NCBI GenBank assembly: GCA_945902745.1
Contig: CAMDNE010000007.1
Coordinates: forward strand, 1 to 64,000
Origin: Chitinophaga pinensis
Lineage (GTDB): Bacteria > Bacteroidota > Bacteroidia > Flavobacteriales_D > Crocinitomicaceae
Reading direction: 5' to 3'
DNA: 64,000 bases
Shown here: piece by piece, positions 1 to 64,000 of the stretch
Numbering within the stretch: the first letter of the stretch is position 1
Layout: each line of letters starts with the position of its first letter
Translations under genes and position numbers: made by a program
Notes under the pieces: generated by a model
What the model was told of the DNA's origin: nothing
Seen by the model: the letters and a program-made list of their open reading frames with translations, nothing else
Databases searched by the model: none

Positions 1-195
1 CAAAACTTTTAGTCTTTATACAAAAATAGCTTTTCAAAGTTGGAAAACCGATACAAAATCAACTTTCTATTCAAATATTCGAAAAATTATTGAGGTTTTC
101 TTTAAAATTGGCTGAAAAGTTTCGAAAGATGTTTAACTTTGTTCACGAAAACGGCACTATTTAGCGTGTTTATTGTTTTTGAAAATTGGTGAATT

Positions 196-555
196 ATGAA
201 AATTGCTGCAGCAAATATTAAATTAGACGAGATCATCGGTAAAGTCGAGAAAAAAGGTTTGAAAGCCCCTAAATTGATTGATGATTTAAAAGAATTGAGA
301 GAATATGCTTTGAAAGAGCAAGATCCTTTAGTAACAAAAGTTCTTCGTTTGACTTACGAATATATTGGTGAAAAAGACGGTTTTGATGTGCAAGCACAAT
401 ACGAAGAGGATGAAGAAGGAAATGAATATCCTATCGAAATTGATGCGAAAGAAAATTTACTTTATATTTTGAATTTGTTAAAAAATGCAGATCACAAAAT
501 TAACCGTGAAGAAATTAAAGATTATAGAACAGCATTGAAATTGGAATTATATTAA
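196..555 (+). CDS. Small conserved-looking cytosolic protein, function unknown
   Basis: The 119-residue product has no signal peptide or membrane segment. It is rich in Lys and Glu, with a strongly acidic middle stretch (EEDEEGNE, about residues 75-82) between predicted helices. I do not recognise the family. The reading frame is convincing because it starts at an ATG after an AT-rich leader and ends just before a strong rho-independent terminator. It therefore looks like a single-gene transcript. The ankyrin gene downstream starts beyond that terminator and is probably expressed separately. The first 195 bases hold no recognisable gene. Confidence 0.75.
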   Translation: MKIAAANIKLDEIIGKVEKKGLKAPKLIDDLKELREYALKEQDPLVTKVLRLTYEYIGEKDGFDVQAQYEEDEEGNEYPIEIDAKENLLYILNLLKNADHKINREEIKDYRTALKLELY

Positions 556-576
556 TTCTAAAATTGCTTATATTTG

Positions 577-607
577 AAACACCTACTTTTAGTAGGTGTT
601 TTTTTTT
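577..607 (+). terminator. Rho-independent terminator after the 119-aa gene
   Basis: A perfect 10-bp stem (AACACCTACT, 578-587, with AGTAGGTGTT, 591-600) has a 3-nt loop and is followed by a T run to 607. It separates the upstream gene from the ankyrin gene, whose ATG is at 635. Confidence 0.9.
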
Positions 608-634
608 GCATCAACTTTATTATTACTAGAAAGC

Positions 635-2728
635 ATGAAATTATTATTCTCATTTCTTCTTATTTGCTTTTCATGTTTGCAATCAAATTTGAGTTTTGGT
701 CAATTTGATGATGAACCTGTTTCTCCTTTAATCGCAGCAGTTGAAGCCAATAATTTGAAAGAAGTAAAACGACTTGTCGAAGCTGGTGAACCTATTCAAA
801 ATGAAAATGGTTATGGAGATGACCCAATTGATATTGCTGTTCAAAAAGATTACAGAGAAATAACATTGTATTTGCTTTCGAAAGGAGCAACTTCAAGAGA
901 GAATTTTTATTCTGCAGTAAGTACTGGTGATTTGAATTGGATAAAAACACTTGTTGGTTATAAGTTTTATGATTCAGAAGCAATGATTCCAGCAGTTGAA
1001 TCTGGGAAAATAGAAATTGTAAAGTACCTTATTTCTCAAGGATTTCCAGTGGATTTTGAACAAAAAAGGCGCAAAGGACTTTTTAGAAAATATTATGTCT
1101 CTCCCTTAGAAACAGCATTAGATAAGGGCGCCAATGAAATTGTGATTGAATTGGTTAAAGCTGGAGCACCGCTACTTGAAGCATTTTATCGAGCTGCAAA
1201 TTATGACAACAATGACCTTGGAATGAAGCTCATTGATTTAGGCCGACAAACAAACGATTTGTTTTTGAGTTGTGCTGAAACAGACAATATTACCTTGTTA
1301 AAATATTGCATTCAAAAAGGTGCTGAGCCTAATACAAAAGATAAATTAGGAAAAAATGCCCTATTGATTTCAGCTCAAAATGGAAGAAGAGAAATGTTTA
1401 TGTACTGCATGAATCAATTGAATCTTTCAACAAATTCTTTGTCACTTGAAAACGAAAACGCATTGATGCTTTCTTTAAAATCGAATAATGGAGTGCTTAT
1501 CACGGAATTAATGGCTATCAATCCAAACTTGGAATGGGCCAACACTGAAGGTGAAACTGTTCTTTTCTACGCAGAAAGAAGTCCAGCAAAAGACATCTTT
1601 GATTTAATTCTTTCCAAACACCCGAAAATTGATCACAAAAATAAAGTAGGTAACACTGTATTGATGACAGCAGCTTCAGAAGGTCAATTAGAAAATGTGT
1701 CTAAATTGATTGCAGCGGGTGCAGATATTCAAACAACAAATAGTTATGGAAAAAATATCATTAGTTATTTGATTAATGGAAATGCAGGTAGTAAGAAATT
1801 GATCCTAGAAATGATGGATAAGGGAATTAAACCGACCGATTCAGATGCAAAAACGATTGCTTTTTATTCTATTGAGACCTTGGATTATGTCATGTTGGAC
1901 AGATTAAAATCTATGGGCTTTTCTATTGATGGTAGAAATAGTTCCAATCAACGTCCAACAATAAAGGACATTGAAATGGTGCATTATGTACTTGAAAATG
2001 GAGGAGATCCAGACGCTCGAGATTCATGGTATCGAACTTATTTGTGTTCTGCATTAGAATCAAATGATTTAGAATTAGCAGGTTATCTTTTAAAGCACAA
2101 TGCTAATCCAAATATACCATCTTGTTTTATGGACGAGTTGTTATTGGTTGAAGCCGTGAAAAAAGACAACCTTCTTTTTGTTCAATTATTAGTAGAAAAC
2201 AAAGCAGATTTATACGTTAAAAATCGCTGGTCCAATAATATCATGGAAATTGCATTGGAGGAAAAAAATGAAGAAATCATTGCCTATTTAAGAATGAAAG
2301 GAGCATTGACAAAGGATGAAATCAATAAACGTGAAGTTGAACGAGCAAAGGAAATGCAAGTATTTGCTGAATTGGTTAAATCAAAAAATGCTTCGAGCCT
2401 ACTCGCATTCATCAAAAAATATCCAGAGGCAACTTTCTCAAAAGAAGAAATTAAATCTTTAGCGCTTGTTTCGGGCCAGACAGGATCAATTGAGTTGCTT
2501 CAAATCTGTTTAGAAAAATTTAAATGGGATATTAATCAATCAGTGAACTTCGAAGAGCAATCAATTTTACATATTTCAGTAAAAAATAAATATGTTGAAT
2601 ATTCAATTTTGGTTGTGAACAAAGGTGGTAAAGCTGATCAAGAAGATGCATTCGGTAAGACTCCAGCTGATTATGCGAAAGACCAAGACCTAAAATTATT
2701 TTTCAAAAATTTAGATAAAAGGAAATAA
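635..2728 (+). CDS. Secreted ankyrin-repeat protein
   Basis: I chose the ATG at 635 because it opens a clean Sec signal peptide (MKLLFSFLLICFSCLQS, cleavage probably near FGQ). The GTG at 596 lies inside the upstream terminator. The mature protein of about 670 residues is built of ankyrin repeats. Typical motifs such as PLIAAVEANNLKEVKRLVEAG, GNTVLMTAASEGQ and LLKHNANPN recur, interspersed with degenerate repeats. The C-terminus ends in a last repeat (GKTPADYAKD) with no T9SS sorting domain, so a periplasmic location is likeliest. Ankyrin arrays bind protein partners; no catalytic domain is visible and the partner cannot be inferred from the neighbours. Confidence 0.88.
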   Translation: MKLLFSFLLICFSCLQSNLSFGQFDDEPVSPLIAAVEANNLKEVKRLVEAGEPIQNENGYGDDPIDIAVQKDYREITLYLLSKGATSRENFYSAVSTGDLNWIKTLVGYKFYDSEAMIPAVESGKIEIVKYLISQGFPVDFEQKRRKGLFRKYYVSPLETALDKGANEIVIELVKAGAPLLEAFYRAANYDNNDLGMKLIDLGRQTNDLFLSCAETDNITLLKYCIQKGAEPNTKDKLGKNALLISAQNGRREMFMYCMNQLNLSTNSLSLENENALMLSLKSNNGVLITELMAINPNLEWANTEGETVLFYAERSPAKDIFDLILSKHPKIDHKNKVGNTVLMTAASEGQLENVSKLIAAGADIQTTNSYGKNIISYLINGNAGSKKLILEMMDKGIKPTDSDAKTIAFYSIETLDYVMLDRLKSMGFSIDGRNSSNQRPTIKDIEMVHYVLENGGDPDARDSWYRTYLCSALESNDLELAGYLLKHNANPNIPSCFMDELLLVEAVKKDNLLFVQLLVENKADLYVKNRWSNNIMEIALEEKNEEIIAYLRMKGALTKDEINKREVERAKEMQVFAELVKSKNASSLLAFIKKYPEATFSKEEIKSLALVSGQTGSIELLQICLEKFKWDINQSVNFEEQSILHISVKNKYVEYSILVVNKGGKADQEDAFGKTPADYAKDQDLKLFFKNLDKRK

Positions 2729-2833
2729 TAATAATTTTTTTCATTGACACCCAACCTTTTAATAAACCCTTGCGTCTATATAATTGTTGACACAATAACG
2801 ATTGTTCAACACTGGTTTTATTTCCTTGCAGGT

Positions 2834-2901
2834 ACCTGAAAAGAATTTCATTCTCTACTATCCTTTATTGGGTTTTAGTCTTCCAGAAGTTCTTTTCAGG
2901 T
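2834..2901. repeat. 12-bp inverted repeat in a gene-free stretch
   Basis: ACCTGAAAAGAA (2834-2845) is matched by its exact complement TTCTTTTCAGGT (2890-2901), 44 nt apart. The 397-nt stretch 2729-3125 holds no convincing gene; the open frame across it has no signal, no homologous look and shares its repeat-derived part with another non-gene. The inverted repeat may be a remnant of a small mobile element. Confidence 0.5.
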
Positions 2902-2934
2902 TTTTTTATACGGTGTTTATTTACCTGGGATTTG

Positions 2935-2971
2935 TTTTGTCATGGTTTTTATCAAAAACACACGCCAAAAC
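2935..2971. repeat. 37-bp direct repeat, copy A
   Basis: This 37-bp block, starting TTTTGTCATGG, recurs at 6011-6047 with a single mismatch. The two copies are in the same orientation and flank the AddB-like gene. Copy A is followed by a small palindrome, ACTCC-TCC-GGAGT (3007-3019), and copy B by related palindromes, which suggests the same type of repeat element. Confidence 0.8.
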
Positions 2972-3125
2972 GGACATGGGATTACAGCTATCGTTGCGAA
3001 GATTAAACTCCTCCGGAGTTTTTAGAAACAGATGTTGTTGATTATGACCATTTTGGCATTAGGCACTGCAAAGGTAAAGCCCAATTTGTTTTTTATCAAA
3101 CATTACTTAACCTTCCTCCCTCCTT

Positions 3126-5948
3126 TCAATCACAATACAAGCAATAATTAAACTGCGCTTTAGTATCGTGGGTAAAAGGTAATTCTTTGTCATAAATTTG
3201 CACGCATAATTGTGCTACAAAATCAGGAAAGAGATTGATGAGTTCTTCTACTGATGAAGTTTTTGAAGACAAGGGAAAAGTTCCATCTTTGATATTAATC
3301 AAGGAATAAATACTGGCTTCGGCTGGAAGTTCACCATAATTTTCTCGGTAGAGATAACAGTATAATGCAAGCTGCAAAGCATGTTTGGTTCCGCTAAACG
3401 TTTTGATTAAATCCTCATTGATTTTTTTAACGACAACATCATCTTCTTTTACTTTTCCCGATTTGTAATCAATGATTCGAATTTTACCTCCAATGGAATC
3501 TATTCGGTCAATGAATCCTTTAAAACGCAAAGTTTTCTTTTCACCTAAAACCTCAATTTCCATATCCGCTTTTAGCTCCAGCTCTAAATATTCTATGAAT
3601 ACCATTTCTGTTTGCGCTGCAATGAACTTCTTTTCTTGCTCTAAAATCCTTTTCGTCAATTCAAGCGCCATTTGGTAACTCAATAAGTTCTTTCCGGATG
3701 AAAAAGCATCTTTGTCCTCGTTGAAGTATTTCAAAAACTCCTTGTTGATCAACCCTTCATACTGCTTCAACATCTTGTCAATATCCATTGAAGTTAGGTT
3801 CTTGGGTTTCGCAGCTTTTAATACTCCTTGCTTGTCATGTCGTGCAAAAGGCGTGTACATTTCTTCCAAAACATTATGAATAAATGTTCCAAACGTATTG
3901 CTTTCCACTTCTTCCTCGATTTCAGTTTCTTCTCCAAATTCCATCACATATCGGTAATAAAAAGCGAGTGGACAACTCAAATATTTATTAAGCGTAGAGG
4001 CCGAAACCGACTTATCGAACATGTCGTCAATTCGCTTTAAAATTTCATCCGTTTTATGAATTTCTTGAACGGATTCTGTTTCACTCGTTTCATTTGGAAT
4101 GGTATAAAATTGCTTACCGATTGTAATCAGCGGATTGATTCGACTCAATTCTAACTCTAATTGCAATAAATAGCGGCTCGCTTCATTGCTCCCTATACTT
4201 TCTTGTGCGCTGGTGTAGGTAACCCACATTTCCGAGCAATGGTGTAATAATCGGTAAAAATGGTGTGCAAAAAGTCCTTGTTTGTCTCTTGGCGTTGGCA
4301 AATTAAAATACCCTCTTAAATCCATTGGAATCATTGTTTGAATTGGATTTGTTGGAGGCATTTTTCCTTCGTTTAATCCTAAAACAATGATTTTTTTGAA
4401 ATCAAGTAAACGGGTTTCTAAAAGTCCCATGATTTGTAAACCGTCCAACGGATTTCCGTGATAAGCAATTGATTTCGTGTTCCAATGTTGTTGAAACAAA
4501 TGCCTAAAACTTTTAAGTGACATTACTGGTAAACCTTCTTTTACCAGGTTTTCAAAATCCAATAATGCTTGATCAAATCCTTGAACAATTGCTTTTTCAA
4601 ATGCATCTTCATCAGACAGATTACTGAATAATAGTTCATTCAAAGACCGAATTGCCTGCATTGCAATTTCCCAATTCCCTGCCCAATTTTGAGTTAATTG
4701 CGCTAAAATAGCATCAGGAACAGCTCCTATTTTGATTTTTGTCACCGTTTGGAAAATACTATTTTTCCGAATAAGTTCCGTTTCCAATTGTGTAATCGCA
4801 ACTTTTTCTTCCTTTTTTAAAACAGCTGTTAGAAAAGGATGATTCCACATTTTTTGTAAATCATGAATGTAAATTGCTTCCGATTTAAACCGTGTTTTAT
4901 TTTCTTGAATGGAGAAGATTAAATCAACCCACGTGCGCAAAGAAGTGTTTTTTAATGGCAATCCAAGGGTAATATTTGCCTGACCAATTTTCTTTGGAAG
5001 GTTCCGTAAAAGCGGTGCAATTAAACTTTCATCCGCTAAAAGGACAAGCGTTTCATCAATCTCTTCTTTTGAAAACTCCGATAGAATTGTTGCTGCAACT
5101 TTTACTTGTCCCGTTTGCTGAGCGCACTCAATAATTTCAATGTGCTTTTTAGCATTTTTCAAATTGTCTTCTACAAAAGGTAACTCTTTCATGTCCAATT
5201 CCTTTTTAAAATCCCTCAAAAACCTTCCAGCTTCATGACTTGGATTGTCCAAATAATAGTTATCCGCATTGATGAGAATATGTGCGCGACCCATGCGCTC
5301 CAATTGCTTCATGATGGACATTTCCGCTGGTGAAAGCGCATTGAAACCGGCAAACAAAAAATGGCGTTCTTTATCAGCTTTAAAAACAACATCTAAATTT
5401 TCAGAAAGAAAACGGTATGCTTTTCCCATATAACAGGAATTCTCCTTGTCCAAAACTTCATTTAGTCGTTTATAGTAATCTGGTAAACGATCCCAAAATT
5501 CCATGAAACGCTTTTGACCTTCACTCAAGGTTTCATCGCCAAAACTCCAGTTTTCAATTTCTTTAATGTCTGCAAGGTTTTTAAATACTTTTTCAGATGA
5601 CAATAAATACCGATCAATTTCATCGTAATCGGAAAGTAAAATGGTACCCCACGACATGAATTCGTCAAAGGACTTGTCTTTCTCATTGGTTAAATTTTCC
5701 AATTGAACTTTGAATAATTTGACAAGAACACGTGTTTTATCGATGACGGTTTTATCAGAAAGGTTTCTAACCCATCGATCGATTGTAATCATTTCAGGAG
5801 CAAGAATTGGCTTTTGATACGTTTTAAATAACGAAGCAGCAATGTATTTTTTAGCACGTTCTGAAGGTAAAACAATCGTTAGGTGTTTTAAATCCAAGTT
5901 CTTTTCATGAATATATTCGGCAATTTGGTCTGTGAAAGTCATATGCAT
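3126..5948 (-). CDS. AddB/RecB-like PD-(D/E)XK nuclease family protein
   Basis: At 940 residues this is the size of the inactivated-helicase/nuclease subunit of AddAB-type recombination machines. The C-terminal third carries the nuclease signature GFIDRID followed by RIIDYKSGK, giving the D...DxK metal-binding core. A Cys in LSCPLAFYYRY plus the C-terminal CLYC are placed like the Fe-S cysteines of AddB. The N-terminus (LTIVLPSERAKKYIA) resembles the degenerate P-loop region of the family. The likely role is processing of double-strand breaks with an AddA-like helicase, but no partner is present in the window. The start may be the ATG at 5942 instead. It is flanked by the 37-bp repeats and has no co-directional neighbour close by. 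Confidence 0.82.
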   Translation of the reverse strand: MHMTFTDQIAEYIHEKNLDLKHLTIVLPSERAKKYIAASLFKTYQKPILAPEMITIDRWVRNLSDKTVIDKTRVLVKLFKVQLENLTNEKDKSFDEFMSWGTILLSDYDEIDRYLLSSEKVFKNLADIKEIENWSFGDETLSEGQKRFMEFWDRLPDYYKRLNEVLDKENSCYMGKAYRFLSENLDVVFKADKERHFLFAGFNALSPAEMSIMKQLERMGRAHILINADNYYLDNPSHEAGRFLRDFKKELDMKELPFVEDNLKNAKKHIEIIECAQQTGQVKVAATILSEFSKEEIDETLVLLADESLIAPLLRNLPKKIGQANITLGLPLKNTSLRTWVDLIFSIQENKTRFKSEAIYIHDLQKMWNHPFLTAVLKKEEKVAITQLETELIRKNSIFQTVTKIKIGAVPDAILAQLTQNWAGNWEIAMQAIRSLNELLFSNLSDEDAFEKAIVQGFDQALLDFENLVKEGLPVMSLKSFRHLFQQHWNTKSIAYHGNPLDGLQIMGLLETRLLDFKKIIVLGLNEGKMPPTNPIQTMIPMDLRGYFNLPTPRDKQGLFAHHFYRLLHHCSEMWVTYTSAQESIGSNEASRYLLQLELELSRINPLITIGKQFYTIPNETSETESVQEIHKTDEILKRIDDMFDKSVSASTLNKYLSCPLAFYYRYVMEFGEETEIEEEVESNTFGTFIHNVLEEMYTPFARHDKQGVLKAAKPKNLTSMDIDKMLKQYEGLINKEFLKYFNEDKDAFSSGKNLLSYQMALELTKRILEQEKKFIAAQTEMVFIEYLELELKADMEIEVLGEKKTLRFKGFIDRIDSIGGKIRIIDYKSGKVKEDDVVVKKINEDLIKTFSGTKHALQLALYCYLYRENYGELPAEASIYSLINIKDGTFPLSSKTSSVEELINLFPDFVAQLCVQIYDKELPFTHDTKAQFNYCLYCD

Positions 5949-6010
5949 TTATTAGTCTCAAATATAGTTTAAAACGATTAATGCTTATCCGTTTGTTTCC
6001 CCTAGTTTTC

Positions 6011-6047
6011 TTTTGTCATGGTTTTTATCAAAAACACATGCCAAAAC
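6011..6047. repeat. 37-bp direct repeat, copy B
   Basis: This copy has one mismatch to 2935-2971 and the same orientation, and it lies just upstream of the AddB-like gene start. An open frame beginning inside it shares the peptide SWFLSKTHAKT with the frame at copy A purely because of the repeat. Confidence 0.8.
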
Positions 6048-6067
6048 AAAATTTCGATCATTATTCC

Positions 6068-6112
6068 CGACGGATTTCATCCGTCGTTACAAACATTTCA
6101 CTCCTAAGGAGT
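6068..6112. repeat. Pair of REP-like palindromes
   Basis: There are two perfect hairpins: CGACGGAT-TTC-ATCCGTCG (6068-6086) and ACTCCT-A-AGGAGT (6100-6112). Short palindromes of this type are scattered in many Bacteroidota genomes. They sit between the AddB-like gene and the ATPase gene, directly after 37-bp repeat copy B. Confidence 0.65.
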
Positions 6113-6186
6113 TTTATGCGGAACCAAAACGAATAACCATTACACTGTTTTTATTGGTTAATAGTATTTATAATTTGAAACAGTCA

Positions 6187-6293
6187 GCCACAGATGCACA
6201 GAAAAATTTGATTATATCCCGATTAATTGGATAAACTATTGTTGGATTTAGCTTTGAATAAATCCATTGGAACATAATCTGTGCATCTGTGGC
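6187..6293. repeat. 15-bp perfect inverted repeat, 77-nt spacer
   Basis: GCCACAGATGCACAG (6187-6201) and its exact complement CTGTGCATCTGTGGC (6279-6293) flank 77 nt. The gene-free stretch 5949-6334 therefore holds a direct repeat, two palindromes and this inverted repeat and nothing that looks coding. It may be a small non-autonomous element. Confidence 0.7.
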
Positions 6294-6334
6294 ATTAGAA
6301 CTCAAACAAATTTTAGGCGCAACTCCAAAAACAT

Positions 6335-7465
6335 TTATTTTTTTGTCAAAAAGCCCCAATATGTTGAACGATTCAAGGTGTGTGCAGTAATTGTTGGATA
6401 CGCTTCTAAAAAGGATGCAGGGAATTTTATTTTCTTCTTTTTTTCCCACGAGGATTTATACGCAGCAATTTTATCTTCATAGATTTCTATGAAATCCATT
6501 GTTTGTTTGGTATGTGTTCGCCAAAAGCGGTAATCAGCTACTTTGCCATTCAGTTTATTCCATTTTATTCGTTCAGAAATCAGCCAATTTCGCCAAAGTT
6601 GATCGATGTCGTTTCTTAAAAAAAGAGGATTAAAATTGCTGATTAAAACATTTCTAATTCCGTTATCTACAAAATAGATTACGTGACTTTTTTTCAATTC
6701 GTATCGGTGTTCATTATAGTAAGTTGGAATACGAATTAAAATAAATGATCGTTCCAATAAATCAATATAGCGTTCAACCGTTTCGTTGTCCAAATCGCAC
6801 TTTTCTCCTATTTCATTGTACGAAATTGGTTCACCAATATTGAAGGAAATGATTTGCAACATGCGTAGCAATTTGTCTCCTTTATTGATTCGATCTGTGA
6901 CGCCAAGATTTGTGAAAATGACTTCATTGACCATATCACGAAGCGTCAATTCTGCATGTTCTAAATCTTCTGTTACTGCAGGATAATTTCCATAAATCAA
7001 GCGTTGTTCTAATAATTTTTCTTCTTCTGGCAAGGAGTTTTTCTGCGCTAATTCGTAAAAAGTTGTTGGCAACAAATTAATTTCTAATCCTTGCATTTGC
7101 AAAACTTCTCTCAAAACCTCATCAATCAATGGCTCGTAAGAACAACATAAAATAAGTGTTGTATTGATTTCTCCTGATAGTAAAATCTCAATTATATCTT
7201 GTAATTTTTCCAAATATTGCGCTTCATGAATCACCACAAAACGACTATTTTGAAATATATCTTTTAACGATTCTACAGAAATTTGTTCAAATTGTTTCTT
7301 GATTTTCTTGTCAGAAACATTGAATTCAATAGCCGAATAATTGAGTTCATCCAAGGAATTTAAAACTGCTGTCCGCTTACCAACTTTACGTGGACCAGTC
7401 AATAAAATAATCCGATTGTTTGCAATATTTTCTTTTAATTGGAGGAATTGAATGCGGGTAATCAT
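6335..7465 (-). CDS. AAA-family ATPase with DUF4143-like C-terminus
   Basis: The 376-residue protein has a Walker A motif GPRKVGKRT (residues 24-32) and a Walker B-like strand VVIHEAQYL. A winged-helix region follows (SYNEIGEKCDLDNETVERYIDLLERSF), then a C-terminal domain with an IYFVDNGIRN motif. This order matches the AAA_14/DUF4143 ATPases, a widespread group of unknown cellular role. The start is the first Met of the frame and fits the family (TRIQFLQLKENI before the P-loop). No operon partner is evident: hairpin-rich DNA lies downstream and the TraB-like gene ends 70 bp upstream. Confidence 0.85.
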   Translation of the reverse strand: MITRIQFLQLKENIANNRIILLTGPRKVGKRTAVLNSLDELNYSAIEFNVSDKKIKKQFEQISVESLKDIFQNSRFVVIHEAQYLEKLQDIIEILLSGEINTTLILCCSYEPLIDEVLREVLQMQGLEINLLPTTFYELAQKNSLPEEEKLLEQRLIYGNYPAVTEDLEHAELTLRDMVNEVIFTNLGVTDRINKGDKLLRMLQIISFNIGEPISYNEIGEKCDLDNETVERYIDLLERSFILIRIPTYYNEHRYELKKSHVIYFVDNGIRNVLISNFNPLFLRNDIDQLWRNWLISERIKWNKLNGKVADYRFWRTHTKQTMDFIEIYEDKIAAYKSSWEKKKKIKFPASFLEAYPTITAHTLNRSTYWGFLTKK

Positions 7466-7535
7466 ACTGTTAGAATTTAAACAAATCTAACAGAAAATTG
7501 CTATTATTCGCTTTTATTTCTTGATTTTTGCGTTT

Positions 7536-8816
7536 TTACTCAAACCAAACCTTGCTGAAGAATAATTTTGGTCGGTTGGAATTCATGAATTTATTACCGC
7601 CATACGCTTTGACGATAAGCAAATATTTGTCACTTTGTAACAACCGAACCCATTGCATTCCTTCTGGATACGTATCAGATAAACCTTCATAAAAATCAGT
7701 TCCATCATCTGAATAGGTGTGCTTAAAAGTTGTTGCATCTGGACTCGCAATATAAATTGCAGCTTGCTCTTCTAATGTCAGAGATCCATCGATTGGAATC
7801 ATTTCAATTGAGTACGTATTTCCTTGTCCCATTTCTCTGTAAACTAAATATGGATGATTGTCCCAAATTTTTAATTCCAATGGTTTACCAGGAAAAACTG
7901 CTTCAATTCCAATGGAATCATTTACGTAGAAATAGTTTCTTTTTGAACGCACATTTTTCTTTTCTGGAATCATGTCATCCGCAAATGTTGCAGGAATAAT
8001 TCTCAAATGATATCCTTTTTTTCGAAGCAAATTAATAATGCCTGTTTCTCCTGCCAAGTGACCGGCGCCGACTGCACAAAATACAGCGTTCTTTTTAATC
8101 AATGTATCAATTCCTTTAGCCATTATATGATTTCTATTGACAATAATATCTTCATATAAACCAGGATACATCGACATATTTGCTCTCATCACTCGATCTA
8201 TCGTACTAATATCTCCTGTGAGATAGATTTCAAGCATTTTATCTTGCGTAAGATTCTGCGTGTTTTTTCCAATAACAGTATTATCTGTATTGACCCAACC
8301 AGAGCCAAGGTCTAATTGATCTTGTACATCTTCTAATGGATAAAATTGTTTGTTTGAATTATGGCAATATTCTAAAAAATAAGCATCTAAAAATTGAGGC
8401 ATCCCATCTTCATCGCCATAAATTGTTTTGGAAGCATTGTCAGAGGAAGTGTATGGTGTTCCTTTATTGTCGAATAACATGAGCACCTCTTCTTTGCGTG
8501 TGTCCCAATCTTCGAACATGGCAAAAACATCTGTTTCAAGCACAATAGCTTGACTTTTATCTAAAGCGAAATAAGTTGAATCTGAGAGACGAAAAATACG
8601 TTTGTCGTTCGAATGGTAATTTCCATATAAATAGCTTTTTTGTTTCAAGCCATTCCCTGATATTTCCCACAAAAGTTCGTTTTCACTTTGGTTTGATTGA
8701 GCCAAAGATGCATTCATCGTTAGCACCATAAAAAAAACAAAACCAATTAATCTCTTACACCGAATCGCTATCTTGTATGGCAAAATAAACTTTACCAACA
8801 AATAGTCGTTCGGCAT
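7536..8816 (-). CDS. TraB/GumN family secreted protein
   Basis: I placed the start at the ATG at 8816. The frame is open to 8918, overlapping hutI, but the extra 34 residues look non-coding. From 8816 an N-terminal segment leads into a hydrophobic signal (GFVFFMVLTMNASLAQ). The mature part begins ENELLWEISGNGLKQKSYLYGNYHSND, close to the TraB/GumN motif (normally GTxH). Further family features are IVLETDVFAMF and the late GAGHLAGETGIINLL block. The C-terminal 150 residues form a separate domain, perhaps lipoprotein-like. The family resembles Tiki-type metalloproteases, but function in bacteria is poorly defined. It lies 94 nt downstream of hutI. Confidence 0.82.
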   Translation of the reverse strand: MPNDYLLVKFILPYKIAIRCKRLIGFVFFMVLTMNASLAQSNQSENELLWEISGNGLKQKSYLYGNYHSNDKRIFRLSDSTYFALDKSQAIVLETDVFAMFEDWDTRKEEVLMLFDNKGTPYTSSDNASKTIYGDEDGMPQFLDAYFLEYCHNSNKQFYPLEDVQDQLDLGSGWVNTDNTVIGKNTQNLTQDKMLEIYLTGDISTIDRVMRANMSMYPGLYEDIIVNRNHIMAKGIDTLIKKNAVFCAVGAGHLAGETGIINLLRKKGYHLRIIPATFADDMIPEKKNVRSKRNYFYVNDSIGIEAVFPGKPLELKIWDNHPYLVYREMGQGNTYSIEMIPIDGSLTLEEQAAIYIASPDATTFKHTYSDDGTDFYEGLSDTYPEGMQWVRLLQSDKYLLIVKAYGGNKFMNSNRPKLFFSKVWFE

Positions 8817-8910
8817 AATACACCTATTTGAATAAAAGTGGCTTTTTACCAGTATAGTATTACACATATTCTTCATTCGTAAATTAAAAGTAACGCTTCT
8901 CGAACAATAA

Positions 8911-10143
8911 TCATACAATTATTTGTTCGATGTGCTGATCTCCAAAAGCATAAGGAATATATGCCAACGAAGGAATTTCTTTTGTGATCAATATTGGCGA
9001 TTTTCTCCCTAAAGCAATTTTCCCATGTGTTTCACTCAATCCCATAGCATAAGCAGCGTTTACAGTTAATGCATTCAATGCTTCTTCCGGAGTCATTTTC
9101 ATTTTAGCACACGCCAAAGACCAAACAACGCCTAAATTTCCTGTTGGAGTTGTACCAGGATTAAAATCACTTGCGAGTGCAACTGGCAAACCATTTTCCA
9201 TCATTAACCGTGCATTGCCAAAAGGAATACTTATAAAATGTGAACAGCTTGGTAAAATCGTTGGCATGCACTCCGAATTTTTCAAAGCAGCGATATCTTG
9301 TTCGTCAATTTCTTCTAAATGGTCCACTGACAATGCACCCATCTCAACAGCTTTTTTAACGGCCCCTAAAATTGAAAATTGATTCACATGTACTTTTGGA
9401 ATTAAACCATATTTTGCGCCGGCAAGCAAAATTTCTTCCATTTCTTCAACAGAAAAATAATTGCGCTCACAAAAAACATCGATGTAATCTGCCAATTTTT
9501 CAGCTGCGATTTGTGGTAACATTTCGTTGATGATCATATCAATATAGCCACGGTGATTTTCTTTAAATTCTTTTGGGAAAGCATGAGCTCCTAAAAAAGT
9601 TGCTTTAATTGCGATATCACATTCCTCTTTCAAGCGTTGAATTACACGCAGCATTTTTAATTCTCCTTCAACAGATAATCCATAACCAGATTTTATTTCA
9701 ATCGCTCCAGTTCCGTAAGTTTTCATTTTTTCAATGCGCACTTTTGCTTGATCAAATAATTCAGCCTCTGACATTTCATTTAATCTTCGAGCAGAATTTA
9801 AAATCCCTCCACCTTTTAGTGCAATTTCTTCGTAACTCAAACCATTGATTCTGTCAACAAACTCCTCTTCACGGCTTTTGGCAAAAACGACATGCGTGTG
9901 TGAATCACAAAATGCTGGAAGTACATATTTACCAGAAGCATCAATAATTTCAAGATCTCTCCAATCATCAATTCCTTCCCAATCTTCCATTAAACCATAG
10001 GCCACAACTTCACCATCTTCCAATGCTAAAAATGCATTTTCTAGAATTGGAACGTTCTTCATTTCTAGTCCTTTTATCATTTTAGGAATATTTTCTCCTA
10101 CTTGGACAAGACCTTTGATATTTTTAATCAGCAGTTTTTTCAT
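8911..10143 (-). CDS. hutI: Imidazolonepropionase
   Basis: HutI hydrolyses 4-imidazolone-5-propanoate to N-formimino-L-glutamate, the third step of histidine degradation, in the cytosol. The 410-residue length is normal. Amidohydrolase metal ligands are visible: HTH (His82, His84), the His in GAHAF, the His in KVHVNQF, and the Asp in SDFNPGTTP. The substrate-binding stretch FVDRINGLSYEEIALKGGGI is typical. No other hut gene is in the window, so the pathway genes are dispersed. A good -7 element on the minus strand lies 34 nt upstream of the ATG. Confidence 0.96.
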   Translation of the reverse strand: MKKLLIKNIKGLVQVGENIPKMIKGLEMKNVPILENAFLALEDGEVVAYGLMEDWEGIDDWRDLEIIDASGKYVLPAFCDSHTHVVFAKSREEEFVDRINGLSYEEIALKGGGILNSARRLNEMSEAELFDQAKVRIEKMKTYGTGAIEIKSGYGLSVEGELKMLRVIQRLKEECDIAIKATFLGAHAFPKEFKENHRGYIDMIINEMLPQIAAEKLADYIDVFCERNYFSVEEMEEILLAGAKYGLIPKVHVNQFSILGAVKKAVEMGALSVDHLEEIDEQDIAALKNSECMPTILPSCSHFISIPFGNARLMMENGLPVALASDFNPGTTPTGNLGVVWSLACAKMKMTPEEALNALTVNAAYAMGLSETHGKIALGRKSPILITKEIPSLAYIPYAFGDQHIEQIIV

Positions 10144-10176
10144 GATTTCTTTTGAAAATAAGCTATTTTAGTCCTA

Positions 10177-10184
10177 CAAAACTA
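10177..10184 (-). promoter_or_regulatory. -7 element for hutI
   Basis: Read on the minus strand this is TAGTTTTG, matching the Bacteroidota TAnnTTTG box, 34 nt before the hutI ATG. No clear TTTG lies 19-20 nt further upstream. Confidence 0.45.
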
Positions 10185-10195
10185 ATATCATTTTA

Positions 10196-12262
10196 ATGAA
10201 AATTACTGCTCTTCTATATTCACTTCTGTTATTTAGTGTTAATTACGCTCAAACCTTTACAGGTGGGACTGGTCCAATTTTGGATAATCAAACAATCGAT
10301 ATTCCGTTAACTGTTACAGTTCCACAAACGACTATTAATACCACAACATTTGGGGTGGAGACAATTTGTTTGAATTTAACGCATACGTATCTTGCGGATA
10401 TCACTATTCAAATAGTTGCGCCAGATGGAACAGTTAGAAACCTTTCTTCGGGCATTGGTGGTGGAGATGATAACATGACAAACACGTGTTTTAATGTGAC
10501 GGCTCCAACAAGTATTCAAACTGGAACGGCTCCTTTTACAGGAACATTCATGCCAATGGGGCAAATGGGCGCTGTAAATAATGGCCAGAATCCGAATGGC
10601 ATTTGGTATCTTAGAATTGCCGACAATTATGGTGCTGATGAAGGCGTTGTAATTGATTGGACGATTACTTTTGGTTCAACGCCAGCGACTTATTTTCAAT
10701 TTTCAGAATCTGATTTACCGATTGTGGTAATCAACACAAATAGTCAAGCGATAGATGTGGATGTAAAAATTGTTGCTGATATGGGAATCATTTACAACGG
10801 TGTGGGCAACAGAAATTATTTGGTGGATCCATACAACGAGTACAATGGGAAAATTGGAATTGAATACCGCGGAAACTATTCGCTTTCTCTTCCTCAAAAA
10901 CCGTATAATTTCGAGCTACAAGACAATGCAGGATTAGCTATTGATTCTTCTATTCTAGGAATGCCTGCGGAAAGTGATTGGCTATTGTTAGCAAATTACA
11001 ACGACAAATCTTTTGCAAGAAATACGTTGCCTTTTAACTTGTTTGATTCCATGGGTCATTATTCTGTAAGAAGCCATTTTGTTGATGTTGTAATGAACGG
11101 AGAATACCAAGGAATCTATATGTTGGCCGAAAAAATTAAACGAGATTCAAATAGGGTTGATATTTCAAAATTAGAACCGTTGGAAATCGTAGGTCAAGAT
11201 GTGACTGGTGGATATATTATTAAAATTGATTACTGGGACAATTCAAATTCTTGGCAATCTAATTTCTCGCCAATTGGTTTCCCTGGACTTGATGTTCATT
11301 TTGTCTATTATTATCCAAAGCCAGAATTAATCGTTTTGCAGCAACAAACGTACATTCAGAATTTCATGAATCAATTTGAAACTGCTTTGTATTCCCCTAA
11401 TTTTGCAGATACAGCTGTTGGTTATCGCCGATTTATCCATACCGAAAGTTTCATTGACTATTTCATTATAAGTGAAGTAACAAGAAATGGTGACGGATAC
11501 AAAAAAAGTCGTTTTCTATACAAAGACAAAGATCACGCAGATGGCACTTATAGAAAACTACATGCTGGACCAGTTTGGGATTTTGATTGGGCATTAAAAG
11601 ATATGTGGGGAGGATCAGAAGATGGATCTCAATGGATGTATAATAATTTGAATGGGCAGGACGTGAATGCGCCAGGTTGGTACATTCGTTTGCTGCAAGA
11701 TACTTTATTTGCAAATGAATTGCGTTGTCGTTATGACGATTTACGCCGAACAATCTTGAGCGAATCGTATATGCATCAAAAGGTGGATTCGATTGCATCA
11801 GTTGTTAATGAATCTCAGGACTGGCATTACCTTGTTTGGGGACACATGGGTGCTTCAACTGGTACACCTGAAGTTCAAGCACCATCCCAAACCTATGCAG
11901 AAGAAGTTCAACGGTTAAAAGATTGGTTGACGCGCCGAATAACTTGGTTAGACATCAACATGCCAGGAACGTTGAATGGTTGTAGTATGACAGGTGTGCA
12001 AGAAATTTCTGAAGTGATATTCAATGTCTATCCGAATCCGTTTGAGTCAACAATATCAATTAATTTGAGTAATTCTTTGAATGAAAATGGAAAGATTACC
12101 TTATTAGATGCTGCAGGCAGAATTATTCGTTTTCAAGAGTTTACAGGAAATTCAAGTAACGAAACAATTGAACTTTCAGGCTTGAATGATTTAAATGCAG
12201 GTATTTATTTCATAGAAGTTGAAATGGGTTCTAAAAAGGCCGTTCAGAAATTGGTTAAATAA
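10196..12262 (+). CDS. Secreted CotH-family protein with P-domain and T9SS sorting signal
   Basis: The 688-residue exported protein has four parts. A signal peptide (MKITALLYSLLLFSVNYAQ) is followed by a proprotein-convertase P-like domain (about 20-165, with NPNGIWYLRIADNYGADEG). A CotH kinase-like domain spans about 175-600: GKIGIEYRGN, SDWLLLANYNDKSFARN, GEYQGIYMLAEKIKRD and the GPVWDFDWAL motif. Last comes a type IX secretion sorting domain (VYPNPFESTISI to AVQKLVK). CotH proteins are atypical kinases that phosphorylate spore-coat or surface proteins; an equivalent role on the cell surface is inference. It is divergent from hutI with a 52-bp gap. Confidence 0.9.
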   Translation: MKITALLYSLLLFSVNYAQTFTGGTGPILDNQTIDIPLTVTVPQTTINTTTFGVETICLNLTHTYLADITIQIVAPDGTVRNLSSGIGGGDDNMTNTCFNVTAPTSIQTGTAPFTGTFMPMGQMGAVNNGQNPNGIWYLRIADNYGADEGVVIDWTITFGSTPATYFQFSESDLPIVVINTNSQAIDVDVKIVADMGIIYNGVGNRNYLVDPYNEYNGKIGIEYRGNYSLSLPQKPYNFELQDNAGLAIDSSILGMPAESDWLLLANYNDKSFARNTLPFNLFDSMGHYSVRSHFVDVVMNGEYQGIYMLAEKIKRDSNRVDISKLEPLEIVGQDVTGGYIIKIDYWDNSNSWQSNFSPIGFPGLDVHFVYYYPKPELIVLQQQTYIQNFMNQFETALYSPNFADTAVGYRRFIHTESFIDYFIISEVTRNGDGYKKSRFLYKDKDHADGTYRKLHAGPVWDFDWALKDMWGGSEDGSQWMYNNLNGQDVNAPGWYIRLLQDTLFANELRCRYDDLRRTILSESYMHQKVDSIASVVNESQDWHYLVWGHMGASTGTPEVQAPSQTYAEEVQRLKDWLTRRITWLDINMPGTLNGCSMTGVQEISEVIFNVYPNPFESTISINLSNSLNENGKITLLDAAGRIIRFQEFTGNSSNETIELSGLNDLNAGIYFIEVEMGSKKAVQKLVK

Positions 12263-12410
12263 AGATTCTTATATAAAATGCTAATTACTATTTGAGATTT
12301 AAAGAAAAGTAGTAACTTCGCATCCGCTTTACCTGATTCGTTGGGTGTCCAAAGCGAAAAATGCCTCGGTGGCGGTCCCGATGCATCGGGATGGTAGACA
12401 CGATAAAAAA

Positions 12411-12727
12411 ATGGCCTTTTGTAGACTGAACCCAAAAGTTTAGACAAATTTATTACTAATTATTGATAATAATGAGCTCGATTTTACATCGGAAGCTGTC
12501 AAGATTTAAACTTCAGATATAAAAATCATTTAGATAAAACATATCCAAACAGTTACACGACAAAAGCAGATGATTGGGTTATATTCTACTCTCTTGAAGT
12601 AGATAATATTACCACGGCAATCCGTATTGAAAGGCACATTAAACGAATGAAATCAAGGAAATATATATTGGAACTGAAAGAATCGCCTGAATTAGGATTA
12701 AGTCTCATGACAAAATATTCGATTTAA
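12411..12727 (+). pseudogene. Broken GIY-YIG nuclease gene, unit 1
   Basis: The ATG and first four codons (ATGGCCTTTTGT) are those of the intact copy. A 56-bp foreign segment (12423-12478) then replaces the 27 bp that encode the rest of the YIL half of the GIY-YIG motif, and it introduces stops. Downstream of it the sequence is again almost identical to the intact gene up to the TAA at 12725-12727. The catalytic N-terminal motif is therefore lost, while the helix with the metal-binding Glu (IRIERHIKRMK) is preserved in the DNA. Confidence 0.88.
12423..12478. mobile_element. 56-bp insert, possible IS3-type terminal remnant
   Basis: Comparison with unit 2 defines the insert exactly. Its left part, TGAACCCAAAAGTTTAGAC, resembles the terminal inverted repeats of IS3/IS150-type elements. 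No transposase or second end is present, so it would be a remnant. The family name is inference. Confidence 0.5.
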
Positions 12728-12868
12728 TATTTTCTTTTATGCTCTCTCTTGTAGATTTCAAGAAAAGTAGTAACTTCGCATCCGCTTTACCTGATTTGTT
12801 GGGTGTCCAAAGCGAAAAATGCCTCGGTGGCGGTCCCGATGCATCGGGATGGTAGACACGATAAAAAA

Positions 12869-13156
12869 ATGGCCTTTTGTTACATCCTTTTTTCTTCTTC
12901 AATTAATCGATTTTACATCGGAAGCTGCCAAGATTTAAACTTCAGATATAAAAATCATTTAGATAAAACATATCCAAACAGTTACACGGCAAAAGCAGAT
13001 GATTGGGTTATCTTCTACTCTCTTGAAGTAGATAATATTACCACGGCAATCCGTATTGAAAGGCACATTAAACGAATGAAATCAAGGAAATATATCTTGG
13101 ATCTGAAAGAATCGCCTGAATTAGGATTAAGTCTCATGTCAAAATATTCGATTTAA
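12869..13156 (+). CDS. GIY-YIG nuclease family protein, unit 2 (intact)
   Basis: The 95-residue single-domain protein has the motif YIL (5-7), eight residues, then YIG (16-18), the conserved Arg (NFRYKNHL) and the metal-binding Glu (AIRIERHIKRMKSRKYIL). This is the UPF0213/YhbQ-like size class. I chose the ATG at 12869; the frame is open upstream to 12803 but there it translates the tRNA fragment. The unit carries the tRNA-Leu promoter, so the gene is probably transcribed from it with a tRNA-like 5' leader. The natural substrate is unknown. Its position within a tRNA-targeted repeat suggests a selfish, homing-type element. Confidence 0.85.
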   Translation: MAFCYILFSSSINRFYIGSCQDLNFRYKNHLDKTYPNSYTAKADDWVIFYSLEVDNITTAIRIERHIKRMKSRKYILDLKESPELGLSLMSKYSI

Positions 13157-13177
13157 TATTTTCTTTTATGCTCTCTC

Positions 13178-13207
13178 TTGTAGATTTCAAGAAAAGTAGT
13201 AACTTCG
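13178..13207 (+). promoter_or_regulatory. tRNA-Leu promoter (also copied at 12749-12778)
   Basis: TTG (13178-13180), 19 nt, then TAACTTCG (13200-13207) is a good Bacteroidota promoter. The same arrangement occurs at 12749-12778. At unit 1 a TTTG at 12291 lies 18 nt before TAACTTCG (12313-12320). The leader between promoter and tRNA can pair CGCTTT (13212-13217) with AAAGCG (13238-13243). Confidence 0.7.
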
Positions 13208-13249
13208 CATCCGCTTTACCTGATTCGTTGGGTGTCCAAAGCGAAAAAT

Positions 13250-13331
13250 GCCTCGGTGGCGGAACTGGTAGACGCGCTGGATTCAAAATCCTGTACTTTC
13301 GGGTGTGCCGGTTCGATTCCGGCCCGAGGTA
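13250..13331 (+). tRNA. tRNA-Leu (anticodon CAA)
   Basis: The 82-nt gene folds as a class II tRNA. The acceptor stem GCCTCGG pairs with CCGAGGT (G-U at the first pair), the D-loop contains TGGTAGAC, the anticodon stem-loop GGATTCAAAATCC gives anticodon CAA, a variable arm follows, and the T-arm is GCCGGTTCGATTCCGGC. CCA is not encoded (CTG follows A73). Its first 13 nt and its promoter are duplicated twice upstream in the GIY-YIG units. Confidence 0.97.
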
Positions 13332-13341
13332 CTGAAAACTT

Positions 13342-13374
13342 AAAATCCTCAGACATTGTTTGAGGATTTTTTTT
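13342..13374 (+). terminator. Terminator of the tRNA-Leu gene
   Basis: A perfect 10-bp stem AAAATCCTCA / TGAGGATTTT (13342-13351 and 13361-13370) with a 9-nt loop is followed by TTTT, right after the tRNA. Confidence 0.88.
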
Positions 13375-13470
13375 ATTGCCCAAATTTTATCCTTATATTT
13401 AGTAAACGTGATTACCCGAAATTCATTTTGTTTTTTGGTTAGATTAAAACGTTTACTGCTCTAAATCAAA

Positions 13471-14079
13471 ATGTCAAAATTATTCAAGAACAAATATAGA
13501 ATTGCTTCTGCTCGATTGCAAAATTGGAATTATGCAAATGAAGGAATGTATTTTGTGACAATTTGCACCAAAAACAGAGAAAATTATTTCGGAAATATTG
13601 ATTCCAAAGGAATTTTTAAACCAACCGAAATTGGAAAAATCGCTTATTCTGAATGGTTTAACGCTATTGATATTCGTCCTGATATGAATTTAATATTAGG
13701 AGAATTTGTTGTTATGCCGAATCATATTCATGGAATAATTATTATTGGTGAAAATGATTTTAATGCGGGATTATCGGGTTCATTGGTCATCAATGGTAGA
13801 GGCGCAATGCATTGCGCCTCTACCATTGATAATGAAAATGACAATAAAACCCATTCCGAATATAAAAACCAATTCGCACCACAATCTAAAAACCTCTCAT
13901 CGATTATTAGGGGATATAAATCTGTGGTAACCACATATGCCCGAAAAAATGGAATTGATTTTGGATGGCAACCTCTTTTTTACGACCATATTATTCGGTC
14001 ACAAAATGATTTCGATAAAATATCCAATTACATTATTCAAAACCCAGCCGCTTGGGCGAAGGATAAATTTCATTTATAA
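13471..14079 (+). CDS. REP-associated tyrosine transposase (RAYT, IS200-like Y1)
   Basis: The 202-residue protein has the HUH motif MPNHIHG (His85, His87), a candidate catalytic Tyr in RGYKS (Tyr149), and the RAYT C-terminal signature (WQPLFYDHIIRS, then YIIQNPAAW). RAYTs nick and move REP-type hairpins as single strands. This one carries a 42-bp perfect palindrome in frame (residues about 107-120), in the variable linker between the HUH and Tyr regions, without interrupting the protein. It lies 140 bp downstream of the tRNA-Leu gene, close to the palindromes of the GIY-YIG units, which it might have mobilised (inference). Confidence 0.9.
   Translation: MSKLFKNKYRIASARLQNWNYANEGMYFVTICTKNRENYFGNIDSKGIFKPTEIGKIAYSEWFNAIDIRPDMNLILGEFVVMPNHIHGIIIIGENDFNAGLSGSLVINGRGAMHCASTIDNENDNKTHSEYKNQFAPQSKNLSSIIRGYKSVVTTYARKNGIDFGWQPLFYDHIIRSQNDFDKISNYIIQNPAAWAKDKFHL
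13789..13830. repeat. 42-bp perfect palindrome inside the RAYT gene
   Basis: The two 21-nt arms meet between 13809 and 13810 (centre CAATGCATTG) and match perfectly. The outer flanks TTCATT and AATGAA can extend the stem with a 4-nt bulge. It looks like a REP hairpin inserted in frame. Its central ATGCAT is shared with the 16-bp palindromes at 12376 and 12834. Confidence 0.95.
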
Positions 14080-14203
14080 AAACACCATGATGCTTTACAT
14101 CTATGAAGACGGAAGTAGTAAGAGAGTAATTGAAATTGAGTAATTAATCGTCTTAATGATCCTATCCATGCACTGTTAACTTTTGTTATCCTTTAACCTT
14201 TTA

Positions 14204-14234
14204 TTGACATTCCGTTATTTGCTTGTTATCTTTG
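14204..14234 (+). promoter_or_regulatory. Promoter of the LysM gene
   Basis: TTG (14204-14206), 20 nt, then TATCTTTG (14227-14234) matches the Bacteroidota primary sigma consensus and lies 23-29 nt before the candidate start codons. Confidence 0.75.
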
Positions 14235-14263
14235 AGGCGTTATACTAATAGTCATCCGTGAAA

Positions 14264-15166
14264 ATGAAGGGAATATTTCTGATATTCGTATTGTTGATCA
14301 ATTTCTGTGGAATCTTTGCTCAGGAGGAGGTTGATAGCATCATGCCTATCGATTCAACTGCGGTGAAGAAAACTATTTCAGTTCCTGATTTTACACTTAT
14401 CGATTCAGATACCATACAATTGGGAGAGAATGACGAATTAATCTGTGATTCATATACCGCCTTAGGGAAACCTCACGTTTATGATGCTTTACATTCGTTC
14501 AACCGCAGAAGAATGGATTATTTTGGTGGATATTTAAACGTCAAAATTAACGCTGCTTTAGAACGGGTGAGAAGTAATGGATTTCGTTCGGATATTAAAA
14601 AGTTGTACATCCAGATTGATCCACTAACATTGACAGTTTATTGGATTGCGGTTGTAGGTCCAAGCGAAGATGGTAATTGCTACGCTTGCATGGATAGTCG
14701 GGGCTCAGCGAATGGTGGTCTAGGAGCTGTAAATGGTCAGATTCCTAGAATGCATTCCCTTTATTCGGGGATGGATCCTGTTTTATTGTTGGATTTTAAT
14801 GAAGATGTAATACAATGTTATGAAGGAAATGGAACACCTTTATCATCCTTTTGTACCTATGTTAATATTCGCCAGAAATTTTACAAGTATGCAACCAATT
14901 GTTATAATACAGCTGCCGATTCAGTATTGGTGCAATTGCAATATAATAATACGGGTCAAGATACTTTTAAGAGTGATGAAGTGCAACAAAAACAAATTGC
15001 CAAAAAAGTAACTACCTCGAGTTATAAAAAATACAAAGTAAAGTCAGGGGATACATTGTCTGTAATCGCAAGAAAGTACCATACCAGTATTTCTACGATC
15101 AAGCGAATCAACCATATGAAATCTGATATGATTCAGATTGGTCAGATTCTGAAAATACCGTTATAG
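14264..15166 (+). CDS. Secreted LysM-domain protein
   Basis: The ATG at 14264 opens a signal peptide (MKGIFLIFVLLINFCGIFAQ); a GTG two codons earlier (14258) is possible. The mature protein has an unrecognised central domain of about 180 residues with several Cys (GNCYACMDSRG, CYEGNGTPLSSFCTYVN). It ends in one C-terminal LysM module (YKVKSGDTLSVIARKYH... QIGQILKIPL, last 46 residues). LysM binds peptidoglycan or other GlcNAc polymers, so a periplasmic cell-wall association is likely. It has its own promoter and terminator and is therefore monocistronic. The function of the central domain is unknown. Confidence 0.88.
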   Translation: MKGIFLIFVLLINFCGIFAQEEVDSIMPIDSTAVKKTISVPDFTLIDSDTIQLGENDELICDSYTALGKPHVYDALHSFNRRRMDYFGGYLNVKINAALERVRSNGFRSDIKKLYIQIDPLTLTVYWIAVVGPSEDGNCYACMDSRGSANGGLGAVNGQIPRMHSLYSGMDPVLLLDFNEDVIQCYEGNGTPLSSFCTYVNIRQKFYKYATNCYNTAADSVLVQLQYNNTGQDTFKSDEVQQKQIAKKVTTSSYKKYKVKSGDTLSVIARKYHTSISTIKRINHMKSDMIQIGQILKIPL

Positions 15167-15208
15167 ATTCCTTAGAATTATATTCAATACAGAATATTGG
15201 TATTAACT

Positions 15209-15235
15209 AAAAACGCCCCTAATTGGGGCGTTTTT
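15209..15235. terminator. Bidirectional terminator between convergent genes
   Basis: A stem AAAAACGCCCC / GGGGCGTTTTT with a 5-nt loop has T runs on both strands. It serves the LysM gene from the left and the small peptide gene (15237-15404) from the right. Confidence 0.92.
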
Positions 15236-15236
15236 G

Positions 15237-15404
15237 TTATCCTTGAAATGCTTCGCACTTTCTGTGATTTGATTTTTTATGTCCCTTCTTGTGATTTTTC
15301 TTTTTATCAAACTTTACAGTTTTGACTGAAGAATCCATGAATGGAGAACTGAATGAAGTCATACTCATTCCAACAAGAGCTGCTGCTAAAAATAAATTTT
15401 TCAT
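15237..15404 (-). CDS. Small secreted Lys/His-rich peptide (55 aa)
   Basis: This is a short frame of 55 codons. It starts with a textbook signal peptide (MKNLFLAAALVGMSMTSFS) followed by a strongly basic tail (KFDKKKNHKKGHKKSNHRKC) with a single Cys, ending EAFQG. It stops 2 nt before the bidirectional terminator, which supports expression. No family is recognised. The Lys/His content suggests binding of metal, nucleic acid or acidic polymer, but this is speculation. Confidence 0.7.
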   Translation of the reverse strand: MKNLFLAAALVGMSMTSFSSPFMDSSVKTVKFDKKKNHKKGHKKSNHRKCEAFQG

Positions 15405-15524
15405 AATGGAGAGATTTTATAGTTTGAACTAATCTAATTATTATATAACTCAAAAACAACTTAAATATTTCATTTCCTAATTTCCTCTTTTTCTAATCTT
15501 GCCAAAATTCCTTACCTTTCAATC

Positions 15525-16568
15525 GTGAAAAAAATCTCTAGACGCAATTTTATTCCTGCTATCGGTGCGTTGATGGTAACACCAATGTTGATATCTGCAT
15601 CTAGTGAATTAACGGAAGTTAAAACACGGATTCGCCCAAAAGCATTAAACATTGGAGACACCGTTGGCCTCTGTGCTTCAGCCGGTGCTTCTCATGATTT
15701 GGCAGAAGTTGATGGATTTATTTCAGTGCTCCAAGGTCATGGATTTTTGGTGAAAGAAGGGAAAAATATTCGAAAAAAATTGGGTTATTTTTCTGCTTCT
15801 GATCAGGATAGAGCAACAGAATTCATGGCTTTTATTTTAGATACAAATGTAAAAGCGATCTTCTTTACTCGCGGTGGTTGGGGATGCGCACGAATCTTAG
15901 AATTTCTCGATTTTGATGCAATTCGCAACAATCCAAAAATAATAATGGGATTTAGTGACATTTGTTCACTGTTGAATGCTATTACAGTTAAAACAGGTCT
16001 TACAACATTTCATGGTCCCAACGGAAATGCAAGTTGGAATGAATTCAGTTGGAAATCTATTGAAGATTTAATTGTTAAAAGTACAGTTGTAAAATATCCT
16101 TTTCCTAGTTTGGATCTAGTTGAAGCAAAACCTGAAACACTCGTTTCTGGAAAAGCATCTGGTGAATTGTTTGGCGGAAACCTAACAGTAATGACAGGAT
16201 TATTAGGAAGTGCTTATCTGCCAGATTGGTCAGGGAAAATACTCTTTTTTGAAGATGTTCTAGAAGAACCGTATAGTATTGATCGCATGTTGACTCAATG
16301 GAAATTGAACGGTGTTTTTGATAAAGTTGCTGGAATTATTCTTTGTCAATTTCGAAAATGTGTCCCGGAAGAACCTGAATGGTCGTTTACATTAAATGAA
16401 GTTTTTCAACAGCATTTTAAATCGCTTAAGATTCCGGTTTTTAGTGGTTTTGCTTTGGGACATGTGAAAAACAAATATTCTGTTCCAATTGGTGAAGAGG
16501 TGACAATGGATGCAGACCGATTTACACTCCAATTGAAAGAGGAAGCAGTAATTCATGAAAATCATTAG
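15525..16568 (+). CDS. LD-carboxypeptidase-like S66 peptidase
   Basis: The 347-residue protein of the LdcA/MccF family cleaves L,D-bonds of murein tetrapeptides during cell-wall recycling. Family blocks are visible: FTRGGWGCARIL, IMGFSDICSLL (nucleophile Ser in GFSD), a FEDVLEEPY block (Glu) and SGFALGHVKNKYSVPIG (His). The start is a GTG at 15525; no ATG is suitably placed. The N-terminus SRRNFIPAIGALMVTPML looks like a Tat signal, so export to the periplasm is likely, which is unusual because E. coli LdcA is cytosolic. The region 16569-16670 downstream holds nothing convincing. Confidence 0.9.
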   Translation: MKKISRRNFIPAIGALMVTPMLISASSELTEVKTRIRPKALNIGDTVGLCASAGASHDLAEVDGFISVLQGHGFLVKEGKNIRKKLGYFSASDQDRATEFMAFILDTNVKAIFFTRGGWGCARILEFLDFDAIRNNPKIIMGFSDICSLLNAITVKTGLTTFHGPNGNASWNEFSWKSIEDLIVKSTVVKYPFPSLDLVEAKPETLVSGKASGELFGGNLTVMTGLLGSAYLPDWSGKILFFEDVLEEPYSIDRMLTQWKLNGVFDKVAGIILCQFRKCVPEEPEWSFTLNEVFQQHFKSLKIPVFSGFALGHVKNKYSVPIGEEVTMDADRFTLQLKEEAVIHENH

Positions 16569-16670
16569 AGAAAAGTATCTCCATTTTGAAAGTAAAGGAG
16601 CGTCATTCTCTGAAGAAGAATATTAATAATTAATTGATTCAATCTTAGAACTCTTTTCAAGGTTGAATTT

Positions 16671-17567
16671 TTAAAAGTCAAGTATTTTAATACCTCCTTT
16701 TACAATGGAAATTACTTGATCTTCAATAGCTAAGTATTCGCCATCCATTTCCGAAGATACTTTTCCCTTGATTCGCTTAATTTCAATAGATTTAGTTTCT
16801 AAATAATGTACTTCTGGGTGTTGAATAGGTAATCCTTTTTTCAATTTCCGTAAATTCATTATGTAATCTATTATAGTAACATTTCCTAGGTAGGTGATAT
16901 TCAATATCCCGTCATTTATTTTAGCATACGGATTGATTATCAAACCATTTGCAAAAACACCGCCATTGCAAATAGCCACCATCAATATTTTTCCTTGAAA
17001 TTCAAAATTATCCGTAATAATGGAAAGCGTCGGTTTTCTAAATCCAAAAAACGTTCTTAAAATAGCAATTGAATAGGAGGTTTTTCCTTTTAGGAATTTT
17101 CTTTGTTTATTCAATATTTCCACCACTTTTCCTCCGAAACCAACATCTGCAATGTTCAAAAAATAATGTGTTTTGCCCATCGTGTTAATTTTCCCGACAT
17201 CAATAGGCGTGCATCTTTTTTCAAGAATAGCATTCAAAAAATCAACAGATTTGAATTTCATTTTTGCACTTTTAACAAAATCATTTCCTGTTCCATTCGG
17301 TAATATGGCTAGTATCGGAACAACCGTTTTGTTTAGCGGCATTATACCGTTTAACACTTCATTCATTGTTCCATCACCACCAACGGCAACAATAACATCG
17401 AATAATTGATGCACACACAATTTTGCTTCTTCAATAGCTTCCTTTGGTATTTTGGTAAGGATATTTACTGCTTCAATTTCTGGATGTTCTTCACTTAGCT
17501 TCAAAATCTCTTGAACTTGAACTGTCAATTTTTTTGACCCATTTATTATAAAAGCAACTCGAACCAT
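16671..17567 (-). CDS. Diacylglycerol kinase-family lipid kinase (YegS/BmrU-like)
   Basis: I chose the ATG at 17567 (MVRVAFIING). The longer frame to 17609 would run into the recA terminator. The 298-residue protein shows the DAGK catalytic signature AVGGDGTMNEVLNGI, then PNGTGNDFVKS and a C-terminal VSSEMDGEYL block. The family transfers phosphate from ATP to diacylglycerol or related lipids at the membrane. The exact substrate cannot be told from sequence. It lies just downstream of recA but is separated from it by a terminator. Confidence 0.9.
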   Translation of the reverse strand: MVRVAFIINGSKKLTVQVQEILKLSEEHPEIEAVNILTKIPKEAIEEAKLCVHQLFDVIVAVGGDGTMNEVLNGIMPLNKTVVPILAILPNGTGNDFVKSAKMKFKSVDFLNAILEKRCTPIDVGKINTMGKTHYFLNIADVGFGGKVVEILNKQRKFLKGKTSYSIAILRTFFGFRKPTLSIITDNFEFQGKILMVAICNGGVFANGLIINPYAKINDGILNITYLGNVTIIDYIMNLRKLKKGLPIQHPEVHYLETKSIEIKRIKGKVSSEMDGEYLAIEDQVISIVKGGIKILDF

Positions 17568-17599
17568 TGAAGTAAAAGTATTAAAAAAGCCTGAAACCA

Positions 17600-17628
17600 A
17601 AAACGGCACCCTTTTGAGGTGCCGTTTT
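17600..17628 (-). terminator. recA terminator
   Basis: An 11-bp perfect stem (AAAACGGCACC / GGTGCCGTTTT, loop 7 nt) is followed by T's when read on the minus strand, just after the recA stop. Confidence 0.9.
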
Positions 17629-17644
17629 CGTTTACGATATGCAG

Positions 17645-18676
17645 TTAGTCTTGCAGTACTGGAACATCTGCACCAGGACTTACAAGAGCCTTTTTAATTT
17701 TCTCTTCTAATTCTTCCATTAATTCTGGATTGTCTTTGATCAATGCCTTCACAGCATCACGGCCTTGACCTAAACGCGTTTCACCGTAGGAAAACCAAGA
17801 TCCACTTTTCTTCAAAATATTTAAATCCACTCCTAAATCGATGATTTCACCAACTTTAGAAATTCCTTCTCCATACATTACATCGAATTCAGCTTTTCGG
17901 AAAGGAGGTGCAACTTTGTTTTTCACCACTTTCACTTTTACTCTATTTCCAATAATCTCTTCTCCGTCTTTTAACTGGCTTGATCTTCTGATATCAATTC
18001 GAATTGATGAATAAAACTTCAATGCATTTCCACCCGTTGTTGTTTCAGGATTTCCGAACATCACACCGATTTTTTCACGCAATTGGTTGATGAAAATACA
18101 GCAACATCCAGCTTTATTGATTGAACCTGTCAACTTACGCAACGCCTTCGACATCAAACGTGCTTGAAGTCCCATTTGAGAATCACCCATTTCGCCTTCG
18201 ATTTCTGCTTTTGGCGTTAATGCCGCAACTGAATCGACAACAATTAAATCAATCGCACCGGAACGAATCAAATTATCAGCAATTTCCAACGCTTGTTCAC
18301 CATTGTCTGGTTGAGATATTAATAAATTATCAATATCAACACCTAAATTTCTAGCATAAGTTGGGTCAAAAGCATGTTCCGCATCAATAAATGCAGCAAT
18401 TCCACCTTGTTTTTGTACTTCAGCAATCGCATGAATCGCCAATGTTGTTTTACCTGATGATTCAGGACCATAGATTTCAACTATTCTTCCTTTAGGATAT
18501 CCATTGATTCCTAAAGCAATATCTAAGGTTAATGATCCAGAAGGAATTACTTCCATTTTTTCTACTGGAGCATCTCCCATTTTCATTACGGTTCCTTTAC
18601 CATAAGTTTTGTCTAGCTTTTCCATTGTTAATTGGAGCGCTTTTAATTTTTCTGCATTTACTTCTTTAACTGCCAT
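17645..18676 (-). CDS. recA: Recombinase A
   Basis: RecA forms ATP-dependent filaments on single-stranded DNA, drives strand exchange and activates the SOS response where one exists. The 343-residue length is normal. The Walker A motif is GPESSGKTT (70-78), followed by [10 protein letters not shown], Walker [23 protein letters not shown], and the L2 region with [34 protein letters not shown] box on the minus strand (18747-18754) about 70 nt upstream may be its -7 element. I saw no LexA-type operator. Confidence 0.98.
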
Positions 18677-18787
18677 ATCGTTTTTTATTGCTCTTTCTTT
18701 TTACTCGTAAACTAAAAAGTCAGAATTGTTATTGATTATTGTTTTACAAAAATACATTGAGTACATCGTAAAGTATTTACGTTCTAT

Positions 18788-19252
18788 TTACTTATTAAAA
18801 ATTTCTAAAATTTCTGTTGTATGATCCTTTGTTTTTGGTTTTTCAATGATGCCAACAATTTGTTGATTTTCATTGATTAAAAAGGTTGTACGGTGAATCC
18901 CATCATACTCCTTACCCATAAATTTCTTAGGCCCCCAAACACCAAATAGATCAATTATGGTTCTATCTTCGTCGGCAATCAACGGAAAAGGCAAAGAAAA
19001 TTTATCTGCAAATTTCTGATGTGAAACAATCGAATCTGCACTTATTCCAAGGATCTTAATTCCTGCTTTCTCTATACCTTCATAATTATCACGCAGATTG
19101 CATGCTTGAACAGTGCACCCAGGAGTATTGTCTTTCGGATAAAAGTAAATTGCTAACTTCTTTCCTTTGAAATCCAATAAGGTGTTTAACTTATCATTTT
19201 GATCTATTCCACTAAAATTTGGTGCTTGATCTCCTACTTTTAAATGCTTCAT
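18788..19252 (-). CDS. bcp: Thiol peroxidase, Bcp/PrxQ-type peroxiredoxin
   Basis: The 154-residue peroxiredoxin reduces H2O2 and organic peroxides using thioredoxin. The active-site stretch is NTPGCTVQAC, with peroxidatic Cys46 and resolving Cys51 five residues apart, as in PrxQ/Bcp. The surrounding FYPKDNTPGC and LISADSI-like strands are typical. It has its own near-consensus promoter upstream. Confidence 0.95.
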   Translation of the reverse strand: MKHLKVGDQAPNFSGIDQNDKLNTLLDFKGKKLAIYFYPKDNTPGCTVQACNLRDNYEGIEKAGIKILGISADSIVSHQKFADKFSLPFPLIADEDRTIIDLFGVWGPKKFMGKEYDGIHRTTFLINENQQIVGIIEKPKTKDHTTEILEIFNK

Positions 19253-19295
19253 TATTTTGCTGACTATTTAAACATTATTTTGACGATTTATTAAT

Positions 19296-19326
19296 CAAAT
19301 ATAAATCGAATTTTCATATAAACAAA
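19296..19326 (-). promoter_or_regulatory. bcp promoter
   Basis: On the minus strand TTTG (19326-19323), exactly 19 nt, then TATATTTG (19303-19296) is an excellent Bacteroidota sigma consensus match, 44 nt before the bcp ATG. Confidence 0.75.
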
Positions 19327-19372
19327 AAATAAAATGAAAAAATGTTTAGAAATTCGTCAAAAAAGGAGAAAC

Positions 19373-19403
19373 AAAAAAGCCTTTCGTTGATTTGAAAGGC
19401 TTT
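19373..19403 (-). terminator. Terminator of the M1 aminopeptidase gene
   Basis: The stem AAGCCTTTC / GAAAGGCTT (loop 8 nt) is followed on the minus strand by a T run, 20 nt after the stop. Confidence 0.85.
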
Positions 19404-19423
19404 CTAATTGAGTTTGAATCTAA

Positions 19424-22042
19424 TTATTCTTCGCCTTTTACAGCTAAAGTTTCAAATTTAACTTTCATAGCGTTAAACAATTTTTGCTTTTTTCTTGCTT
19501 GATCTGCATAAACGGCATCTTTGTTTTTTTCATGAAGTGCAATTTCGGTCTCCAACTCTTCAATTTTAGAATCAAACATCGAAAGTAAATAGTTAATATT
19601 TTGCGGGATGAACATCTTGGTATAATAGCCGCCTTCAGCATTCAAGTGTGAATACAATTCAAATGACTGATCCATCATTTCTGGTTCTTGTCGCGTAATA
19701 AAATAGGTCAATGAATTCATGACACTTAATTGATCAAAACCTTGCAATATCGTTCCTTTTAATACGGTATTGAAAAATTCATAATTCTCTTTTTCTCCAT
19801 ATGATCCATATAATTGTGCAACACCAGTTATCATTTTTGATGATTTTTCAGCTTCTAATCCTTTTGCTTTTGTCAATGCAATTGTTGGATTTGCCTTCCC
19901 AAGATTCTTTAGGGCATTTGAAATAACCAAATAAGATTGATCTTTTTCGATGCGATCAATATAAACTTCAGTAATTGCATCAGCTCCTAAATTATTCGAC
20001 AAGAAATTCAATGCAGCTGATCTTACTTGCGACTTTGAATCGTTCAATGCTAAATCCTTTATCAATGAAATTCCTTTGTCTTTATTATCAACATTCAATT
20101 TTACCGCTTTTTCAATTGCCAATAAACGAATATTCCAAAAAGGATCATTCAATGCATCTAAAATCAACTGTTGCCCCTTTTGCTCCTTATTTCTTGACCC
20201 AAACATTAACCCTTCTTTTCTTGCTCTATAACGTTGTCCAATATAAAACTGGAAAATGTATTGCTCCGTTGGTTTCGTTTCGTTAATCTTTGCAAGTAAC
20301 ATTTGTTGGTTGTCAAAAATCACATTGTTTAAAGTTCCGCTAAATGGCAATACAAAAGATTGGGTTAATTTGTCAACTACAACTTTATGAATATGTTTCC
20401 CATTTGAATCAAAAACTGCTATTTCAAGTGGTAATTTAAAAATAGGTGACAATTCCAAACTTTGATTTTGCTTTACTGAAACTGTTACGGTATTTGTTGC
20501 AGCATCAATTTGTTGATTCACCTCCAAAACTGGGTGACCAGAACCCAAATACCATTGATTAAAAAACCAATTCAAATCCTCGCCACTCACCTCTTCAAAA
20601 GCCAAACGCAATTGATGAAACTCAGCTGCCTTGAATTTATTTGTATTTAAATAATTACTGATTCCTTTGAAAAAAGCCTCATCGCCTAAATAATTGCGCA
20701 ACATGTGTAAAATTCGACCTCCTTTATTGTACGAGTGGCCATCAAACATTTGTTCTTTATCATCGAAATCAAACCAAACTAAATCATGGTATCCTTGCAT
20801 TTGACCTGTTTGATAATAACCATCTGCTTCAACATCTGCTTGGTAATCTGCTTCATCCAGCCCGAATCGGTGCTCATCCCACAAATACTGTGAATAATTC
20901 GCAAATGATTCGTTCAATGTTAAATTCGACCAAGATTCACATGTTACCAAATCACCAAACCAATGGTGAAACAACTCATGAGCAATAGTCGATTGATCAT
21001 TTTCATCCAGTAATTCTCTGTCGGTCTTGTAAACATAATCTCCAAAAACTACTGCTCCTGTATTTTCCATTGCCCCAGAAACGTAATCTCTCACCACAAT
21101 TTGGTGGTATTTATCCCAAGCATATTCTACACCTAATAATTCAGAAAAATGCTTTATCATCGCTGGCGTCTCTCCAAAAATTGATTTTGCATACGCCTCC
21201 CATTCTTTCTCAACGAAATAATTAACTTCCATTTTTGTACCGTCCGCACGTGTATAAAAATCCTTTACTACTTTAAACTCTCCAACACCCATCATAAATA
21301 AATAAGGAGCATGTGGCAAATCTTGCTTCCAGTAATCAGTTCGCGTACCATCTGCATTTACTTTTGAAGAAACCAATTTCCCATTGGATAAAGTCGTGTA
21401 CTTATTTTCTACTGTAATATATGTTTCTTGAGATGTCTTACTATTTGGGGAATCAATTGTTGGGAACCAAACAGAGCTCGATTCTGTTTCACCTTGAGTC
21501 CAGATTTGTGGCATTTTGTTTTTATCTTCACTCTTTGGGTTGATAAAATACAAGCCTTTATCTGAAGTTATAGCAGCACTTCCACCTGTCATTCGTTCGT
21601 CAGGTTTTGCAACGTAAGCAATGACAACCGTATATTTATCCGCACGTGTGTATGTTTTATTCAATTTAATTTTCAAATACATCGAATCAGAGGCATAACT
21701 CAAATCAGCACCATCCATTTGGACTTTTAGAATGTCCATTCCTTTTGCATCAAGGATTAAACTGTCAGATGCGTAAAAATGTGGTTTCGCTGTAATTGTT
21801 GCAATACCATTCATTCGCGACGTTGACCAATCGAAATTCACTTCCAATTTTGTATGAATCAAATCAGTAAGAACCGTTTCTGTTGCTTGATAAACTGGTC
21901 GTTGTTGATTAATTTCCTCACTCAAAGTATCTTGTTCCCAACCTTTGTCTTCAGAACTTCCTAAATCCCCGGTATCGGTTGGTTTATTTGATGCACAAGC
22001 GGCAACTAAAAATAGGATGGCGATATAAATACTTTTTCTCAT
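19424..22042 (-). CDS. M1-family zinc aminopeptidase, lipoprotein
   Basis: I chose the ATG at 22042, which gives a lipoprotein signal (MRKSIYIAILFLVAAC). The 40 residues upstream in frame look non-coding. The 872-residue protein has the exopeptidase motif GAMENTG and the zinc site HELFHHWFGDLVTC...NESFANY (HExxH, 18 residues, E). The C-terminal third is alpha-helical and HEAT-like (NDPFWNIRLLAIEKAV, SKSQVRSAALNFLS). It probably trims peptides in the periplasm, anchored to a membrane. It is monocistronic with its own terminator and is divergent from the biotin-carrier gene. Confidence 0.93.
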   Translation of the reverse strand: MRKSIYIAILFLVAACASNKPTDTGDLGSSEDKGWEQDTLSEEINQQRPVYQATETVLTDLIHTKLEVNFDWSTSRMNGIATITAKPHFYASDSLILDAKGMDILKVQMDGADLSYASDSMYLKIKLNKTYTRADKYTVVIAYVAKPDERMTGGSAAITSDKGLYFINPKSEDKNKMPQIWTQGETESSSVWFPTIDSPNSKTSQETYITVENKYTTLSNGKLVSSKVNADGTRTDYWKQDLPHAPYLFMMGVGEFKVVKDFYTRADGTKMEVNYFVEKEWEAYAKSIFGETPAMIKHFSELLGVEYAWDKYHQIVVRDYVSGAMENTGAVVFGDYVYKTDRELLDENDQSTIAHELFHHWFGDLVTCESWSNLTLNESFANYSQYLWDEHRFGLDEADYQADVEADGYYQTGQMQGYHDLVWFDFDDKEQMFDGHSYNKGGRILHMLRNYLGDEAFFKGISNYLNTNKFKAAEFHQLRLAFEEVSGEDLNWFFNQWYLGSGHPVLEVNQQIDAATNTVTVSVKQNQSLELSPIFKLPLEIAVFDSNGKHIHKVVVDKLTQSFVLPFSGTLNNVIFDNQQMLLAKINETKPTEQYIFQFYIGQRYRARKEGLMFGSRNKEQKGQQLILDALNDPFWNIRLLAIEKAVKLNVDNKDKGISLIKDLALNDSKSQVRSAALNFLSNNLGADAITEVYIDRIEKDQSYLVISNALKNLGKANPTIALTKAKGLEAEKSSKMITGVAQLYGSYGEKENYEFFNTVLKGTILQGFDQLSVMNSLTYFITRQEPEMMDQSFELYSHLNAEGGYYTKMFIPQNINYLLSMFDSKIEELETEIALHEKNKDAVYADQARKKQKLFNAMKVKFETLAVKGEE

Positions 22043-22148
22043 GATTTGTAGATTCTTTATACAAAACTGAACAAATATTTTTAATTCTTTACAGGAAAAT
22101 ACAGCAAGGGAATCTCTTTGTGTTATTTTTGTATAAAATACATGATAA

Positions 22149-22616
22149 ATGGTAAGCAACACTTGGAGTTTTGATGGGAAGGAAGTAATTGGGTCACAAG
22201 GTTCTGTTTTAAAATGGGACGATCATCAATTCTTTACATTAACCTATAAAGGGCAGAAATTTTTTGGTGAATTATTAGAAGATAACTCTGAAGACAATTC
22301 ATTAAAAATTAAAATCAATCAGCGTGTTTTCGAAGTGAAGAAAAAAGGTGAATTGGATGATTTGATTTCTGCTTTAGGCTTAGACATCCCAAAAGTTCGA
22401 AAATTAAAGGAATTACAAGCTCCGATGCCAGGACGAATCGTTCAAGTTTCAGTTGAAGTGGGCCAAGAATTAAATATTGGTGACGAAATCTTATCGTTGG
22501 AAGCGATGAAAATGGAAAACATTCTTAAAGCAGAAGGAGTTGGAACAGTTAAAGCAATTTTTGCTGAAGCAAACCAAGTTGTAGAAAAGGGATTTGTATT
22601 AATCGAGTTTGAATAA
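22149..22616 (+). CDS. Biotin/lipoyl-domain protein (biotin carboxyl carrier-like)
   Basis: The 155-residue protein ends in a biotinyl domain: LQAPMPGRIVQV, then the attachment motif EAMKMEN (Lys biotinylated) and GFVLIEFE. The N-terminal 80 residues form a beta-rich domain like that preceding the carrier domain in acyl-CoA carboxylase subunits. It would be the mobile biotin carrier of an acetyl- or propionyl-CoA carboxylase whose other subunits lie elsewhere. It starts at the ATG at 22149, divergent from the aminopeptidase, and ends at a strong terminator. Confidence 0.9.
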   Translation: MVSNTWSFDGKEVIGSQGSVLKWDDHQFFTLTYKGQKFFGELLEDNSEDNSLKIKINQRVFEVKKKGELDDLISALGLDIPKVRKLKELQAPMPGRIVQVSVEVGQELNIGDEILSLEAMKMENILKAEGVGTVKAIFAEANQVVEKGFVLIEFE

Positions 22617-22632
22617 AAAATATACAGTTATG

Positions 22633-22666
22633 AAAAGGGAGAATCACTTGATTCTCCCTTTTTTTT
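22633..22666. terminator. Bidirectional terminator
   Basis: AAAAGGGAGAAT / ATTCTCCCTTTT with a 6-nt loop and a T run lies between the biotin-carrier gene and the convergent 65-aa gene, whose stop codon overlaps its edge. Confidence 0.9.
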
Positions 22667-22862
22667 ATTTCGCTACTTCTAGCGCAAAAGCTTTTTTGAT
22701 AATAATGGGATACTTTGCCCCGAATTCAACAATACACCATTCCTGAAATTTCTTGATTTCTTCCGCAGAAGTAATCCAGTTCAATGCTTTATACAGTTCC
22801 TTTTGAAACAGATGAGCATCAAAACTCACTTTAGTAAGAATCTTTTTTGTTAGTTCCAGCAT
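22665..22862 (-). CDS. Small conserved-looking protein (65 aa), function unknown
   Basis: It starts with an ATG (MLELTKKILTKVSFD) and is predicted to be all helical. The basic/amphipathic N-terminal half is followed by LNWITSAEEIKKFQEWCI. It has no signal or membrane segment. It looks like the short helical proteins of unknown role that are widespread in Flavobacteriia. It is monocistronic and convergent with the biotin-carrier gene, sharing its terminator. Confidence 0.78.
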   Translation of the reverse strand: MLELTKKILTKVSFDAHLFQKELYKALNWITSAEEIKKFQEWCIVEFGAKYPIIIKKAFALEVAK

Positions 22863-22934
22863 AGAATATAGTTTTAAGTCAAAGCAATTTAACGAAAATT
22901 TTTTGGATCTCGTATATATTAATATGTTAAAAAA

Positions 22935-22970
22935 TAAAAAAGGTCATCCGACAACTGACGGATGACCTTT
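22935..22970 (-). terminator. Terminator of the tlpA-DUF6029-omp28 operon
   Basis: The perfect stem AAAGGTCATCCG / CGGATGACCTTT (loop 8 nt) is followed by T's on the minus strand, about 25 nt after the omp28 stop. Confidence 0.9.
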
Positions 22971-22994
22971 TCGAATTTCTAAATGGCAGAATAA

Positions 22995-23966
22995 CTAAGG
23001 GATAATCTCTTTTTCAATAATTTGATAAATCTCCAGTGTTACTTTATCATACACATAAATCAATAAATGCATATTATCCGCATTATGCGTTGAAGTGTTT
23101 CCAGCCGGAACCAATTGATCTGGTAAAATATAACTGTAGTTCAAATAATATTTTGTTCCCGTCATCATATCAGCAGTTAAAGTTCTACCCCAAGTTTGCC
23201 CATCAATACATCCTCTGAAAATATCACGGTGGACATACGTTGGTATTATAGTTCCAGATACATTTTGTGGCGCAACCAAAGTATCTTCCATCAAATAAAC
23301 AATCATTCCAAGCTCATTTGTAATTGCTGCATCCAATTTTTCTACTTCTGTGTGCAAGAAAAAGCCATGTTTAGGTGTTTCAAAATAGTTAACTTTTGCT
23401 TTAATTGCTATTTGAAGAGGTGTTGCTAAAACTGCATCCACTTTTGTTTGCCAAGATCCTTGAGCAACAAAATATTCTCCAGCAACATTTGTTCGGCTTA
23501 CTGTACCAGATGGATTTGCAAAAAATCCTGAATTTACCAAGGTTGTTCCAAAAAAAGAACCCATTTCTTTACTTTGGCTATTTGTAAAATCTACTGTGAC
23601 TCCCAAACCATTATTGACATCTTGAAAAGTAGACGTTCCAGTTGAAGTAGCAGCAGCATGAATACTTGCTATAAAAACGCGTGTTGGATTTGCTAAATGT
23701 ATTCCATGCGCAATTGCTCCTGCAGCTGGACAATTACTACAATTATGACCTGTCATATCTTCAATTAAGGCATTTCTATTTGGATCATCATTTGGCAAAA
23801 CAGAAAAATCTGGCCATTCGTTAGCAACATAATCGCTCCAAGCTCCATTATAAATCGTTGTGTCAAGTTCATTACTAACAACAGGAGGAAATGGATTCTC
23901 AACTTTGTCGCATGAATTCATCATAAAGCCGCCAATTGCAACCATTATAAAAAGTAATTTTTTCAT
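22995..23966 (-). CDS. Omp28-related outer-membrane lipoprotein
   Basis: The 323-residue lipoprotein has a lipobox around MMNSC. The body resembles the Omp28 family of Bacteroidota, with a thioredoxin-fold-like start containing EDMTGHNCSNCPAAG (CxxC) and later an Ig-like beta portion. Its molecular role is not established. It is the last gene of an operon with a TlpA-type thioredoxin and a DUF6029 barrel protein. That context suggests a thiol-redox relay at the outer membrane (inference). Confidence 0.88.
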   Translation of the reverse strand: MKKLLFIMVAIGGFMMNSCDKVENPFPPVVSNELDTTIYNGAWSDYVANEWPDFSVLPNDDPNRNALIEDMTGHNCSNCPAAGAIAHGIHLANPTRVFIASIHAAATSTGTSTFQDVNNGLGVTVDFTNSQSKEMGSFFGTTLVNSGFFANPSGTVSRTNVAGEYFVAQGSWQTKVDAVLATPLQIAIKAKVNYFETPKHGFFLHTEVEKLDAAITNELGMIVYLMEDTLVAPQNVSGTIIPTYVHRDIFRGCIDGQTWGRTLTADMMTGTKYYLNYSYILPDQLVPAGNTSTHNADNMHLLIYVYDKVTLEIYQIIEKEIIP

Positions 23967-23976
23967 ATTCTTCTTA

Positions 23977-25677
23977 TTAAAAACTATGAGTAAATGAAAA
24001 CGTTAAACCATTTGATGCTGGTACAGGTCTGCAGACTCCACCCACACAAAACAATCCTGCTCTTTGACGACCATATGACAAAGTTAATCTAGTTGCTTCA
24101 TGAATGTATCCTACAGTTAAATAAGGATGATGTGCTCTATGATCAAGATGTGGATTTCCAAAATTATACTGATCCATTACACTCACAAACAAGTTTGAGT
24201 TAATTGTATATTCTAATAATACTGTTGCCCAATCACCTTTGTCTACCGGTGTTCCTTCAGAAAAACCAACTTCATTCCCTAAACTATCTCTTCGATTAAC
24301 GAATAATGTTTGAAATTCTGCTCTTATAGATTGTTTTTTAGCAAACTTATATCCCAATTCTAAGACAAAAACATTTGATTTAATCATCCCTTTTTCTTTT
24401 GTAACAGTTGCTACATCGTTATTTAAGGTGATATTATAATAACTAAAGATTGCACTAAGTTTCTTACTGAATTTTCGTGTTATATTGAAGTTGATATCTC
24501 TCCAATACAAACTATCACTCATGTCAAACAAACCACTTGTATATGTTACACCTGTTGAATCTAATGGGTCGTAAGAATCTGTATGTTGCATAGGGCGCAT
24601 TGCAATAGATACATTTCCGTTAACAGACATCCCGTATTTCCCTCCTAATTTTGATCCTTTTTTGATAGTGTATAAAACTTCTGCTTGAAATGCAGTTTCA
24701 CCAATTGGCTGAGTAGCATATGGATACAAAGAAGCAACTAAATTATATGTGTGCGTTTTATTCATTGAAGGAAGGTAATTGATAATAACATTTTGTAATT
24801 GTTTTGTTCTGTCAGAACGGTAACTCATGTTATCAACCGATTTTGCTGAAATTAAAATGCCTAATCCTTTTTGAGAATATCCAAAATTTGCAATGGCCGC
24901 ATGACCCGTATTGTATATATAACCATTGTCTTGACTTGGATCTTGTCCTTTTATGACATATTCTCCATCTAAGACAAATTTACCATAACGTAATTTTACA
25001 CGACCACCGTAACATCCCACATTTTCTGGCAAAATAAGATCGGTATTATCGTCTTTTTGATATTTACTCACAAATGACCCACCTATAGTAATATCCAATT
25101 TTTGATTTGCCAGTTTTTTGATCATTTCATTCAAATGCAATTCACCATCAAAACCTCGTGTAACACCATCACTGTGCACTATTCTTCCTTCTAAAAAAGC
25201 ATAACGTTGATAGCCATAAACGCCTTTAAAAACTAACCCTTTTTTGGGGCGAACAATTAAACGTACTCCATCTAATTGACTATCGTAACCTAAGCCCATG
25301 TTTTCATATGCTCGCAGTGAAAGTCCAGCACCGAATTGCTCATAAATGGAACCTAAAGTTACATCTATAAAATCGTTGGCATAACCGATATAACGCATTC
25401 CAATTCCAGTTCCATCAAATGTAGAAGGATATCCTTGAATTCTTGGGAGGTATGATTCCATTCGCATTCCAGCTTTGAAATTTCCTTGAGTATAGAATAC
25501 ATTCATGTAAGAATTCAAGAGTCCTTTTGATGCTGGTTGAGTGGCATCAATTAACGTATCTGTGCGTAAATATTGAAATGTAGTTTCAATATTTCCTGTG
25601 AAATTACCAGTATTAACTTGTGAAAATCCAGAATAGACACTTGCTAATGATAGGGTGAAGAAAAGTAGTTTTTTCAT
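23977..25677 (-). CDS. DUF6029-like outer-membrane beta-barrel protein
   Basis: The 566-residue protein has a signal peptide (MKKLLFFTLSLASVYSGFSQ) and alternating hydrophobic strands throughout, ending in an aromatic residue (LTFSFTHSF), as expected of a barrel. The N-terminal region (GNIETTFQYLRTD, NSYMNVFYTQGNFKAG) fits the DUF6029 family as I remember it. It is 10 bp upstream of omp28 and 30 bp downstream of the TlpA gene, so all three are probably co-transcribed. The function is unknown; transport or scaffold roles are possible. Confidence 0.83.
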   Translation of the reverse strand: MKKLLFFTLSLASVYSGFSQVNTGNFTGNIETTFQYLRTDTLIDATQPASKGLLNSYMNVFYTQGNFKAGMRMESYLPRIQGYPSTFDGTGIGMRYIGYANDFIDVTLGSIYEQFGAGLSLRAYENMGLGYDSQLDGVRLIVRPKKGLVFKGVYGYQRYAFLEGRIVHSDGVTRGFDGELHLNEMIKKLANQKLDITIGGSFVSKYQKDDNTDLILPENVGCYGGRVKLRYGKFVLDGEYVIKGQDPSQDNGYIYNTGHAAIANFGYSQKGLGILISAKSVDNMSYRSDRTKQLQNVIINYLPSMNKTHTYNLVASLYPYATQPIGETAFQAEVLYTIKKGSKLGGKYGMSVNGNVSIAMRPMQHTDSYDPLDSTGVTYTSGLFDMSDSLYWRDINFNITRKFSKKLSAIFSYYNITLNNDVATVTKEKGMIKSNVFVLELGYKFAKKQSIRAEFQTLFVNRRDSLGNEVGFSEGTPVDKGDWATVLLEYTINSNLFVSVMDQYNFGNPHLDHRAHHPYLTVGYIHEATRLTLSYGRQRAGLFCVGGVCRPVPASNGLTFSFTHSF

Positions 25678-25707
25678 TTAATTATTGTTCTGCTAACTTG
25701 TTTTAAT

Positions 25708-26244
25708 TTATTCTGTAACTGTCTTTTTACTTATTTTTTTTATCTCTTCGTATAAATGCTCTTCATCTCCTGGAGCATAATTGTTGTGAGAGTACACAAT
25801 TTTACCATCAGTGTCGACTAAAAATGTATGAGGAACATTATTTACACCCATCGCTCTTTTGAAATCTCCATTTGGGTCCATTAGAACTAAATATTCCCAT
25901 CCTTTACCATCAACATACACAGCAACTGAATTCATTGTTTTTGTATCATCGATAGAAACAGCAACCAAATTTACTCCTGTTTCTTCTTGCCAATCTGTAT
26001 AAAGTTCATGTATTGTATTTAATTCTCTTTTACATGGTGAACACCAAGTTGCCCAAAAGCTAATTATAACAGGTCCCTTAAACCCAAGGTCTGCAGTATT
26101 CACAGAATTTCCATCCATGTCTTTCAATTGTACCGAAGGTAATTCTTTCAAATTTGATACATGCGTTTCAGTTGTATCTTGAGCAAATACGTTGCAAACA
26201 AGAGTTAATCCAACCACAAACAAAGCTATTTTTTTCATTTTCAT
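25708..26244 (-). CDS. TlpA/ResA-family thiol-disulfide reductase
   Basis: The 178-residue exported thioredoxin-fold protein has a signal peptide (MKMKKIALFVVGLTLVCNVFAQ) and the active site FWATWCSPCKREL (CxxC). A cis-Pro loop (VNNVPHTFLVD) completes the fold. Such proteins reduce disulfides in periplasmic or outer-membrane clients. As first gene of the operon with DUF6029 and omp28, its client may be Omp28, which has its own CxxC. The ATG at 26238 is an alternative start. Confidence 0.93.
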   Translation of the reverse strand: MKMKKIALFVVGLTLVCNVFAQDTTETHVSNLKELPSVQLKDMDGNSVNTADLGFKGPVIISFWATWCSPCKRELNTIHELYTDWQEETGVNLVAVSIDDTKTMNSVAVYVDGKGWEYLVLMDPNGDFKRAMGVNNVPHTFLVDTDGKIVYSHNNYAPGDEEHLYEEIKKISKKTVTE

Positions 26245-26293
26245 AAATTTTAATATTTTTTGGCTTTTGCATTTTCAAAAACCTTGCCGAATT

Positions 26294-26328
26294 CAAAGAT
26301 ACATCATTTCATTAATCATAATTTCAAA
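26294..26328 (-). promoter_or_regulatory. Possible promoter of the tlpA operon
   Basis: On the minus strand TATCTTTG (26301-26294) is a perfect -7 box, 50 nt from the tlpA start. A TTTG (26328-26325) lies 23 nt upstream, longer than usual. The rest of the divergent 402-nt gap (26245-26646) is AT-rich and shows no gene or repeat. Confidence 0.5.
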
Positions 26329-26646
26329 CATGCAACTTTATTCTTGAAATCCTATTTTGCTATTTTTAATGACAAAATATCTCCAAAATAAAACAATACT
26401 TTAGTAATTTACTTCTAAATGGAAATGGAATCTTCCAATATAACATTGATTTTTAGGTATTTATTGAAAATTTTCGGCTGTTTGATCTTGGAATGTTTTT
26501 TGTAAATCAAAATAACTATTGAAGAATAATAACTCCTGTTTTAAGTAATTGTTTTTTATTAGAAATTAGGATTTCAAGAAACAAGCTTAAATAAGATTTT
26601 TTTTGATCAATTATTCTTCTATATTTGTGTTACTAACATATTTTAT

Positions 26647-27390
26647 ATGAAAAAATTTATACTTTCTTTTTCTGCAATTATTACTTTATCACTTTCAGGT
26701 GTGATTGCTCAAAGCAATGGAATCGAAATAAGATTAGATGGTTTGGGTGCTGATCTTTCTGGCACTGAAGTTATAATCAATTTAAGTACAGGTAATTATG
26801 ATGCTAATATGCATGTAACTAATAACACTGGTGCTGATGAAGGATGGAAGATTACACGTAGAAAAATAAGTGTTCCGGCTACTTGGACAGATGTTTTATG
26901 TTGGGGGCCAAATTGTTACCCAGCAAGTGGAGATTTATATACAACTCCAGGTGCTGCACCAATTGTAACCAATGGAACTGAATTGTTTTCAACAGGTGAG
27001 GTTGCTGATTTACACATGACAATAACGCCAGATCTAACATCAACAAGTTCTGCTTTGTATAGATATTACATCACAAATACTTTAGGAGCATATGTTGACT
27101 CTATTGATTTGAGTATTAATTTCACTTTAGGAGTAACATCTTTAAAGCAAACTACATCTTTGACAATTATTCCAAATCCAGCAGATAACAATGTAACAAT
27201 TGCATTAGGAGGAATAGAGAATTCTTCAGTAAAGATTATTGATGTATTAGGAAATGTTGTATACAATGAATCAATCAATAATGGTACTAAAAGCATTGAT
27301 GTTTCAAATTTCAAAAACGGAGTTTACTTTGTTTTGGTTGAAGCACCAGGTATTAAATCATTTAATAGAAAATTAATTATTAGACATTAA
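26647..27390 (+). CDS. Secreted protein with T9SS C-terminal domain
   Basis: The 247-residue protein has a signal peptide (MKKFILSFSAIITLSLSGVIAQ) and a middle domain of about 130 residues with a CWGPNCYPASG motif. A type IX sorting domain follows (LTIIPNPADNNVTIAL ... NGVYFVLVEA, ending NRKLIIRH). It is thus exported through T9SS to the cell surface or medium. The middle domain looks like a beta-sandwich of unknown function. It is monocistronic with a terminator downstream. Confidence 0.88.
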   Translation: MKKFILSFSAIITLSLSGVIAQSNGIEIRLDGLGADLSGTEVIINLSTGNYDANMHVTNNTGADEGWKITRRKISVPATWTDVLCWGPNCYPASGDLYTTPGAAPIVTNGTELFSTGEVADLHMTITPDLTSTSSALYRYYITNTLGAYVDSIDLSINFTLGVTSLKQTTSLTIIPNPADNNVTIALGGIENSSVKIIDVLGNVVYNESINNGTKSIDVSNFKNGVYFVLVEAPGIKSFNRKLIIRH

Positions 27391-27409
27391 TTTTCTCTAT
27401 TTCATATTT

Positions 27410-27438
27410 AAAAGATCGTTTTCGGACGGTCTTTTTTT
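27410..27438 (+). terminator. Terminator
   Basis: The stem AAGATCGT / ACGGTCTT (one T-G pair, loop 6 nt) is followed by a seven-T run, 20 nt after the T9SS protein gene. Confidence 0.85.
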
Positions 27439-27493
27439 ATGCCTTTTATTTCCTTCTTTTCTTATCTTTGAAACTAAATAAGTACTAATTTAT

Positions 27494-29056
27494 TTGCTAT
27501 TATTGAAATCAATTGTAATCATATATTTATTATTCGCTTGTGTTTCAAATGCGCTTTCTCAGCAAAATTCACTCTTCATTCAGTCTTATTTTAAAGATCG
27601 GCTTTTTGATAACTCAAAAGCTACGTCGTTTCAAGGGTCCTCCTTTTTACCAGCTTTCGAAAGTGATTATAATTTAAATTATACTAATAGAGATTCAAGT
27701 ATTCAGTATTATGAAGCATTAGAAGTTCTATATAAAAAGCATTTATTTGAAGTAAAGGGAAATAATTATTACCTAACAATTTCTCCTATTGTTGATTTTT
27801 CAATTGGTAAAGACCGAAAAGACACAACTAATCGACGTTTGTTTCAGAATACACGAGGTCTTTTTATAGAAGGAGATCTTTTTAAGAATTTTTCTTTCAC
27901 GACAGCGATTTATGAAAATCAAAGTCGTTTGTCTAATTACGAAAGCAATTATTATTCTTCAGTAGGCGAATTGTACCCGAACCAATCAACAGGAATTTAT
28001 ACCACTCAAAATGCAGTTATCCCTGGAAGTGGAAGAACAAAAGCGTTTAAAGCAGACGGTTTCGATTATGGTTATGCTGTTGGAAATATTGTTTACAAAC
28101 CTCATCGTTCCATTTTGCTAACTGCTGGAAACACGAGTCAATTCATTGGAGATGGCTATCGCTCACTTTTTTTATCAGATAATGGTGCACCAGCTCCGTT
28201 TTTAAGAGGCGTTTTCCAACTTTCAAAGAAATGGCAATTCAACTACTTCCGAATGCGGTTGATCAACTTAATGCGCAGACCTGTGAGTTCGTCCGTTGAA
28301 TCTTATTATGAAACCAAAGGATTTTCAGCCAATTATTTGACATATCAACCGACAAAAAAAATTGCAATAAGTCTTTTTGAAGGAATAATTTGGTCGAAAG
28401 GAGATTCCATTGTTTCAAAATCAGTCAATCCGTTATTTTATAATCCTGTGCCTTTTGTTGCTGAATTTGCATTAGCCGAAAAAGAAATCAATTCCGTTCT
28501 GGGATTGAATTTATCTTATTCTCCATTTCAATCACATAGATTATATGGTCAGTTTGCCATTGGAAATTTAAATACCGATCAAATTGCTTTTCAACTTGGA
28601 TACAGAGGGTACAATTATTTTGGTGTAAAGAATTTCATACTTCAATTGGAATACAACAATGTTTCTAAAGAAATGTATTCGTCAAATAACCCAAGGTTAA
28701 ATTACAGCCATTACAATTTACCATTAGGTCCCGTTAAAGGCAATGCTTTTCAAGAAGTAATAATTAGATCTAATTATGAAATCAAACGCGTTTATCTTGA
28801 TGTGAAAAGTATACTATATCTTCTTAAAGATTACGCTCCATTGGATTTGTTGCCAGTTAATAAAAACCTTACCCAACAATCAGGTACAATCTTTTTACAG
28901 CAAATAGAACTGGGATATCGCTTTAATAAAAAAATGAATTGGAATGTATACGGTAGTTGGCAATTTCGCTCAGAGAATCTTTCGAAAACTCAACTTACCA
29001 ATCAGTTTTCAATTGGTTTAAGAACGGGGATTAATAATCACTACAACGATTTTTGA
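27494..29056 (+). CDS. RemB-like outer-membrane beta-barrel protein 1
   Basis: The 520-residue protein has a signal peptide (IVIIYLLFACVSNALSQ) and a strand-rich body. The motif FIGDGYRSLFLSDNGAPAPF resembles the signature I associate with flavobacterial gliding protein RemB; the equivalent motif recurs in the next gene. No ATG is available: the start is a TTG at 27494 or 27503. A TATCTTTG -7 box (27463-27470) supports transcription starting just upstream. The two paralogues overlap by one base (TGATG), so they are translationally coupled. A role in gliding or capsule export is inference from the motif only. Confidence 0.78.
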   Translation: MLLLKSIVIIYLLFACVSNALSQQNSLFIQSYFKDRLFDNSKATSFQGSSFLPAFESDYNLNYTNRDSSIQYYEALEVLYKKHLFEVKGNNYYLTISPIVDFSIGKDRKDTTNRRLFQNTRGLFIEGDLFKNFSFTTAIYENQSRLSNYESNYYSSVGELYPNQSTGIYTTQNAVIPGSGRTKAFKADGFDYGYAVGNIVYKPHRSILLTAGNTSQFIGDGYRSLFLSDNGAPAPFLRGVFQLSKKWQFNYFRMRLINLMRRPVSSSVESYYETKGFSANYLTYQPTKKIAISLFEGIIWSKGDSIVSKSVNPLFYNPVPFVAEFALAEKEINSVLGLNLSYSPFQSHRLYGQFAIGNLNTDQIAFQLGYRGYNYFGVKNFILQLEYNNVSKEMYSSNNPRLNYSHYNLPLGPVKGNAFQEVIIRSNYEIKRVYLDVKSILYLLKDYAPLDLLPVNKNLTQQSGTIFLQQIELGYRFNKKMNWNVYGSWQFRSENLSKTQLTNQFSIGLRTGINNHYNDF

Positions 29057-30492
29057 TGGGTAAATTAACCTGCATATTTTTATTTATTCAATTGGGTGTT
29101 TATGGTCAAGGTGGAGTTGGTGTGCTTTATGAAGAAATGCCAAATGATTCCGTTTTACCATTAAGTAAAGAAATACACACTTCTTTAAAGCCAGAAATAA
29201 GAATTCAGAAGCCAACAATTGGTTTGATTCCATTAAAATCAAAATCCTCTCCTTTTTGTTTCATTACACCAGTATCTGATTTAAATTATCGCTATACAAG
29301 TCAATCTCACTATAGATTAGGTGCAGGAATAAGTCTCGAAAGTATTTCAAATAAAAAAATCTATTACCGAGCAAATATTATAGGTGGCAGTGGATTTGGC
29401 GATTCCTCTTTTTCTTCTCGCGGTTATTTTATGAAAGGTACTTCTTCCAACTATTCCTACCTTGATGCACGCGGACGCATCTCATATACGCCAAATTCTA
29501 TATTCAATTTTCAAATTGGGTTAGATCAAAATTTTATTGGCGAAGGAAATCGCTCCTTATTATTGAGTGATTACGGAACGCCCTCCCCTTTTGGATTAAT
29601 TCGTGCCAAATTTTGGAGAATTGAGTATTCCATCATGTATCAGTTTTTTAGAGAAAAAGTTAATTCAAATTGGCAAGCTAAAAACGGTGCCACTCACCAT
29701 ATTAGTTTCAACGCTACAAAATGGTTGAATTTTGGAGTATTTGAATCAGTCATCTTTCAACCAAAAGACACGATGCTTAATCGCGGTTATGATGTTGAAT
29801 ATTTGAACCCCGTAATCTTTTATCGTCCCCAAGAATATGCGCTCGGGTCATCAGACAATGTTTTGATTGGCGCAAGTTTTTCTGCTAAATATAAAAGCCA
29901 TGTGCTCTATGGACAACTGATTTTAGATGAGTTTTCATTAACAGAAATCAAGAAAAAATCTGGTTGGTGGGCAAATAAATACGGTGGGCAAATTGGGGTA
30001 AAAGGAAGATTTAACTTGGGAAAGACCGCTAGTTTTTACCGCATAGAATATAATTCAGTTAGACCTTATACCTATTCACATATTGGTTCAGGGCAAAATT
30101 ACGGAAATCAAGGAATGACATTAGCGCATCCGTATGGATCAAATTTCATGGAACTTTTGGGAGAATTTAAAATTCAAAAAGGAAAATGGGCATTAAAATC
30201 ATTTTTCAGTTATTTCCTTCAAGGATTAGATAAAGATGGCTTCAGCTATGGAGGAAATGTATACCAACCATACAATAATAGACCGTATGAATATGGCCAT
30301 TACATTGGACAAGGGAAAGGAAATAACGGATTTAGGGCTATAATAACAGTATCTTACCAAGTAATGAAATTCGGTAATCTTCAAGCCTTCTTTGAAAACC
30401 AATACCGCTATGACAGTGCTTTTAATAAATCGAGTTACATTCCGATGATTGGTTTACGCAGTCAGTTGTGGAATGATTATCGGAATTATTAA
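29056..30492 (+). CDS. RemB-like outer-membrane beta-barrel protein 2
   Basis: I chose the ATG at 29056, which overlaps the stop of the upstream paralogue in TGATG. The 478-residue protein has a signal peptide (MGKLTCIFLFIQLGVYGQ) and the motif NFIGEGNRSLLLSDYGTPSPF, matching that of protein 1. Other shared blocks are SHVLYGQLILDEF (SHRLYGQFAIGN in protein 1) and the strand-rich C-terminus. Sequence divergence from protein 1 is large, so the duplication is old. They may form a hetero-oligomer in the outer membrane. Confidence 0.78.
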   Translation: MGKLTCIFLFIQLGVYGQGGVGVLYEEMPNDSVLPLSKEIHTSLKPEIRIQKPTIGLIPLKSKSSPFCFITPVSDLNYRYTSQSHYRLGAGISLESISNKKIYYRANIIGGSGFGDSSFSSRGYFMKGTSSNYSYLDARGRISYTPNSIFNFQIGLDQNFIGEGNRSLLLSDYGTPSPFGLIRAKFWRIEYSIMYQFFREKVNSNWQAKNGATHHISFNATKWLNFGVFESVIFQPKDTMLNRGYDVEYLNPVIFYRPQEYALGSSDNVLIGASFSAKYKSHVLYGQLILDEFSLTEIKKKSGWWANKYGGQIGVKGRFNLGKTASFYRIEYNSVRPYTYSHIGSGQNYGNQGMTLAHPYGSNFMELLGEFKIQKGKWALKSFFSYFLQGLDKDGFSYGGNVYQPYNNRPYEYGHYIGQGKGNNGFRAIITVSYQVMKFGNLQAFFENQYRYDSAFNKSSYIPMIGLRSQLWNDYRNY

Positions 30493-30523
30493 AAAAGGCG
30501 GTTAACTTACTAGTCAACCGCCT
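30491..30523 (-). terminator. Terminator of the ssb cluster
   Basis: AGGCGGTT (30496-30503) pairs with AACCGCCT (30516-30523). The T run lies on the minus strand, so it ends the ssb transcript and only weakly serves the plus-strand gene. Confidence 0.8.
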
Positions 30524-30559
30524 ATATCTAACTGCACATCGTATTGTTTGATTAGATTG

Positions 30560-30886
30560 TTAAAGTCCTATAATGTGGCGTAATTCCACTTCGGTGACAC
30601 TCCTTTTTTTACCTTCTTGATTGAGATAGGTTCTGTTCACCAAGCGACCATGAATGGCAACTTTTTTACCTTTTTCTGCATATTCTTCAACGAATTGTGC
30701 CATGTTTCCCCAGGCAAAAATGCGGTGCCATTCTGTATCGGATTTTATTTTTCCGTTATTTGCTCGAAAGGTTTTATCTGTTGCCAAACTGAAGCGAGCA
30801 ACTTTGCTGCCGTTGTCAAACTTTGTGATTTCTGTTTGAGATCCGATGTTCCCAATTAATGTAATATGATTTCGTATTGCTGTCAT
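30560..30886 (-). CDS. Single-stranded DNA-binding protein, paralogue C
   Basis: The 108-residue single OB-fold SSB has N-terminal ITLIGNIGSQTEITKFDNGSKVARF, then the ssDNA-binding aromatic region TEWHRIFAWGNMAQFVEEYAEKGKKVAIHGRL. It ends at the last strand (ELRHIIGL) and lacks the Gly-rich linker and acidic tip (D-D-D-x-P-F type) that recruits partners in housekeeping SSBs. It is the last of three tandem ssb genes, 18 bp after the second. Confidence 0.93.
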   Translation of the reverse strand: MTAIRNHITLIGNIGSQTEITKFDNGSKVARFSLATDKTFRANNGKIKSDTEWHRIFAWGNMAQFVEEYAEKGKKVAIHGRLVNRTYLNQEGKKRSVTEVELRHIIGL

Positions 30887-30904
30887 AATTTGAATGATTT
30901 GAAT

Positions 30905-31216
30905 TTATAAGATTATTAAGTCGTTTACTTCAACTTCTGAGATGCATTTTCGTGCGCCGTTGTCTTTATAAAATCGAGTGACAAGCTTGCCTTCAACGGC
31001 TAAATCCATTCCAACAATACCCAATTCTTCCAAAACTTGCACCCATCGTCCCCAAGCTGTAAGGCGGTGCCAATTACTTCTTGTTTTTGTTTTACCAGTT
31101 TCGTCTAAATACATTTCTTTTGTCGACATTGTAAACTGTGCTATTTTTCTTCCATTTGCCAATTCAACAACTTTCGGGATTGAACTTACTTTTCCTATTA
31201 AATTTACGTGATTCAT
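30905..31216 (-). CDS. Single-stranded DNA-binding protein, paralogue B
   Basis: The 103-residue OB-fold SSB has VNLIGKVSSIPKVVELANGRKIAQF, then SNWHRLTAWGRWVQVLEELGIVGMDLAVEGKL. It is the most divergent of the three paralogues and also lacks a C-terminal tail (ends EVNDLIIL). It is the middle gene of the tandem cluster. Confidence 0.92.
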   Translation of the reverse strand: MNHVNLIGKVSSIPKVVELANGRKIAQFTMSTKEMYLDETGKTKTRSNWHRLTAWGRWVQVLEELGIVGMDLAVEGKLVTRFYKDNGARKCISEVEVNDLIIL

Positions 31217-31269
31217 GTTTGAGGTTTTAAAAGGAGCCGATTTCTCGACTCCGAGTTGGTGAATTAAAA

Positions 31270-31623
31270 TTATTTTACTGCTGGTTCGCTTTTCTGATTC
31301 AAGACTAAAAACTCTGTTGCTTCAATGATTGTAGCATAGCGTTTTTCGCCAGTTTTCGTTTCATACGATTGATGAATAAGCTTTCCTTCCAGGATTACCT
31401 CTTGCCCTTTATTGAGCGCTTTTTTAGCTCGTTCAGCTATTTTCCCCCAAGCATTTATGGTATGCCATTGGGTGTTGTCATGCCATTGACCTTCTTTGTC
31501 TTTGTAACTTTCATTGGTTGCCATTGTGAAGCGTGCCAACGTTTTACCTGTTTCGAAAGTTGTTACTTCCGGTTGTGCCCCAAGGCGGCCAATCAAACTC
31601 ACTTTGTTTCTTAATGTGTTCAT
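31270..31623 (-). CDS. Single-stranded DNA-binding protein, paralogue A
   Basis: I chose the ATG at 31623 (MNTLRNKVSLIGRLG); the frame extends to 31698 but the added residues do not fit the family. The 117-residue protein has QWHTINAWGKIAERAKKALNKGQEVILEGKL and a short tail ending KSEPAVK, again without an acidic tip. As first gene of the cluster it is probably transcribed from the 31624-31909 region, where CGTTTATAAACG (31757-31768) is a perfect palindrome that could be an operator; no clear promoter was found. Confidence 0.93.
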   Translation of the reverse strand: MNTLRNKVSLIGRLGAQPEVTTFETGKTLARFTMATNESYKDKEGQWHDNTQWHTINAWGKIAERAKKALNKGQEVILEGKLIHQSYETKTGEKRYATIIEATEFLVLNQKSEPAVK

Positions 31624-31909
31624 GTTGTAATTTTTAAAAGTTTGAAAAAATTGATTTGTAACCCTATCAGAAGTCATTTTCTGTATTCGACACTGCAAAA
31701 TTGGGGCACTATCAAAAGCACATTCGGTTATTTGTCGTTTTCTTTCGATTGTCTTTCGTTTATAAACGGTTATTATCGGTTAAAGCTTTTCTGTTCATGG
31801 TTTTATGAAGAAAAAATAAATTCTAATAAAAATTGATTTTCTATGAAAGAATGTCAAACATTAATAAATCAATTAATTATCTTTGAGTTAAACCGTTCAT
31901 ATTTTTATC

Positions 31910-32332
31910 ATGGCTCGAATACTTTTGTTTTTTCTCAGTAGTACACTTTTAGTTTCTTTTTCAGGTTATTCACAGAAAACAATTGAAACAATTAATTATG
32001 CAGGAGGTGACGTATATGAGGGACAAATCGAGAATGGTATGCCAAATGGCACTGGAAAAATGACCTGGATAAGTGGATCTAGTTATATTGGAAGTTGGCG
32101 AAACAATTTTCAAAATGGGCACGGTATAATGATTTGGGAAACTGGTGACGTATATGATGGAGATTGGGTAATGGGCGTTCAAAATGGTGTTGGAAAAATG
32201 ACTTGGAAAAGTGGCGATTATTATGAAGGTAAGTTCAAAGATGGTTTACTTGAAGGGAAAGGAACAATGTGGTTTGAGAACGGCATTATACAAAAAGGGA
32301 AATGGAAAGCAAATCAATTTGTTGTAAAATAA
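31910..32332 (+). CDS. Secreted MORN-repeat protein
   Basis: The 140-residue protein has a signal peptide (MARILLFFLSSTLLVSFSGYSQ) followed by four to five MORN repeats (GDVYEGQIENGMPNGTGKM, SSYIGSWRNNFQNGHGI, GDVYDGDWVMGVQNGVGKM, GDYYEGKFKDGLLEGKGTM). MORN hairpins bind lipids or proteins. It lies 22 bp upstream of a membrane histidine kinase in the same direction, so the two may be co-transcribed and functionally linked. Confidence 0.88.
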   Translation: MARILLFFLSSTLLVSFSGYSQKTIETINYAGGDVYEGQIENGMPNGTGKMTWISGSSYIGSWRNNFQNGHGIMIWETGDVYDGDWVMGVQNGVGKMTWKSGDYYEGKFKDGLLEGKGTMWFENGIIQKGKWKANQFVVK

Positions 32333-32354
32333 TAGTAAGATAATCATTTGTATC

Positions 32355-33569
32355 ATGGGTTTATTAGACACTCCAAATCATTCATATAAAGATTTTTACG
32401 ATATCGCTCGTTTTCGTTTGGCGTGGCGAATAAATATAATTCTAACCTTTACTTTATTCGGTGCAACAACCTTTTATTTTTTTAATAATCCAATTACAGC
32501 AATTCAATATTTTTCAGCTTTTATTATTGCTATCATCGGGGTAATCTACCTAGTTGTCACGAAGAAATATATCTTGGTTTCTTATTTCATGGTAATAAGC
32601 TCCATGATTTTAGTAATAACCACCATGTTATTCACGCTTGATGTTACGCATCTAGTAGAACCACTTTGGTTGATAATTATTGCTATTTTTTCCTATTTTA
32701 ACTTAGGGAAACGAACTGGACATGTCATACTTGGAATTGTTGGCATTGCTGTTTCATATTACTTATTTTTCAATCTCAACGATAATCTCTCATTAAAACG
32801 GATTCTTACTTTCAATGAATTAATTGGATTAATCATAGAATTTTCGATTTGTTTTTTTGTAGTTGGATACTTTATTTTCAATTTCATTGAAACCACAACG
32901 AATGCTGAGAAAAAATTCCGTGAGGCAAATGAAGCTTTAAACGAACAAAATAAAATGATCAATCTTCAAAATGAAGAAAAGACCGTTTTATTGCAAGAAA
33001 TTCACCATCGCGTTAAAAACAATTTGCAAGTTATTACAAGCTTATTGCGGTTACAATCTGCAGATATTAAATCCAAAGAAACGAAAATCCATTTTACTGA
33101 TGCCATCAATAGAGTAATGACAATGTCCTTGATTCATCAAAAAATGTATGAATCCAAAAATCTTTCTCAATTGGATGTTTCAGATTACTTCGAGACATTA
33201 ATAAAAGATTTAATTCGTTCGTCGTCTGTTAAGATTCCAATTGAAATTTCGATAAACTCTCATTTAGAAAAAGTTGGATCTAAAACGATTGTTCCGCTGG
33301 CATTAATGATTGCTGAACTTGTTTCCAATTCAATTAAACATGCTTTTGACAATAGTGGTAAAATTGTTGTTCATCTGAGTGCCGAAATAAATAACGTATT
33401 TGAACTGACGTATAAAGACAATGGTATTTGGAAAGAACAAGCCAATAATAACTCATTTGGTTTACAATTGATTGAAACATTAATTGAACAACTGGAAGGG
33501 ACTAAATCAGTTCAAACTTCAGAAAATGGAACAGAATATTGTATTTCTTTAAGTAATTTAGACGTTTAA
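32355..33569 (+). CDS. Membrane sensor histidine kinase, HisKA_2 type
   Basis: The 404-residue protein has six or so membrane helices (about 28-180), then a coiled coil (NAEKKFREANEALNEQNKMINLQ). The HisKA_2 phosphoacceptor box is EIHHRVKNNLQ (His217/218), followed by an HATPase domain (N-box ELVSNSIKHAF, DNGIW, FGLQLIETLIEQLEG). This group usually signals to stand-alone receiver proteins. No response regulator is adjacent. The MORN gene upstream may feed the signal; ribE follows 29 bp downstream. Confidence 0.92.
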   Translation: MGLLDTPNHSYKDFYDIARFRLAWRINIILTFTLFGATTFYFFNNPITAIQYFSAFIIAIIGVIYLVVTKKYILVSYFMVISSMILVITTMLFTLDVTHLVEPLWLIIIAIFSYFNLGKRTGHVILGIVGIAVSYYLFFNLNDNLSLKRILTFNELIGLIIEFSICFFVVGYFIFNFIETTTNAEKKFREANEALNEQNKMINLQNEEKTVLLQEIHHRVKNNLQVITSLLRLQSADIKSKETKIHFTDAINRVMTMSLIHQKMYESKNLSQLDVSDYFETLIKDLIRSSSVKIPIEISINSHLEKVGSKTIVPLALMIAELVSNSIKHAFDNSGKIVVHLSAEINNVFELTYKDNGIWKEQANNNSFGLQLIETLIEQLEGTKSVQTSENGTEYCISLSNLDV

Positions 33570-33598
33570 TTCATAAAATAAACTCCCAATCAACAATA

Positions 33599-34177
33599 AT
33601 GTTTACAGGTATTATAGAACAATTAGGTGTGGTGAAACACATCAAAAAAGAGAAAGAAAATATTGAGTTTACAATTGGTGCTTTGTTTGTTTCTGAGTTA
33701 AAAATTGATCAAAGCGTTGCTCATAATGGCTGCTGTTTGACCGTTGTGTCATTAAATGACAATGAATATACGGTAACCGCAATTAAAGAAACGTTAGAGA
33801 AAACGAACTTGGGCACATGGAAAGTTGGAACGAAAGTAAATCTTGAACGCTGTATGCAAATGAATGGTAGATTAGACGGTCATATTGTACAAGGTCATGT
33901 TGACACCAAAGCAGCATGCATTCAAATTGAAGATCAACAAGGCAGTTGGAAATATACATTTAACTACGTTGGGGGAAATGTTACCGTTGAAAAAGGATCT
34001 ATTACAGTGAACGGAACAAGTTTAACCGTTGTGGATTCCAAAGACAATCAATTCTCTGTTTGTATCATCCCATACACATACGACCACACCAATTTTCATC
34101 AACTAGAAATTGGAGATACTGTAAATTTAGAATTTGATATTATTGGGAAATACGTTGCGAAGTTGATGGGAAGATAA
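33599..34177 (+). CDS. ribE: Riboflavin synthase, alpha-type
   Basis: This enzyme dismutates two 6,7-dimethyl-8-ribityllumazines to riboflavin and the pyrimidinedione. The 192-residue protein consists of two lumazine-binding beta-barrel repeats. The canonical N-terminus MFTGIIEQLG, NGCCLTV and GHIVQGHVD, and the second-half NGTSLTVV are all present. It is the only riboflavin gene in the window. It may be read through from the histidine kinase gene (29-bp gap). Confidence 0.96.
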   Translation: MFTGIIEQLGVVKHIKKEKENIEFTIGALFVSELKIDQSVAHNGCCLTVVSLNDNEYTVTAIKETLEKTNLGTWKVGTKVNLERCMQMNGRLDGHIVQGHVDTKAACIQIEDQQGSWKYTFNYVGGNVTVEKGSITVNGTSLTVVDSKDNQFSVCIIPYTYDHTNFHQLEIGDTVNLEFDIIGKYVAKLMGR

Positions 34178-34197
34178 AAATTAAATCTTATTATTTT

Positions 34198-34734
34198 CTA
34201 CTTCCATTTCTTAACAATATGCTTCACTAAAATTTTTCTAAAGCGCTTAATGACTGAATCTCTGTTTGAGATGTTTCCACATTTTACAATATCGCTCCCT
34301 ACAAATTTTCCATTTCTATAAAAAAGGAATTCAAAACTTACGGATGTAACTTCATCTCTATATAGTGGGAATAAATTTCCGGCATTCAATGCTGTTGCAA
34401 TATCATCGTTTCGTTCTGAAATTCTGTATTTTTTATCATACCCACGAATTGAAATTAAAACATAGGTGTCAACTCCTTTCGCTGCAACAACTTTCTGTAT
34501 CGAATCTGTTGCTAATATCGCGGCGTCACTTCCGAGTTTCATCATGTTTAAGGAAGGAATCGCTTTTATGCCAGCATCCGTCAACAACTCAGTTAAATTA
34601 ATTTCCAACGCATAACGGTCTTCTTCCTTGTCCATTTGACCAATTACCAATGCATTTGTTAAATGAAGGTTCTTTGTTTGTCCAAATGCCAAATTTGAAA
34701 GAAAAAGCAAAAGAATCAGCGCGTATTTTTTCAT
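34198..34734 (-). CDS. Exported protein of unknown function (178 aa)
   Basis: A signal peptide (MKKYALILLLFLSNLAFGQ) precedes a compact alpha/beta domain (LHLTNALVIGQMDKEEDRYALEINLTELLTDAGIKAIPSLNMM) and a basic C-terminus (KRFRKILVKHIVKKWK). The start resembles the LptE/LolA-like small periplasmic proteins only in size; I do not recognise a family. It lies 9 bp downstream of metF in the same direction, so they are likely co-transcribed. Confidence 0.8.
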   Translation of the reverse strand: MKKYALILLLFLSNLAFGQTKNLHLTNALVIGQMDKEEDRYALEINLTELLTDAGIKAIPSLNMMKLGSDAAILATDSIQKVVAAKGVDTYVLISIRGYDKKYRISERNDDIATALNAGNLFPLYRDEVTSVSFEFLFYRNGKFVGSDIVKCGNISNRDSVIKRFRKILVKHIVKKWK

Positions 34735-34743
34735 TGTATAAAG

Positions 34744-35694
34744 TTAAAAAATTTCTTTGGCTATCGCCTTTACCATTGTTGAGTTTGACATTGTATAATA
34801 ATGAATACAAGGAACTCCAGCTTCTTTCAATTCTTTCGATTGTTGAATTCCCCATTCAATACCTAATTGCTCTACTTGCTTATTGTCTTTGCATTTCAAT
34901 AATTCAGAAGAAAGGGCTTCTGGATAATCAATTTTAAAGAATTTTGGCAAAAAGGTAATATGTTCTAACGTTTTAATTGGTTTCAATCCAGGAATAATAG
35001 GAACTGTAATACCAATTTCACGACATGCTTTTACAAAAGAGAAATACTTTTCATTATCAAAGAACATTTGAGTAACGATGTATTCCGCTCCAGCGTCCAC
35101 TTTTGCTTTTAAAAATTGTAAATCTGTCGTTAAATTCATTGCTTCGAAATGCTTTTCAGGATAACCAGCTGTACCAATACAAAAGTCTGTCGGTTCAAGT
35201 TGTACGTCATCCATCATATAATTTCCTTTATTGATTTCAACAACTTGTTCAATCAATTCAACCGCAAAACGATGACCGTCTTTGTGTGGCTTAAAGGTTG
35301 ATTCTGTTTTAATAGAATCTCCTCTCAAAGCTAAAACATTATCAATTCCTAAAAATTGCAAATCAATTAACGCATTTTCAGTTTCTTCTTTACTGAAACC
35401 ACCACAAATCAAATGAGGAACTGCATCAACTTGGTATTTATTCATAATTGCAGCACAAATACCAACCGTTCCAGGACGTTTTCTGATAGCAATTTTTTCT
35501 AAAAGCCCATTTTCACGTTCCTTGTAAATAAATTCTTCTCTGTGATAGGTTACATTTACAAAACGTGGCTTAAACTCCATCAAGGGATCAATTCCATCAT
35601 AAATTGATTGAATACTTTTGCCTTTCAAAGGAGGTAATATTTCGAATGAAAATAAGGTGTCTTTTGCTGCTTTAAGGTGTTCTGTAACTTTCAT
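34744..35694 (-). CDS. metF: 5,10-methylenetetrahydrofolate reductase
   Basis: MetF is a FAD-dependent TIM barrel that reduces methylene-THF to 5-methyl-THF for methionine synthesis. The 316-residue length is normal. Visible blocks are FSFEILPPLKGKS, VNVTYHR, PHLICGGFSKEE, ALRGD and EYIVTQMFFDNEKYFSFV. A minus-strand TATCTTTG box (35714-35721) 20 nt before the ATG is a good -7 element. A short decayed repeat of GAATTAG/GAATTAAG units (35724-35755) lies upstream. Confidence 0.96.
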   Translation of the reverse strand: MKVTEHLKAAKDTLFSFEILPPLKGKSIQSIYDGIDPLMEFKPRFVNVTYHREEFIYKERENGLLEKIAIRKRPGTVGICAAIMNKYQVDAVPHLICGGFSKEETENALIDLQFLGIDNVLALRGDSIKTESTFKPHKDGHRFAVELIEQVVEINKGNYMMDDVQLEPTDFCIGTAGYPEKHFEAMNLTTDLQFLKAKVDAGAEYIVTQMFFDNEKYFSFVKACREIGITVPIIPGLKPIKTLEHITFLPKFFKIDYPEALSSELLKCKDNKQVEQLGIEWGIQQSKELKEAGVPCIHYYTMSNSTMVKAIAKEIF

Positions 35695-35713
35695 TGTATC
35701 AATTATTGAGGTG

Positions 35714-35721
35714 CAAAGATA
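35714..35721 (-). promoter_or_regulatory. -7 element of metF
   Basis: Minus-strand TATCTTTG is a perfect TAnnTTTG match, 20 nt before the metF ATG. The -33 region falls in GAATTAAG repeats and has no TTTG. Confidence 0.5.
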
Positions 35722-35757
35722 CCTTAGAATTAGGAATTAAGAATTAAGAATTGTTAA

Positions 35758-36429
35758 TTAATTCACTAGAGACATATAATATGTTGCAATCGCCAAATCC
35801 ATTTTATTCGTAATTTTTATATTTTCAATATTACCTTCAATTAAATGAATTGGAAAACCTGCCTCTTCAACAAGGCTCGCATCGTCGGTAATTCCAGCAT
35901 GGAAAGGAATAGTATATGCTTTTTCCAAAACACTTTTTTTGAAACATTGCGGCGTTTGAACAATGCAAAATTCCGTTCTGTTAACCGCTCGTGATGTATC
36001 ATCAAAAACTTGTCGCAAAGATTCATTAATTGGAACAACAGGGATAACTTGACCTAGTTTTTCAACTTCCCTCAAACACAACGAGATAGTTTCAATACTT
36101 ACGAGAGGTCGCACACCATCATGGACAGCAATAAAATCTCCCGTACAAATTTTCAACGCATTTTTGATTGAATGGTATCTTTCTGACCCGCCATCGCTAA
36201 TAGTGTGTGAAATTGTACAATGGTGTTTTAACAGTAATTCCTGCCAATATTCTTTCCATTCAATTGGTAGCGTTATAATAAATTGTGCAGTTGGTTCAAG
36301 TGTATTAAACAGTTCAAGTGTGCGAATTAATATTGGTTTCCCAGCTATTTCAATAAATTGTTTGGGAAGATCTCCTCCCATTCTCTTACCAATTCCTCCT
36401 GCTGTTATTATGATAGAATAGTTGCTCAT
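35758..36429 (-). CDS. ispD: 2-C-methyl-D-erythritol 4-phosphate cytidylyltransferase
   Basis: IspD transfers CMP to MEP in the non-mevalonate isoprenoid pathway. I chose the ATG at 36429 (MSNYSIIITAGG). The CTP-binding loop ITAGGIGKRMGGDLPKQF, then AVHDGVRPLVS and NRTEFCIVQTPQCF, are diagnostic. The 223-residue length is normal. It follows a small membrane-protein gene but a terminator (36452-36486) separates them. Confidence 0.95.
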   Translation of the reverse strand: MSNYSIIITAGGIGKRMGGDLPKQFIEIAGKPILIRTLELFNTLEPTAQFIITLPIEWKEYWQELLLKHHCTISHTISDGGSERYHSIKNALKICTGDFIAVHDGVRPLVSIETISLCLREVEKLGQVIPVVPINESLRQVFDDTSRAVNRTEFCIVQTPQCFKKSVLEKAYTIPFHAGITDDASLVEEAGFPIHLIEGNIENIKITNKMDLAIATYYMSLVN

Positions 36430-36451
36430 TGAATATCTTTTACACCAAAAC

Positions 36452-36486
36452 AAAAAAGGTTGCTGACCTACAGATCAACAACCTTT
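36452..36486 (-). terminator. Terminator of the 61-aa membrane protein gene
   Basis: AAAGGTTG (36455-36462) pairs with CAACCTTT (36479-36486), extended by TGA/TCA with a bulge. T's follow on the minus strand. Confidence 0.8.
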
Positions 36487-36507
36487 AACTATCTTAAATG
36501 AATGAAA

Positions 36508-36693
36508 TTATTTTAATTTTCCTTCTTTCTCTGCTTTTGCAGAAAGTTTACGTTGTGTATTCAACCAATAGAATAAACCTATAAAACCAAGCACAATCAC
36601 TGAATAATTGAACTTGTTTCCAACTACATCAAAGAACCCAAATGTCCAAGTTAAAAAATCTGCTATTCCGTAAAAAAATGGTGAAGAACTCAT
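36508..36693 (-). CDS. Small single-pass membrane protein (61 aa)
   Basis: The N-terminus SSPFFYGIADFLTWTFGFFDVV is amphipathic and aromatic. One membrane helix follows (YSVIVLGFIGLFYWL) with a basic cytoplasmic tail (NTQRKLSAKAEKEGKLK). The layout is like the short DUF6341-type proteins of Flavobacteriales, but I am not sure of the assignment. It is monocistronic with its own terminator. Confidence 0.78.
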   Translation of the reverse strand: MSSSPFFYGIADFLTWTFGFFDVVGNKFNYSVIVLGFIGLFYWLNTQRKLSAKAEKEGKLK

Positions 36694-36788
36694 CTTGTTT
36701 GTTTTTATATTATGACAAAGAAAGTGATTTTTATTAAAAAAAAAGCTTTTTCACCTAGAAAATCACTTATTTGAAATCATTCTATGCC

Positions 36789-37586
36789 TTATTCGATTAT
36801 TTGTCCTGATTTATTTAATGCTGTAACTGCTAATGTCAATTCAATAAAATCATCGACAGATAGTCTTTCGGGACGCAAAGTAAGAAATGGATGATCGAAA
36901 TCTGTACCGCTAATTAACTGTTTTATCGAATTTCTAATTGTCTTTCTGCGTTGATTAAAACTCATTTTCACCAATTGAATGAACAGTTTTTCATCGCATG
37001 GTAAAGCGCCTCTTTCGTTACGTGTGCAACGAATTACGCCCGATTTTACTTTTGGTGGTGGATTAAACACATGTTCATCAACCGTAAAGCAATATTCAAT
37101 ATCATAGAATGCCTGAAAAATAACACTCATAATACCGTATTTTTTAGATCCAGGCTTTTCTGCAATGCGCTCTGCAACCTCTTTTTGAAACATTCCCATT
37201 ATTTCAGGAATCTGGTTTCTATAATCCAAACATTTGAAAAGAATCTGAGTAGAAATATTGTAAGGAAAATTTCCAACAACTCCAAAAGGCTCATCTCCCA
37301 TGATTTTCTTCAAATCCATTTTCAAAAAGTCTTGTTCAATTATTTTGTTTTCCAGCATTGGGTAATGCTCATTCAAATAGGCGATTGAATCTCTGTCGAT
37401 TTCGATAACATACAAATCCAACTCTTCGCGCTTCACTAAATATTCTGTAAGCGCTCCAGTTCCAGGACCAATTTCCAATACTTTATTGCAACCTTGGTGA
37501 TTTCTATATTGATCTGCGATTTTTTGACAGATGTTTTTATCAATCAAAAAATGTTGCCCGAGGTGTTTCTTTGCTCTTACTTTCAT
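36789..37586 (-). CDS. rsmA: 16S rRNA dimethyladenosine transferase
   Basis: RsmA (KsgA) dimethylates two adjacent adenines in helix 45 of 16S rRNA, a late 30S assembly checkpoint. The 265-residue protein shows the family N-terminus KKHLGQHFLID, the SAM site LEIGPGTGALTEYL and catalytic motif NFPYNIS. The C-terminal region (FNQRRKTIRNSIK) is typical. It follows the DUF4286 gene with a 1-bp gap, so they form one transcript. Confidence 0.97.
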   Translation of the reverse strand: MKVRAKKHLGQHFLIDKNICQKIADQYRNHQGCNKVLEIGPGTGALTEYLVKREELDLYVIEIDRDSIAYLNEHYPMLENKIIEQDFLKMDLKKIMGDEPFGVVGNFPYNISTQILFKCLDYRNQIPEIMGMFQKEVAERIAEKPGSKKYGIMSVIFQAFYDIEYCFTVDEHVFNPPPKVKSGVIRCTRNERGALPCDEKLFIQLVKMSFNQRRKTIRNSIKQLISGTDFDHPFLTLRPERLSVDDFIELTLAVTALNKSGQIIE

Positions 37587-37587
37587 T

Positions 37588-37899
37588 CTATTTAAATTCT
37601 TCTATGACGTGTAAAAATGTACGAAACGCTGCGAATTTACCGATATATTTTTCTGAATGACTTTTCTGAAGTAAAGGCGCATGTTTTGATTGATACTCAT
37701 CTAACAGCTCTTGATTTGGAGATAAATATGTGATTGCAAACGTCACTCCTCCCTCTTCTTCTCCTTGAACACGTGAAAGTCTACTTTCAACAAAACAACC
37801 TGTTGCCATCACTTCAGGAATATGAATTGTTCGCATCCAAGAAAGCCACTCTTCAGAAACAGATGGGTCAATACTAACGGTAACATTGTATAAAATCAT
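37588..37899 (-). CDS. DUF4286-family protein
   Basis: The 103-residue protein has a ferredoxin-like alpha/beta look: ILYNVTVSIDPSVSEEWLSWM, then IPEVMATGCF and FAITYLSPNQELLDEY. This matches DUF4286, of unknown function, often next to ksgA in Bacteroidota. It is coupled to rsmA. A perfect minus-strand -7 box (TAACTTTG, 37904-37911) ends only 4 nt before the ATG, suggesting a very short leader or leaderless mRNA. Confidence 0.88.
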   Translation of the reverse strand: MILYNVTVSIDPSVSEEWLSWMRTIHIPEVMATGCFVESRLSRVQGEEEGGVTFAITYLSPNQELLDEYQSKHAPLLQKSHSEKYIGKFAAFRTFLHVIEEFK

Positions 37900-38033
37900 A
37901 GTGCAAAGTTACGTAGAATGATGCATTAGGAATTAGGAATTGGGAATTTAATTTAGTTCACTATTTAAATCAACTCATCCCTAATAAAACCCTCTTTCCG
38001 CGAAAATTCCTATTTTTGACAAAAACACGTACT

Positions 38034-38924
38034 ATGTTAATGTCCATGACCGGTTTTGGAAAAGCGACCGGAAACTTTCAAAGCGATGCACTGAGCTCGT
38101 CGAATGGTAAAAAAGTAACAATTGAAATTCGTTCTCTGAATAGTAAAACATTGGACTTAAATGTTCGCATGTCTTCCGCTTATAGAGAAATTGAAGCTGA
38201 GATTCGCAAAATGATTAGTGCATCAATGGATCGTGGAAAAGTAGACGTTAACATCAATGTGGACAATACTGGAGACACTAAAAACTTTACGTTAAATAAA
38301 GATTTGGCAAAAGCATATTATGCCGATTTGAAAGAAGTGAATGAATTAATTGGTGAAAAATCTGAAGATTATTTAGCCATGATTTTGAAAATGCCGGATA
38401 TTCTAATCAATGAAAGAGAGGAAATTGGTCAGGAAGAAAAAGATTGGATTCTGGAATTGACGAAAGAAGCGTGTGAAAACATGAATGAATTCAGACGACA
38501 AGAAGGACGAGCATTGGAAGTTGAATTTACTGAGCGCATTGAAGATATTCGTCGCTTGCTTAATGAAGTTCCAAAATACGAAAATGAACGTGTAGAAATC
38601 GTTCGTGCACGGATCAAAAAAGGATTGGAAGAATTAGAAAATAGCAAGCACGATGATAACCGTTTGGAGCAAGAAATGATTTTTTACATTGAGAAATTAG
38701 ATGTTTCCGAAGAAAAAATGCGTTTAAGTAATCATTTAGACTATTATTTAGAAACGATGGTTCTTCCACTTTCTGGGAAAAAATTAGGATTCATTTCTCA
38801 AGAAATTGGTCGTGAAGTAAATACCTTAGGAAGCAAAAGTAACCACGCGGAAATGCAAAAATTAGTTGTTGACATGAAAGACAACTTGGAAAAGATTAAA
38901 GAACAAATATTAAATACACTTTAA
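38034..38924 (+). CDS. YicC/YloC-family endoribonuclease
   Basis: I chose the ATG at 38034 (MLMSMTGFGKA) because family members start a few residues before SMTGFG. A TATTTTTG -7 box (38011-38018) also overlaps the TTG at 38016, excluding it. The 296-residue protein has the N-terminal IEIRSLNSKTLDLNVRM and the C-terminal DUF1732-like end (GFISQEIGREVNTLGSKSNHAEMQ). YicC proteins cleave RNA and influence sRNA turnover. It heads an operon with gmk and nadD. Confidence 0.93.
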   Translation: MLMSMTGFGKATGNFQSDALSSSNGKKVTIEIRSLNSKTLDLNVRMSSAYREIEAEIRKMISASMDRGKVDVNINVDNTGDTKNFTLNKDLAKAYYADLKEVNELIGEKSEDYLAMILKMPDILINEREEIGQEEKDWILELTKEACENMNEFRRQEGRALEVEFTERIEDIRRLLNEVPKYENERVEIVRARIKKGLEELENSKHDDNRLEQEMIFYIEKLDVSEEKMRLSNHLDYYLETMVLPLSGKKLGFISQEIGREVNTLGSKSNHAEMQKLVVDMKDNLEKIKEQILNTL

Positions 38925-38954
38925 GCTGATTGCAAAATTAGCATTAAGTAAAAA

Positions 38955-39536
38955 ATGAATTTTATGCCAAAAGGAGGTAAATGTATTATCTTTTCTGCGC
39001 CATCTGGAGCTGGTAAAACAACAATTGTTCATGCGTTGTTGGATGCAAATATTGGACTAGAATTTTCGGTTTCTGCATGCAGTAGAGAACCAAGAGGAAA
39101 TGAAATTGACGGAAAAGATTACCATTTTTTAGGAATTGAAGGATTCAAAAAACACATTGAGGATCAAGCGTTTGTTGAATGGGAAGAGGTGTACACGAAT
39201 AACTTTTATGGTACTTTAAAATCGGAAATTGAACAAATTTGGTCACACGGAAAAACCGTTATTTTTGATGTTGATGTTATTGGAGGATTGAACTTAAAAA
39301 AAGTATTTAAAGAAAATGCTTTAGCCATATTTGTTCAGCCACCAAGCTATGAAGAACTTGAAAAGCGGTTGCGTCACAGAAGTACAGAAACAGAAGATAA
39401 GATTTTGCAACGCATGAGCAAAGCACATAAAGAATTGAGTAGTGCGCCAGAATTTGATTTTATTTTGATCAACGATGATTTAGACAAAGCAATACTAAAA
39501 GCAAAAGAATTGGTTCAAGAATTTATTTCAAAATGA
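38955..39536 (+). CDS. gmk: Guanylate kinase
   Basis: Gmk phosphorylates GMP to GDP with ATP. The 193-residue protein has the P-loop SAPSGAGKTT, the GMP-binding SREPRGNEIDGKDYHF and the VEWEEVYTNNFYGT block, then DVDVIGG. It starts at the ATG at 38955 or 38964. It lies between yicC and nadD; its stop overlaps the nadD start by 4 nt (ATGA), which indicates translational coupling. Confidence 0.96.
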   Translation: MNFMPKGGKCIIFSAPSGAGKTTIVHALLDANIGLEFSVSACSREPRGNEIDGKDYHFLGIEGFKKHIEDQAFVEWEEVYTNNFYGTLKSEIEQIWSHGKTVIFDVDVIGGLNLKKVFKENALAIFVQPPSYEELEKRLRHRSTETEDKILQRMSKAHKELSSAPEFDFILINDDLDKAILKAKELVQEFISK

Positions 39537-40147
39537 AAATCGGATTATATTTCGGGACATTTAATCCTATCCATGTAGGACATTTGGTAATCGCCAATTA
39601 CATGGCTGACTTCACTGAATTGGATCAAGTTTGGATGGTCGTTTCGCCACATAATCCATTAAAAGAAAAAGCAACATTATTAACTGATATGCACCGTTTG
39701 GCATTGGTAAAAGTTGCAATTGAGGATAACTCAAAACTTCGTGCAAGTGATATAGAGTTTAATCTTCCAAAACCAAGTTATACTTCTACAACACTCGCCT
39801 ATTTAAAGGAAAAATATCCAGAAAATGAGTTCGCTTTGATTATGGGTGAAGACAACTTGCGCACGTTACACAAATGGAAAAACCATGAAACAATCTTAAA
39901 GAATCATAAGATTTATGTTTATCCGAGGGTTTTAACAACGCAAGAAGAAGCAGAAATATCAGATATCAATTCTAAAATTGGCAATGACTTTTCGCAAAAT
40001 GCAAATGTTATTTTCTGTGAGGATGCACCCGTTATGAAAGTGTCTGCGACTTTTGTGAGAAATGCTATTAAAGATGGAAAGGACGTTCGCTATCTATTGA
40101 CGGAGCCAGTGCATGAATATATTGAAGAAATGCACTTTTATAAGTAA
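39533..40147 (+). CDS. nadD: Nicotinate-nucleotide adenylyltransferase
   Basis: NadD converts nicotinate mononucleotide and ATP to deamido-NAD in NAD biosynthesis. The 204-residue protein shows the nucleotidyltransferase motif GTFNPIHVGH (HxGH), PHNPLK, the LIMGEDNL block and the C-terminal motif KVSATFVRNAI (S/T-x-x-x-R). It is the last gene of the yicC-gmk-nadD operon. Confidence 0.96.
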   Translation: MKIGLYFGTFNPIHVGHLVIANYMADFTELDQVWMVVSPHNPLKEKATLLTDMHRLALVKVAIEDNSKLRASDIEFNLPKPSYTSTTLAYLKEKYPENEFALIMGEDNLRTLHKWKNHETILKNHKIYVYPRVLTTQEEAEISDINSKIGNDFSQNANVIFCEDAPVMKVSATFVRNAIKDGKDVRYLLTEPVHEYIEEMHFYK

Positions 40148-40201
40148 TTAAAAAGAGTTATTAATTGCGAATTACAAGTTGCTAGTTATTTGAATTGTAA
40201 T

Positions 40202-40858
40202 TTACAACTTCATTTCTGGAACAAAATCTGGAACAACTAAATCTCCTTCTGTTTTTGAAATTATTTCTTCGACAGAAACTCCAGGAGCTCGTTCAAGTAG
40301 ATAGAACTTATTGTCTTTGATTTCCAAAACTGCCAATTCAGTTACGACTTTCTTAACGCAACCAACGCCCGTTAAAGGCAAGCTACATTTCTTTAAGATT
40401 TTCGATTCTCCTTCGCGGTTTGAATGCATCATTGCAACAATAATATTCTCTGCTGAAGCAACAAGATCCATTGCGCCACCCATTCCTTTAACCATCTTCC
40501 CAGGAATTTTCCAATTGGCAATATCTCCATTTTGAGAAACTTCCATTGCACCAAGAACAGTCAATTGAACGTGTTGACCACGAATCATTGCAAAAGATGT
40601 AGCTGAATCAAAGAACGCAGCTCCTTTTAAAGTAGTTATTGTCTGTTTTCCCGCATTGATAAGGTCTGCGTCTTCTTCTCCTTCAAAAGGAAACGGACCC
40701 ATCCCTAAAACACCATTTTCTGATTGAAATTCAACTTCAATTCCTTCTGGAATATAATTAGCAACCAACGTAGGAATTCCAATTCCCAAATTTACATACC
40801 AACCGTCTCTCAATTCTTGAGCAATTCGTTTTGCGATACCTATTTTATCCAGTGCCAT
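40202..40858 (-). CDS. scoB: 3-oxoacid CoA-transferase subunit B
   Basis: The 218-residue beta subunit of succinyl-CoA:3-ketoacid CoA transferase activates acetoacetate with CoA from succinyl-CoA. The catalytic Glu lies in SENGVLGMGP. GWYVNLGIGIPTLV and the GVGCVKKVVTELAV block are diagnostic. The A subunit is 445 bp upstream, because a four-helix-bundle gene sits between them; in most genomes the two subunits adjoin. Confidence 0.94.
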   Translation of the reverse strand: MALDKIGIAKRIAQELRDGWYVNLGIGIPTLVANYIPEGIEVEFQSENGVLGMGPFPFEGEEDADLINAGKQTITTLKGAAFFDSATSFAMIRGQHVQLTVLGAMEVSQNGDIANWKIPGKMVKGMGGAMDLVASAENIIVAMMHSNREGESKILKKCSLPLTGVGCVKKVVTELAVLEIKDNKFYLLERAPGVSVEEIISKTEGDLVVPDFVPEMKL

Positions 40859-40918
40859 ACTATTAATGTATCAATTTTTTAATGTACCAATTTATCAATT
40901 CTTGTAGAACTCAAGCAA

Positions 40919-41266
40919 TCACTTTTTTGAGCTTGATATTATTTTAAAAACAATTAACCCAATTTCCTGAAGCTCTTTAAATAAAGTTTCATTTGTCGGG
41001 TACAATTCGGAACGATTACACAAAATCAACCAATATTTTGTTTCTTCAATTTCTTTTGCAGCAATTTTAAACTTATGTATAAAATCATTCTTCGATTCCG
41101 CATTTTGAGCTTCATGAATATTTGCGCCAATTGAAGTGCCTGATTTTAAAAGTTGTCGTGCAACGATGTATTTTTTATTGGATTCTAAAAGATCACAATA
41201 GGTTATAATTTTTAACGAAAAATCAATGGTCTTTTCAAGAATTACATTTTGTTTTACAGGTTCCAT
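40919..41266 (-). CDS. Four-helix-bundle (23S rRNA IVP-like) protein
   Basis: The 115-residue all-helical protein has the S23/IVP motif RQLLKSGTSIGANIHEAQNAESKNDFIHKFKIAAKEIEETKYWL. The family was named from intervening sequences in spirochaete and other 23S rRNA genes, forms pentamers, and its function is uncertain. Here it splits the scoA/scoB pair. AT-rich flanks contain repeated ATGTATCAAT/ATTTATCAATT-type words (40863-40900) and TTACATTG words (41273-41298), consistent with an inserted element. Confidence 0.92.
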   Translation of the reverse strand: MEPVKQNVILEKTIDFSLKIITYCDLLESNKKYIVARQLLKSGTSIGANIHEAQNAESKNDFIHKFKIAAKEIEETKYWLILCNRSELYPTNETLFKELQEIGLIVFKIISSSKK

Positions 41267-41302
41267 CCAATTGTTACATTGATAATTTGTTACATTGTTT
41301 CA

Positions 41303-42001
41303 TTACTTTTTAGGTCGCACAGTTCGTTGCTCTATGCGTTTTTCAAACTTTTCTCCTTTAAAGATGCGTTGAACAAAAATTCCTGGAGTATGAATGAAGT
41401 TTGGGTCTAATTCTCCTGCCGGAACTAATTCTTCCACCTCAGCAATAGTAATTTTTCCTGCCATTGCCATCATTGGATTAAAATTACACGCTGTTGCTTT
41501 AAAAACAAGGTTTCCTTCTGTATCTCCTTTCCATGCTTTTACGATAGCGAAATCTGCTGTCAACGCACTTTCCAGAATATGTGGTTTGCCATTAAACACA
41601 CGAACTTCTTTTCCTTCTGCTACTTCAGTTCCGAATCCAGCTGGTGTAAAAAATGCTGGAATTCCAGCTCCCCCGGCCCTGCATCTTTCAGCTAAACTAC
41701 CTTGTGGAATCAGATCTACTTCTAATTCACCAGAAAGCATTTGTCTTTCGAATTCAGCGTTTTCTCCTACATAAGAACTAATCATTTTTTTGATTTGCTT
41801 CTCTTGCAATAATAATCCCAGTCCAAAATCATCAACTCCTGCATTGTTCGAAATGCATGTCAAATCCTTGACCTTCATTTTTACCAATTGTGCAATGGAA
41901 TTTTCTGGTATTCCACACAAACCAAAACCACCAAGCATCAAAGTCATTCCACTTTCGATTCCTGTTAATGCTTCTTCTACGTTCTTTACTACTTTGTTCA
42001 T
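41303..42001 (-). CDS. scoA: 3-oxoacid CoA-transferase subunit A
   Basis: The 232-residue alpha subunit partners with the B subunit at 40202-40858. It shows the CoA-transferase signature [16 protein letters not shown], then [10 protein letters not shown] and the [19 protein letters not shown] block. The start lies 5 bp downstream of the PBP1A stop, so it is probably co-transcribed with it. The two subunits are separated by the IVP-like gene on the same strand. Confidence 0.95.
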
Positions 42002-42006
42002 AATTT

Positions 42007-44508
42007 CTATAGTCCTCCAAAATTTTCTTCCTCCGCTGGAATATCCAAAATATCACCTCCCGAACAGGAGAACATTTGTGGGTCGTACGATTCTGGTTGC
42101 GCAAAATCTGTTGTTGAAAGCGCAATCACAGGATCTTTATAGACTTTTTGCATATAATACCCATAAATTGGCAGCGCCATTCTTCCTCCTTGTCCCCATT
42201 CCATTGTTTTAAAACGAACGGATCTATCTTCTGCACCAACCCAAACTCCTGTAACCAATTCAGGCGTTAAACCAACGAACCAACCATCAGCATTACTTTG
42301 TGTTGTGCCAGTTTTACCCGCAGTTGGAGCTAAAATATTCCCCCAAGATCTACCTCCTCTTAAACTTCCAGCCGTTCCTCTCGTAACAACTTGCTTCATC
42401 ATTTTTAAGGTTTCATAGGCCACATTCTCATTCAATACTTCCTTAGAATATGGTTTAGCGTTGTAGATGACATTTCCATTTCTATCTTCAATTCGAAGAA
42501 TAGTTGTTGGACGGTTATAAATTCCATTGTTGGCAAAAATTGCTTGTGCACCGACCATTTCAAATAAGGAAAGATCCATAATTCCGAGACACATTGCTGG
42601 AACCTCATCTTCTGGACGCATATTGATATCCATTTGTTTCAGCAATTTTGAAATGGTCTTTGGTCCAGCATAACCGCCCATTTTTGACATCACACCAACT
42701 GTAATATTGTTCATCGACATTGCCAAACCTGTCTCAGCTGATACAACTCCTGCTTCAGATCCACCTGCATTTCTTGGACACCAACGTCCATCAACATCAC
42801 CATCTGAATTTTGTAAGTCAACACAATAAGCCGTATTTGCAAACTGTGTACACGGCTTCACAACACCCATAGCGATTGCCGTTCCGTAAACGAACGGTTT
42901 AATTGTTGAACCAACTTGTCTGCGTCCTTGTTTTACGTGATCAAAAGCGAAATGATTAAAATTTGCTCCACCAACCCATGCTTTTACAAACCCAGTTTGA
43001 GGTTCAATTGAAATTAAACCTGCATGTAAAAATGATTTATAATAGCGAATTGAATCATTTGGGGACATTGTAGTATCAGCTTCTCCTTTCCATGAGAAAA
43101 CTCTCATCGAAATTGCAGTGTTGAAGTTTGAACTTATTTCACTATCCGATAACCCTTGTGCTTTCAGAGAACTATATCTAGGAGAATTTTTTCTTGCTGA
43201 ATTCATGATTGATTCAGCTTCGGTATCATTAATAGAATTCGTGAAAGGATAATTACGCAAATTTCGATTGTTTTGATCAAATGCTTTTTGTAATTCATCT
43301 TTCAAATGTCTTTCTACAGCTTCTTCCGCATATTTCTGAAGATTTGCGTCAATCGTTGTATAAATTTTCAAGCCATCGCGGTAAATATCATAGGTCGTTC
43401 CGTCCTGACGTTTGTATTTCCAAGAACCGTCCGTGTTTTTTTCTTTGAATAAGGCGGTCAATTCTTTTCTAACATTTTCTCTAAAATAAGGAGCCATTCC
43501 TTGTTTGTGATCTACAACTTGATAATCTATTACCAATGGCTTCAGTTTTAGAAGATCAAATTCTTCTTGCGTCAATTTATTACGCAGTGCTTCATTATTT
43601 GAATTACTATTTTTCAACCATTGAAACAATACTTGATTTCTTCTTGAAACAGCTCTCAATGAATCAGCGGCGCGACTTTCAGCAATTTCAACTTCTGTAA
43701 CAGCGTCTAAAGCTACTTCTTTGTCCGCAGCAATAGAACGGCGATAGTTCTTAATCTTGTGAGAATAAGGATTAAACAAAGAAGGGTTTTTACACATACC
43801 AACTAACATTGCTGCTTCTTCTCGTGTAAGATTTATTGGTTTTTTATTGAAATATACCTTTGCTGCATTTTCAATTCCAACGGCATTGTACAAGAAGTCG
43901 AATTGATTCAAGTACATCGTGATTATTTCCTCTTTTGTAAAGCGCTTTTCTAAACGTGTAGCGATGATGTTTTCACGGACTTTCTCGTTTATTCTTCTAA
44001 ACATTCTACCAATTCTTCCTCCTCCACTTCCACCGATAGATTCTCCATTTGCACGCGCTTGTTCTTCTCGTTCTCGTTGTTGTAAGGTGAATAACAATTT
44101 CGCTAATTGTTGAGAAATTGTTGACGCTCCTCCTGCTCCACCAACATTTATAATCGCACGGCCAATTGCTTTAAAATCGACCCCTGAATGTTCAATAAAT
44201 CGTTCGTCTTCCGTTGAAATTAATGCGTCCGTTACAAATGGTGAGATTTCCTTGTACTCAACACTCGTTCTATTCACTTTCCAATATCTTCCAAGTTCGG
44301 TTTCACCATCATCTGCATAGACAACGGATGCTAATAATTCTGGCGGATTATCAAGCATTTCAACTGGAGGAAGATCATCCTCAGATTGAAATAAAAATAA
44401 AAAACTCACTATTACAAAAGGAAACATGGCAACACCCCAAAAGGCGTATGTCATTTTTTTCTTGCCTACTTCAGAAAAAGCAACTTTAGTTTCTTTTCTA
44501 TCCTTCAT
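42007..44508 (-). CDS. Class A penicillin-binding protein (PBP1A-like)
   Basis: The 833-residue bifunctional murein synthase has a cytoplasmic tail and a membrane anchor ([18 protein letters not shown], about 29-46). The GT51 glycosyltransferase domain follows ([29 protein letters not shown]), then a transpeptidase domain with [10 protein letters not shown] (SxxK, Ser nucleophile), SMNN (SxN) and GKTGTT (KTG). It polymerises and cross-links peptidoglycan in the periplasm. It lies 57 bp downstream of rodA on the same strand, extending the cell-wall gene block. Confidence 0.95.
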
Positions 44509-44564
44509 GTCAGATTATTTTTTGTAAAAATAAAGATTTCTTTCATTCATTGTGTGCTTTTTAG

Positions 44565-45962
44565 TTATTGAAGGTCTTCTCTTCTTTGACTATCTAATTT
44601 TAATAATATAAACATCATCATTGAAAAAGACATCATTGAAGAACCACCATAACTAAAGAAAGGTAAAGGTATTCCGATTACTGGAGCAAAACCGATATTC
44701 ATTCCAATATTGATTGCGAAATGATAAAATAAAATCATGGCGACGCTATAAGCATAAATCCTATTAAAGGATGATCGTTGACGCTCTGCGATAAATATTA
44801 TTCGGAGCAACATAAACATATATAAAAACACTAGAATGATTGTGCCTAAAAAACCCCATTCTTCAGCAAAGGGACAAAAAATAAAATCCGTCTCACTTTC
44901 AGGAACATGGTTACTTTCGACACTTGAAACAGAAGCTTTATTGTATCCTTTCCCTAAAAAACCGCCTGATCCAACAGCCGCCATCGCCCGGTTTCTATTG
45001 TAATCTTCTCCATCTGGATCTTCCTTTAACCCAAGAAATAATTCAATTCTATCTTTTTGGTGTTTAGCCAAACCTTGAAAGCCAAAATTAACGGTAGACA
45101 CTAATCCAGCGGCAAGAATGTAACCAATAATAACTATTAAAACCACTCTATTTCTATCGCGCCGCGAAGACATGAAACGTAAAATAAGAAAGATTAAAAT
45201 AGCAAGTATTGATAAGGATAACATGACCACCCAAAATCCAGCAATTTGCAAATCAGGAAAAGCATCAAAGGTTAGTATTTCATTGCTCATTAATAGTGTA
45301 ACAAGACTTAAAAAAACAACTACAAACAACAAAGGAATAAAGTGCGTTCCAACCCATGTTTCTTTAAATTTAAAACCTGGAATGCCATTTAATAATTTTA
45401 ATATAATTGGGTCATACGTAATTCCTTCTCGATACATTACAAATAGAAAAGAAGTAAAAACAACAAATGTTCCAGCATCCGGCTGCAGTAAAACCAAAGC
45501 CATTGGAATTAGAATGATTGAATTTGCCAATAAAACTGTTTTAACCGTTTGTTGTTTAATATTGACCGAACTAATAACTCTAGAAAGTAAAAGCGCCGTA
45601 CCAATTTTTGCAAATTCGGCTGGTTGAATTCCCAATGTTCCTATACCTAGCCATGCCCGAGCGCCATTTACAGGTGGCATAAACAAAACGATAACAAGTA
45701 AAACAAGTGTAAATAAGTAGATTGGGATTGAGAATTTTCGGTAAATATCTGAATCAATTAGAAAGACCAGTAAACCAAGAAATAAAGAGAAACCTACCCA
45801 AATTACTTGTTTCCCATATTTTTGAGAAAAATCAAAAAAATTGGGATGATCTTCATTATAAGCTGTGGAATATACAGTAGATAAGCCCATTATCATTAAA
45901 ATAATGTAGATGACGAACAATGTCCAATCAAAATGAGCTACTATTGATTCTCCTTTTCTCAT
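44565..45962 (-). CDS. rodA: Rod shape-determining peptidoglycan polymerase RodA
   Basis: The 465-residue SEDS-family glycosyltransferase has about 10-11 membrane helices. Visible signatures are GIQPAEFAKIGTALLLSR, LLQPDAGTFVVF (catalytic Asp in PDAG) and the C-terminal GIPLPFFSYGGSSMM. It is somewhat longer than E. coli RodA because of extra loops (RELFLGLKEDPDGEDYNRNRA). It overlaps mrdA by 4 nt and works with PBP2 in the elongasome organised by MreB. Confidence 0.96.
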   Translation of the reverse strand: MRKGESIVAHFDWTLFVIYIILMIMGLSTVYSTAYNEDHPNFFDFSQKYGKQVIWVGFSLFLGLLVFLIDSDIYRKFSIPIYLFTLVLLVIVLFMPPVNGARAWLGIGTLGIQPAEFAKIGTALLLSRVISSVNIKQQTVKTVLLANSIILIPMALVLLQPDAGTFVVFTSFLFVMYREGITYDPIILKLLNGIPGFKFKETWVGTHFIPLLFVVVFLSLVTLLMSNEILTFDAFPDLQIAGFWVVMLSLSILAILIFLILRFMSSRRDRNRVVLIVIIGYILAAGLVSTVNFGFQGLAKHQKDRIELFLGLKEDPDGEDYNRNRAMAAVGSGGFLGKGYNKASVSSVESNHVPESETDFIFCPFAEEWGFLGTIILVFLYMFMLLRIIFIAERQRSSFNRIYAYSVAMILFYHFAINIGMNIGFAPVIGIPLPFFSYGGSSMMSFSMMMFILLKLDSQRREDLQ

Positions 45963-47821
45963 TTTATACCAGAAAAATTTGCCTCAAGAATTATCTTTTC
46001 TCTGTCTTTTTCCATGATTTTTCGTGTCAAATACTTCTCGATCATGAGTCCAGCAGTTGGTGCAGCCCATAATCCCCCGCCTCCTTTTGCGTTTTCAATA
46101 AATACTGCGATAGCAATTTTCGGTTTATACATTGGCGCGAATGCTACAAAGACAGAATGATCTTCTCCATGTGGGTTTTGAACGGTTCCTGTTTTACCAC
46201 AAACGATAATATCTTTTAACTTAGCTCTTCTTCCTGTTCCTCCAGCTTCGTGAACAACGCGACGCATTCCCTCAACAATAATGGAATAATGTTTGGCATC
46301 AACCAATGAATAATGCTTTTTCTTGAATTGCTCGAGTGGGCCATCTTGACCGATTGATTTGACAAAATGTGGCGTATAATACCAACCCCTATTCGCAATA
46401 ATTGCAGCAACATTTGCCATTTGCAACGGTGTCAACATGACCTCTCCTTGTCCAATTGAAATTGATCGAATTGTAGAAAATGCCCAACGGTGATGACCAT
46501 ACCACTTATCGTAATAATTTGCATCAGGAATTGAGCCTGGCCGTAAACCCGTAATATCTGTTTCGAGATTTTGACCCAACCCAAAACTGTGCATGTATTT
46601 TGCCCAAAGATTCAGCCCAATTTCTGCATCTACAAAAACGCTTTTTTCTTTATTTTGCTGAATAATTCTTCGAGTTACGGCATAGAAATAAGGATTGCAC
46701 GAATGCTTGATGGCATCCGCCAAATTACCTGCGCTCGGATGATTATGACAGCCAACAACAGATTTATTACATGGAAATCCAGATTCTGGAGTGATAACAC
46801 CTTCTTGCAATCCAATCAATGAATTCAACAATTTGAATGTTGAACCAGGCGGATATTCAGCAGCCAAAGGTCTTGGGTATAATGGTTTACTTGGGTCCAA
46901 TAAAAGCTTCGGATAATTTTTAGAAATATTTCGTTTACCAATAAAAAGATTGGGATCATAAGTAGGAGCTGAAACCAACGCTAGAATTTCTCCAGTTGCT
47001 GGTTCAATTGCAACAATACACCCTCTTTTATTCGCTAATAATTTCTCCCCGTATGCTTGAAGAATAATATCAATCCCCAAATTCAATGGTGGACCTTGTT
47101 TGGCAATTGTATCATATTTTCCATCAGCATATGATTCAATGGCATTATTTAAAGCTGATGTTACGATGTATTTTATTCCTTTTCTTCCACGTAATTCTTT
47201 TTCATAAAATCGTTCAAGTCCAGCTCGACCCATGTTATTACCAGGTTTATAAAATGGGTCTTCGTCAATCTCTTCTCGATAAACTTCTGATAAATATCCA
47301 ACAATATTGGCTCCGTTGGCATAAGGATAACTCCTCATACTTGTCACTTCTTCATAAAAACCAGGGAAATCTTCTAAATGAGCAGCGATCGTAGCAATTT
47401 CTTCTAAGGTCATTTCTTTCAGAAAAGGATACGCTCTAATTTTTTGATAATTCGATGAGCGTTTGCCAGTATGTTTATTCCGATAAGTCCCTTCTCCTTT
47501 TACAATTTCTTTGAATCGTTCACGCACTTCTTCTCTTGTCCAACCAATCAATTTCGCAAAAGCAACTGTATCAAAATTTTTCATTTCAGACTCTTTCATC
47601 ATGAGATTGAAATACGTTCGATTGGATACTATTTTCTTTTTATTTCGGTCAAAAAGGACTCCTCGAGGTGGGGTAATTTCTTTTCTTTTTTCAGCGATTT
47701 CTTGGGCTCTCAACGTCCAAGTTTCATCCACTACCTGCATGTAGAAAAGTCTAATAGAATAGATAATTCCGACTAATAGCGTAACTATTATAATTACATA
47801 TTTTCTTCCATCAAGATTCAT
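45959..47821 (-). CDS. mrdA: Penicillin-binding protein 2 (elongasome transpeptidase)
   Basis: The 620-residue class B PBP has an N-terminal membrane anchor (YVIIIVTLLVGIIYSIRLFYMQV) and a pedestal domain (ATIAAHLEDFPGFYEEVTSMRSYPY). The transpeptidase domain has STFK (in PPGSTFKL), SCN (HSCNPYF) and KTGT (CGKTGTVQ). It cross-links peptidoglycan made by RodA along the side wall. 4-nt overlaps with rodA and mreD show tight coupling. Confidence 0.96.
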   Translation of the reverse strand: MNLDGRKYVIIIVTLLVGIIYSIRLFYMQVVDETWTLRAQEIAEKRKEITPPRGVLFDRNKKKIVSNRTYFNLMMKESEMKNFDTVAFAKLIGWTREEVRERFKEIVKGEGTYRNKHTGKRSSNYQKIRAYPFLKEMTLEEIATIAAHLEDFPGFYEEVTSMRSYPYANGANIVGYLSEVYREEIDEDPFYKPGNNMGRAGLERFYEKELRGRKGIKYIVTSALNNAIESYADGKYDTIAKQGPPLNLGIDIILQAYGEKLLANKRGCIVAIEPATGEILALVSAPTYDPNLFIGKRNISKNYPKLLLDPSKPLYPRPLAAEYPPGSTFKLLNSLIGLQEGVITPESGFPCNKSVVGCHNHPSAGNLADAIKHSCNPYFYAVTRRIIQQNKEKSVFVDAEIGLNLWAKYMHSFGLGQNLETDITGLRPGSIPDANYYDKWYGHHRWAFSTIRSISIGQGEVMLTPLQMANVAAIIANRGWYYTPHFVKSIGQDGPLEQFKKKHYSLVDAKHYSIIVEGMRRVVHEAGGTGRRAKLKDIIVCGKTGTVQNPHGEDHSVFVAFAPMYKPKIAIAVFIENAKGGGGLWAAPTAGLMIEKYLTRKIMEKDREKIILEANFSGIK

Positions 47822-48333
47822 CGTGTATTCGGCTTAGTGACGAACATTGCTTGAAAAAGTAGGCAAAATAAGAATGATAATGGGACGCTAAACAGTGTTT
47901 TTTGGAATACATATAACATATCATCAAATCGGAAAATTTCAAGTGTAAAAAACCACAAATGATGAATGAGGAGCATGAGACCAAAAACGGAGATGAACCA
48001 TCTTGTGCCCATATCATACATGTTTCCCTCTTTTAGCACATCGTATCCATCTCTCGGCCCGAAGAGTTTAAAAATTGCTGGACGCAAATAGGTTACCAAC
48101 AGCAAAGAAGAAGTATGTAAACCATACGTATTTGAAATGGAATCAATTGAAATACCCATTACAAACGCAATCAATAACATGTAAATGATTCCTAAATCAA
48201 ATGGCAACAAAACAATTAACAAAGGATAAACCATGAATTGAATACCAAACCCAATTTCCAATTGGTTCAACACTAAAACTTGCGCTGCTACTAAAACGAT
48301 GAATCGTATGATATGTTTAACAACTATATTCAT
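47818..48333 (-). CDS. mreD: Rod shape-determining protein MreD
   Basis: The 171-residue, very hydrophobic protein has five or six membrane helices (IRFIVLVAAQVLVLNQLEI, YPLLIVLLPFDLGIIYMLLIAFVMGISIDSIS). The GISIDSISNTYGLH stretch is MreD-like. It sits between mreC and mrdA with 4-nt overlaps on both sides. MreD links MreC and the RodA/PBP2 pair in the membrane. Confidence 0.9.
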   Translation of the reverse strand: MNIVVKHIIRFIVLVAAQVLVLNQLEIGFGIQFMVYPLLIVLLPFDLGIIYMLLIAFVMGISIDSISNTYGLHTSSLLLVTYLRPAIFKLFGPRDGYDVLKEGNMYDMGTRWFISVFGLMLLIHHLWFFTLEIFRFDDMLYVFQKTLFSVPLSFLFCLLFQAMFVTKPNTR

Positions 48334-49169
48334 TCTTCTTTATCTTCTGGTATGAGCAATTCTAATTTATTTTGTTCTTCTTTGAACAGATTTTTTATAA
48401 CATATACGCGTTGAATGGTTCTATAATCTTCAGAAAAACGAATTACTACATCCCAAAGAGGTTTCCCTTCAACTGGATTTAATTTTTCAACTTTTCCAAC
48501 ATTTAATCCTCGTGGAAAAATTCCAGATCCACCTCTTGTTACCACTTTCGACCAACGTTTAATTTTAAGGTCATTCGAAATTCCTGTTATGGAACCGCGT
48601 CTTGGATCTCTACCGTCCCATTTCATCAAACCAAAAAGTCCAATTGGTTCAATCATCACGTCGATATTGATGTTTTCTGTAAGCACCGTTTTTACAACAG
48701 CAAAGTGCGTGCTTGATGTATGAACTATTCCAACAATTCCTTTATCAGAAAAAACTCCCATTCCTCTCACAACTCCTTGGTCAGATCCAATATTCAAGGT
48801 AAAATAGTTATTTCTTTTTGTGCTCGTTGAGTTGATAACGGAAGCCGGAATATATTCGTATTGTTGATGAAAAAGTGTATCGTTAATTTTTGCCCATCCA
48901 TTTTGCATTCTTTGGAAGCTTTGAGGCAATCGATTACGTAAACGTATATTCTCTTTTTGGAGTTTATCGTTATTCAAGCTTAAGTTAAAATGCTTTGTAA
49001 TATCGTTTTGAACGGTAAGAATAAGTCCTGAAACCTTTGATGCGCTTGTTAAATATTGCGATCGCGGGAAGTTTAGAAACGTGAAATAAACGGACAGGGA
49101 AAACACCTGTAACAGCACGAAAATTAAGAATACACGGAAGCGCCTAAAGAAGGCTATCAAGTTGCGCAT
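48330..49169 (-). CDS. mreC: Rod shape-determining protein MreC
   Basis: The 279-residue protein (ATG at 49169; the GTG at 49175 is an alternative) has one N-terminal membrane helix (FRVFLIFVLLQVFSLSVYFTFL). A periplasmic coiled coil (LSLNNDKLQKENIRLRNRL) and a beta-rich domain (YFTLNIGSDQGVVRGMGVFSDKGIVGIV) typical of MreC follow. It couples MreB to the periplasmic synthases. A hairpin that may attenuate transcription lies between mreB and this gene. Confidence 0.94.
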   Translation of the reverse strand: MRNLIAFFRRFRVFLIFVLLQVFSLSVYFTFLNFPRSQYLTSASKVSGLILTVQNDITKHFNLSLNNDKLQKENIRLRNRLPQSFQRMQNGWAKINDTLFHQQYEYIPASVINSTSTKRNNYFTLNIGSDQGVVRGMGVFSDKGIVGIVHTSSTHFAVVKTVLTENINIDVMIEPIGLFGLMKWDGRDPRRGSITGISNDLKIKRWSKVVTRGGSGIFPRGLNVGKVEKLNPVEGKPLWDVVIRFSEDYRTIQRVYVIKNLFKEEQNKLELLIPEDKEE

Positions 49170-49180
49170 GCACAAAGATA

Positions 49181-49214
49181 AAAAAGTCCCGATAATTAAT
49201 TACCAGGACTTTTA
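49181..49214 (-). terminator. Hairpin between mreB and mreC (terminator or attenuator)
   Basis: On the minus strand AAAAGTCC and GGACTTTT form an 8-bp stem around a loop that can pair further, followed by a T run. It lies within 3 bp of the mreB stop and 12 bp before the mreC ATG, so it should reduce mreCD-mrdA-rodA expression relative to mreB. Confidence 0.75.
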
Positions 49215-49216
49215 AT

Positions 49217-50242
49217 TTAATCTCTTATCAAGAATTGGAATTTATCAATATTTTTCAAAGCGATGCTTGTTCCTCTTGCAACTGCTCTTAATGGGTCTTC
49301 AGCGATATGAACTGGTAATTTCGTTTTAGCTGAAATTCTTTTATCCAAACCTCTCAACATTGAACCACCTCCTGCAAGGTAGATTCCAGTTTTGTAGATA
49401 TCTGCTGAAAGTTCTGGTGGCGTCATTTCCAATGCACTTAGAATCGCTTCTTCAATTTTTGAAATTGTTTTGTCTAACGCATGAGCAACTTCCGAATAAG
49501 TAATAATAATTTCTTTTGGAATACCTGTCATTAAATCACGTCCACGAACTGCATAATCGGGTGGTGGATTATCCAATTCAGGAATAGCTGCACCAACTTC
49601 AATTTTAATTTGTTCTGCTGTACGTTCACCAACAAGAATGTTGTGTTGACGTCTCATATATTCTTCAATATCACTTGTGAAATCATCACCAGCAATACGA
49701 ATAGATTTATCACAAACGATACCTCCAAGGGCAATGACAGCAATCTCAGAAGTTCCACCGCCGATATCAATAATCATATTTCCCATTGGTTCTTCAACAT
49801 CAATCCCGATTCCGATAGCGGCAGCCATTGGCTCGTGAATCAAGTAAACTTCTTTTGCACCAGCGTGTTCTGCTGAATCTCGAACGGCACGTTTTTCAAC
49901 TTCTGTAATACCAGAAGGAATACAAATCACCATTCTTAAAGTTGGGTTGAACAAGCTTCTACCTGGATTGATCATTTTAATCATTCCACGAATCATTTGT
50001 TCCGCACTTTGGAAATCAGCAATTACACCATCTTTTAATGGTCGAACAGTTTCAATTAACTTATGGGTTTTACCATGCATTTGTTGTGCCTTCTTCCCAA
50101 TAGCAACAATTTTTCCTGTTTGAATGTCTCTCGCAACAATTGATGGTTCGTCAACAACCACTTTATCATTCATGATGATAAGTGTATTTGCTGTGCCCAA
50201 ATCAATTGCAATTTCTTGCGTTAAAAAGCTAAATAATCCCAT
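49217..50242 (-). CDS. mreB: Rod shape-determining actin MreB
   Basis: The 341-residue bacterial actin forms membrane-associated filaments that orient cell-wall synthesis. The N-terminal membrane-binding stretch MGLFSFLTQEIAIDLGTANT, phosphate loops IDLGTANT and IDIGGGTSEIAVIALGG, and adenosine motif LAGGGSMLRGLDKRI are diagnostic. It heads the mre-rod cluster; purH is 95 bp upstream on the same strand. Confidence 0.98.
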   Translation of the reverse strand: MGLFSFLTQEIAIDLGTANTLIIMNDKVVVDEPSIVARDIQTGKIVAIGKKAQQMHGKTHKLIETVRPLKDGVIADFQSAEQMIRGMIKMINPGRSLFNPTLRMVICIPSGITEVEKRAVRDSAEHAGAKEVYLIHEPMAAAIGIGIDVEEPMGNMIIDIGGGTSEIAVIALGGIVCDKSIRIAGDDFTSDIEEYMRRQHNILVGERTAEQIKIEVGAAIPELDNPPPDYAVRGRDLMTGIPKEIIITYSEVAHALDKTISKIEEAILSALEMTPPELSADIYKTGIYLAGGGSMLRGLDKRISAKTKLPVHIAEDPLRAVARGTSIALKNIDKFQFLIRD

Positions 50243-50337
50243 TTTCCAGTTCGCTTTCTTAATAGTTACTTATAATGATAGTTAGTTTGTTCGTAAAAAT
50301 CGACTTTTTGTTTCACTTTTCGACCAAACTTATTTTT

Positions 50338-51867
50338 TTAATGTTTAAAATGACGATTTCCTGTAAATACCATCGCCATTTTGTTGGCGTTACAGTAATC
50401 GATTGATAATTGGTCTTTTATAGAGCCACCTGGTTGAATAACCGCAGAGATTCCAGCTTTATCCGCTATTTCAACACAGTCAGGAAAAGGGAAAAAAGCA
50501 TCAGATGCCATTACCGCTCCATGCATGTCAAAATTAAACGATTTCGCTTTGTGAATTGCGTGAACTAACGCATCAACACGAGATGTTTGACCTGTGCCAC
50601 TTGCCAACAATTGCTTGTTTTTAGCTAAAACGATCGTGTTTGATTTCGTGTGCTTCACTAATTTATTAGCAAACAACATGTCTTCAATTTCAGAAGCTGT
50701 TGGTTGTTTTTTTGTTTTAGATTCAAGATTTTTTGCCGTTTCGGTAATTAAATCTTTTCCTTGAACTAAAACGCCATTTAAGATTGTTCTAAACTGACGA
50801 TTCGGCAAAACAACCTCTTTTTGAGCCAAAATTATTCTGTTCTTTTTTGACTTTAAAATCTCTAAAGACTCATCTGTAAATGCCGGGGCGATAATTACTT
50901 CACAAAATAAATCATCCACTAATTCAGCAGTTTTTTTATCAATCGTTGTATTTGCAATTAATATTCCTCCAAAAGCACTTACTGGATCGCCAGCTAATGC
51001 GTCAATATATGCTTTTCGTAACGTTGAACGTGAAGCAATTCCACATGCATTGTTGTGCTTTAAAATTGCGAATGTTGGTTCGTCATCTTTAAAATCTGCC
51101 ATTAAATTTACAGCTGCATCAACGTCTAACAAGTTGTTATACGAAAGTTCTTTCCCGTGCAATTTGTCAAACATTCCCTCCAAATTACCGTAAAAAATTC
51201 CACGTTGGTGGGGATTTTCGCCATAACGTAAAACATGTGATTCTTGAATGCTTTCTTTGAAGACTTCTTTTTTTCCTTGGTTAAAATACTTGAAAATTTG
51301 AGAATCGTAATGCGACGTAACGTTGAACGCTTCTTGAGCAAAAGTTTTTCTCTGACCCAAAGTAGTTTCTCCATTTTGAGCAATTAATAACTCTAAAAAA
51401 GGAGCATATTCCGCTTGACAAGGAAGAATAACAACGTCTTTGTAATTTTTTGCAGCGGCACGAATCAAAGAAACACCGCCGATATCAATTTTTTCAATTA
51501 TTTCGTCATGACCAGATCCAGCAGCAACAGTTGCTTCAAACGGATATAAATCAACAATTACTAAATCAATTTCAGGAATTTCAAACTCAGCGATTTGTGC
51601 TTGATCTTCTTCTAAATCACGTCGATTCAGAATTCCACCAAAAACTTTTGGGTGCAATGTTTTTACACGACCACCCAAAATTGAAGGATATGATGTCAAA
51701 TCCTCAACACGTTCAACCGGAATTTTCAATTCCTCAATAAAGGATTGTGTTCCTCCAGTTGAATAAAGAACAACGCCATTTTTATGTAATTCTTGAACAA
51801 TTGGTGCTAAACCGGTTTTGTCAAAAACAGAAATTAACGCTGATTTAATTTTTTTTGATGTACTCAT
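50338..51867 (-). CDS. purH: Bifunctional AICAR transformylase / IMP cyclohydrolase
   Basis: PurH performs the last two steps of IMP synthesis. The 509-residue length is normal. The N-terminal MGS-like cyclohydrolase domain shows SVFDKTGLAPIV, YSTGGTQSFIEE and GGRVKTLHPKVFGGIL. The C-terminal transformylase shows LRYGENPHQRG, ILKHNNACG and the final QPGGSIKD block. A minus-strand TAATTTTG -7 box (51890-51897) is 22 nt before the ATG. Confidence 0.97.
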   Translation of the reverse strand: MSTSKKIKSALISVFDKTGLAPIVQELHKNGVVLYSTGGTQSFIEELKIPVERVEDLTSYPSILGGRVKTLHPKVFGGILNRRDLEEDQAQIAEFEIPEIDLVIVDLYPFEATVAAGSGHDEIIEKIDIGGVSLIRAAAKNYKDVVILPCQAEYAPFLELLIAQNGETTLGQRKTFAQEAFNVTSHYDSQIFKYFNQGKKEVFKESIQESHVLRYGENPHQRGIFYGNLEGMFDKLHGKELSYNNLLDVDAAVNLMADFKDDEPTFAILKHNNACGIASRSTLRKAYIDALAGDPVSAFGGILIANTTIDKKTAELVDDLFCEVIIAPAFTDESLEILKSKKNRIILAQKEVVLPNRQFRTILNGVLVQGKDLITETAKNLESKTKKQPTASEIEDMLFANKLVKHTKSNTIVLAKNKQLLASGTGQTSRVDALVHAIHKAKSFNFDMHGAVMASDAFFPFPDCVEIADKAGISAVIQPGGSIKDQLSIDYCNANKMAMVFTGNRHFKH

Positions 51868-51889
51868 CTCCTGAAAATATAAGAAAGTG

Positions 51890-51897
51890 CAAAATTA
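51890..51897 (-). promoter_or_regulatory. -7 element of purH
   Basis: Minus-strand TAATTTTG matches TAnnTTTG, 22 nt before the purH ATG; the -33 position reads CTG rather than TTG. Confidence 0.45.
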
Positions 51898-51999
51898 GTC
51901 TAATTTTTCTGACCTTCAGCACTTATAAAATAAAAAATAATTAAACGTGTTTAGTAAAAACTTTAACTTTAACAATTAAATCTAGGAAACAAAAAAAAT

Positions 52000-52689
52000 A
52001 TGTCGACCATTTGCCTTGTTGAAGATGAGAAAAGTCTTTCTGACTTAATTCAAATGAATCTAGAAATGGAGGGATACGATGTTGATTCCTTTCAAAATGG
52101 GCTTGATGCATTTAAGATTGGTAACAAAATAAACACGTACCAATTGGTTATTTTGGATGTCATGCTTCCTGAAGTTAGTGGTTTAGACATTTGTAAAGAA
52201 ATCAGAAAATATTCTGCTGTTCCCATTTTATTTCTTTCTGCCAAAGGAACAACCGAAGACCGGATTGCTGGATTGAAGTTGGGAGCAAATGATTATTTGA
52301 GCAAACCATTTGATTTAGAGGAATTACTGTTAAGAGTATCAGTACTAATTGGTAAACCTGTGCTTATTAAGGAAACTTCTCTTTTGAAAATTGGCAGTAA
52401 AGAAATTAATTTTGAAACATTTGAGGTAGAAGATGCTGTTTCAAATGATTCTTTTACCTTATCAAAAAAGGAAATTGAATTGTTAAAGTTGTTTTCTGAA
52501 AAAGAAAATATTGTGCTTTCTAGGGATGAGATACTTGATGTTGTTTGGGGAAAAGATCAGTTTCCAACGACAAGAACTATCGATAATTATATTCTTTCTT
52601 TTCGAAAATTATTTGAAGAAGACCCTAAGAATCCTGTTTTTTTCCATTCAATCAGAGCAGTAGGATATAAGTTCACAAATCCCAAATAA
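52000..52689 (+). CDS. OmpR-family response regulator
   Basis: The 229-residue protein has a receiver domain with acidic pocket VEDE, phospho-acceptor Asp53 (VILDVMLPE), the switch Ser in LFLSAKG and Lys in LSKPFD. A winged-helix DNA-binding domain follows (FTLSKKEIELLKLFSEKENIVLSRDEILDVVWG ... RAVGYKF). No histidine kinase is adjacent, so it is an orphan here. The kinase at 32355 is of a different class and is not an obvious partner. Confidence 0.94.
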   Translation: MSTICLVEDEKSLSDLIQMNLEMEGYDVDSFQNGLDAFKIGNKINTYQLVILDVMLPEVSGLDICKEIRKYSAVPILFLSAKGTTEDRIAGLKLGANDYLSKPFDLEELLLRVSVLIGKPVLIKETSLLKIGSKEINFETFEVEDAVSNDSFTLSKKEIELLKLFSEKENIVLSRDEILDVVWGKDQFPTTRTIDNYILSFRKLFEEDPKNPVFFHSIRAVGYKFTNPK

Positions 52690-52756
52690 GCATAAATTAA
52701 GTGAACATCCAATTCGTACCGTTGCATTTTACTACTTTTGGGTTACTTATTAAGTT

Positions 52757-53188
52757 ATGAAAGAAAAAGAACAGCAAAAACAATTACGATATGACAAGGC
52801 ATATTTGAAAATGGCCGAATCATGGTCTGCCTTATCGCATTGCAGTAGAAGACAAGTCGGTGCAATTATCGTTAAAGATGATATGATTATTTCTGACGGT
52901 TATAATGGAACTCCAGCAGGATTTGATAATTGTTGTGAAAATGAACAAGGGGAAACAGAATGGTATGTTTTACATGCTGAGGCAAACGCAATATTAAAAG
53001 TTGCAAAATCGACGAATAATAGCAGAGATGCAATCCTATATTTAACCCTTTCTCCATGCAAAGATTGCAGTAAATTAGTGCTTCAAGCAGGAATTAAAAA
53101 AGTAGTTTTTAAAGAATTATACAAAGACACTTCAGGTGTTGATTTCTTGAAAAGTGCAGGAATTGAAATTATTCAAATAGCAGATTAA
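52757..53188 (+). CDS. dCMP deaminase (zinc cytidine/deoxycytidylate deaminase family)
   Basis: The 143-residue enzyme has the zinc site HAEANAIL (His ligand, catalytic Glu) and PCKDC (two Cys ligands). The substrate loops SHCSRRQVGAIIV and SDGYNGTPAGFDNCCE point to the deoxycytidylate deaminase/ComEB group. It makes dUMP from dCMP for thymidylate synthesis. It ends at the base before the S41 protease start, so the two are co-transcribed. Confidence 0.94.
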   Translation: MKEKEQQKQLRYDKAYLKMAESWSALSHCSRRQVGAIIVKDDMIISDGYNGTPAGFDNCCENEQGETEWYVLHAEANAILKVAKSTNNSRDAILYLTLSPCKDCSKLVLQAGIKKVVFKELYKDTSGVDFLKSAGIEIIQIAD

Positions 53189-54781
53189 ATGACTGATCAA
53201 AAACCAACAAAATATTATTTCTTACCTGTAGTTATTTCCTTGTGTATTGCATTGGGATTATGGGTTGGTAAATCAATGACTAATGGCATAAATAATTCCA
53301 TGTCAGGAGGTTCGGCGAAGTATCAAAAAATGCAAGACATTATTGATGTTTTGGATCAGCGATATGTGGATTCCTTAAACGGTGAGGCATTGTTTGAACA
53401 GACTATTTCTGATATGCTTCACAAGTTAGATCCGCACAGTAATTATATTGCTGCGAAAGATTTAGCGTTGATGAATGAATCGATTCAAGGTCAGTTTGGT
53501 GGAGTTGGGGTGCGCTTTTTCATTTTACGAGATACAATTTGCGTAACGAATGTAATTATCGGTTCTCCTTCTGATCAAGCTGGGCTGAAAGCGGGAGATA
53601 AAATCATCAAAGTTGATGGAAAAAATGTTGCCAAGAAGAAGATTACGAATGAAAAAGTAATGGCTTTGTTGAAAGGGAATGAAAACACAACTGTCAATCT
53701 TCAACTTTTGCGCAATGGAAAACTTATCACTAAAAACGTTGTTCGTGGTTCTATTCCAATAGAATCTGTCATTTCAGCTTATATGATTGAGCCAACAATT
53801 GGGTTCATAAAAATTGATCAATTTTCTGTCAATACATCGCAAGAATTTAGAAAGGCTGCACTTTGGTTAAATCAAAAAGGGATGAAGAAACTCATTCTCG
53901 ATTTACGCAACAATGGTGGTGGAGTTTTACAATCAGCAACAGATATTGCCGATGAATTTTTAACTAAAAATTTACCGATGCTTAAAACCAAAGGTGAACA
54001 CACGAAGCCACAAACCTATCGTGCAACAGCTGGTGGAATTTTGGAATCAACAGAACTTACAATTTTGATTAATGTTAATTCTGCTTCGGCAAGTGAAATT
54101 TTAGCTGGAGCAATTCAAGATAACGATAGAGGAACGATCATTGGGAGACGATCTTTTGGGAAAGGCCTTGTTCAGGAAGACATAAAACTCCGTGATGGAA
54201 GTAATCTTCGTTTAACGATTGCGCGTTATTATACGCCAACTGGAAGGTGTATTCAAAAATCATATGATGCAGGATATGAGGAATACATGAGTGATCAAAT
54301 GGAACGTTATGATAATGGGGAGTTGTACGCTCCTGACAGTACGTTGTTCGCGGATTCATTGAAATTCAAAACCCCAAAAGGTAAAATCGTTTACGGCGGT
54401 GGTGGCATAATGCCAGATATTTTTGTTCCTTTCGATTCAAGCGGAACGAGCTGGTATTTCACAGATTTACGGTTCTCTCAAGCCTTCAATGCATTTGCGT
54501 TTGACTTCGTTCAGCAACGTCGAAACAAATGGAAAACGATAGAAGATTTTGATAAGAATTTTACTGTTTCAGATGCTATTTTAAATCAATTCGTTCAGTT
54601 TGCTCAGAAGGAAATCAAGATTGCTAAAGATAAAGAAGGCCTTGCTCATAGCAAGACCTTAATTGTAAAAACGTTGAAAGCTGAGATTGCTCGTCAGTTG
54701 TGGTTAGAAGATGGATACTATCGTATTACTAATAAAACCGACAACGAAGTTCAACGGGCACTCAAGTATTTAAAACATTAA
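53189..54781 (+). CDS. C-terminal processing protease, S41 family
   Basis: The 530-residue protein has an N-terminal membrane anchor (YYFLPVVISLCIALGLWVG) and an S41 N-terminal region (MQDIIDVLDQRYVDSLNGEALFEQ). A PDZ domain follows (FFILRDTICVTNVIIGSPSDQAGLKAGDKIIKVDG), then a protease domain with LDLRNNGGGVLQSA, NSASASEILAGA (Ser nucleophile) and GRRSFGKGLVQ (general-base Lys). Periplasmic S41 enzymes trim protein C-termini. Its stop codon overlaps by 3 nt the stop of the convergent monooxygenase-like gene. Confidence 0.95.
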   Translation: MTDQKPTKYYFLPVVISLCIALGLWVGKSMTNGINNSMSGGSAKYQKMQDIIDVLDQRYVDSLNGEALFEQTISDMLHKLDPHSNYIAAKDLALMNESIQGQFGGVGVRFFILRDTICVTNVIIGSPSDQAGLKAGDKIIKVDGKNVAKKKITNEKVMALLKGNENTTVNLQLLRNGKLITKNVVRGSIPIESVISAYMIEPTIGFIKIDQFSVNTSQEFRKAALWLNQKGMKKLILDLRNNGGGVLQSATDIADEFLTKNLPMLKTKGEHTKPQTYRATAGGILESTELTILINVNSASASEILAGAIQDNDRGTIIGRRSFGKGLVQEDIKLRDGSNLRLTIARYYTPTGRCIQKSYDAGYEEYMSDQMERYDNGELYAPDSTLFADSLKFKTPKGKIVYGGGGIMPDIFVPFDSSGTSWYFTDLRFSQAFNAFAFDFVQQRRNKWKTIEDFDKNFTVSDAILNQFVQFAQKEIKIAKDKEGLAHSKTLIVKTLKAEIARQLWLEDGYYRITNKTDNEVQRALKYLKH

Positions 54782-56292
54782 TTCTTGATCAACTGTTTTG
54801 TGCTGTTTTGACCATTCACGTTGATTGAAACAAAATACACGCCATTTCTAGCAGCGGCGTTTACGTCATTTGTACCATCCCAAGTTGCAGTGAACCCATC
54901 CGCAGATGACGTTTCAGTCTGAACCAATTTCTTGATTAATTTACCTTGATAATCGTAAACATATACTGAAACAATATCTCCTGATTTCACTCCTGGATGC
55001 ACGATGTTTGTGCCTTCAGTAAAAGGATTCGGATAAATGTTGATTGGGCTATCAGTTGCAACTATTTGCTCCTCCATACTTGCTGACATTAACGCTTCCA
55101 TGTCGTAGTTTTCATCCCCTGTTTGATGCAACATGTAATGGAAATAAACCAAGAACATTTCGTCGGAAGTGTTTAGCCCAGCGCCAACAGTTATTGGTGG
55201 TGAATTTGGATTATTCGGATTTGCGGTTGTATTATCGTAAACTCCTTGTCCTTTAATTACTGTTCCAGTTGGTGCCCAAACTATATTTTTGAAAAAGTAA
55301 AACCCTTGCCAGTGGAAATCCCATGCAGGAATATTTGCCAATTTCAGCGTATCTCCATTCGGTTTAATTCCAAAAGCTTTGATACTTTTTCCAACTTGGT
55401 GCATATGAGGAAATACGCTTAAAAGCGAAATGTTCGCAGGAAGTGGTGTGTATTGTCCAGACACATTTGTAAGTTGATTTGGTGGTAAATTGAACGTCCA
55501 ATTTTGAATTATTGGATCTGCGTTTACTTGTCGAACGCCAGTTGTTCCAGGCGGATAAAAATGGAAAATAACTTTTGTGCTATCATACATGCCATACGTT
55601 CCAGCAGGGTAATGCATTCCAAAATACACATTTGAACCAGCATCAATGTCCATTCCAAGTTTCATCGGTGCAACTGTTGGTAATGTCATCGGTGATGCCC
55701 CAGGCGTATAACCCGCAATCAATTTCGTGTTTGTACTGCTAGGACCAGCGCAATTTCCGCCAACTGTATCAGTAACCTCTGTTGCTGCAGCATCTAAATA
55801 AATTAATGCATGGTGCACGATTGCTCTATTTCCAGGAACAATTTCAACTGATTTTATTACTCTATTTTGCAAAAGACCCGATGGAATAGAAAAACAAGCA
55901 TAATCATCATTTGATGCAGTTGCCTTACTCATATAGGTTGGCATTTGAACTGTTAAATCACCATTTCCAAGAATAGATCCTGTTAAATATACAGGTGCAG
56001 GTGGCGTATTTGCAGCAATTCCTTCTAAAGCTCCACCAAGAACCCAGTCCATTATTGTTGTTTTGTCTGCAGCACTCAATGCTCTGTCATGCACATACTG
56101 ATTGTATGTATTGTCAATTGGCCAAGGGGGCATTTCATCTGTGCTCACACAAGCTGCAATTGTAGCCGCCATAGGACTCGCTTCAGCGTAGGTCATCATT
56201 GAATTTGGTGCAATTCCACCAGTGTGGTGACACATTGTACACTTGTTGAAAAAGATTTGAGCAACATTATCGCTCCAAGTTTGCGCATTCAA
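54778..56292 (-). CDS. Secreted Cu-monooxygenase-like protein with T9SS signal; start codon unclear
   Basis: The body starts with a cytochrome-like CTMCHH motif (FFNKCTMCHHTGGIAP). A peptidylglycine/dopamine-beta monooxygenase-type Cu domain follows (HHALIYLDA, MHYPAGTYG, VFPHMHQVGKSI). It ends in a type IX sorting domain (NIYPNPFTEG ... KQLIKN). 56292 is a TTG (the Leu of GLNAQTW), but the frame upstream encodes a perfect signal peptide, KKKLLLLAITFLSLGLNAQ, reaching 56337. There is no ATG, GTG or TTG before the in-frame stop at 56364; only an ATT at 56355. Either an ATT start, a mutated start or a sequence error is involved. Substrate unknown. Confidence 0.8.
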   Translation of the reverse strand: MNAQTWSDNVAQIFFNKCTMCHHTGGIAPNSMMTYAEASPMAATIAACVSTDEMPPWPIDNTYNQYVHDRALSAADKTTIMDWVLGGALEGIAANTPPAPVYLTGSILGNGDLTVQMPTYMSKATASNDDYACFSIPSGLLQNRVIKSVEIVPGNRAIVHHALIYLDAAATEVTDTVGGNCAGPSSTNTKLIAGYTPGASPMTLPTVAPMKLGMDIDAGSNVYFGMHYPAGTYGMYDSTKVIFHFYPPGTTGVRQVNADPIIQNWTFNLPPNQLTNVSGQYTPLPANISLLSVFPHMHQVGKSIKAFGIKPNGDTLKLANIPAWDFHWQGFYFFKNIVWAPTGTVIKGQGVYDNTTANPNNPNSPPITVGAGLNTSDEMFLVYFHYMLHQTGDENYDMEALMSASMEEQIVATDSPINIYPNPFTEGTNIVHPGVKSGDIVSVYVYDYQGKLIKKLVQTETSSADGFTATWDGTNDVNAAARNGVYFVSINVNGQNSTKQLIKN

Positions 56293-56458
56293 GCCTAACG
56301 ATAGAAAAGTGATAGCAAGTAGTAATAATTTTTTCTTAAATTCTAAGTTTAGAATTACAAATTAAGAACATTTTATTGTAAATCACATTTTAATTTCAGA
56401 ATTTCCTGCAAAACAATTTTTTGATTAGCTTCGTTTACTCGAAAGACTGATTCAATAC

Positions 56459-58063
56459 ATGAACTATATTTCAATAAAACTTCTTAGAAACACGGTTGAA
56501 ATTCCTTCAAATTTTGCAGATACTGAATCTATAAAATCGGTAATAAAAACAATAGATGATCTAGCTATTAATGGAGAAATTCAACTTGGAACGGAAACTT
56601 ATAAAGCATCCGACGTCAAAGCATTTATTGAATCTCTGGACGCGAAGAAAATCGTTTTTCTCGATTGGGCTGAATTGAATCACGACTTATTGCTTTTGCT
56701 TCAAGGTAAACTTCCAAAACACCACTTTCAAGATGCGCATAAATGGCTTGGGCATAGTTTGTTTAAAGATTTTCAGCAGTTTTTATCACCGTATTTGCAA
56801 CACCGTTTTTTAGCGTTAGGACAAACTATTTCCCAAGATCAATTAGCTGTTCTCTTTTCATTTGCTGTCCTTTTACCAGAGGATGAACGCATGTTTATTG
56901 AGCAAATGCTTTATAAATCCATTCAAAATAAGCTAGATGAATCCAAAGAAATCATTGCCCATTCAAAAACGGAAAAAGAATTATTGACCGCAATTCAGCC
57001 GTTGTGTAATGCCTCAGTTTTAGGAATTATCAATCACTTTTCTCGTTCGAATTATGCAACGAAATTAGCATACGTTGATTATTTGTTGTGGGTCATCAAA
57101 CAAAATGCATGCAGTGTTCGACTGGCAAATTGGATCCTGAAAGAAATTGAAAAAATAAGTTTGAATCCAGAACACTTGGAGAAGATTGATGCCTTGAAAA
57201 AGGACTTGCAAGAAGGAAGGATCAAAATGAAAAAAAGTTTGGTGCAAGCGCGCAACCATTGGACTACATCTCAACTAATTTCAGTTGGAATTGGAGTTGT
57301 TCTTGTTGCCGTAATTGCTTGGATTATTCTTGAAAAACCGTTCAGTAAAACAGTTGATGAACAATTTACCACTGCAACATCGTACGAGAAATTCACCAAA
57401 TCGGAACGTAAAAAAATTGATTCCTTGTTGCGTCAAATTCAACAAACACATGCCCCAGAAGAAGTTGAGATTGACCCGAATCGTTCCATTTTAGGCAATG
57501 GCATCAGCATGGCGTTAAGAACACCTTTTCACAATAAACGTATGGAAGCATTGTATCAAGATTTTTTAATTGACGCCGATTTGCATGATTTAGGTTTGGT
57601 GGATAGTTGTGCTGCTTTTTCTCAAAAAACGGCAACTACTCACTTTTACAAAGACGTGAAAAGTGCGAAGAAGCGCAATGGATCTATCGAAACGCTGTTT
57701 AAAAATGAGGCCGTTTATGATGTGTACCTCATCGTTTTTGAAGACATGAAAAGAGGAAAGGTTTTCTCAACACTGATTAAAAGCAATGAAACAATTGAAT
57801 TGAAATTGAACAGTTACGACCATCTAATTTTTATCGCTGGAAATGATCTTGGTAAATTTATAGTTCCTAAAGGCGCTTCGGAACTTCCGTCTGCTGATTT
57901 TGATCATCATTTTTGCTCAACCGATATCAACTATACTGAATCATTGCGCAGTATTTACTATTTGTCTCGACCACAATCTGGGAAGAACAAGTTTTTATTA
58001 TCGGGAGATAAAGGAGGCTATTTTTCTGTGATTGATTTGTATGGGGTGTTGGAGGTGGTTTGA
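56459..58063 (+). CDS. Membrane protein of unknown function (534 aa)
   Basis: The N-terminal half (about 1-265) is helical and cytoplasmic, followed by one membrane helix (SVGIGVVLVAVIAWIIL, about 275-292) and an exterior C-terminal half of about 240 residues (SKTVDEQFTTATSYEKF ... RGKVFSTLIKSNETIELKLNSYDHLIFIAGNDLG). No catalytic motif is visible and I do not recognise the family. The topology, with a regulatory-looking cytoplasmic part and an exported beta-rich part, resembles anti-sigma or signalling proteins, but this is only an analogy. It has its own upstream region and is not in an operon. Confidence 0.82.
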   Translation: MNYISIKLLRNTVEIPSNFADTESIKSVIKTIDDLAINGEIQLGTETYKASDVKAFIESLDAKKIVFLDWAELNHDLLLLLQGKLPKHHFQDAHKWLGHSLFKDFQQFLSPYLQHRFLALGQTISQDQLAVLFSFAVLLPEDERMFIEQMLYKSIQNKLDESKEIIAHSKTEKELLTAIQPLCNASVLGIINHFSRSNYATKLAYVDYLLWVIKQNACSVRLANWILKEIEKISLNPEHLEKIDALKKDLQEGRIKMKKSLVQARNHWTTSQLISVGIGVVLVAVIAWIILEKPFSKTVDEQFTTATSYEKFTKSERKKIDSLLRQIQQTHAPEEVEIDPNRSILGNGISMALRTPFHNKRMEALYQDFLIDADLHDLGLVDSCAAFSQKTATTHFYKDVKSAKKRNGSIETLFKNEAVYDVYLIVFEDMKRGKVFSTLIKSNETIELKLNSYDHLIFIAGNDLGKFIVPKGASELPSADFDHHFCSTDINYTESLRSIYYLSRPQSGKNKFLLSGDKGGYFSVIDLYGVLEVV

Positions 58064-58115
58064 GTGAGGAGTGAGGAGTGATGAGTTTAGAACTGAGAGT
58101 TTAGAGTTGGGGATT

Positions 58116-58258
58116 CTATGTGTCACTTCGGCAAGCTCAGTGCATCGCTATGTGGTTTGAGTGATGAGAGCTGAGTGAGGAGTTTAAAGCTGATAATTTA
58201 AAGTTGGGATTGCTATGTGCCACTTCGGCAAGCTCAGTGCATCGCTATGTGGTTTGAG
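58116..58258. repeat. Two 46-bp direct repeats, 97-bp period
   Basis: Copies at 58116-58161 and 58213-58258 differ at one position and contain CACTTCGGCAAGCTCAGTGC. The surrounding DNA (58064-58325) is made of degenerate GTGAGGAGT / GAGAGTTTAG words. No gene is present. The same TCGGCAAGCTCAGTGC word is familiar from Bacteroidota intergenic repeats. The repeats mark the left edge of the accessory region. Confidence 0.85.
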
Positions 58259-58325
58259 AACTGTGAGCCAAGAGCTGAGAGAGTACTTATGATAAGTCAA
58301 CTTTTTCATTAACTTAAGGTGAAAA

Positions 58326-59459
58326 TTGATTTTCATGTACCCAATAATTTATTTAAATCGCCAAGAGATTGGCTTGAAAACCTTTTATTACGTCAGTTTT
58401 GACTTTAACAGGATCATTTATCAACTGTTCAAATCGCTTGAAACTTTTTTCTGGGATAAACATGAAAAATGTTGGGCTTTTGATGAGGCACATTGTTCTT
58501 TGAAGGAATTATATGCTCATTTTGAAGGAAAAGCAGAATTTGTTTTATCAGATAAGACATTGGAAAGTGTTGAATATAAAAAAGCACAGTTACGACCGTG
58601 TCATTTTTTGGAACCATTAGATTCTGACATGGAGCTTGAGATTCAGTTATTCATTCGGTATTTGACATCAAAGCGTTACAGTCCAAATACGATAAAAGTT
58701 TATTCGGATTCCTTGTCCACTTTTTTGCGCTATTTTTCAATGAAGAGTATTTTGGAAATTTCGAATGATGATCTTATTGATTTCAATAACAATTATATCT
58801 TGAAGAACAACTTTTCGGGTTCATATCAAAATCAGGTTGTAAATGCTGTCAAGTTATTTTATTCAGCAATACATCACCATAAGATAGATGTGGAATTGAT
58901 TCATCGGCCGAGGCGAGAAAAATTGCTCCCAAATGTGTTGAGTAAAGAAGAAGTGAAAGCGATTTTAGAGGCTCCCTATAATTTAAAACACCGAGCCATG
59001 TTGGCCATGATTTATTCATGTGGATTAAGAAGGAGTGAATTATTGAGTCTTACAAAATTTGATGTCGATTCAAAACGAATGGTCGTAATAATCAGGATGG
59101 CAAAAGGTAAAAAAGACCGAATTGTGCCTTTATCGCCGAAGATTTTAACCTTACTTCGTGACTATTACAAAAGTTATAATCCCAAAGAATTCCTTTTTGA
59201 AGGTCAAAGTGGAGGCAAATACAGTGAAAAAAGTCTAGAAAATGTTTTAAAGCAGTCCTTATTTAAGGCGCGGATTGAAAAACCTGTAACGCTTCATTGG
59301 TTAAGACATAGTTATGCCACCCATTTATTGGAGAATGGCACTGACTTAAGGTATATTCAAGATTTACTTGGCCACAAAAGCAGTAAAACAACTGAGATTT
59401 ACACCCACGTTAGCACTAAGAATATTCAAAATATCCGCAGTCCGTTTGACGATTTATAA
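58326..59459 (+). CDS. Tyrosine recombinase with unusual N-terminal domain
   Basis: The 377-residue protein has the catalytic set Arg235 (SCGLRRSELL), a Lys in the GKKDRIVPL hairpin (about 260), His324/Arg327 (HWLRHSYATHLLENGTDLRYIQDLLGH, with His350) and nucleophile Tyr359 (TTEIYTHVS). A SAM-like core-binding domain spans about 100-190. The first 95 residues are extra: FYYVSFDFNRIIYQLFKSLETFFWDKHEKCWAF resembles a small HARP-like domain seen in some Bacteroidota integrases. The C-terminal IRSPFDDL recalls integron integrase ends, but the IntI-specific insert between the Lys hairpin and the HxxR box is absent. It is the likely recombinase for the cassette array that starts 0.94 kb downstream. 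Confidence 0.9.
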   Translation: MIFMYPIIYLNRQEIGLKTFYYVSFDFNRIIYQLFKSLETFFWDKHEKCWAFDEAHCSLKELYAHFEGKAEFVLSDKTLESVEYKKAQLRPCHFLEPLDSDMELEIQLFIRYLTSKRYSPNTIKVYSDSLSTFLRYFSMKSILEISNDDLIDFNNNYILKNNFSGSYQNQVVNAVKLFYSAIHHHKIDVELIHRPRREKLLPNVLSKEEVKAILEAPYNLKHRAMLAMIYSCGLRRSELLSLTKFDVDSKRMVVIIRMAKGKKDRIVPLSPKILTLLRDYYKSYNPKEFLFEGQSGGKYSEKSLENVLKQSLFKARIEKPVTLHWLRHSYATHLLENGTDLRYIQDLLGHKSSKTTEIYTHVSTKNIQNIRSPFDDL

Positions 59460-59484
59460 CCAAATTAAACACTATATTTAACTA

Positions 59485-60312
59485 ATGAATTCTATTAAAT
59501 TATTTGAAAGCAAAAATATCCGCTCTGTTTGGAATGAAGCAGAAGAAAAGTGGTATTTCTCCGTACATGATATTGTTTTTGTCTTAACTGATAGCACTGA
59601 TGTGAAGCAATATGTCAAAAGGATTTTAAGCAGAGATTCTTCTCTAAAGTTGAAGTGGGGTACAATTTGTACCCTAGTTGAAATGAAAGCTGCTGACGGA
59701 AAGAATCGAAAAATACTTGCAGCAAATAGCCAAGGGTTACTAAGATTAATTCAATCAATTCCTTCTCCAAAAGCTGAACCTTTCAAACTTTGGCTTGCAC
59801 AAGTTGGCTCAGAAAGAATTGAAGAGATTGAAAATCCAGAATTAGCAATTCAACGCACTAGAGAAATATACAAACTCAAAGGATACTCTGATGAATGGGT
59901 TGAAAAACGCATGCGCAGTATTGCGATCCGTGAAGAATTGACAGAAGAATGGTCTGAACGAGGAATCAAAGAGCAGAAAGAATATGCAATTCTTACAGCA
60001 CAAATAACCAAAGCAACCTTTGGTTTAACTCCTTCTGAGTACAAAGAAGTAAAGAATTTAAAGCGAGAAAATCTTAGGGACCACATGACGGATTTAGAGT
60101 TGATTTTTTCTATGCTTGGAGAAGCATCAACTACTGCCATTGTTAAAACTCAAAATCCAAAAGGGTTTATCGAAAACAAAAAGGCAGCAAAACAAGGAGG
60201 TGATGTTGCTGGAAATGCACGCAAGGAATTAGAGAAGAAGACCGGTGAAAAAGTTGTTTCAACGACGAATTACAAAGTTTTAGAAGAAAAAAAGCAAAAG
60301 AAACTTAAATAA
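59485..60312 (+). CDS. Bro-N domain (phage antirepressor-like) protein
   Basis: The 275-residue protein begins with a BRO-N domain (IKLFESKNIRSVWNEAEEKWYFSVHDIVFVLTDSTDVKQYVKRI...). The central region is helical (NPELAIQRTREIYKLKGYSDEWVEKRMRSIAIREELTEEW). The Lys-rich end (FIENKKAAKQGGDVAGNARKELEKKTGEKVVS) is typical of Bacteroidota BRO proteins. The family occurs in phages and mobile elements as DNA-binding regulators. It starts 25 bp after the integrase, so co-transcription is likely. It may control the recombinase (inference). Confidence 0.88.
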   Translation: MNSIKLFESKNIRSVWNEAEEKWYFSVHDIVFVLTDSTDVKQYVKRILSRDSSLKLKWGTICTLVEMKAADGKNRKILAANSQGLLRLIQSIPSPKAEPFKLWLAQVGSERIEEIENPELAIQRTREIYKLKGYSDEWVEKRMRSIAIREELTEEWSERGIKEQKEYAILTAQITKATFGLTPSEYKEVKNLKRENLRDHMTDLELIFSMLGEASTTAIVKTQNPKGFIENKKAAKQGGDVAGNARKELEKKTGEKVVSTTNYKVLEEKKQKKLK

Positions 60313-60324
60313 TGACTAGTTTTA

Positions 60325-60403
60325 ATAACCCTCATAAAATGAGGGTTATCCGCCCGATTTGAGAGATAACCCTCAAAAAATGGCGGTTATATATACGTTA
60401 GTG
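60325..60403 (+). promoter_or_regulatory. Alternative hairpins and first core site (attI-like) of the cassette array
   Basis: Arm A ATAACCCTCAT (60325-60335) and arm B ATGAGGGTTAT (60339-60349) form an 11-bp hairpin. Arm C ATAACCCTCA (60366-60375) can pair with B instead, and CCGCC (60350-60354) with GGCGG (60382-60386). Immediately to the right is the core GTTAGTG (60397-60403), the 5' boundary of cassette 1. There is no R'' or L'' box to its left, so it resembles an attI-type site rather than attC. It could also regulate transcription into the array. Confidence 0.55.
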
Positions 60404-61093
60404 GCAACTGAGAGACGTGCGAAGTGTAATTAAATATTGAATAGAATTGTGTAATAGAAACATGAAATGCTAAAAAGAATTTTTTATATCATTTGTTTTA
60501 TTGTTTTTATTCAATTTATTGATGGGTGTAAAAAGGATAAAGTGCCATACCCTGAAATAGTTGAACAATCAAAATGGGAAAAATTATCAGGGGAATACAA
60601 AGTGTATGATACACTAGGAAATTATCTGTACGACATGAATATTTCGCACATACATGATAGTCAAAATGATACGGATTCACTTCATTTTGAAAATTTTGAC
60701 GATAATTTTGATTTTAGTTCAAAACAATTAAACTTTGGCTCAAATGTTTCCCCATATTTCATAACTATTGGGCCAAAATACACTATTTTCGATAACGAAT
60801 TTAAAAGATGGAAAATCCTAACACTCGCTGATACTGCTTATAATACTTTAATAAATGGCACAATAAAAATGAAGTATCGAATAACAAATATCAACTATTA
60901 TTTACAAGACATTACACCATATTGTGACACAATAAAAATTCAATTAGCGGTCAAACAATAAATGCCACTAACACACGCTTAGCAAAAAAGCCGAAATCTA
61001 TTTAACGAAAAACGATTAACATAAAAACTTTAGATCATTGATCGCAAATAATATTAATTTTAAAAATCGGCTTCTTCGCTAAGCGCGAAACCG
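60398..61093 (+). mobile_element. Integron-like gene cassette 1 (696 bp)
   Basis: The cassette runs from TTAGTGGCA (after the G of the GTTAGTG core) to the G of the GTTATGT core. The ten bases GTTAGTGGCA at its left end are perfectly complementary to TGCCACTAAC (60963-60972) at its right end. This is exactly what is expected of a cassette whose circular form has a matched R''/R' pair. It carries one gene, 60467-60961, in the array direction. Confidence 0.78.
60467..60961 (+). CDS. Cassette-borne lipoprotein of unknown function
   Basis: The 164-residue protein has a lipobox signal (MLKRIFYIICFIVFIQFIDGC). The mature part is hydrophilic and rich in Asp, Asn and Tyr (HDSQNDTDSLHFENFDDNFDF), probably a small beta-barrel or sandwich; a lipocalin-like fold is possible but unproven. 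It starts 69 nt after the cassette's left core and ends 2-5 nt before the attC R'' box, a compact layout typical of cassettes. The function is unknown. Confidence 0.8.
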   Translation: MLKRIFYIICFIVFIQFIDGCKKDKVPYPEIVEQSKWEKLSGEYKVYDTLGNYLYDMNISHIHDSQNDTDSLHFENFDDNFDFSSKQLNFGSNVSPYFITIGPKYTIFDNEFKRWKILTLADTAYNTLINGTIKMKYRITNINYYLQDITPYCDTIKIQLAVKQ

Positions 61094-61099
61094 TTATGT
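60966..61099 (+). other. attC-like recombination site 1 (134 bp)
   Basis: The order is R'' CACTAAC (60966-60972), L'' CGCTTAGC (60976-60983), an inner arm GCCGA (60990-60994), a long AT-rich loop, TCGGC (61067-61071), L' GCTAAGCG (61078-61085) and R' GTTATGT (61093-61099). L''/L' and the inner arms are exact complements. The words AGCAAAA and CTTCGC recur at the same places in the other sites. Confidence 0.82.
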
Positions 61100-61191
61100 C
61101 CAATCTGCGCAACCTGATAAGTATCTCCCCAATCACTTGTCCGCTTATACCACGGTTTGAACTACTAGACATTTATAAATTGAAGTTCATT

Positions 61192-61263
61192 TTAGAGTTC
61201 GGCGCTGATGGCGACCAAATCTCGATTTGAGACGTTATCACGTCCACGAACTCTAAGTTAGGC
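61192..61263 (+). repeat. 10-bp inverted repeat ending in a GTTAGGC core
   Basis: TTAGAGTTCG (61192-61201) and CGAACTCTAA (61247-61256) are perfect complements, immediately followed by GTTAGGC (61257-61263). The right side looks like an attC site, but no R'' box is recognisable on the left. It may be a remnant attC of another subfamily. Confidence 0.5.
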
Positions 61264-61451
61264 AAAAAAATTTAGAAAGTCAAGTGTTAAACTAGCGTTT
61301 TATGAATCGACCATACGTTCAACTAACGTCGCTTACACGGAATGTAAGCACCATTAGTATGACCGCAGCGTGCTTGGGTTGATTTTTTAATTTATTCCAG
61401 GTTACTTGACTACGTTTTTATTATATTAGCTACCCAAGAGATAAAAACTGA

Positions 61452-61527
61452 ACATAACATCGACTAAGCAAAAGCAGCAAGTACATATTCCAGAGAGCTG
61501 CCTTCGCATAGTCGAGTACCATTATCT
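61452..61527 (+). other. Degenerate attC-like site (76 bp)
   Basis: R'' ACATAAC (61452-61458), TCGACTA (61460-61466), AAGCAAAA, GCAGC (61474-61478), GCTGC (61497-61501), CCTTCGC, TAGTCGA (61509-61515) and an R'-like ATTATCT (61521-61527) follow in order. The stems are exact, but the invariant G of the R' GTT is A, so the site may be inactive. Confidence 0.65.
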
Positions 61528-61656
61528 GCCATATTACGACCGAAAACAAACAGACAAAAAACAATAATCATAAGAGTTTGTAAAAGAGAAAATTAGCGAA
61601 CTAATAATGAAAAGCCCTTAAAAAGGCAAAATGAAAACACAAATTATATACACAGA

Positions 61657-62082
61657 ATGAAAACATTATCGAACATATATAAAATTGTAAATATTATCGC
61701 AGCTTTGGGATGGGCAATATTGATCTTTTTCCCGTTTTGGGATTTAGCTGATACTGTCATTATTAAAGGGATTGTTGTAGGACTTTCTTTGTTTTATGTC
61801 TATTTACTATTCATTCAAAAAGACATTAAAAACGAGGACTATCCAAAAGGAAATTTTGTATCTTTAGAAGGTGTGATGTTACTATTTAAAAACCCTCGAA
61901 ATTTATTAGCTGGTTGGGTTCACTATCTAGCATTTGATTTGATCTTAGGGATTTACATCAAAAGTCAGGCAAATGAGATTGGAATGAGTCATTTATGGCA
62001 AATTCCATGTTTTATTCTGACATTTATATTAGGCCCAGTTGGTTTTTTATTGTTTATTATTTTACAATTATTCATACAATAA
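61657..62082 (+). CDS. ABA4-like (DUF4281) membrane protein
   Basis: The 141-residue protein has four membrane helices (YKIVNIIAALGWAILIFFPF, IIKGIVVGLSLFYVYLLFI, the HYLAFDLILGIYI segment and IPCFILTFILGPVGFLLFIILQLFI). The motifs AGWVHYLAFDLILG and HLWQIPCFILTFILGPVG match the ABA4-like family, named after a plant neoxanthin-synthesis protein; bacterial roles are unsettled. It is first of three co-directional genes in the cassette and lies 34 bp before the glycosyltransferase. Confidence 0.82.
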   Translation: MKTLSNIYKIVNIIAALGWAILIFFPFWDLADTVIIKGIVVGLSLFYVYLLFIQKDIKNEDYPKGNFVSLEGVMLLFKNPRNLLAGWVHYLAFDLILGIYIKSQANEIGMSHLWQIPCFILTFILGPVGFLLFIILQLFIQ

Positions 62083-62116
62083 TTGGGTAAATTGCAAAAA
62101 GAAGCCAGTTAGAAAT

Positions 62117-63387
62117 ATGCGAATAGGATTAGTAACAAAAGGTTCGAGAGGAGACATACAACCCTTTATTGCGTTGGCAATAGGGCTAAAAAACAATGGA
62201 CATCAAGTAACTATTGTAACCTTTAAAAATTTTGAAAACCTTGTTACTGACTATAACATTGAATTTTGTCCGTTGAGCATGGACATCGAAAAAGAAGCCT
62301 ATACGGAAGATGTTTTAGAGGTGCTTCGAAAAGGCAATATGATGAAATTTGCTAAACTGATTGGCAAAAACTCTGAAAAATATAACGAAAAAATAATTTT
62401 TGAAATTGACAAGGCTTCTGATAGCTTCGATTTTATAATTGCAAGCGGATTAGCTTTTCCCAACATTTTACCAATAACATTAAAGAAAAATATAAAATAT
62501 GGTATTCTTAATTTTAGTATGCCCTACTCTATTACAAAAGAATTTCCTGCAATTGGATTTGGGGTTCAAATATACCTTTCATAAATAAAATATCTTATTC
62601 TATTTTCACTTATATAGCGGTAAAGTTGTTTATTCAAAAAGATGTCAATCTAACAGCCAAACTACTTAATTTGCCAAATTGGAAAACCTCAGAATTAATG
62701 ACAGAGTTATTAAGAAAGAATAGGCTTATCATTCATCCAATGAGTAATCAATTGCTCAAACAGCCTAAAGACTGGCCTTCTAATTCTTTTGTAACTGGTT
62801 TTCTTGAAATCCCAACGACTGAACGAAATAGAAATATTAACGAACAAATCCCTGAAGCATTAAAAGCATGGATTGAAGATGGAGAAAAACCTATTTATAT
62901 TGGTTTTGGAAGTATTCCTATTCCAGACACCAACTTACTAAAAACAATTATAGATGAATTGTTGACCCAAACTAATCATCGAATTGTTTTTTGTAACGGC
63001 TGGACTAAGCCATTCATTGATACGAAACATAAAAATCTATTTGTTATCGAAAATATTAATCACGAATGGCTATTCCCAAAATGTAAAATGGCAATCATTC
63101 ATGGGGGTATTGGAACTATAGGTTCTTCATTAAAATCCGGAATTCCAATGGTTATTGTTTCTATTGTTGCAGACCAACCATTTAACGGCAAATTAATTGA
63201 AAAAAATAAAACAGGTGTACACATTCCATTCAAAAAATTGACTTTTGAAAAACTACTTGGAGGTATAACTAAAGTTGATTCGAACGAATTTAAGCAAAAT
63301 ACAAAATCCATTGAAGAAAAAATGCATCTCGAAAATGGTGTAAACGAAAGTCTTATTATTATCGAAAATTATGTAAAGCAAAATTAA
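62117..63387 (+). pseudogene. Frameshifted GT-B glycosyltransferase (UGT/sterol-glucosyltransferase-like)
   Basis: Part 1 (62117-62584) begins MRIGLVTKGSRGDIQPFIALAIGLKNNGHQ, a classical GT-B N-terminus. It then runs out of frame at GGGG (about 62560-62564) and stops at 62584. The correct continuation is in the next frame (SNIPFINKISYSIFTYIAVKLFIQKDVNL) through 63387. It includes IYIGFGSIP and the donor-binding block HEWLFPKCKMAIIHGGIGTIGSSLKSGIPMVIV. One added G would restore a single frame of about 424 codons. It would be a real frameshift, phase variation or a homopolymer error. It would glycosylate a lipid-like acceptor. Confidence 0.85.
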
Positions 63388-63389
63388 AT

Positions 63390-63737
63390 ATGACTGCATT
63401 TTTAAACAACAAACATTACTTCTACCTATTGCTAACAATACTTGGCGGTGGACTTACATTTTATTTTGCGGTTCTTGGCATCATTGAACACAACGGTGAT
63501 TTTGATAGTATTGAGTTTATTACGAGTACTTGGACAGACAATTATTATGCGAAAAGTTTGAGTTTCGACTTTTGGACAGGTACTATTGCAGGAACTTTTT
63601 TTATACTCGTGGAAGGGCTTCGACTAAAAATGAGAAGAATTTGGCTATATCTTTTCTTGACGATATGCGTAGCTTATGCATTCGGTTTTCCACTATTCTT
63701 ATTCATACGAGAACTACATTTAAGAAAACAGAAATAA
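63390..63737 (+). CDS. DUF2834-family membrane protein
   Basis: The 115-residue protein has three membrane helices (YFYLLLTILGGGLTFYFAVLGI, FWTGTIAGTFFILVEGLRL, IWLYLFLTICVAYAFGFPLFLFI). The motifs LVEGLRLKMRR and FGFPLFLFIREL are those of DUF2834. It starts 2 bp after the glycosyltransferase stop, so the three cassette genes form an operon. It ends 10 bp before the R'' box of the attC site. The function is unknown. Confidence 0.83.
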   Translation: MTAFLNNKHYFYLLLTILGGGLTFYFAVLGIIEHNGDFDSIEFITSTWTDNYYAKSLSFDFWTGTIAGTFFILVEGLRLKMRRIWLYLFLTICVAYAFGFPLFLFIRELHLRKQK

Positions 63738-63747
63738 AAAATACGGC

Positions 63748-63878
63748 ACATAACACGGGCTTAGCAAAAGTGGCGGTAAATCGCTACGCAGACAGTTTTG
63801 TGGTTAAAGAAAAATTGTACTCCGCATGAAAATTATTCATAAAAATCGCCACCTTCGCCAAGCCCGAAAACGTTAGGC
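63748..63878 (+). other. attC-like recombination site 2 (131 bp)
   Basis: R'' ACATAAC (63748-63754), L'' GGGCTTAGC (63757-63765), inner arm GTGGCG (63770-63775), loop, CGCCAC (63847-63852), L' GCCAAGCCC (about 63857-63865) and R' GTTAGGC (63872-63878) follow in order. GTTAGGC is a perfect GTTRRRY core. Shared words with site 1: ACACG, GCTTAGCAAAA, CTTCGC, CGAAA and CGTTA. Confidence 0.88.
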
Positions 63879-64000
63879 ACAATAGCAGGACTCAAGAACA
63901 GTTTAATCAATGCTTTAGACAGTTCAAACAATTGATCTGAAAACGAAATTTATTTGAGCTATGTTTATAATTCAGAAATTAAAATTGACTATTATGAAAT
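63873..64000 (+). mobile_element. Start of a further cassette, cut by the window edge
   Basis: This begins with TTAGGC of the attC 2 core and runs off the window. An ATG at 63996 could be the next gene's start, but too little is visible to judge. The expected R'' at the far end of this cassette is GCCTAAC. Confidence 0.5.

Follow-up and report, generated by a model that had tools for sequence, protein, structure and literature searches.

Integrons of the IntI type, among them class 1 integrons and the Vibrio superintegron, combine an integrase gene, an attI site and a co-oriented cassette array whose sites carry AAC...GTT cores. A 2022 survey that defined integrons by IntI-specific profiles found them to be very rare in Bacteroidetes, with one complete integron, in Salinibacter (PMC9024848). 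An 'integron-like' subgroup of simple tyrosine recombinases has been distinguished (PMC8138268); the accessible part of that work does not describe the Bacteroidia platform reported here, its attI or its attC sites, and we found no earlier description of the platform in the open-access literature. The window analyzed here, a stretch of 64,000 nucleotides, very probably contains a chromosomal integron of a type specific to Bacteroidia, in which the recombinase encoded at 58335-59459 would join an attI-like site at 60321-60402 with attC-like sites. This assignment is built on sequence, from which we could establish an array, an attI, self-complementary cassette ends, conserved, strand-asymmetric hairpins, cassette turnover among relatives and linkage to a recombinase family. 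A sequence-only reading had proposed an integron-like cassette array. That reading is borne out with one qualification: the neighboring recombinase is no canonical IntI and the sites depart from class 1 attC sites, so 'integron-like' here denotes a system of the integron type that uses another integrase.

The recombinase gene is followed by the attI-like site and then by about eight co-oriented cassettes that reach contig position 75.5 kb. Sites were scored with R1, a covariance model of the site family with 20 training sites, including those at 60966-61099 and 63748-63878. The features of the window are:

58335..59459, + strand: tyrosine recombinase, 374 aa counted from the ATG at 58335
59485..60312, + strand: Bro-N domain gene (PF02498, 2e-11), between integrase and attI
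60321..60402, + strand: attI-like site of about 81 bp that contains inverted repeats; crossover core GTT at 60399
60399..60968, + strand: cassette 1, ORF 60467-60961 (164 aa, lipoprotein-like, no family); R'/R'' 10/10
60966..61099, + strand: attC-like site 1, R1 score 90.8 bits
61093..61457, + strand: cassette 2, no recognizable ORF; R'/R'' 8/9
61452..61527, + strand: attC-like site 2, decayed, from sequence inspection
61521..63750, + strand: cassette 3, R'/R'' 8/10, genes assigned by Pfam
61657-62082: ABA4-like protein in cassette 3 (Pfam)
62118-63387: glycosyltransferase in cassette 3, split by a frameshift (Pfam)
63390-63737: DUF2834 protein in cassette 3 (Pfam)
63748..63878, + strand: attC-like site 3, R1 score 113.6 bits
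63872..64000, + strand: first part of cassette 4, which extends to contig position 65604 and encodes a 543-aa protein; R'/R'' 10/10

The two intact sites had been proposed from the letters alone and score 90.8 and 113.6 bits as members of the training set; sites outside that set reach equal scores, such as one in the same genome (C29:13870, 104.5 bits). The left core of cassette 1 (GTTAGTGGCA, at 60399) had been described as perfectly complementary to the cassette's own R'' (TGCCACTAAC, at 60963), and the two indeed pair at 10/10 positions. The decayed site at 61452-61527 also proved real: its arms are TCGACTAAGCAAAAGCAGC / GCTGCCTTCGCATAGTCGA, its R'' (GAACATAAC, at 61450) matches GTTATGTCC at 8/9, and its right core reads ATTATCT at 61521, so that the G of GTT has been lost. 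As anticipated, the array runs beyond the window edge, with five more sites at contig positions 65602, 70111, 71380, 74536 and 75413 and another at 79888. The R'' partner predicted for the core of the cassette at 63872 (TGTGCCTAAC) is present at contig position 65599 (10/10). The earlier reading had held that a lack of attC model matches, a lack of further R''/R' pairs past 64 kb, and a gene order fixed among relatives would speak against it. Instead, the covariance model of the sites gives strong matches across hundreds of genomes, with sites present in 154/198 Bacteroidia genomes, more pairs lie downstream, and different cassettes follow the same attI in six relatives.

The recombinase combines an N-terminal HARP-like domain with core-binding and catalytic domains, carries the catalytic residues R233, K258-261, H322, R325, H348 and Y357 (residue 1 at 58332) and ends in SPFDDL, in keeping with the C-terminal SPxDxL of IntI integrases. 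In profile searches it exceeded the cut-off of NF040815 (223.9 bits), while its match to TIGR02249 was split in two and remained under the cut-off (190 against 265 bits). The approximately 42-residue IntI insertion near patch III is absent (42 IntI columns are empty in the alignment), and the K-to-H spacing is 64 residues compared to 106 in IntI. Since this insertion is absent and a HARP-like N-domain is present, the enzyme is not an IntI by the accepted definition. The HARP-like assignment of the window protein's N-domain is made through family members: the PF07443 profile matches 2/22 and 3/26 of them (best 7e-8), the window protein not being among these, and the top match of the N-domain in a PDB profile search was the SMARCAL1 HARP domain (4o66, E 0.025). 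The catalytic fold is shared with XerA, XerC and XerD, and the best solved structures are XerA-type (4a8e, 5hxy), followed by IntI4 (2a3v); unlike the Xer enzymes, the Bacteroidia recombinase has the extra N-terminal domain, the SPxDxL tail and a linked attI/attC array. In a quick tree, the IntI sequences grouped as one clade (100% support) that left out the window recombinase, although a tree test did not reject a single clade of IntI and the Bacteroidia recombinases (p 0.44). Two further XerC/D-like genes occur in the same genome, and a profile search of that genome found no canonical IntI over the cut-off.

The sites form a family of about 130 bp hairpins. Cassettes are expected to retain a trace of a circular form, and the 5' core of a cassette matched its own 3' R'' at at least 6 of 7 variable positions in 63/75 adjacent site pairs from 21 arrays, compared to 1.6% of 8,652 random pairs and 2/96 within the same site. 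Stem covariation scored 0.656 against 0.17 when shuffled, with compensatory changes in 18/20 stem pairs. As in IntI integrons, the cassettes are co-oriented with foldable R''-L''-L'-R' sites and AAC...GTT cores, R' is complementary to the cassette's own R'', and the bottom strand is the more stable fold (107/117 sites). Different from those integrons, the cores follow GTT[AG] plus about five free positions (GTTAGTG, GTTATGT, GTTATCG) rather than the canonical GTTRRRY / RYYYAAC, and most sites have 1 and 5 unpaired bases between stem and cores. The arms are mostly of the same length, with a conserved G.T wobble, kept on the bottom strand in 18/20 sites, instead of extrahelical L-arm bases. An Rfam search returned no relevant family.

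The crossover core of the attI-like site had been placed at 60397; the core is present, but its GTT lies 2 nt to the right, at 60399. Homology with six relatives ends exactly at this core, and the Bro-N gene is kept in position in six relatives of the genus (G021, G024, G007, G023, G003, G002; 74-99% identity). In G021, the cassette 63872-65740 is found as a unit and is the first cassette, directly at an attI. The attI lies beside the integrase gene and is where cassettes enter. The 81-bp attI sequence is also found alone, ahead of other arrays.

Among 198 sampled Bacteroidia genomes, the recombinase was called at a fixed threshold in 107. Sites accompanied it in 101 of these 107, compared to 53 of the 91 recombinase-negative genomes (p=8e-10, uncorrected for kinship), and six recombinase-carrying genomes yielded no site. 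The 53 genomes with sites but no recombinase detected at this threshold may hold arrays that outlasted their enzyme, broken contigs, or sites on which a different enzyme acts. At 43 Bacteroidota recombinase loci, 63 of 66 sites lay downstream in the orientation of the recombinase (191 kb searched) and three upstream, all divergent (331 kb searched), and in most loci the core of the first cassette lay 38-180 bp past the recombinase stop. The array usually runs in the direction of the integrase, unlike in IntI integrons. Among 32 loci whose downstream flank is 1 kb or longer, 12 yielded no site there; seven of the 12 have less than 2.5 kb of flank, L136, L141 and L149 have an upstream site instead, and L121, L138 and L153 showed no site in about 10 kb.

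It is conceivable, though quite improbable, that the locus is an orphan attC cluster (CALIN) moved in trans by a canonical IntI, with the neighboring recombinase as a bystander. Such a role would fit the recombinase-free genomes and the ability of IntI1 to recombine, albeit poorly, the attC of blaVEB-1, a family member (PMC3518468). Yet IntI exceeded the cut-off in 1/198 Bacteroidia genomes whereas sites occur in 154, and the linkage of array, attI and recombinase keeps its order and orientation across many families. A canonical IntI was also rejected as the missing enzyme on the grounds of that single genome and its absence over cut-off from the genome under study.

Less probable still is that the recombinase is part of a mobile element, IS91-like or other, and stands beside the repeats by chance. 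No transposase adjoins it in the window, and its flank is the conserved attI, common to relatives up to the core; related shorter recombinases do adjoin IS91 transposases on a Myroides plasmid, and ISVsa3 lies near the recombinase copy at tet(X3). A single weak site match came from 37 recombinase loci outside the Bacteroidota (539 kb) and none from 14 whole genomes with alphaproteobacterial and other recombinase relatives, which led us to reject the idea that the sites derive from XerC/D or IS91. The most remote of these explanations takes the repeats for terminators, for REP/MITE-like repeats or for targets of XerC/D. They are hairpins shortly behind genes (median 14 nt past the stop codon), as this would predict, but neither cassette-specific R'/R'' pairing over hundreds to thousands of bases nor precise boundaries with exchange at the attI junction would be expected of terminators or MITEs.

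For the Bacteroidia integron, we propose that the recombinase recombines the attI-like site with attC-like sites of circular cassettes, which would act as folded single strands with the bottom strand being used. The GTT core at 60399 would be the entry point of new cassettes, which would displace older ones down the array, and attC x attC recombination could excise cassettes. The HARP-like N-domain might help to hold branched or hairpin DNA, replacing the role of the IntI insertion. The system looks like a working gene-capture platform that functions like an integron and is widespread in Bacteroidia, and it goes unnoticed in standard searches, since its recombinase is missing the part by which known integron integrases are recognized. 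The presence of sites in about three quarters of the sampled Bacteroidia genomes changes the view of where gene cassettes live, and the platform could serve as a natural test of which integrase part folded single-strand recombination needs. We see the chances as evenly balanced for a broader proposal: an overlooked integron lineage of Bacteroidia, whose integrase reads folded attC via the HARP-like domain rather than the IntI insertion, with extra integrase-free attI sites at other places in the genome as further landing sites, and which was the source of blaVEB and tet(X) cassettes in Proteobacteria.

The Bacteroidia system is a possible source of these resistance cassettes; blaVEB and tet(X), both clinical resistance genes, bear sites characteristic of it. 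The 133-bp blaVEB-1 (veb1) attC matches the Bacteroidia model at 52.8 bits (E 1e-10; R'/R'' 10/10) and, judged by this match, is a member of the Bacteroidia site family, although the cassette resides in class 1 integrons. Its poor performance with IntI1, about 50 times below the aadB attC (PMC3518468), would be explained by its belonging to the site family of another integrase. Class 1 attC sites as a group were rejected as family members, since none other than veb1 matched R1 at E 10. In Myroides, tet(X2) is a cassette of the Bacteroidia type, and truncated recombinase copies precede blaVEB-3 and tet(X3). R1 found no match around tet(X4), tet(X5) and tet(X6) in Proteobacteria; among these three, the 5' end of tet(X4) is the only one that resembles an attI junction.

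The sequence-only reading had claimed an integron-like cassette array at 60397-63878, and a direct sequence check found it there as described; the finding is real, and broader than that claim. The features concerned are as follows, with attI-like copies from other extracted loci added at the end.

58335-59459, tyrosine recombinase
60321-60402, attI-like site, GTT core at 60399
60966-61099, attC-like site 1, about 130 bp, AAC core at its start and GTT core at its end
61452-61527, decayed site, right core ATT, not GTT
63748-63878, attC-like site 3, about 130 bp, AAC core at its start and GTT core at its end
3237-3352 of locus L247, other attI-like copy
2496-2575 of locus L246, other attI-like copy

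The contig measures 149,651 bp, of which the window takes in the first 64 kb, and belongs to a genome of 3.46 Mb. Further along this contig, a simple hairpin scan combined with reading by eye located sites at 65602, 70111, 71380 and 74536, and a terminal site with a damaged core at 75413. The last cassette (contig 74750-75408; L003 4751-5409) codes for a VapBC-like toxin-antitoxin pair. Such pairs are frequent in the cassettes of sedentary integrons. At 62118-63387 of the window lies a glycosyltransferase, kin of macrolide/rifamycin-modifying enzymes, that is split by a frameshift reflecting either decay or a sequencing error.

Complementarity between the 5' core of a cassette and its own 3' R'' box, which had been read from the window's cassettes, extends well beyond them. 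The cassette beginning at 63872 opens with GTTAGGCACA; its predicted partner TGTGCCTAAC was found at contig position 65599 and matches at 10/10 positions. Across 21 arrays, drawn from this genome and from others, each 5' core was compared with its own 3' R'' box over the seven positions beside the core, and 63 of 75 adjacent site pairs matched at 6 or 7 of 7; the same level was reached by 1.6% of 8,652 random pairs and by 2/96 comparisons within one site. The pairing is near-perfect over the six positions after GTT and then ceases. Many of the unpaired exceptions among the 75 cassettes cover long intervals, where a site was probably lost or overlooked. Such pairing of ends is a sequence mark of cassette movement as a circle. 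Two successive cassettes of equal length with identical ends (L063 7293-8876, in the one-contig genome G038) are probably a cassette duplication.

Between their cores, sites 60966-61099 and 63748-63878 both carry a 20-bp imperfect stem. The best basis for judging covariation is a set of 20 aligned sites that predate our covariance model and were picked by hairpin scan or by eye, because most of the 117 sites folded came from searches with a model already containing the stem. In the bottom-strand alignment of these 20 sites, 90.5% of pairs are standard, the covariation score is 0.656 versus 0.17 in shuffles, and both-sided changes occur in 18/20 stem pairs; sliding the arms by one base abolishes the signal. 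At one stem position, 18/20 sites have G.T on the bottom strand, and thus A.C on the top strand. When the arms were folded with DNA parameters, the bottom strand was more stable in 107/117 sites. The median distance from a stop codon to the site behind it is 14 nt.

A core matching the first R'' box was sought between the recombinase and the first site in 37 loci, and a candidate attI core was found in all 37, usually 38-180 bp past the recombinase stop. The window's genus has this core about 940 bp past the stop, with a Bro-N gene (59485-60312) in between. This gene keeps a constant distance within the genus and is 74-99% identical in six relatives; genes similar to Bro-N can be under SOS regulation in other bacteria. 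In the six relatives, similarity to the window's genome spans the recombinase and the Bro-N gene and runs on for about 80 bp; it ends at the GTT core, past which each has a different sequence. The same 81-bp attI heads another array, lacking a recombinase, on contig C12 of this genome (L239, G000:C12, 3788-3907), and a further recombinase-less copy heads a cassette array on contig C16 of the relative G021 (L238 3930-4010). There, the unit after attI is the cassette of 63872-65740, 88% identical over its full length. The cassette thus lies, as a unit, inside the array in one genome and at attI in the other.

The recombinase has the full set of tyrosine recombinase catalytic residues. It scores above the cut-off for NF040815, described as 'site-specific tyrosine recombinase/integron integrase', and well below that of the IntI model TIGR02249, which it matches in two pieces; the gap between them is the IntI-specific insertion. 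The lysine box and the H-x-x-R box are 106 residues apart in 10/10 IntI proteins, versus 63-69 in 37 family proteins and 64 in the window protein, and 42 alignment columns occupied in IntI are vacant in the Bacteroidia family. The window protein has the same SPxDxL end as IntI. In the tree, IntI forms a fully supported clade with the window protein outside; a single clade of IntI plus the Bacteroidia group is not rejected (p 0.44), and the two may be sisters. An additional domain is the defining feature of IntI (PMC2426708, PMC9668308). By every mechanistic sequence criterion tested the Bacteroidia system would work like an integron; the IntI definition, taken strictly, excludes it.

The first ~75 residues of the recombinase are predicted to form a separate domain (structure prediction, confidence near 90). 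In 2/22 and 3/26 family members it gives a match to the HARP domain found in annealing helicases of the SMARCAL1 type (best E 7e-8), and when its profile was searched against PDB sequences the top hit was 4o66, a solved HARP domain, at a modest E value (0.025). In HARP/SMARCAL1 this domain gives the protein its activity as an annealing helicase (PMC4035279 and its references); we infer that the HARP-like domain of the recombinase would grip hairpin DNA.

Published work calls integrons very rare among Bacteroidetes (PMC9024848). Within the open-access full texts, with preprints and most subscription papers outside the scope, no account of the Bacteroidia system was found. Scanning a genome collection with the recombinase profile gave 80 loci, 43 from Bacteroidota and 37 from elsewhere. 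The Bacteroidota loci have 63 sites downstream in the orientation of the recombinase and three upstream, all divergent; a downstream site is present in 20 of the 32 with at least 1 kb of downstream sequence. Many recombinase contigs break off within about 1 kb past the gene, as expected for repeat arrays in draft assemblies. The 37 other loci yielded one weak match in 539 kb searched, and none of 14 genomes from other groups searched for sites had one. Among 198 Bacteroidia genomes, 154 have sites and 107 have the recombinase, 101 of the latter together with sites; IntI exceeds its cut-off in 1/198. Across the whole phylum IntI is common (84/296 genomes), nearly all of it outside class Bacteroidia. 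Named carriers of the system include Algoriphagus ornithinivorans, Flavobacterium aciduliphilum, Winogradskyella ursingii, Algibacter onchidii, Seonamhaeicola aphaedonensis, Zunongwangia mangrovi and Rufibacter.

Several resistance genes bear features of this system. On a Myroides odoratimimus plasmid (L250 4058-5584), tet(X2) is flanked by two sites of the Bacteroidia family, scoring 92.5 and 41.7 bits, and shows complementary ends at 10/10 positions; judged from sequence, it is a gene cassette of this family. In Acinetobacter baumannii, a plasmid (L249 6022-8160) has ahead of tet(X3) a truncated copy of this Bacteroidia-type recombinase, at 51% identity, followed by a palindrome and the core GTTATGTGCC; the left half of a site follows tet(X3). 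A Klebsiella michiganensis plasmid (L251 5142-6763) carries a shortened recombinase copy and an attI-like junction, then blaVEB-3. An attI profile ranks the blaVEB-3 and tet(X4) junctions with the best-scoring 0.3% of background GTTR sites; the tet(X3) junction reaches only the top 3.5%, so the case for an attI there rests on the adjoining recombinase and palindrome.

The blaVEB attC of class 1 integrons (L254 3910-4048) itself matches the Bacteroidia model (52.8 bits, E 1e-10); for the remaining class 1 sites of the tested plasmids this model gave no match. With IntI1, Aubert and colleagues found the veb1 attC about 50 times less efficient than the aadB attC (PMC3518468), which would be explained if the site belongs to the family of another integrase. 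The blaVEB and tet(X) features are signatures of origin at the sequence level; which way and when the genes moved is inferred. A Flagellimonas plasmid that carries erm(F) has two family sites (110.7 and 42.1 bits; L253 7889-8736) adjoining a gene of the dihydrofolate reductase family.
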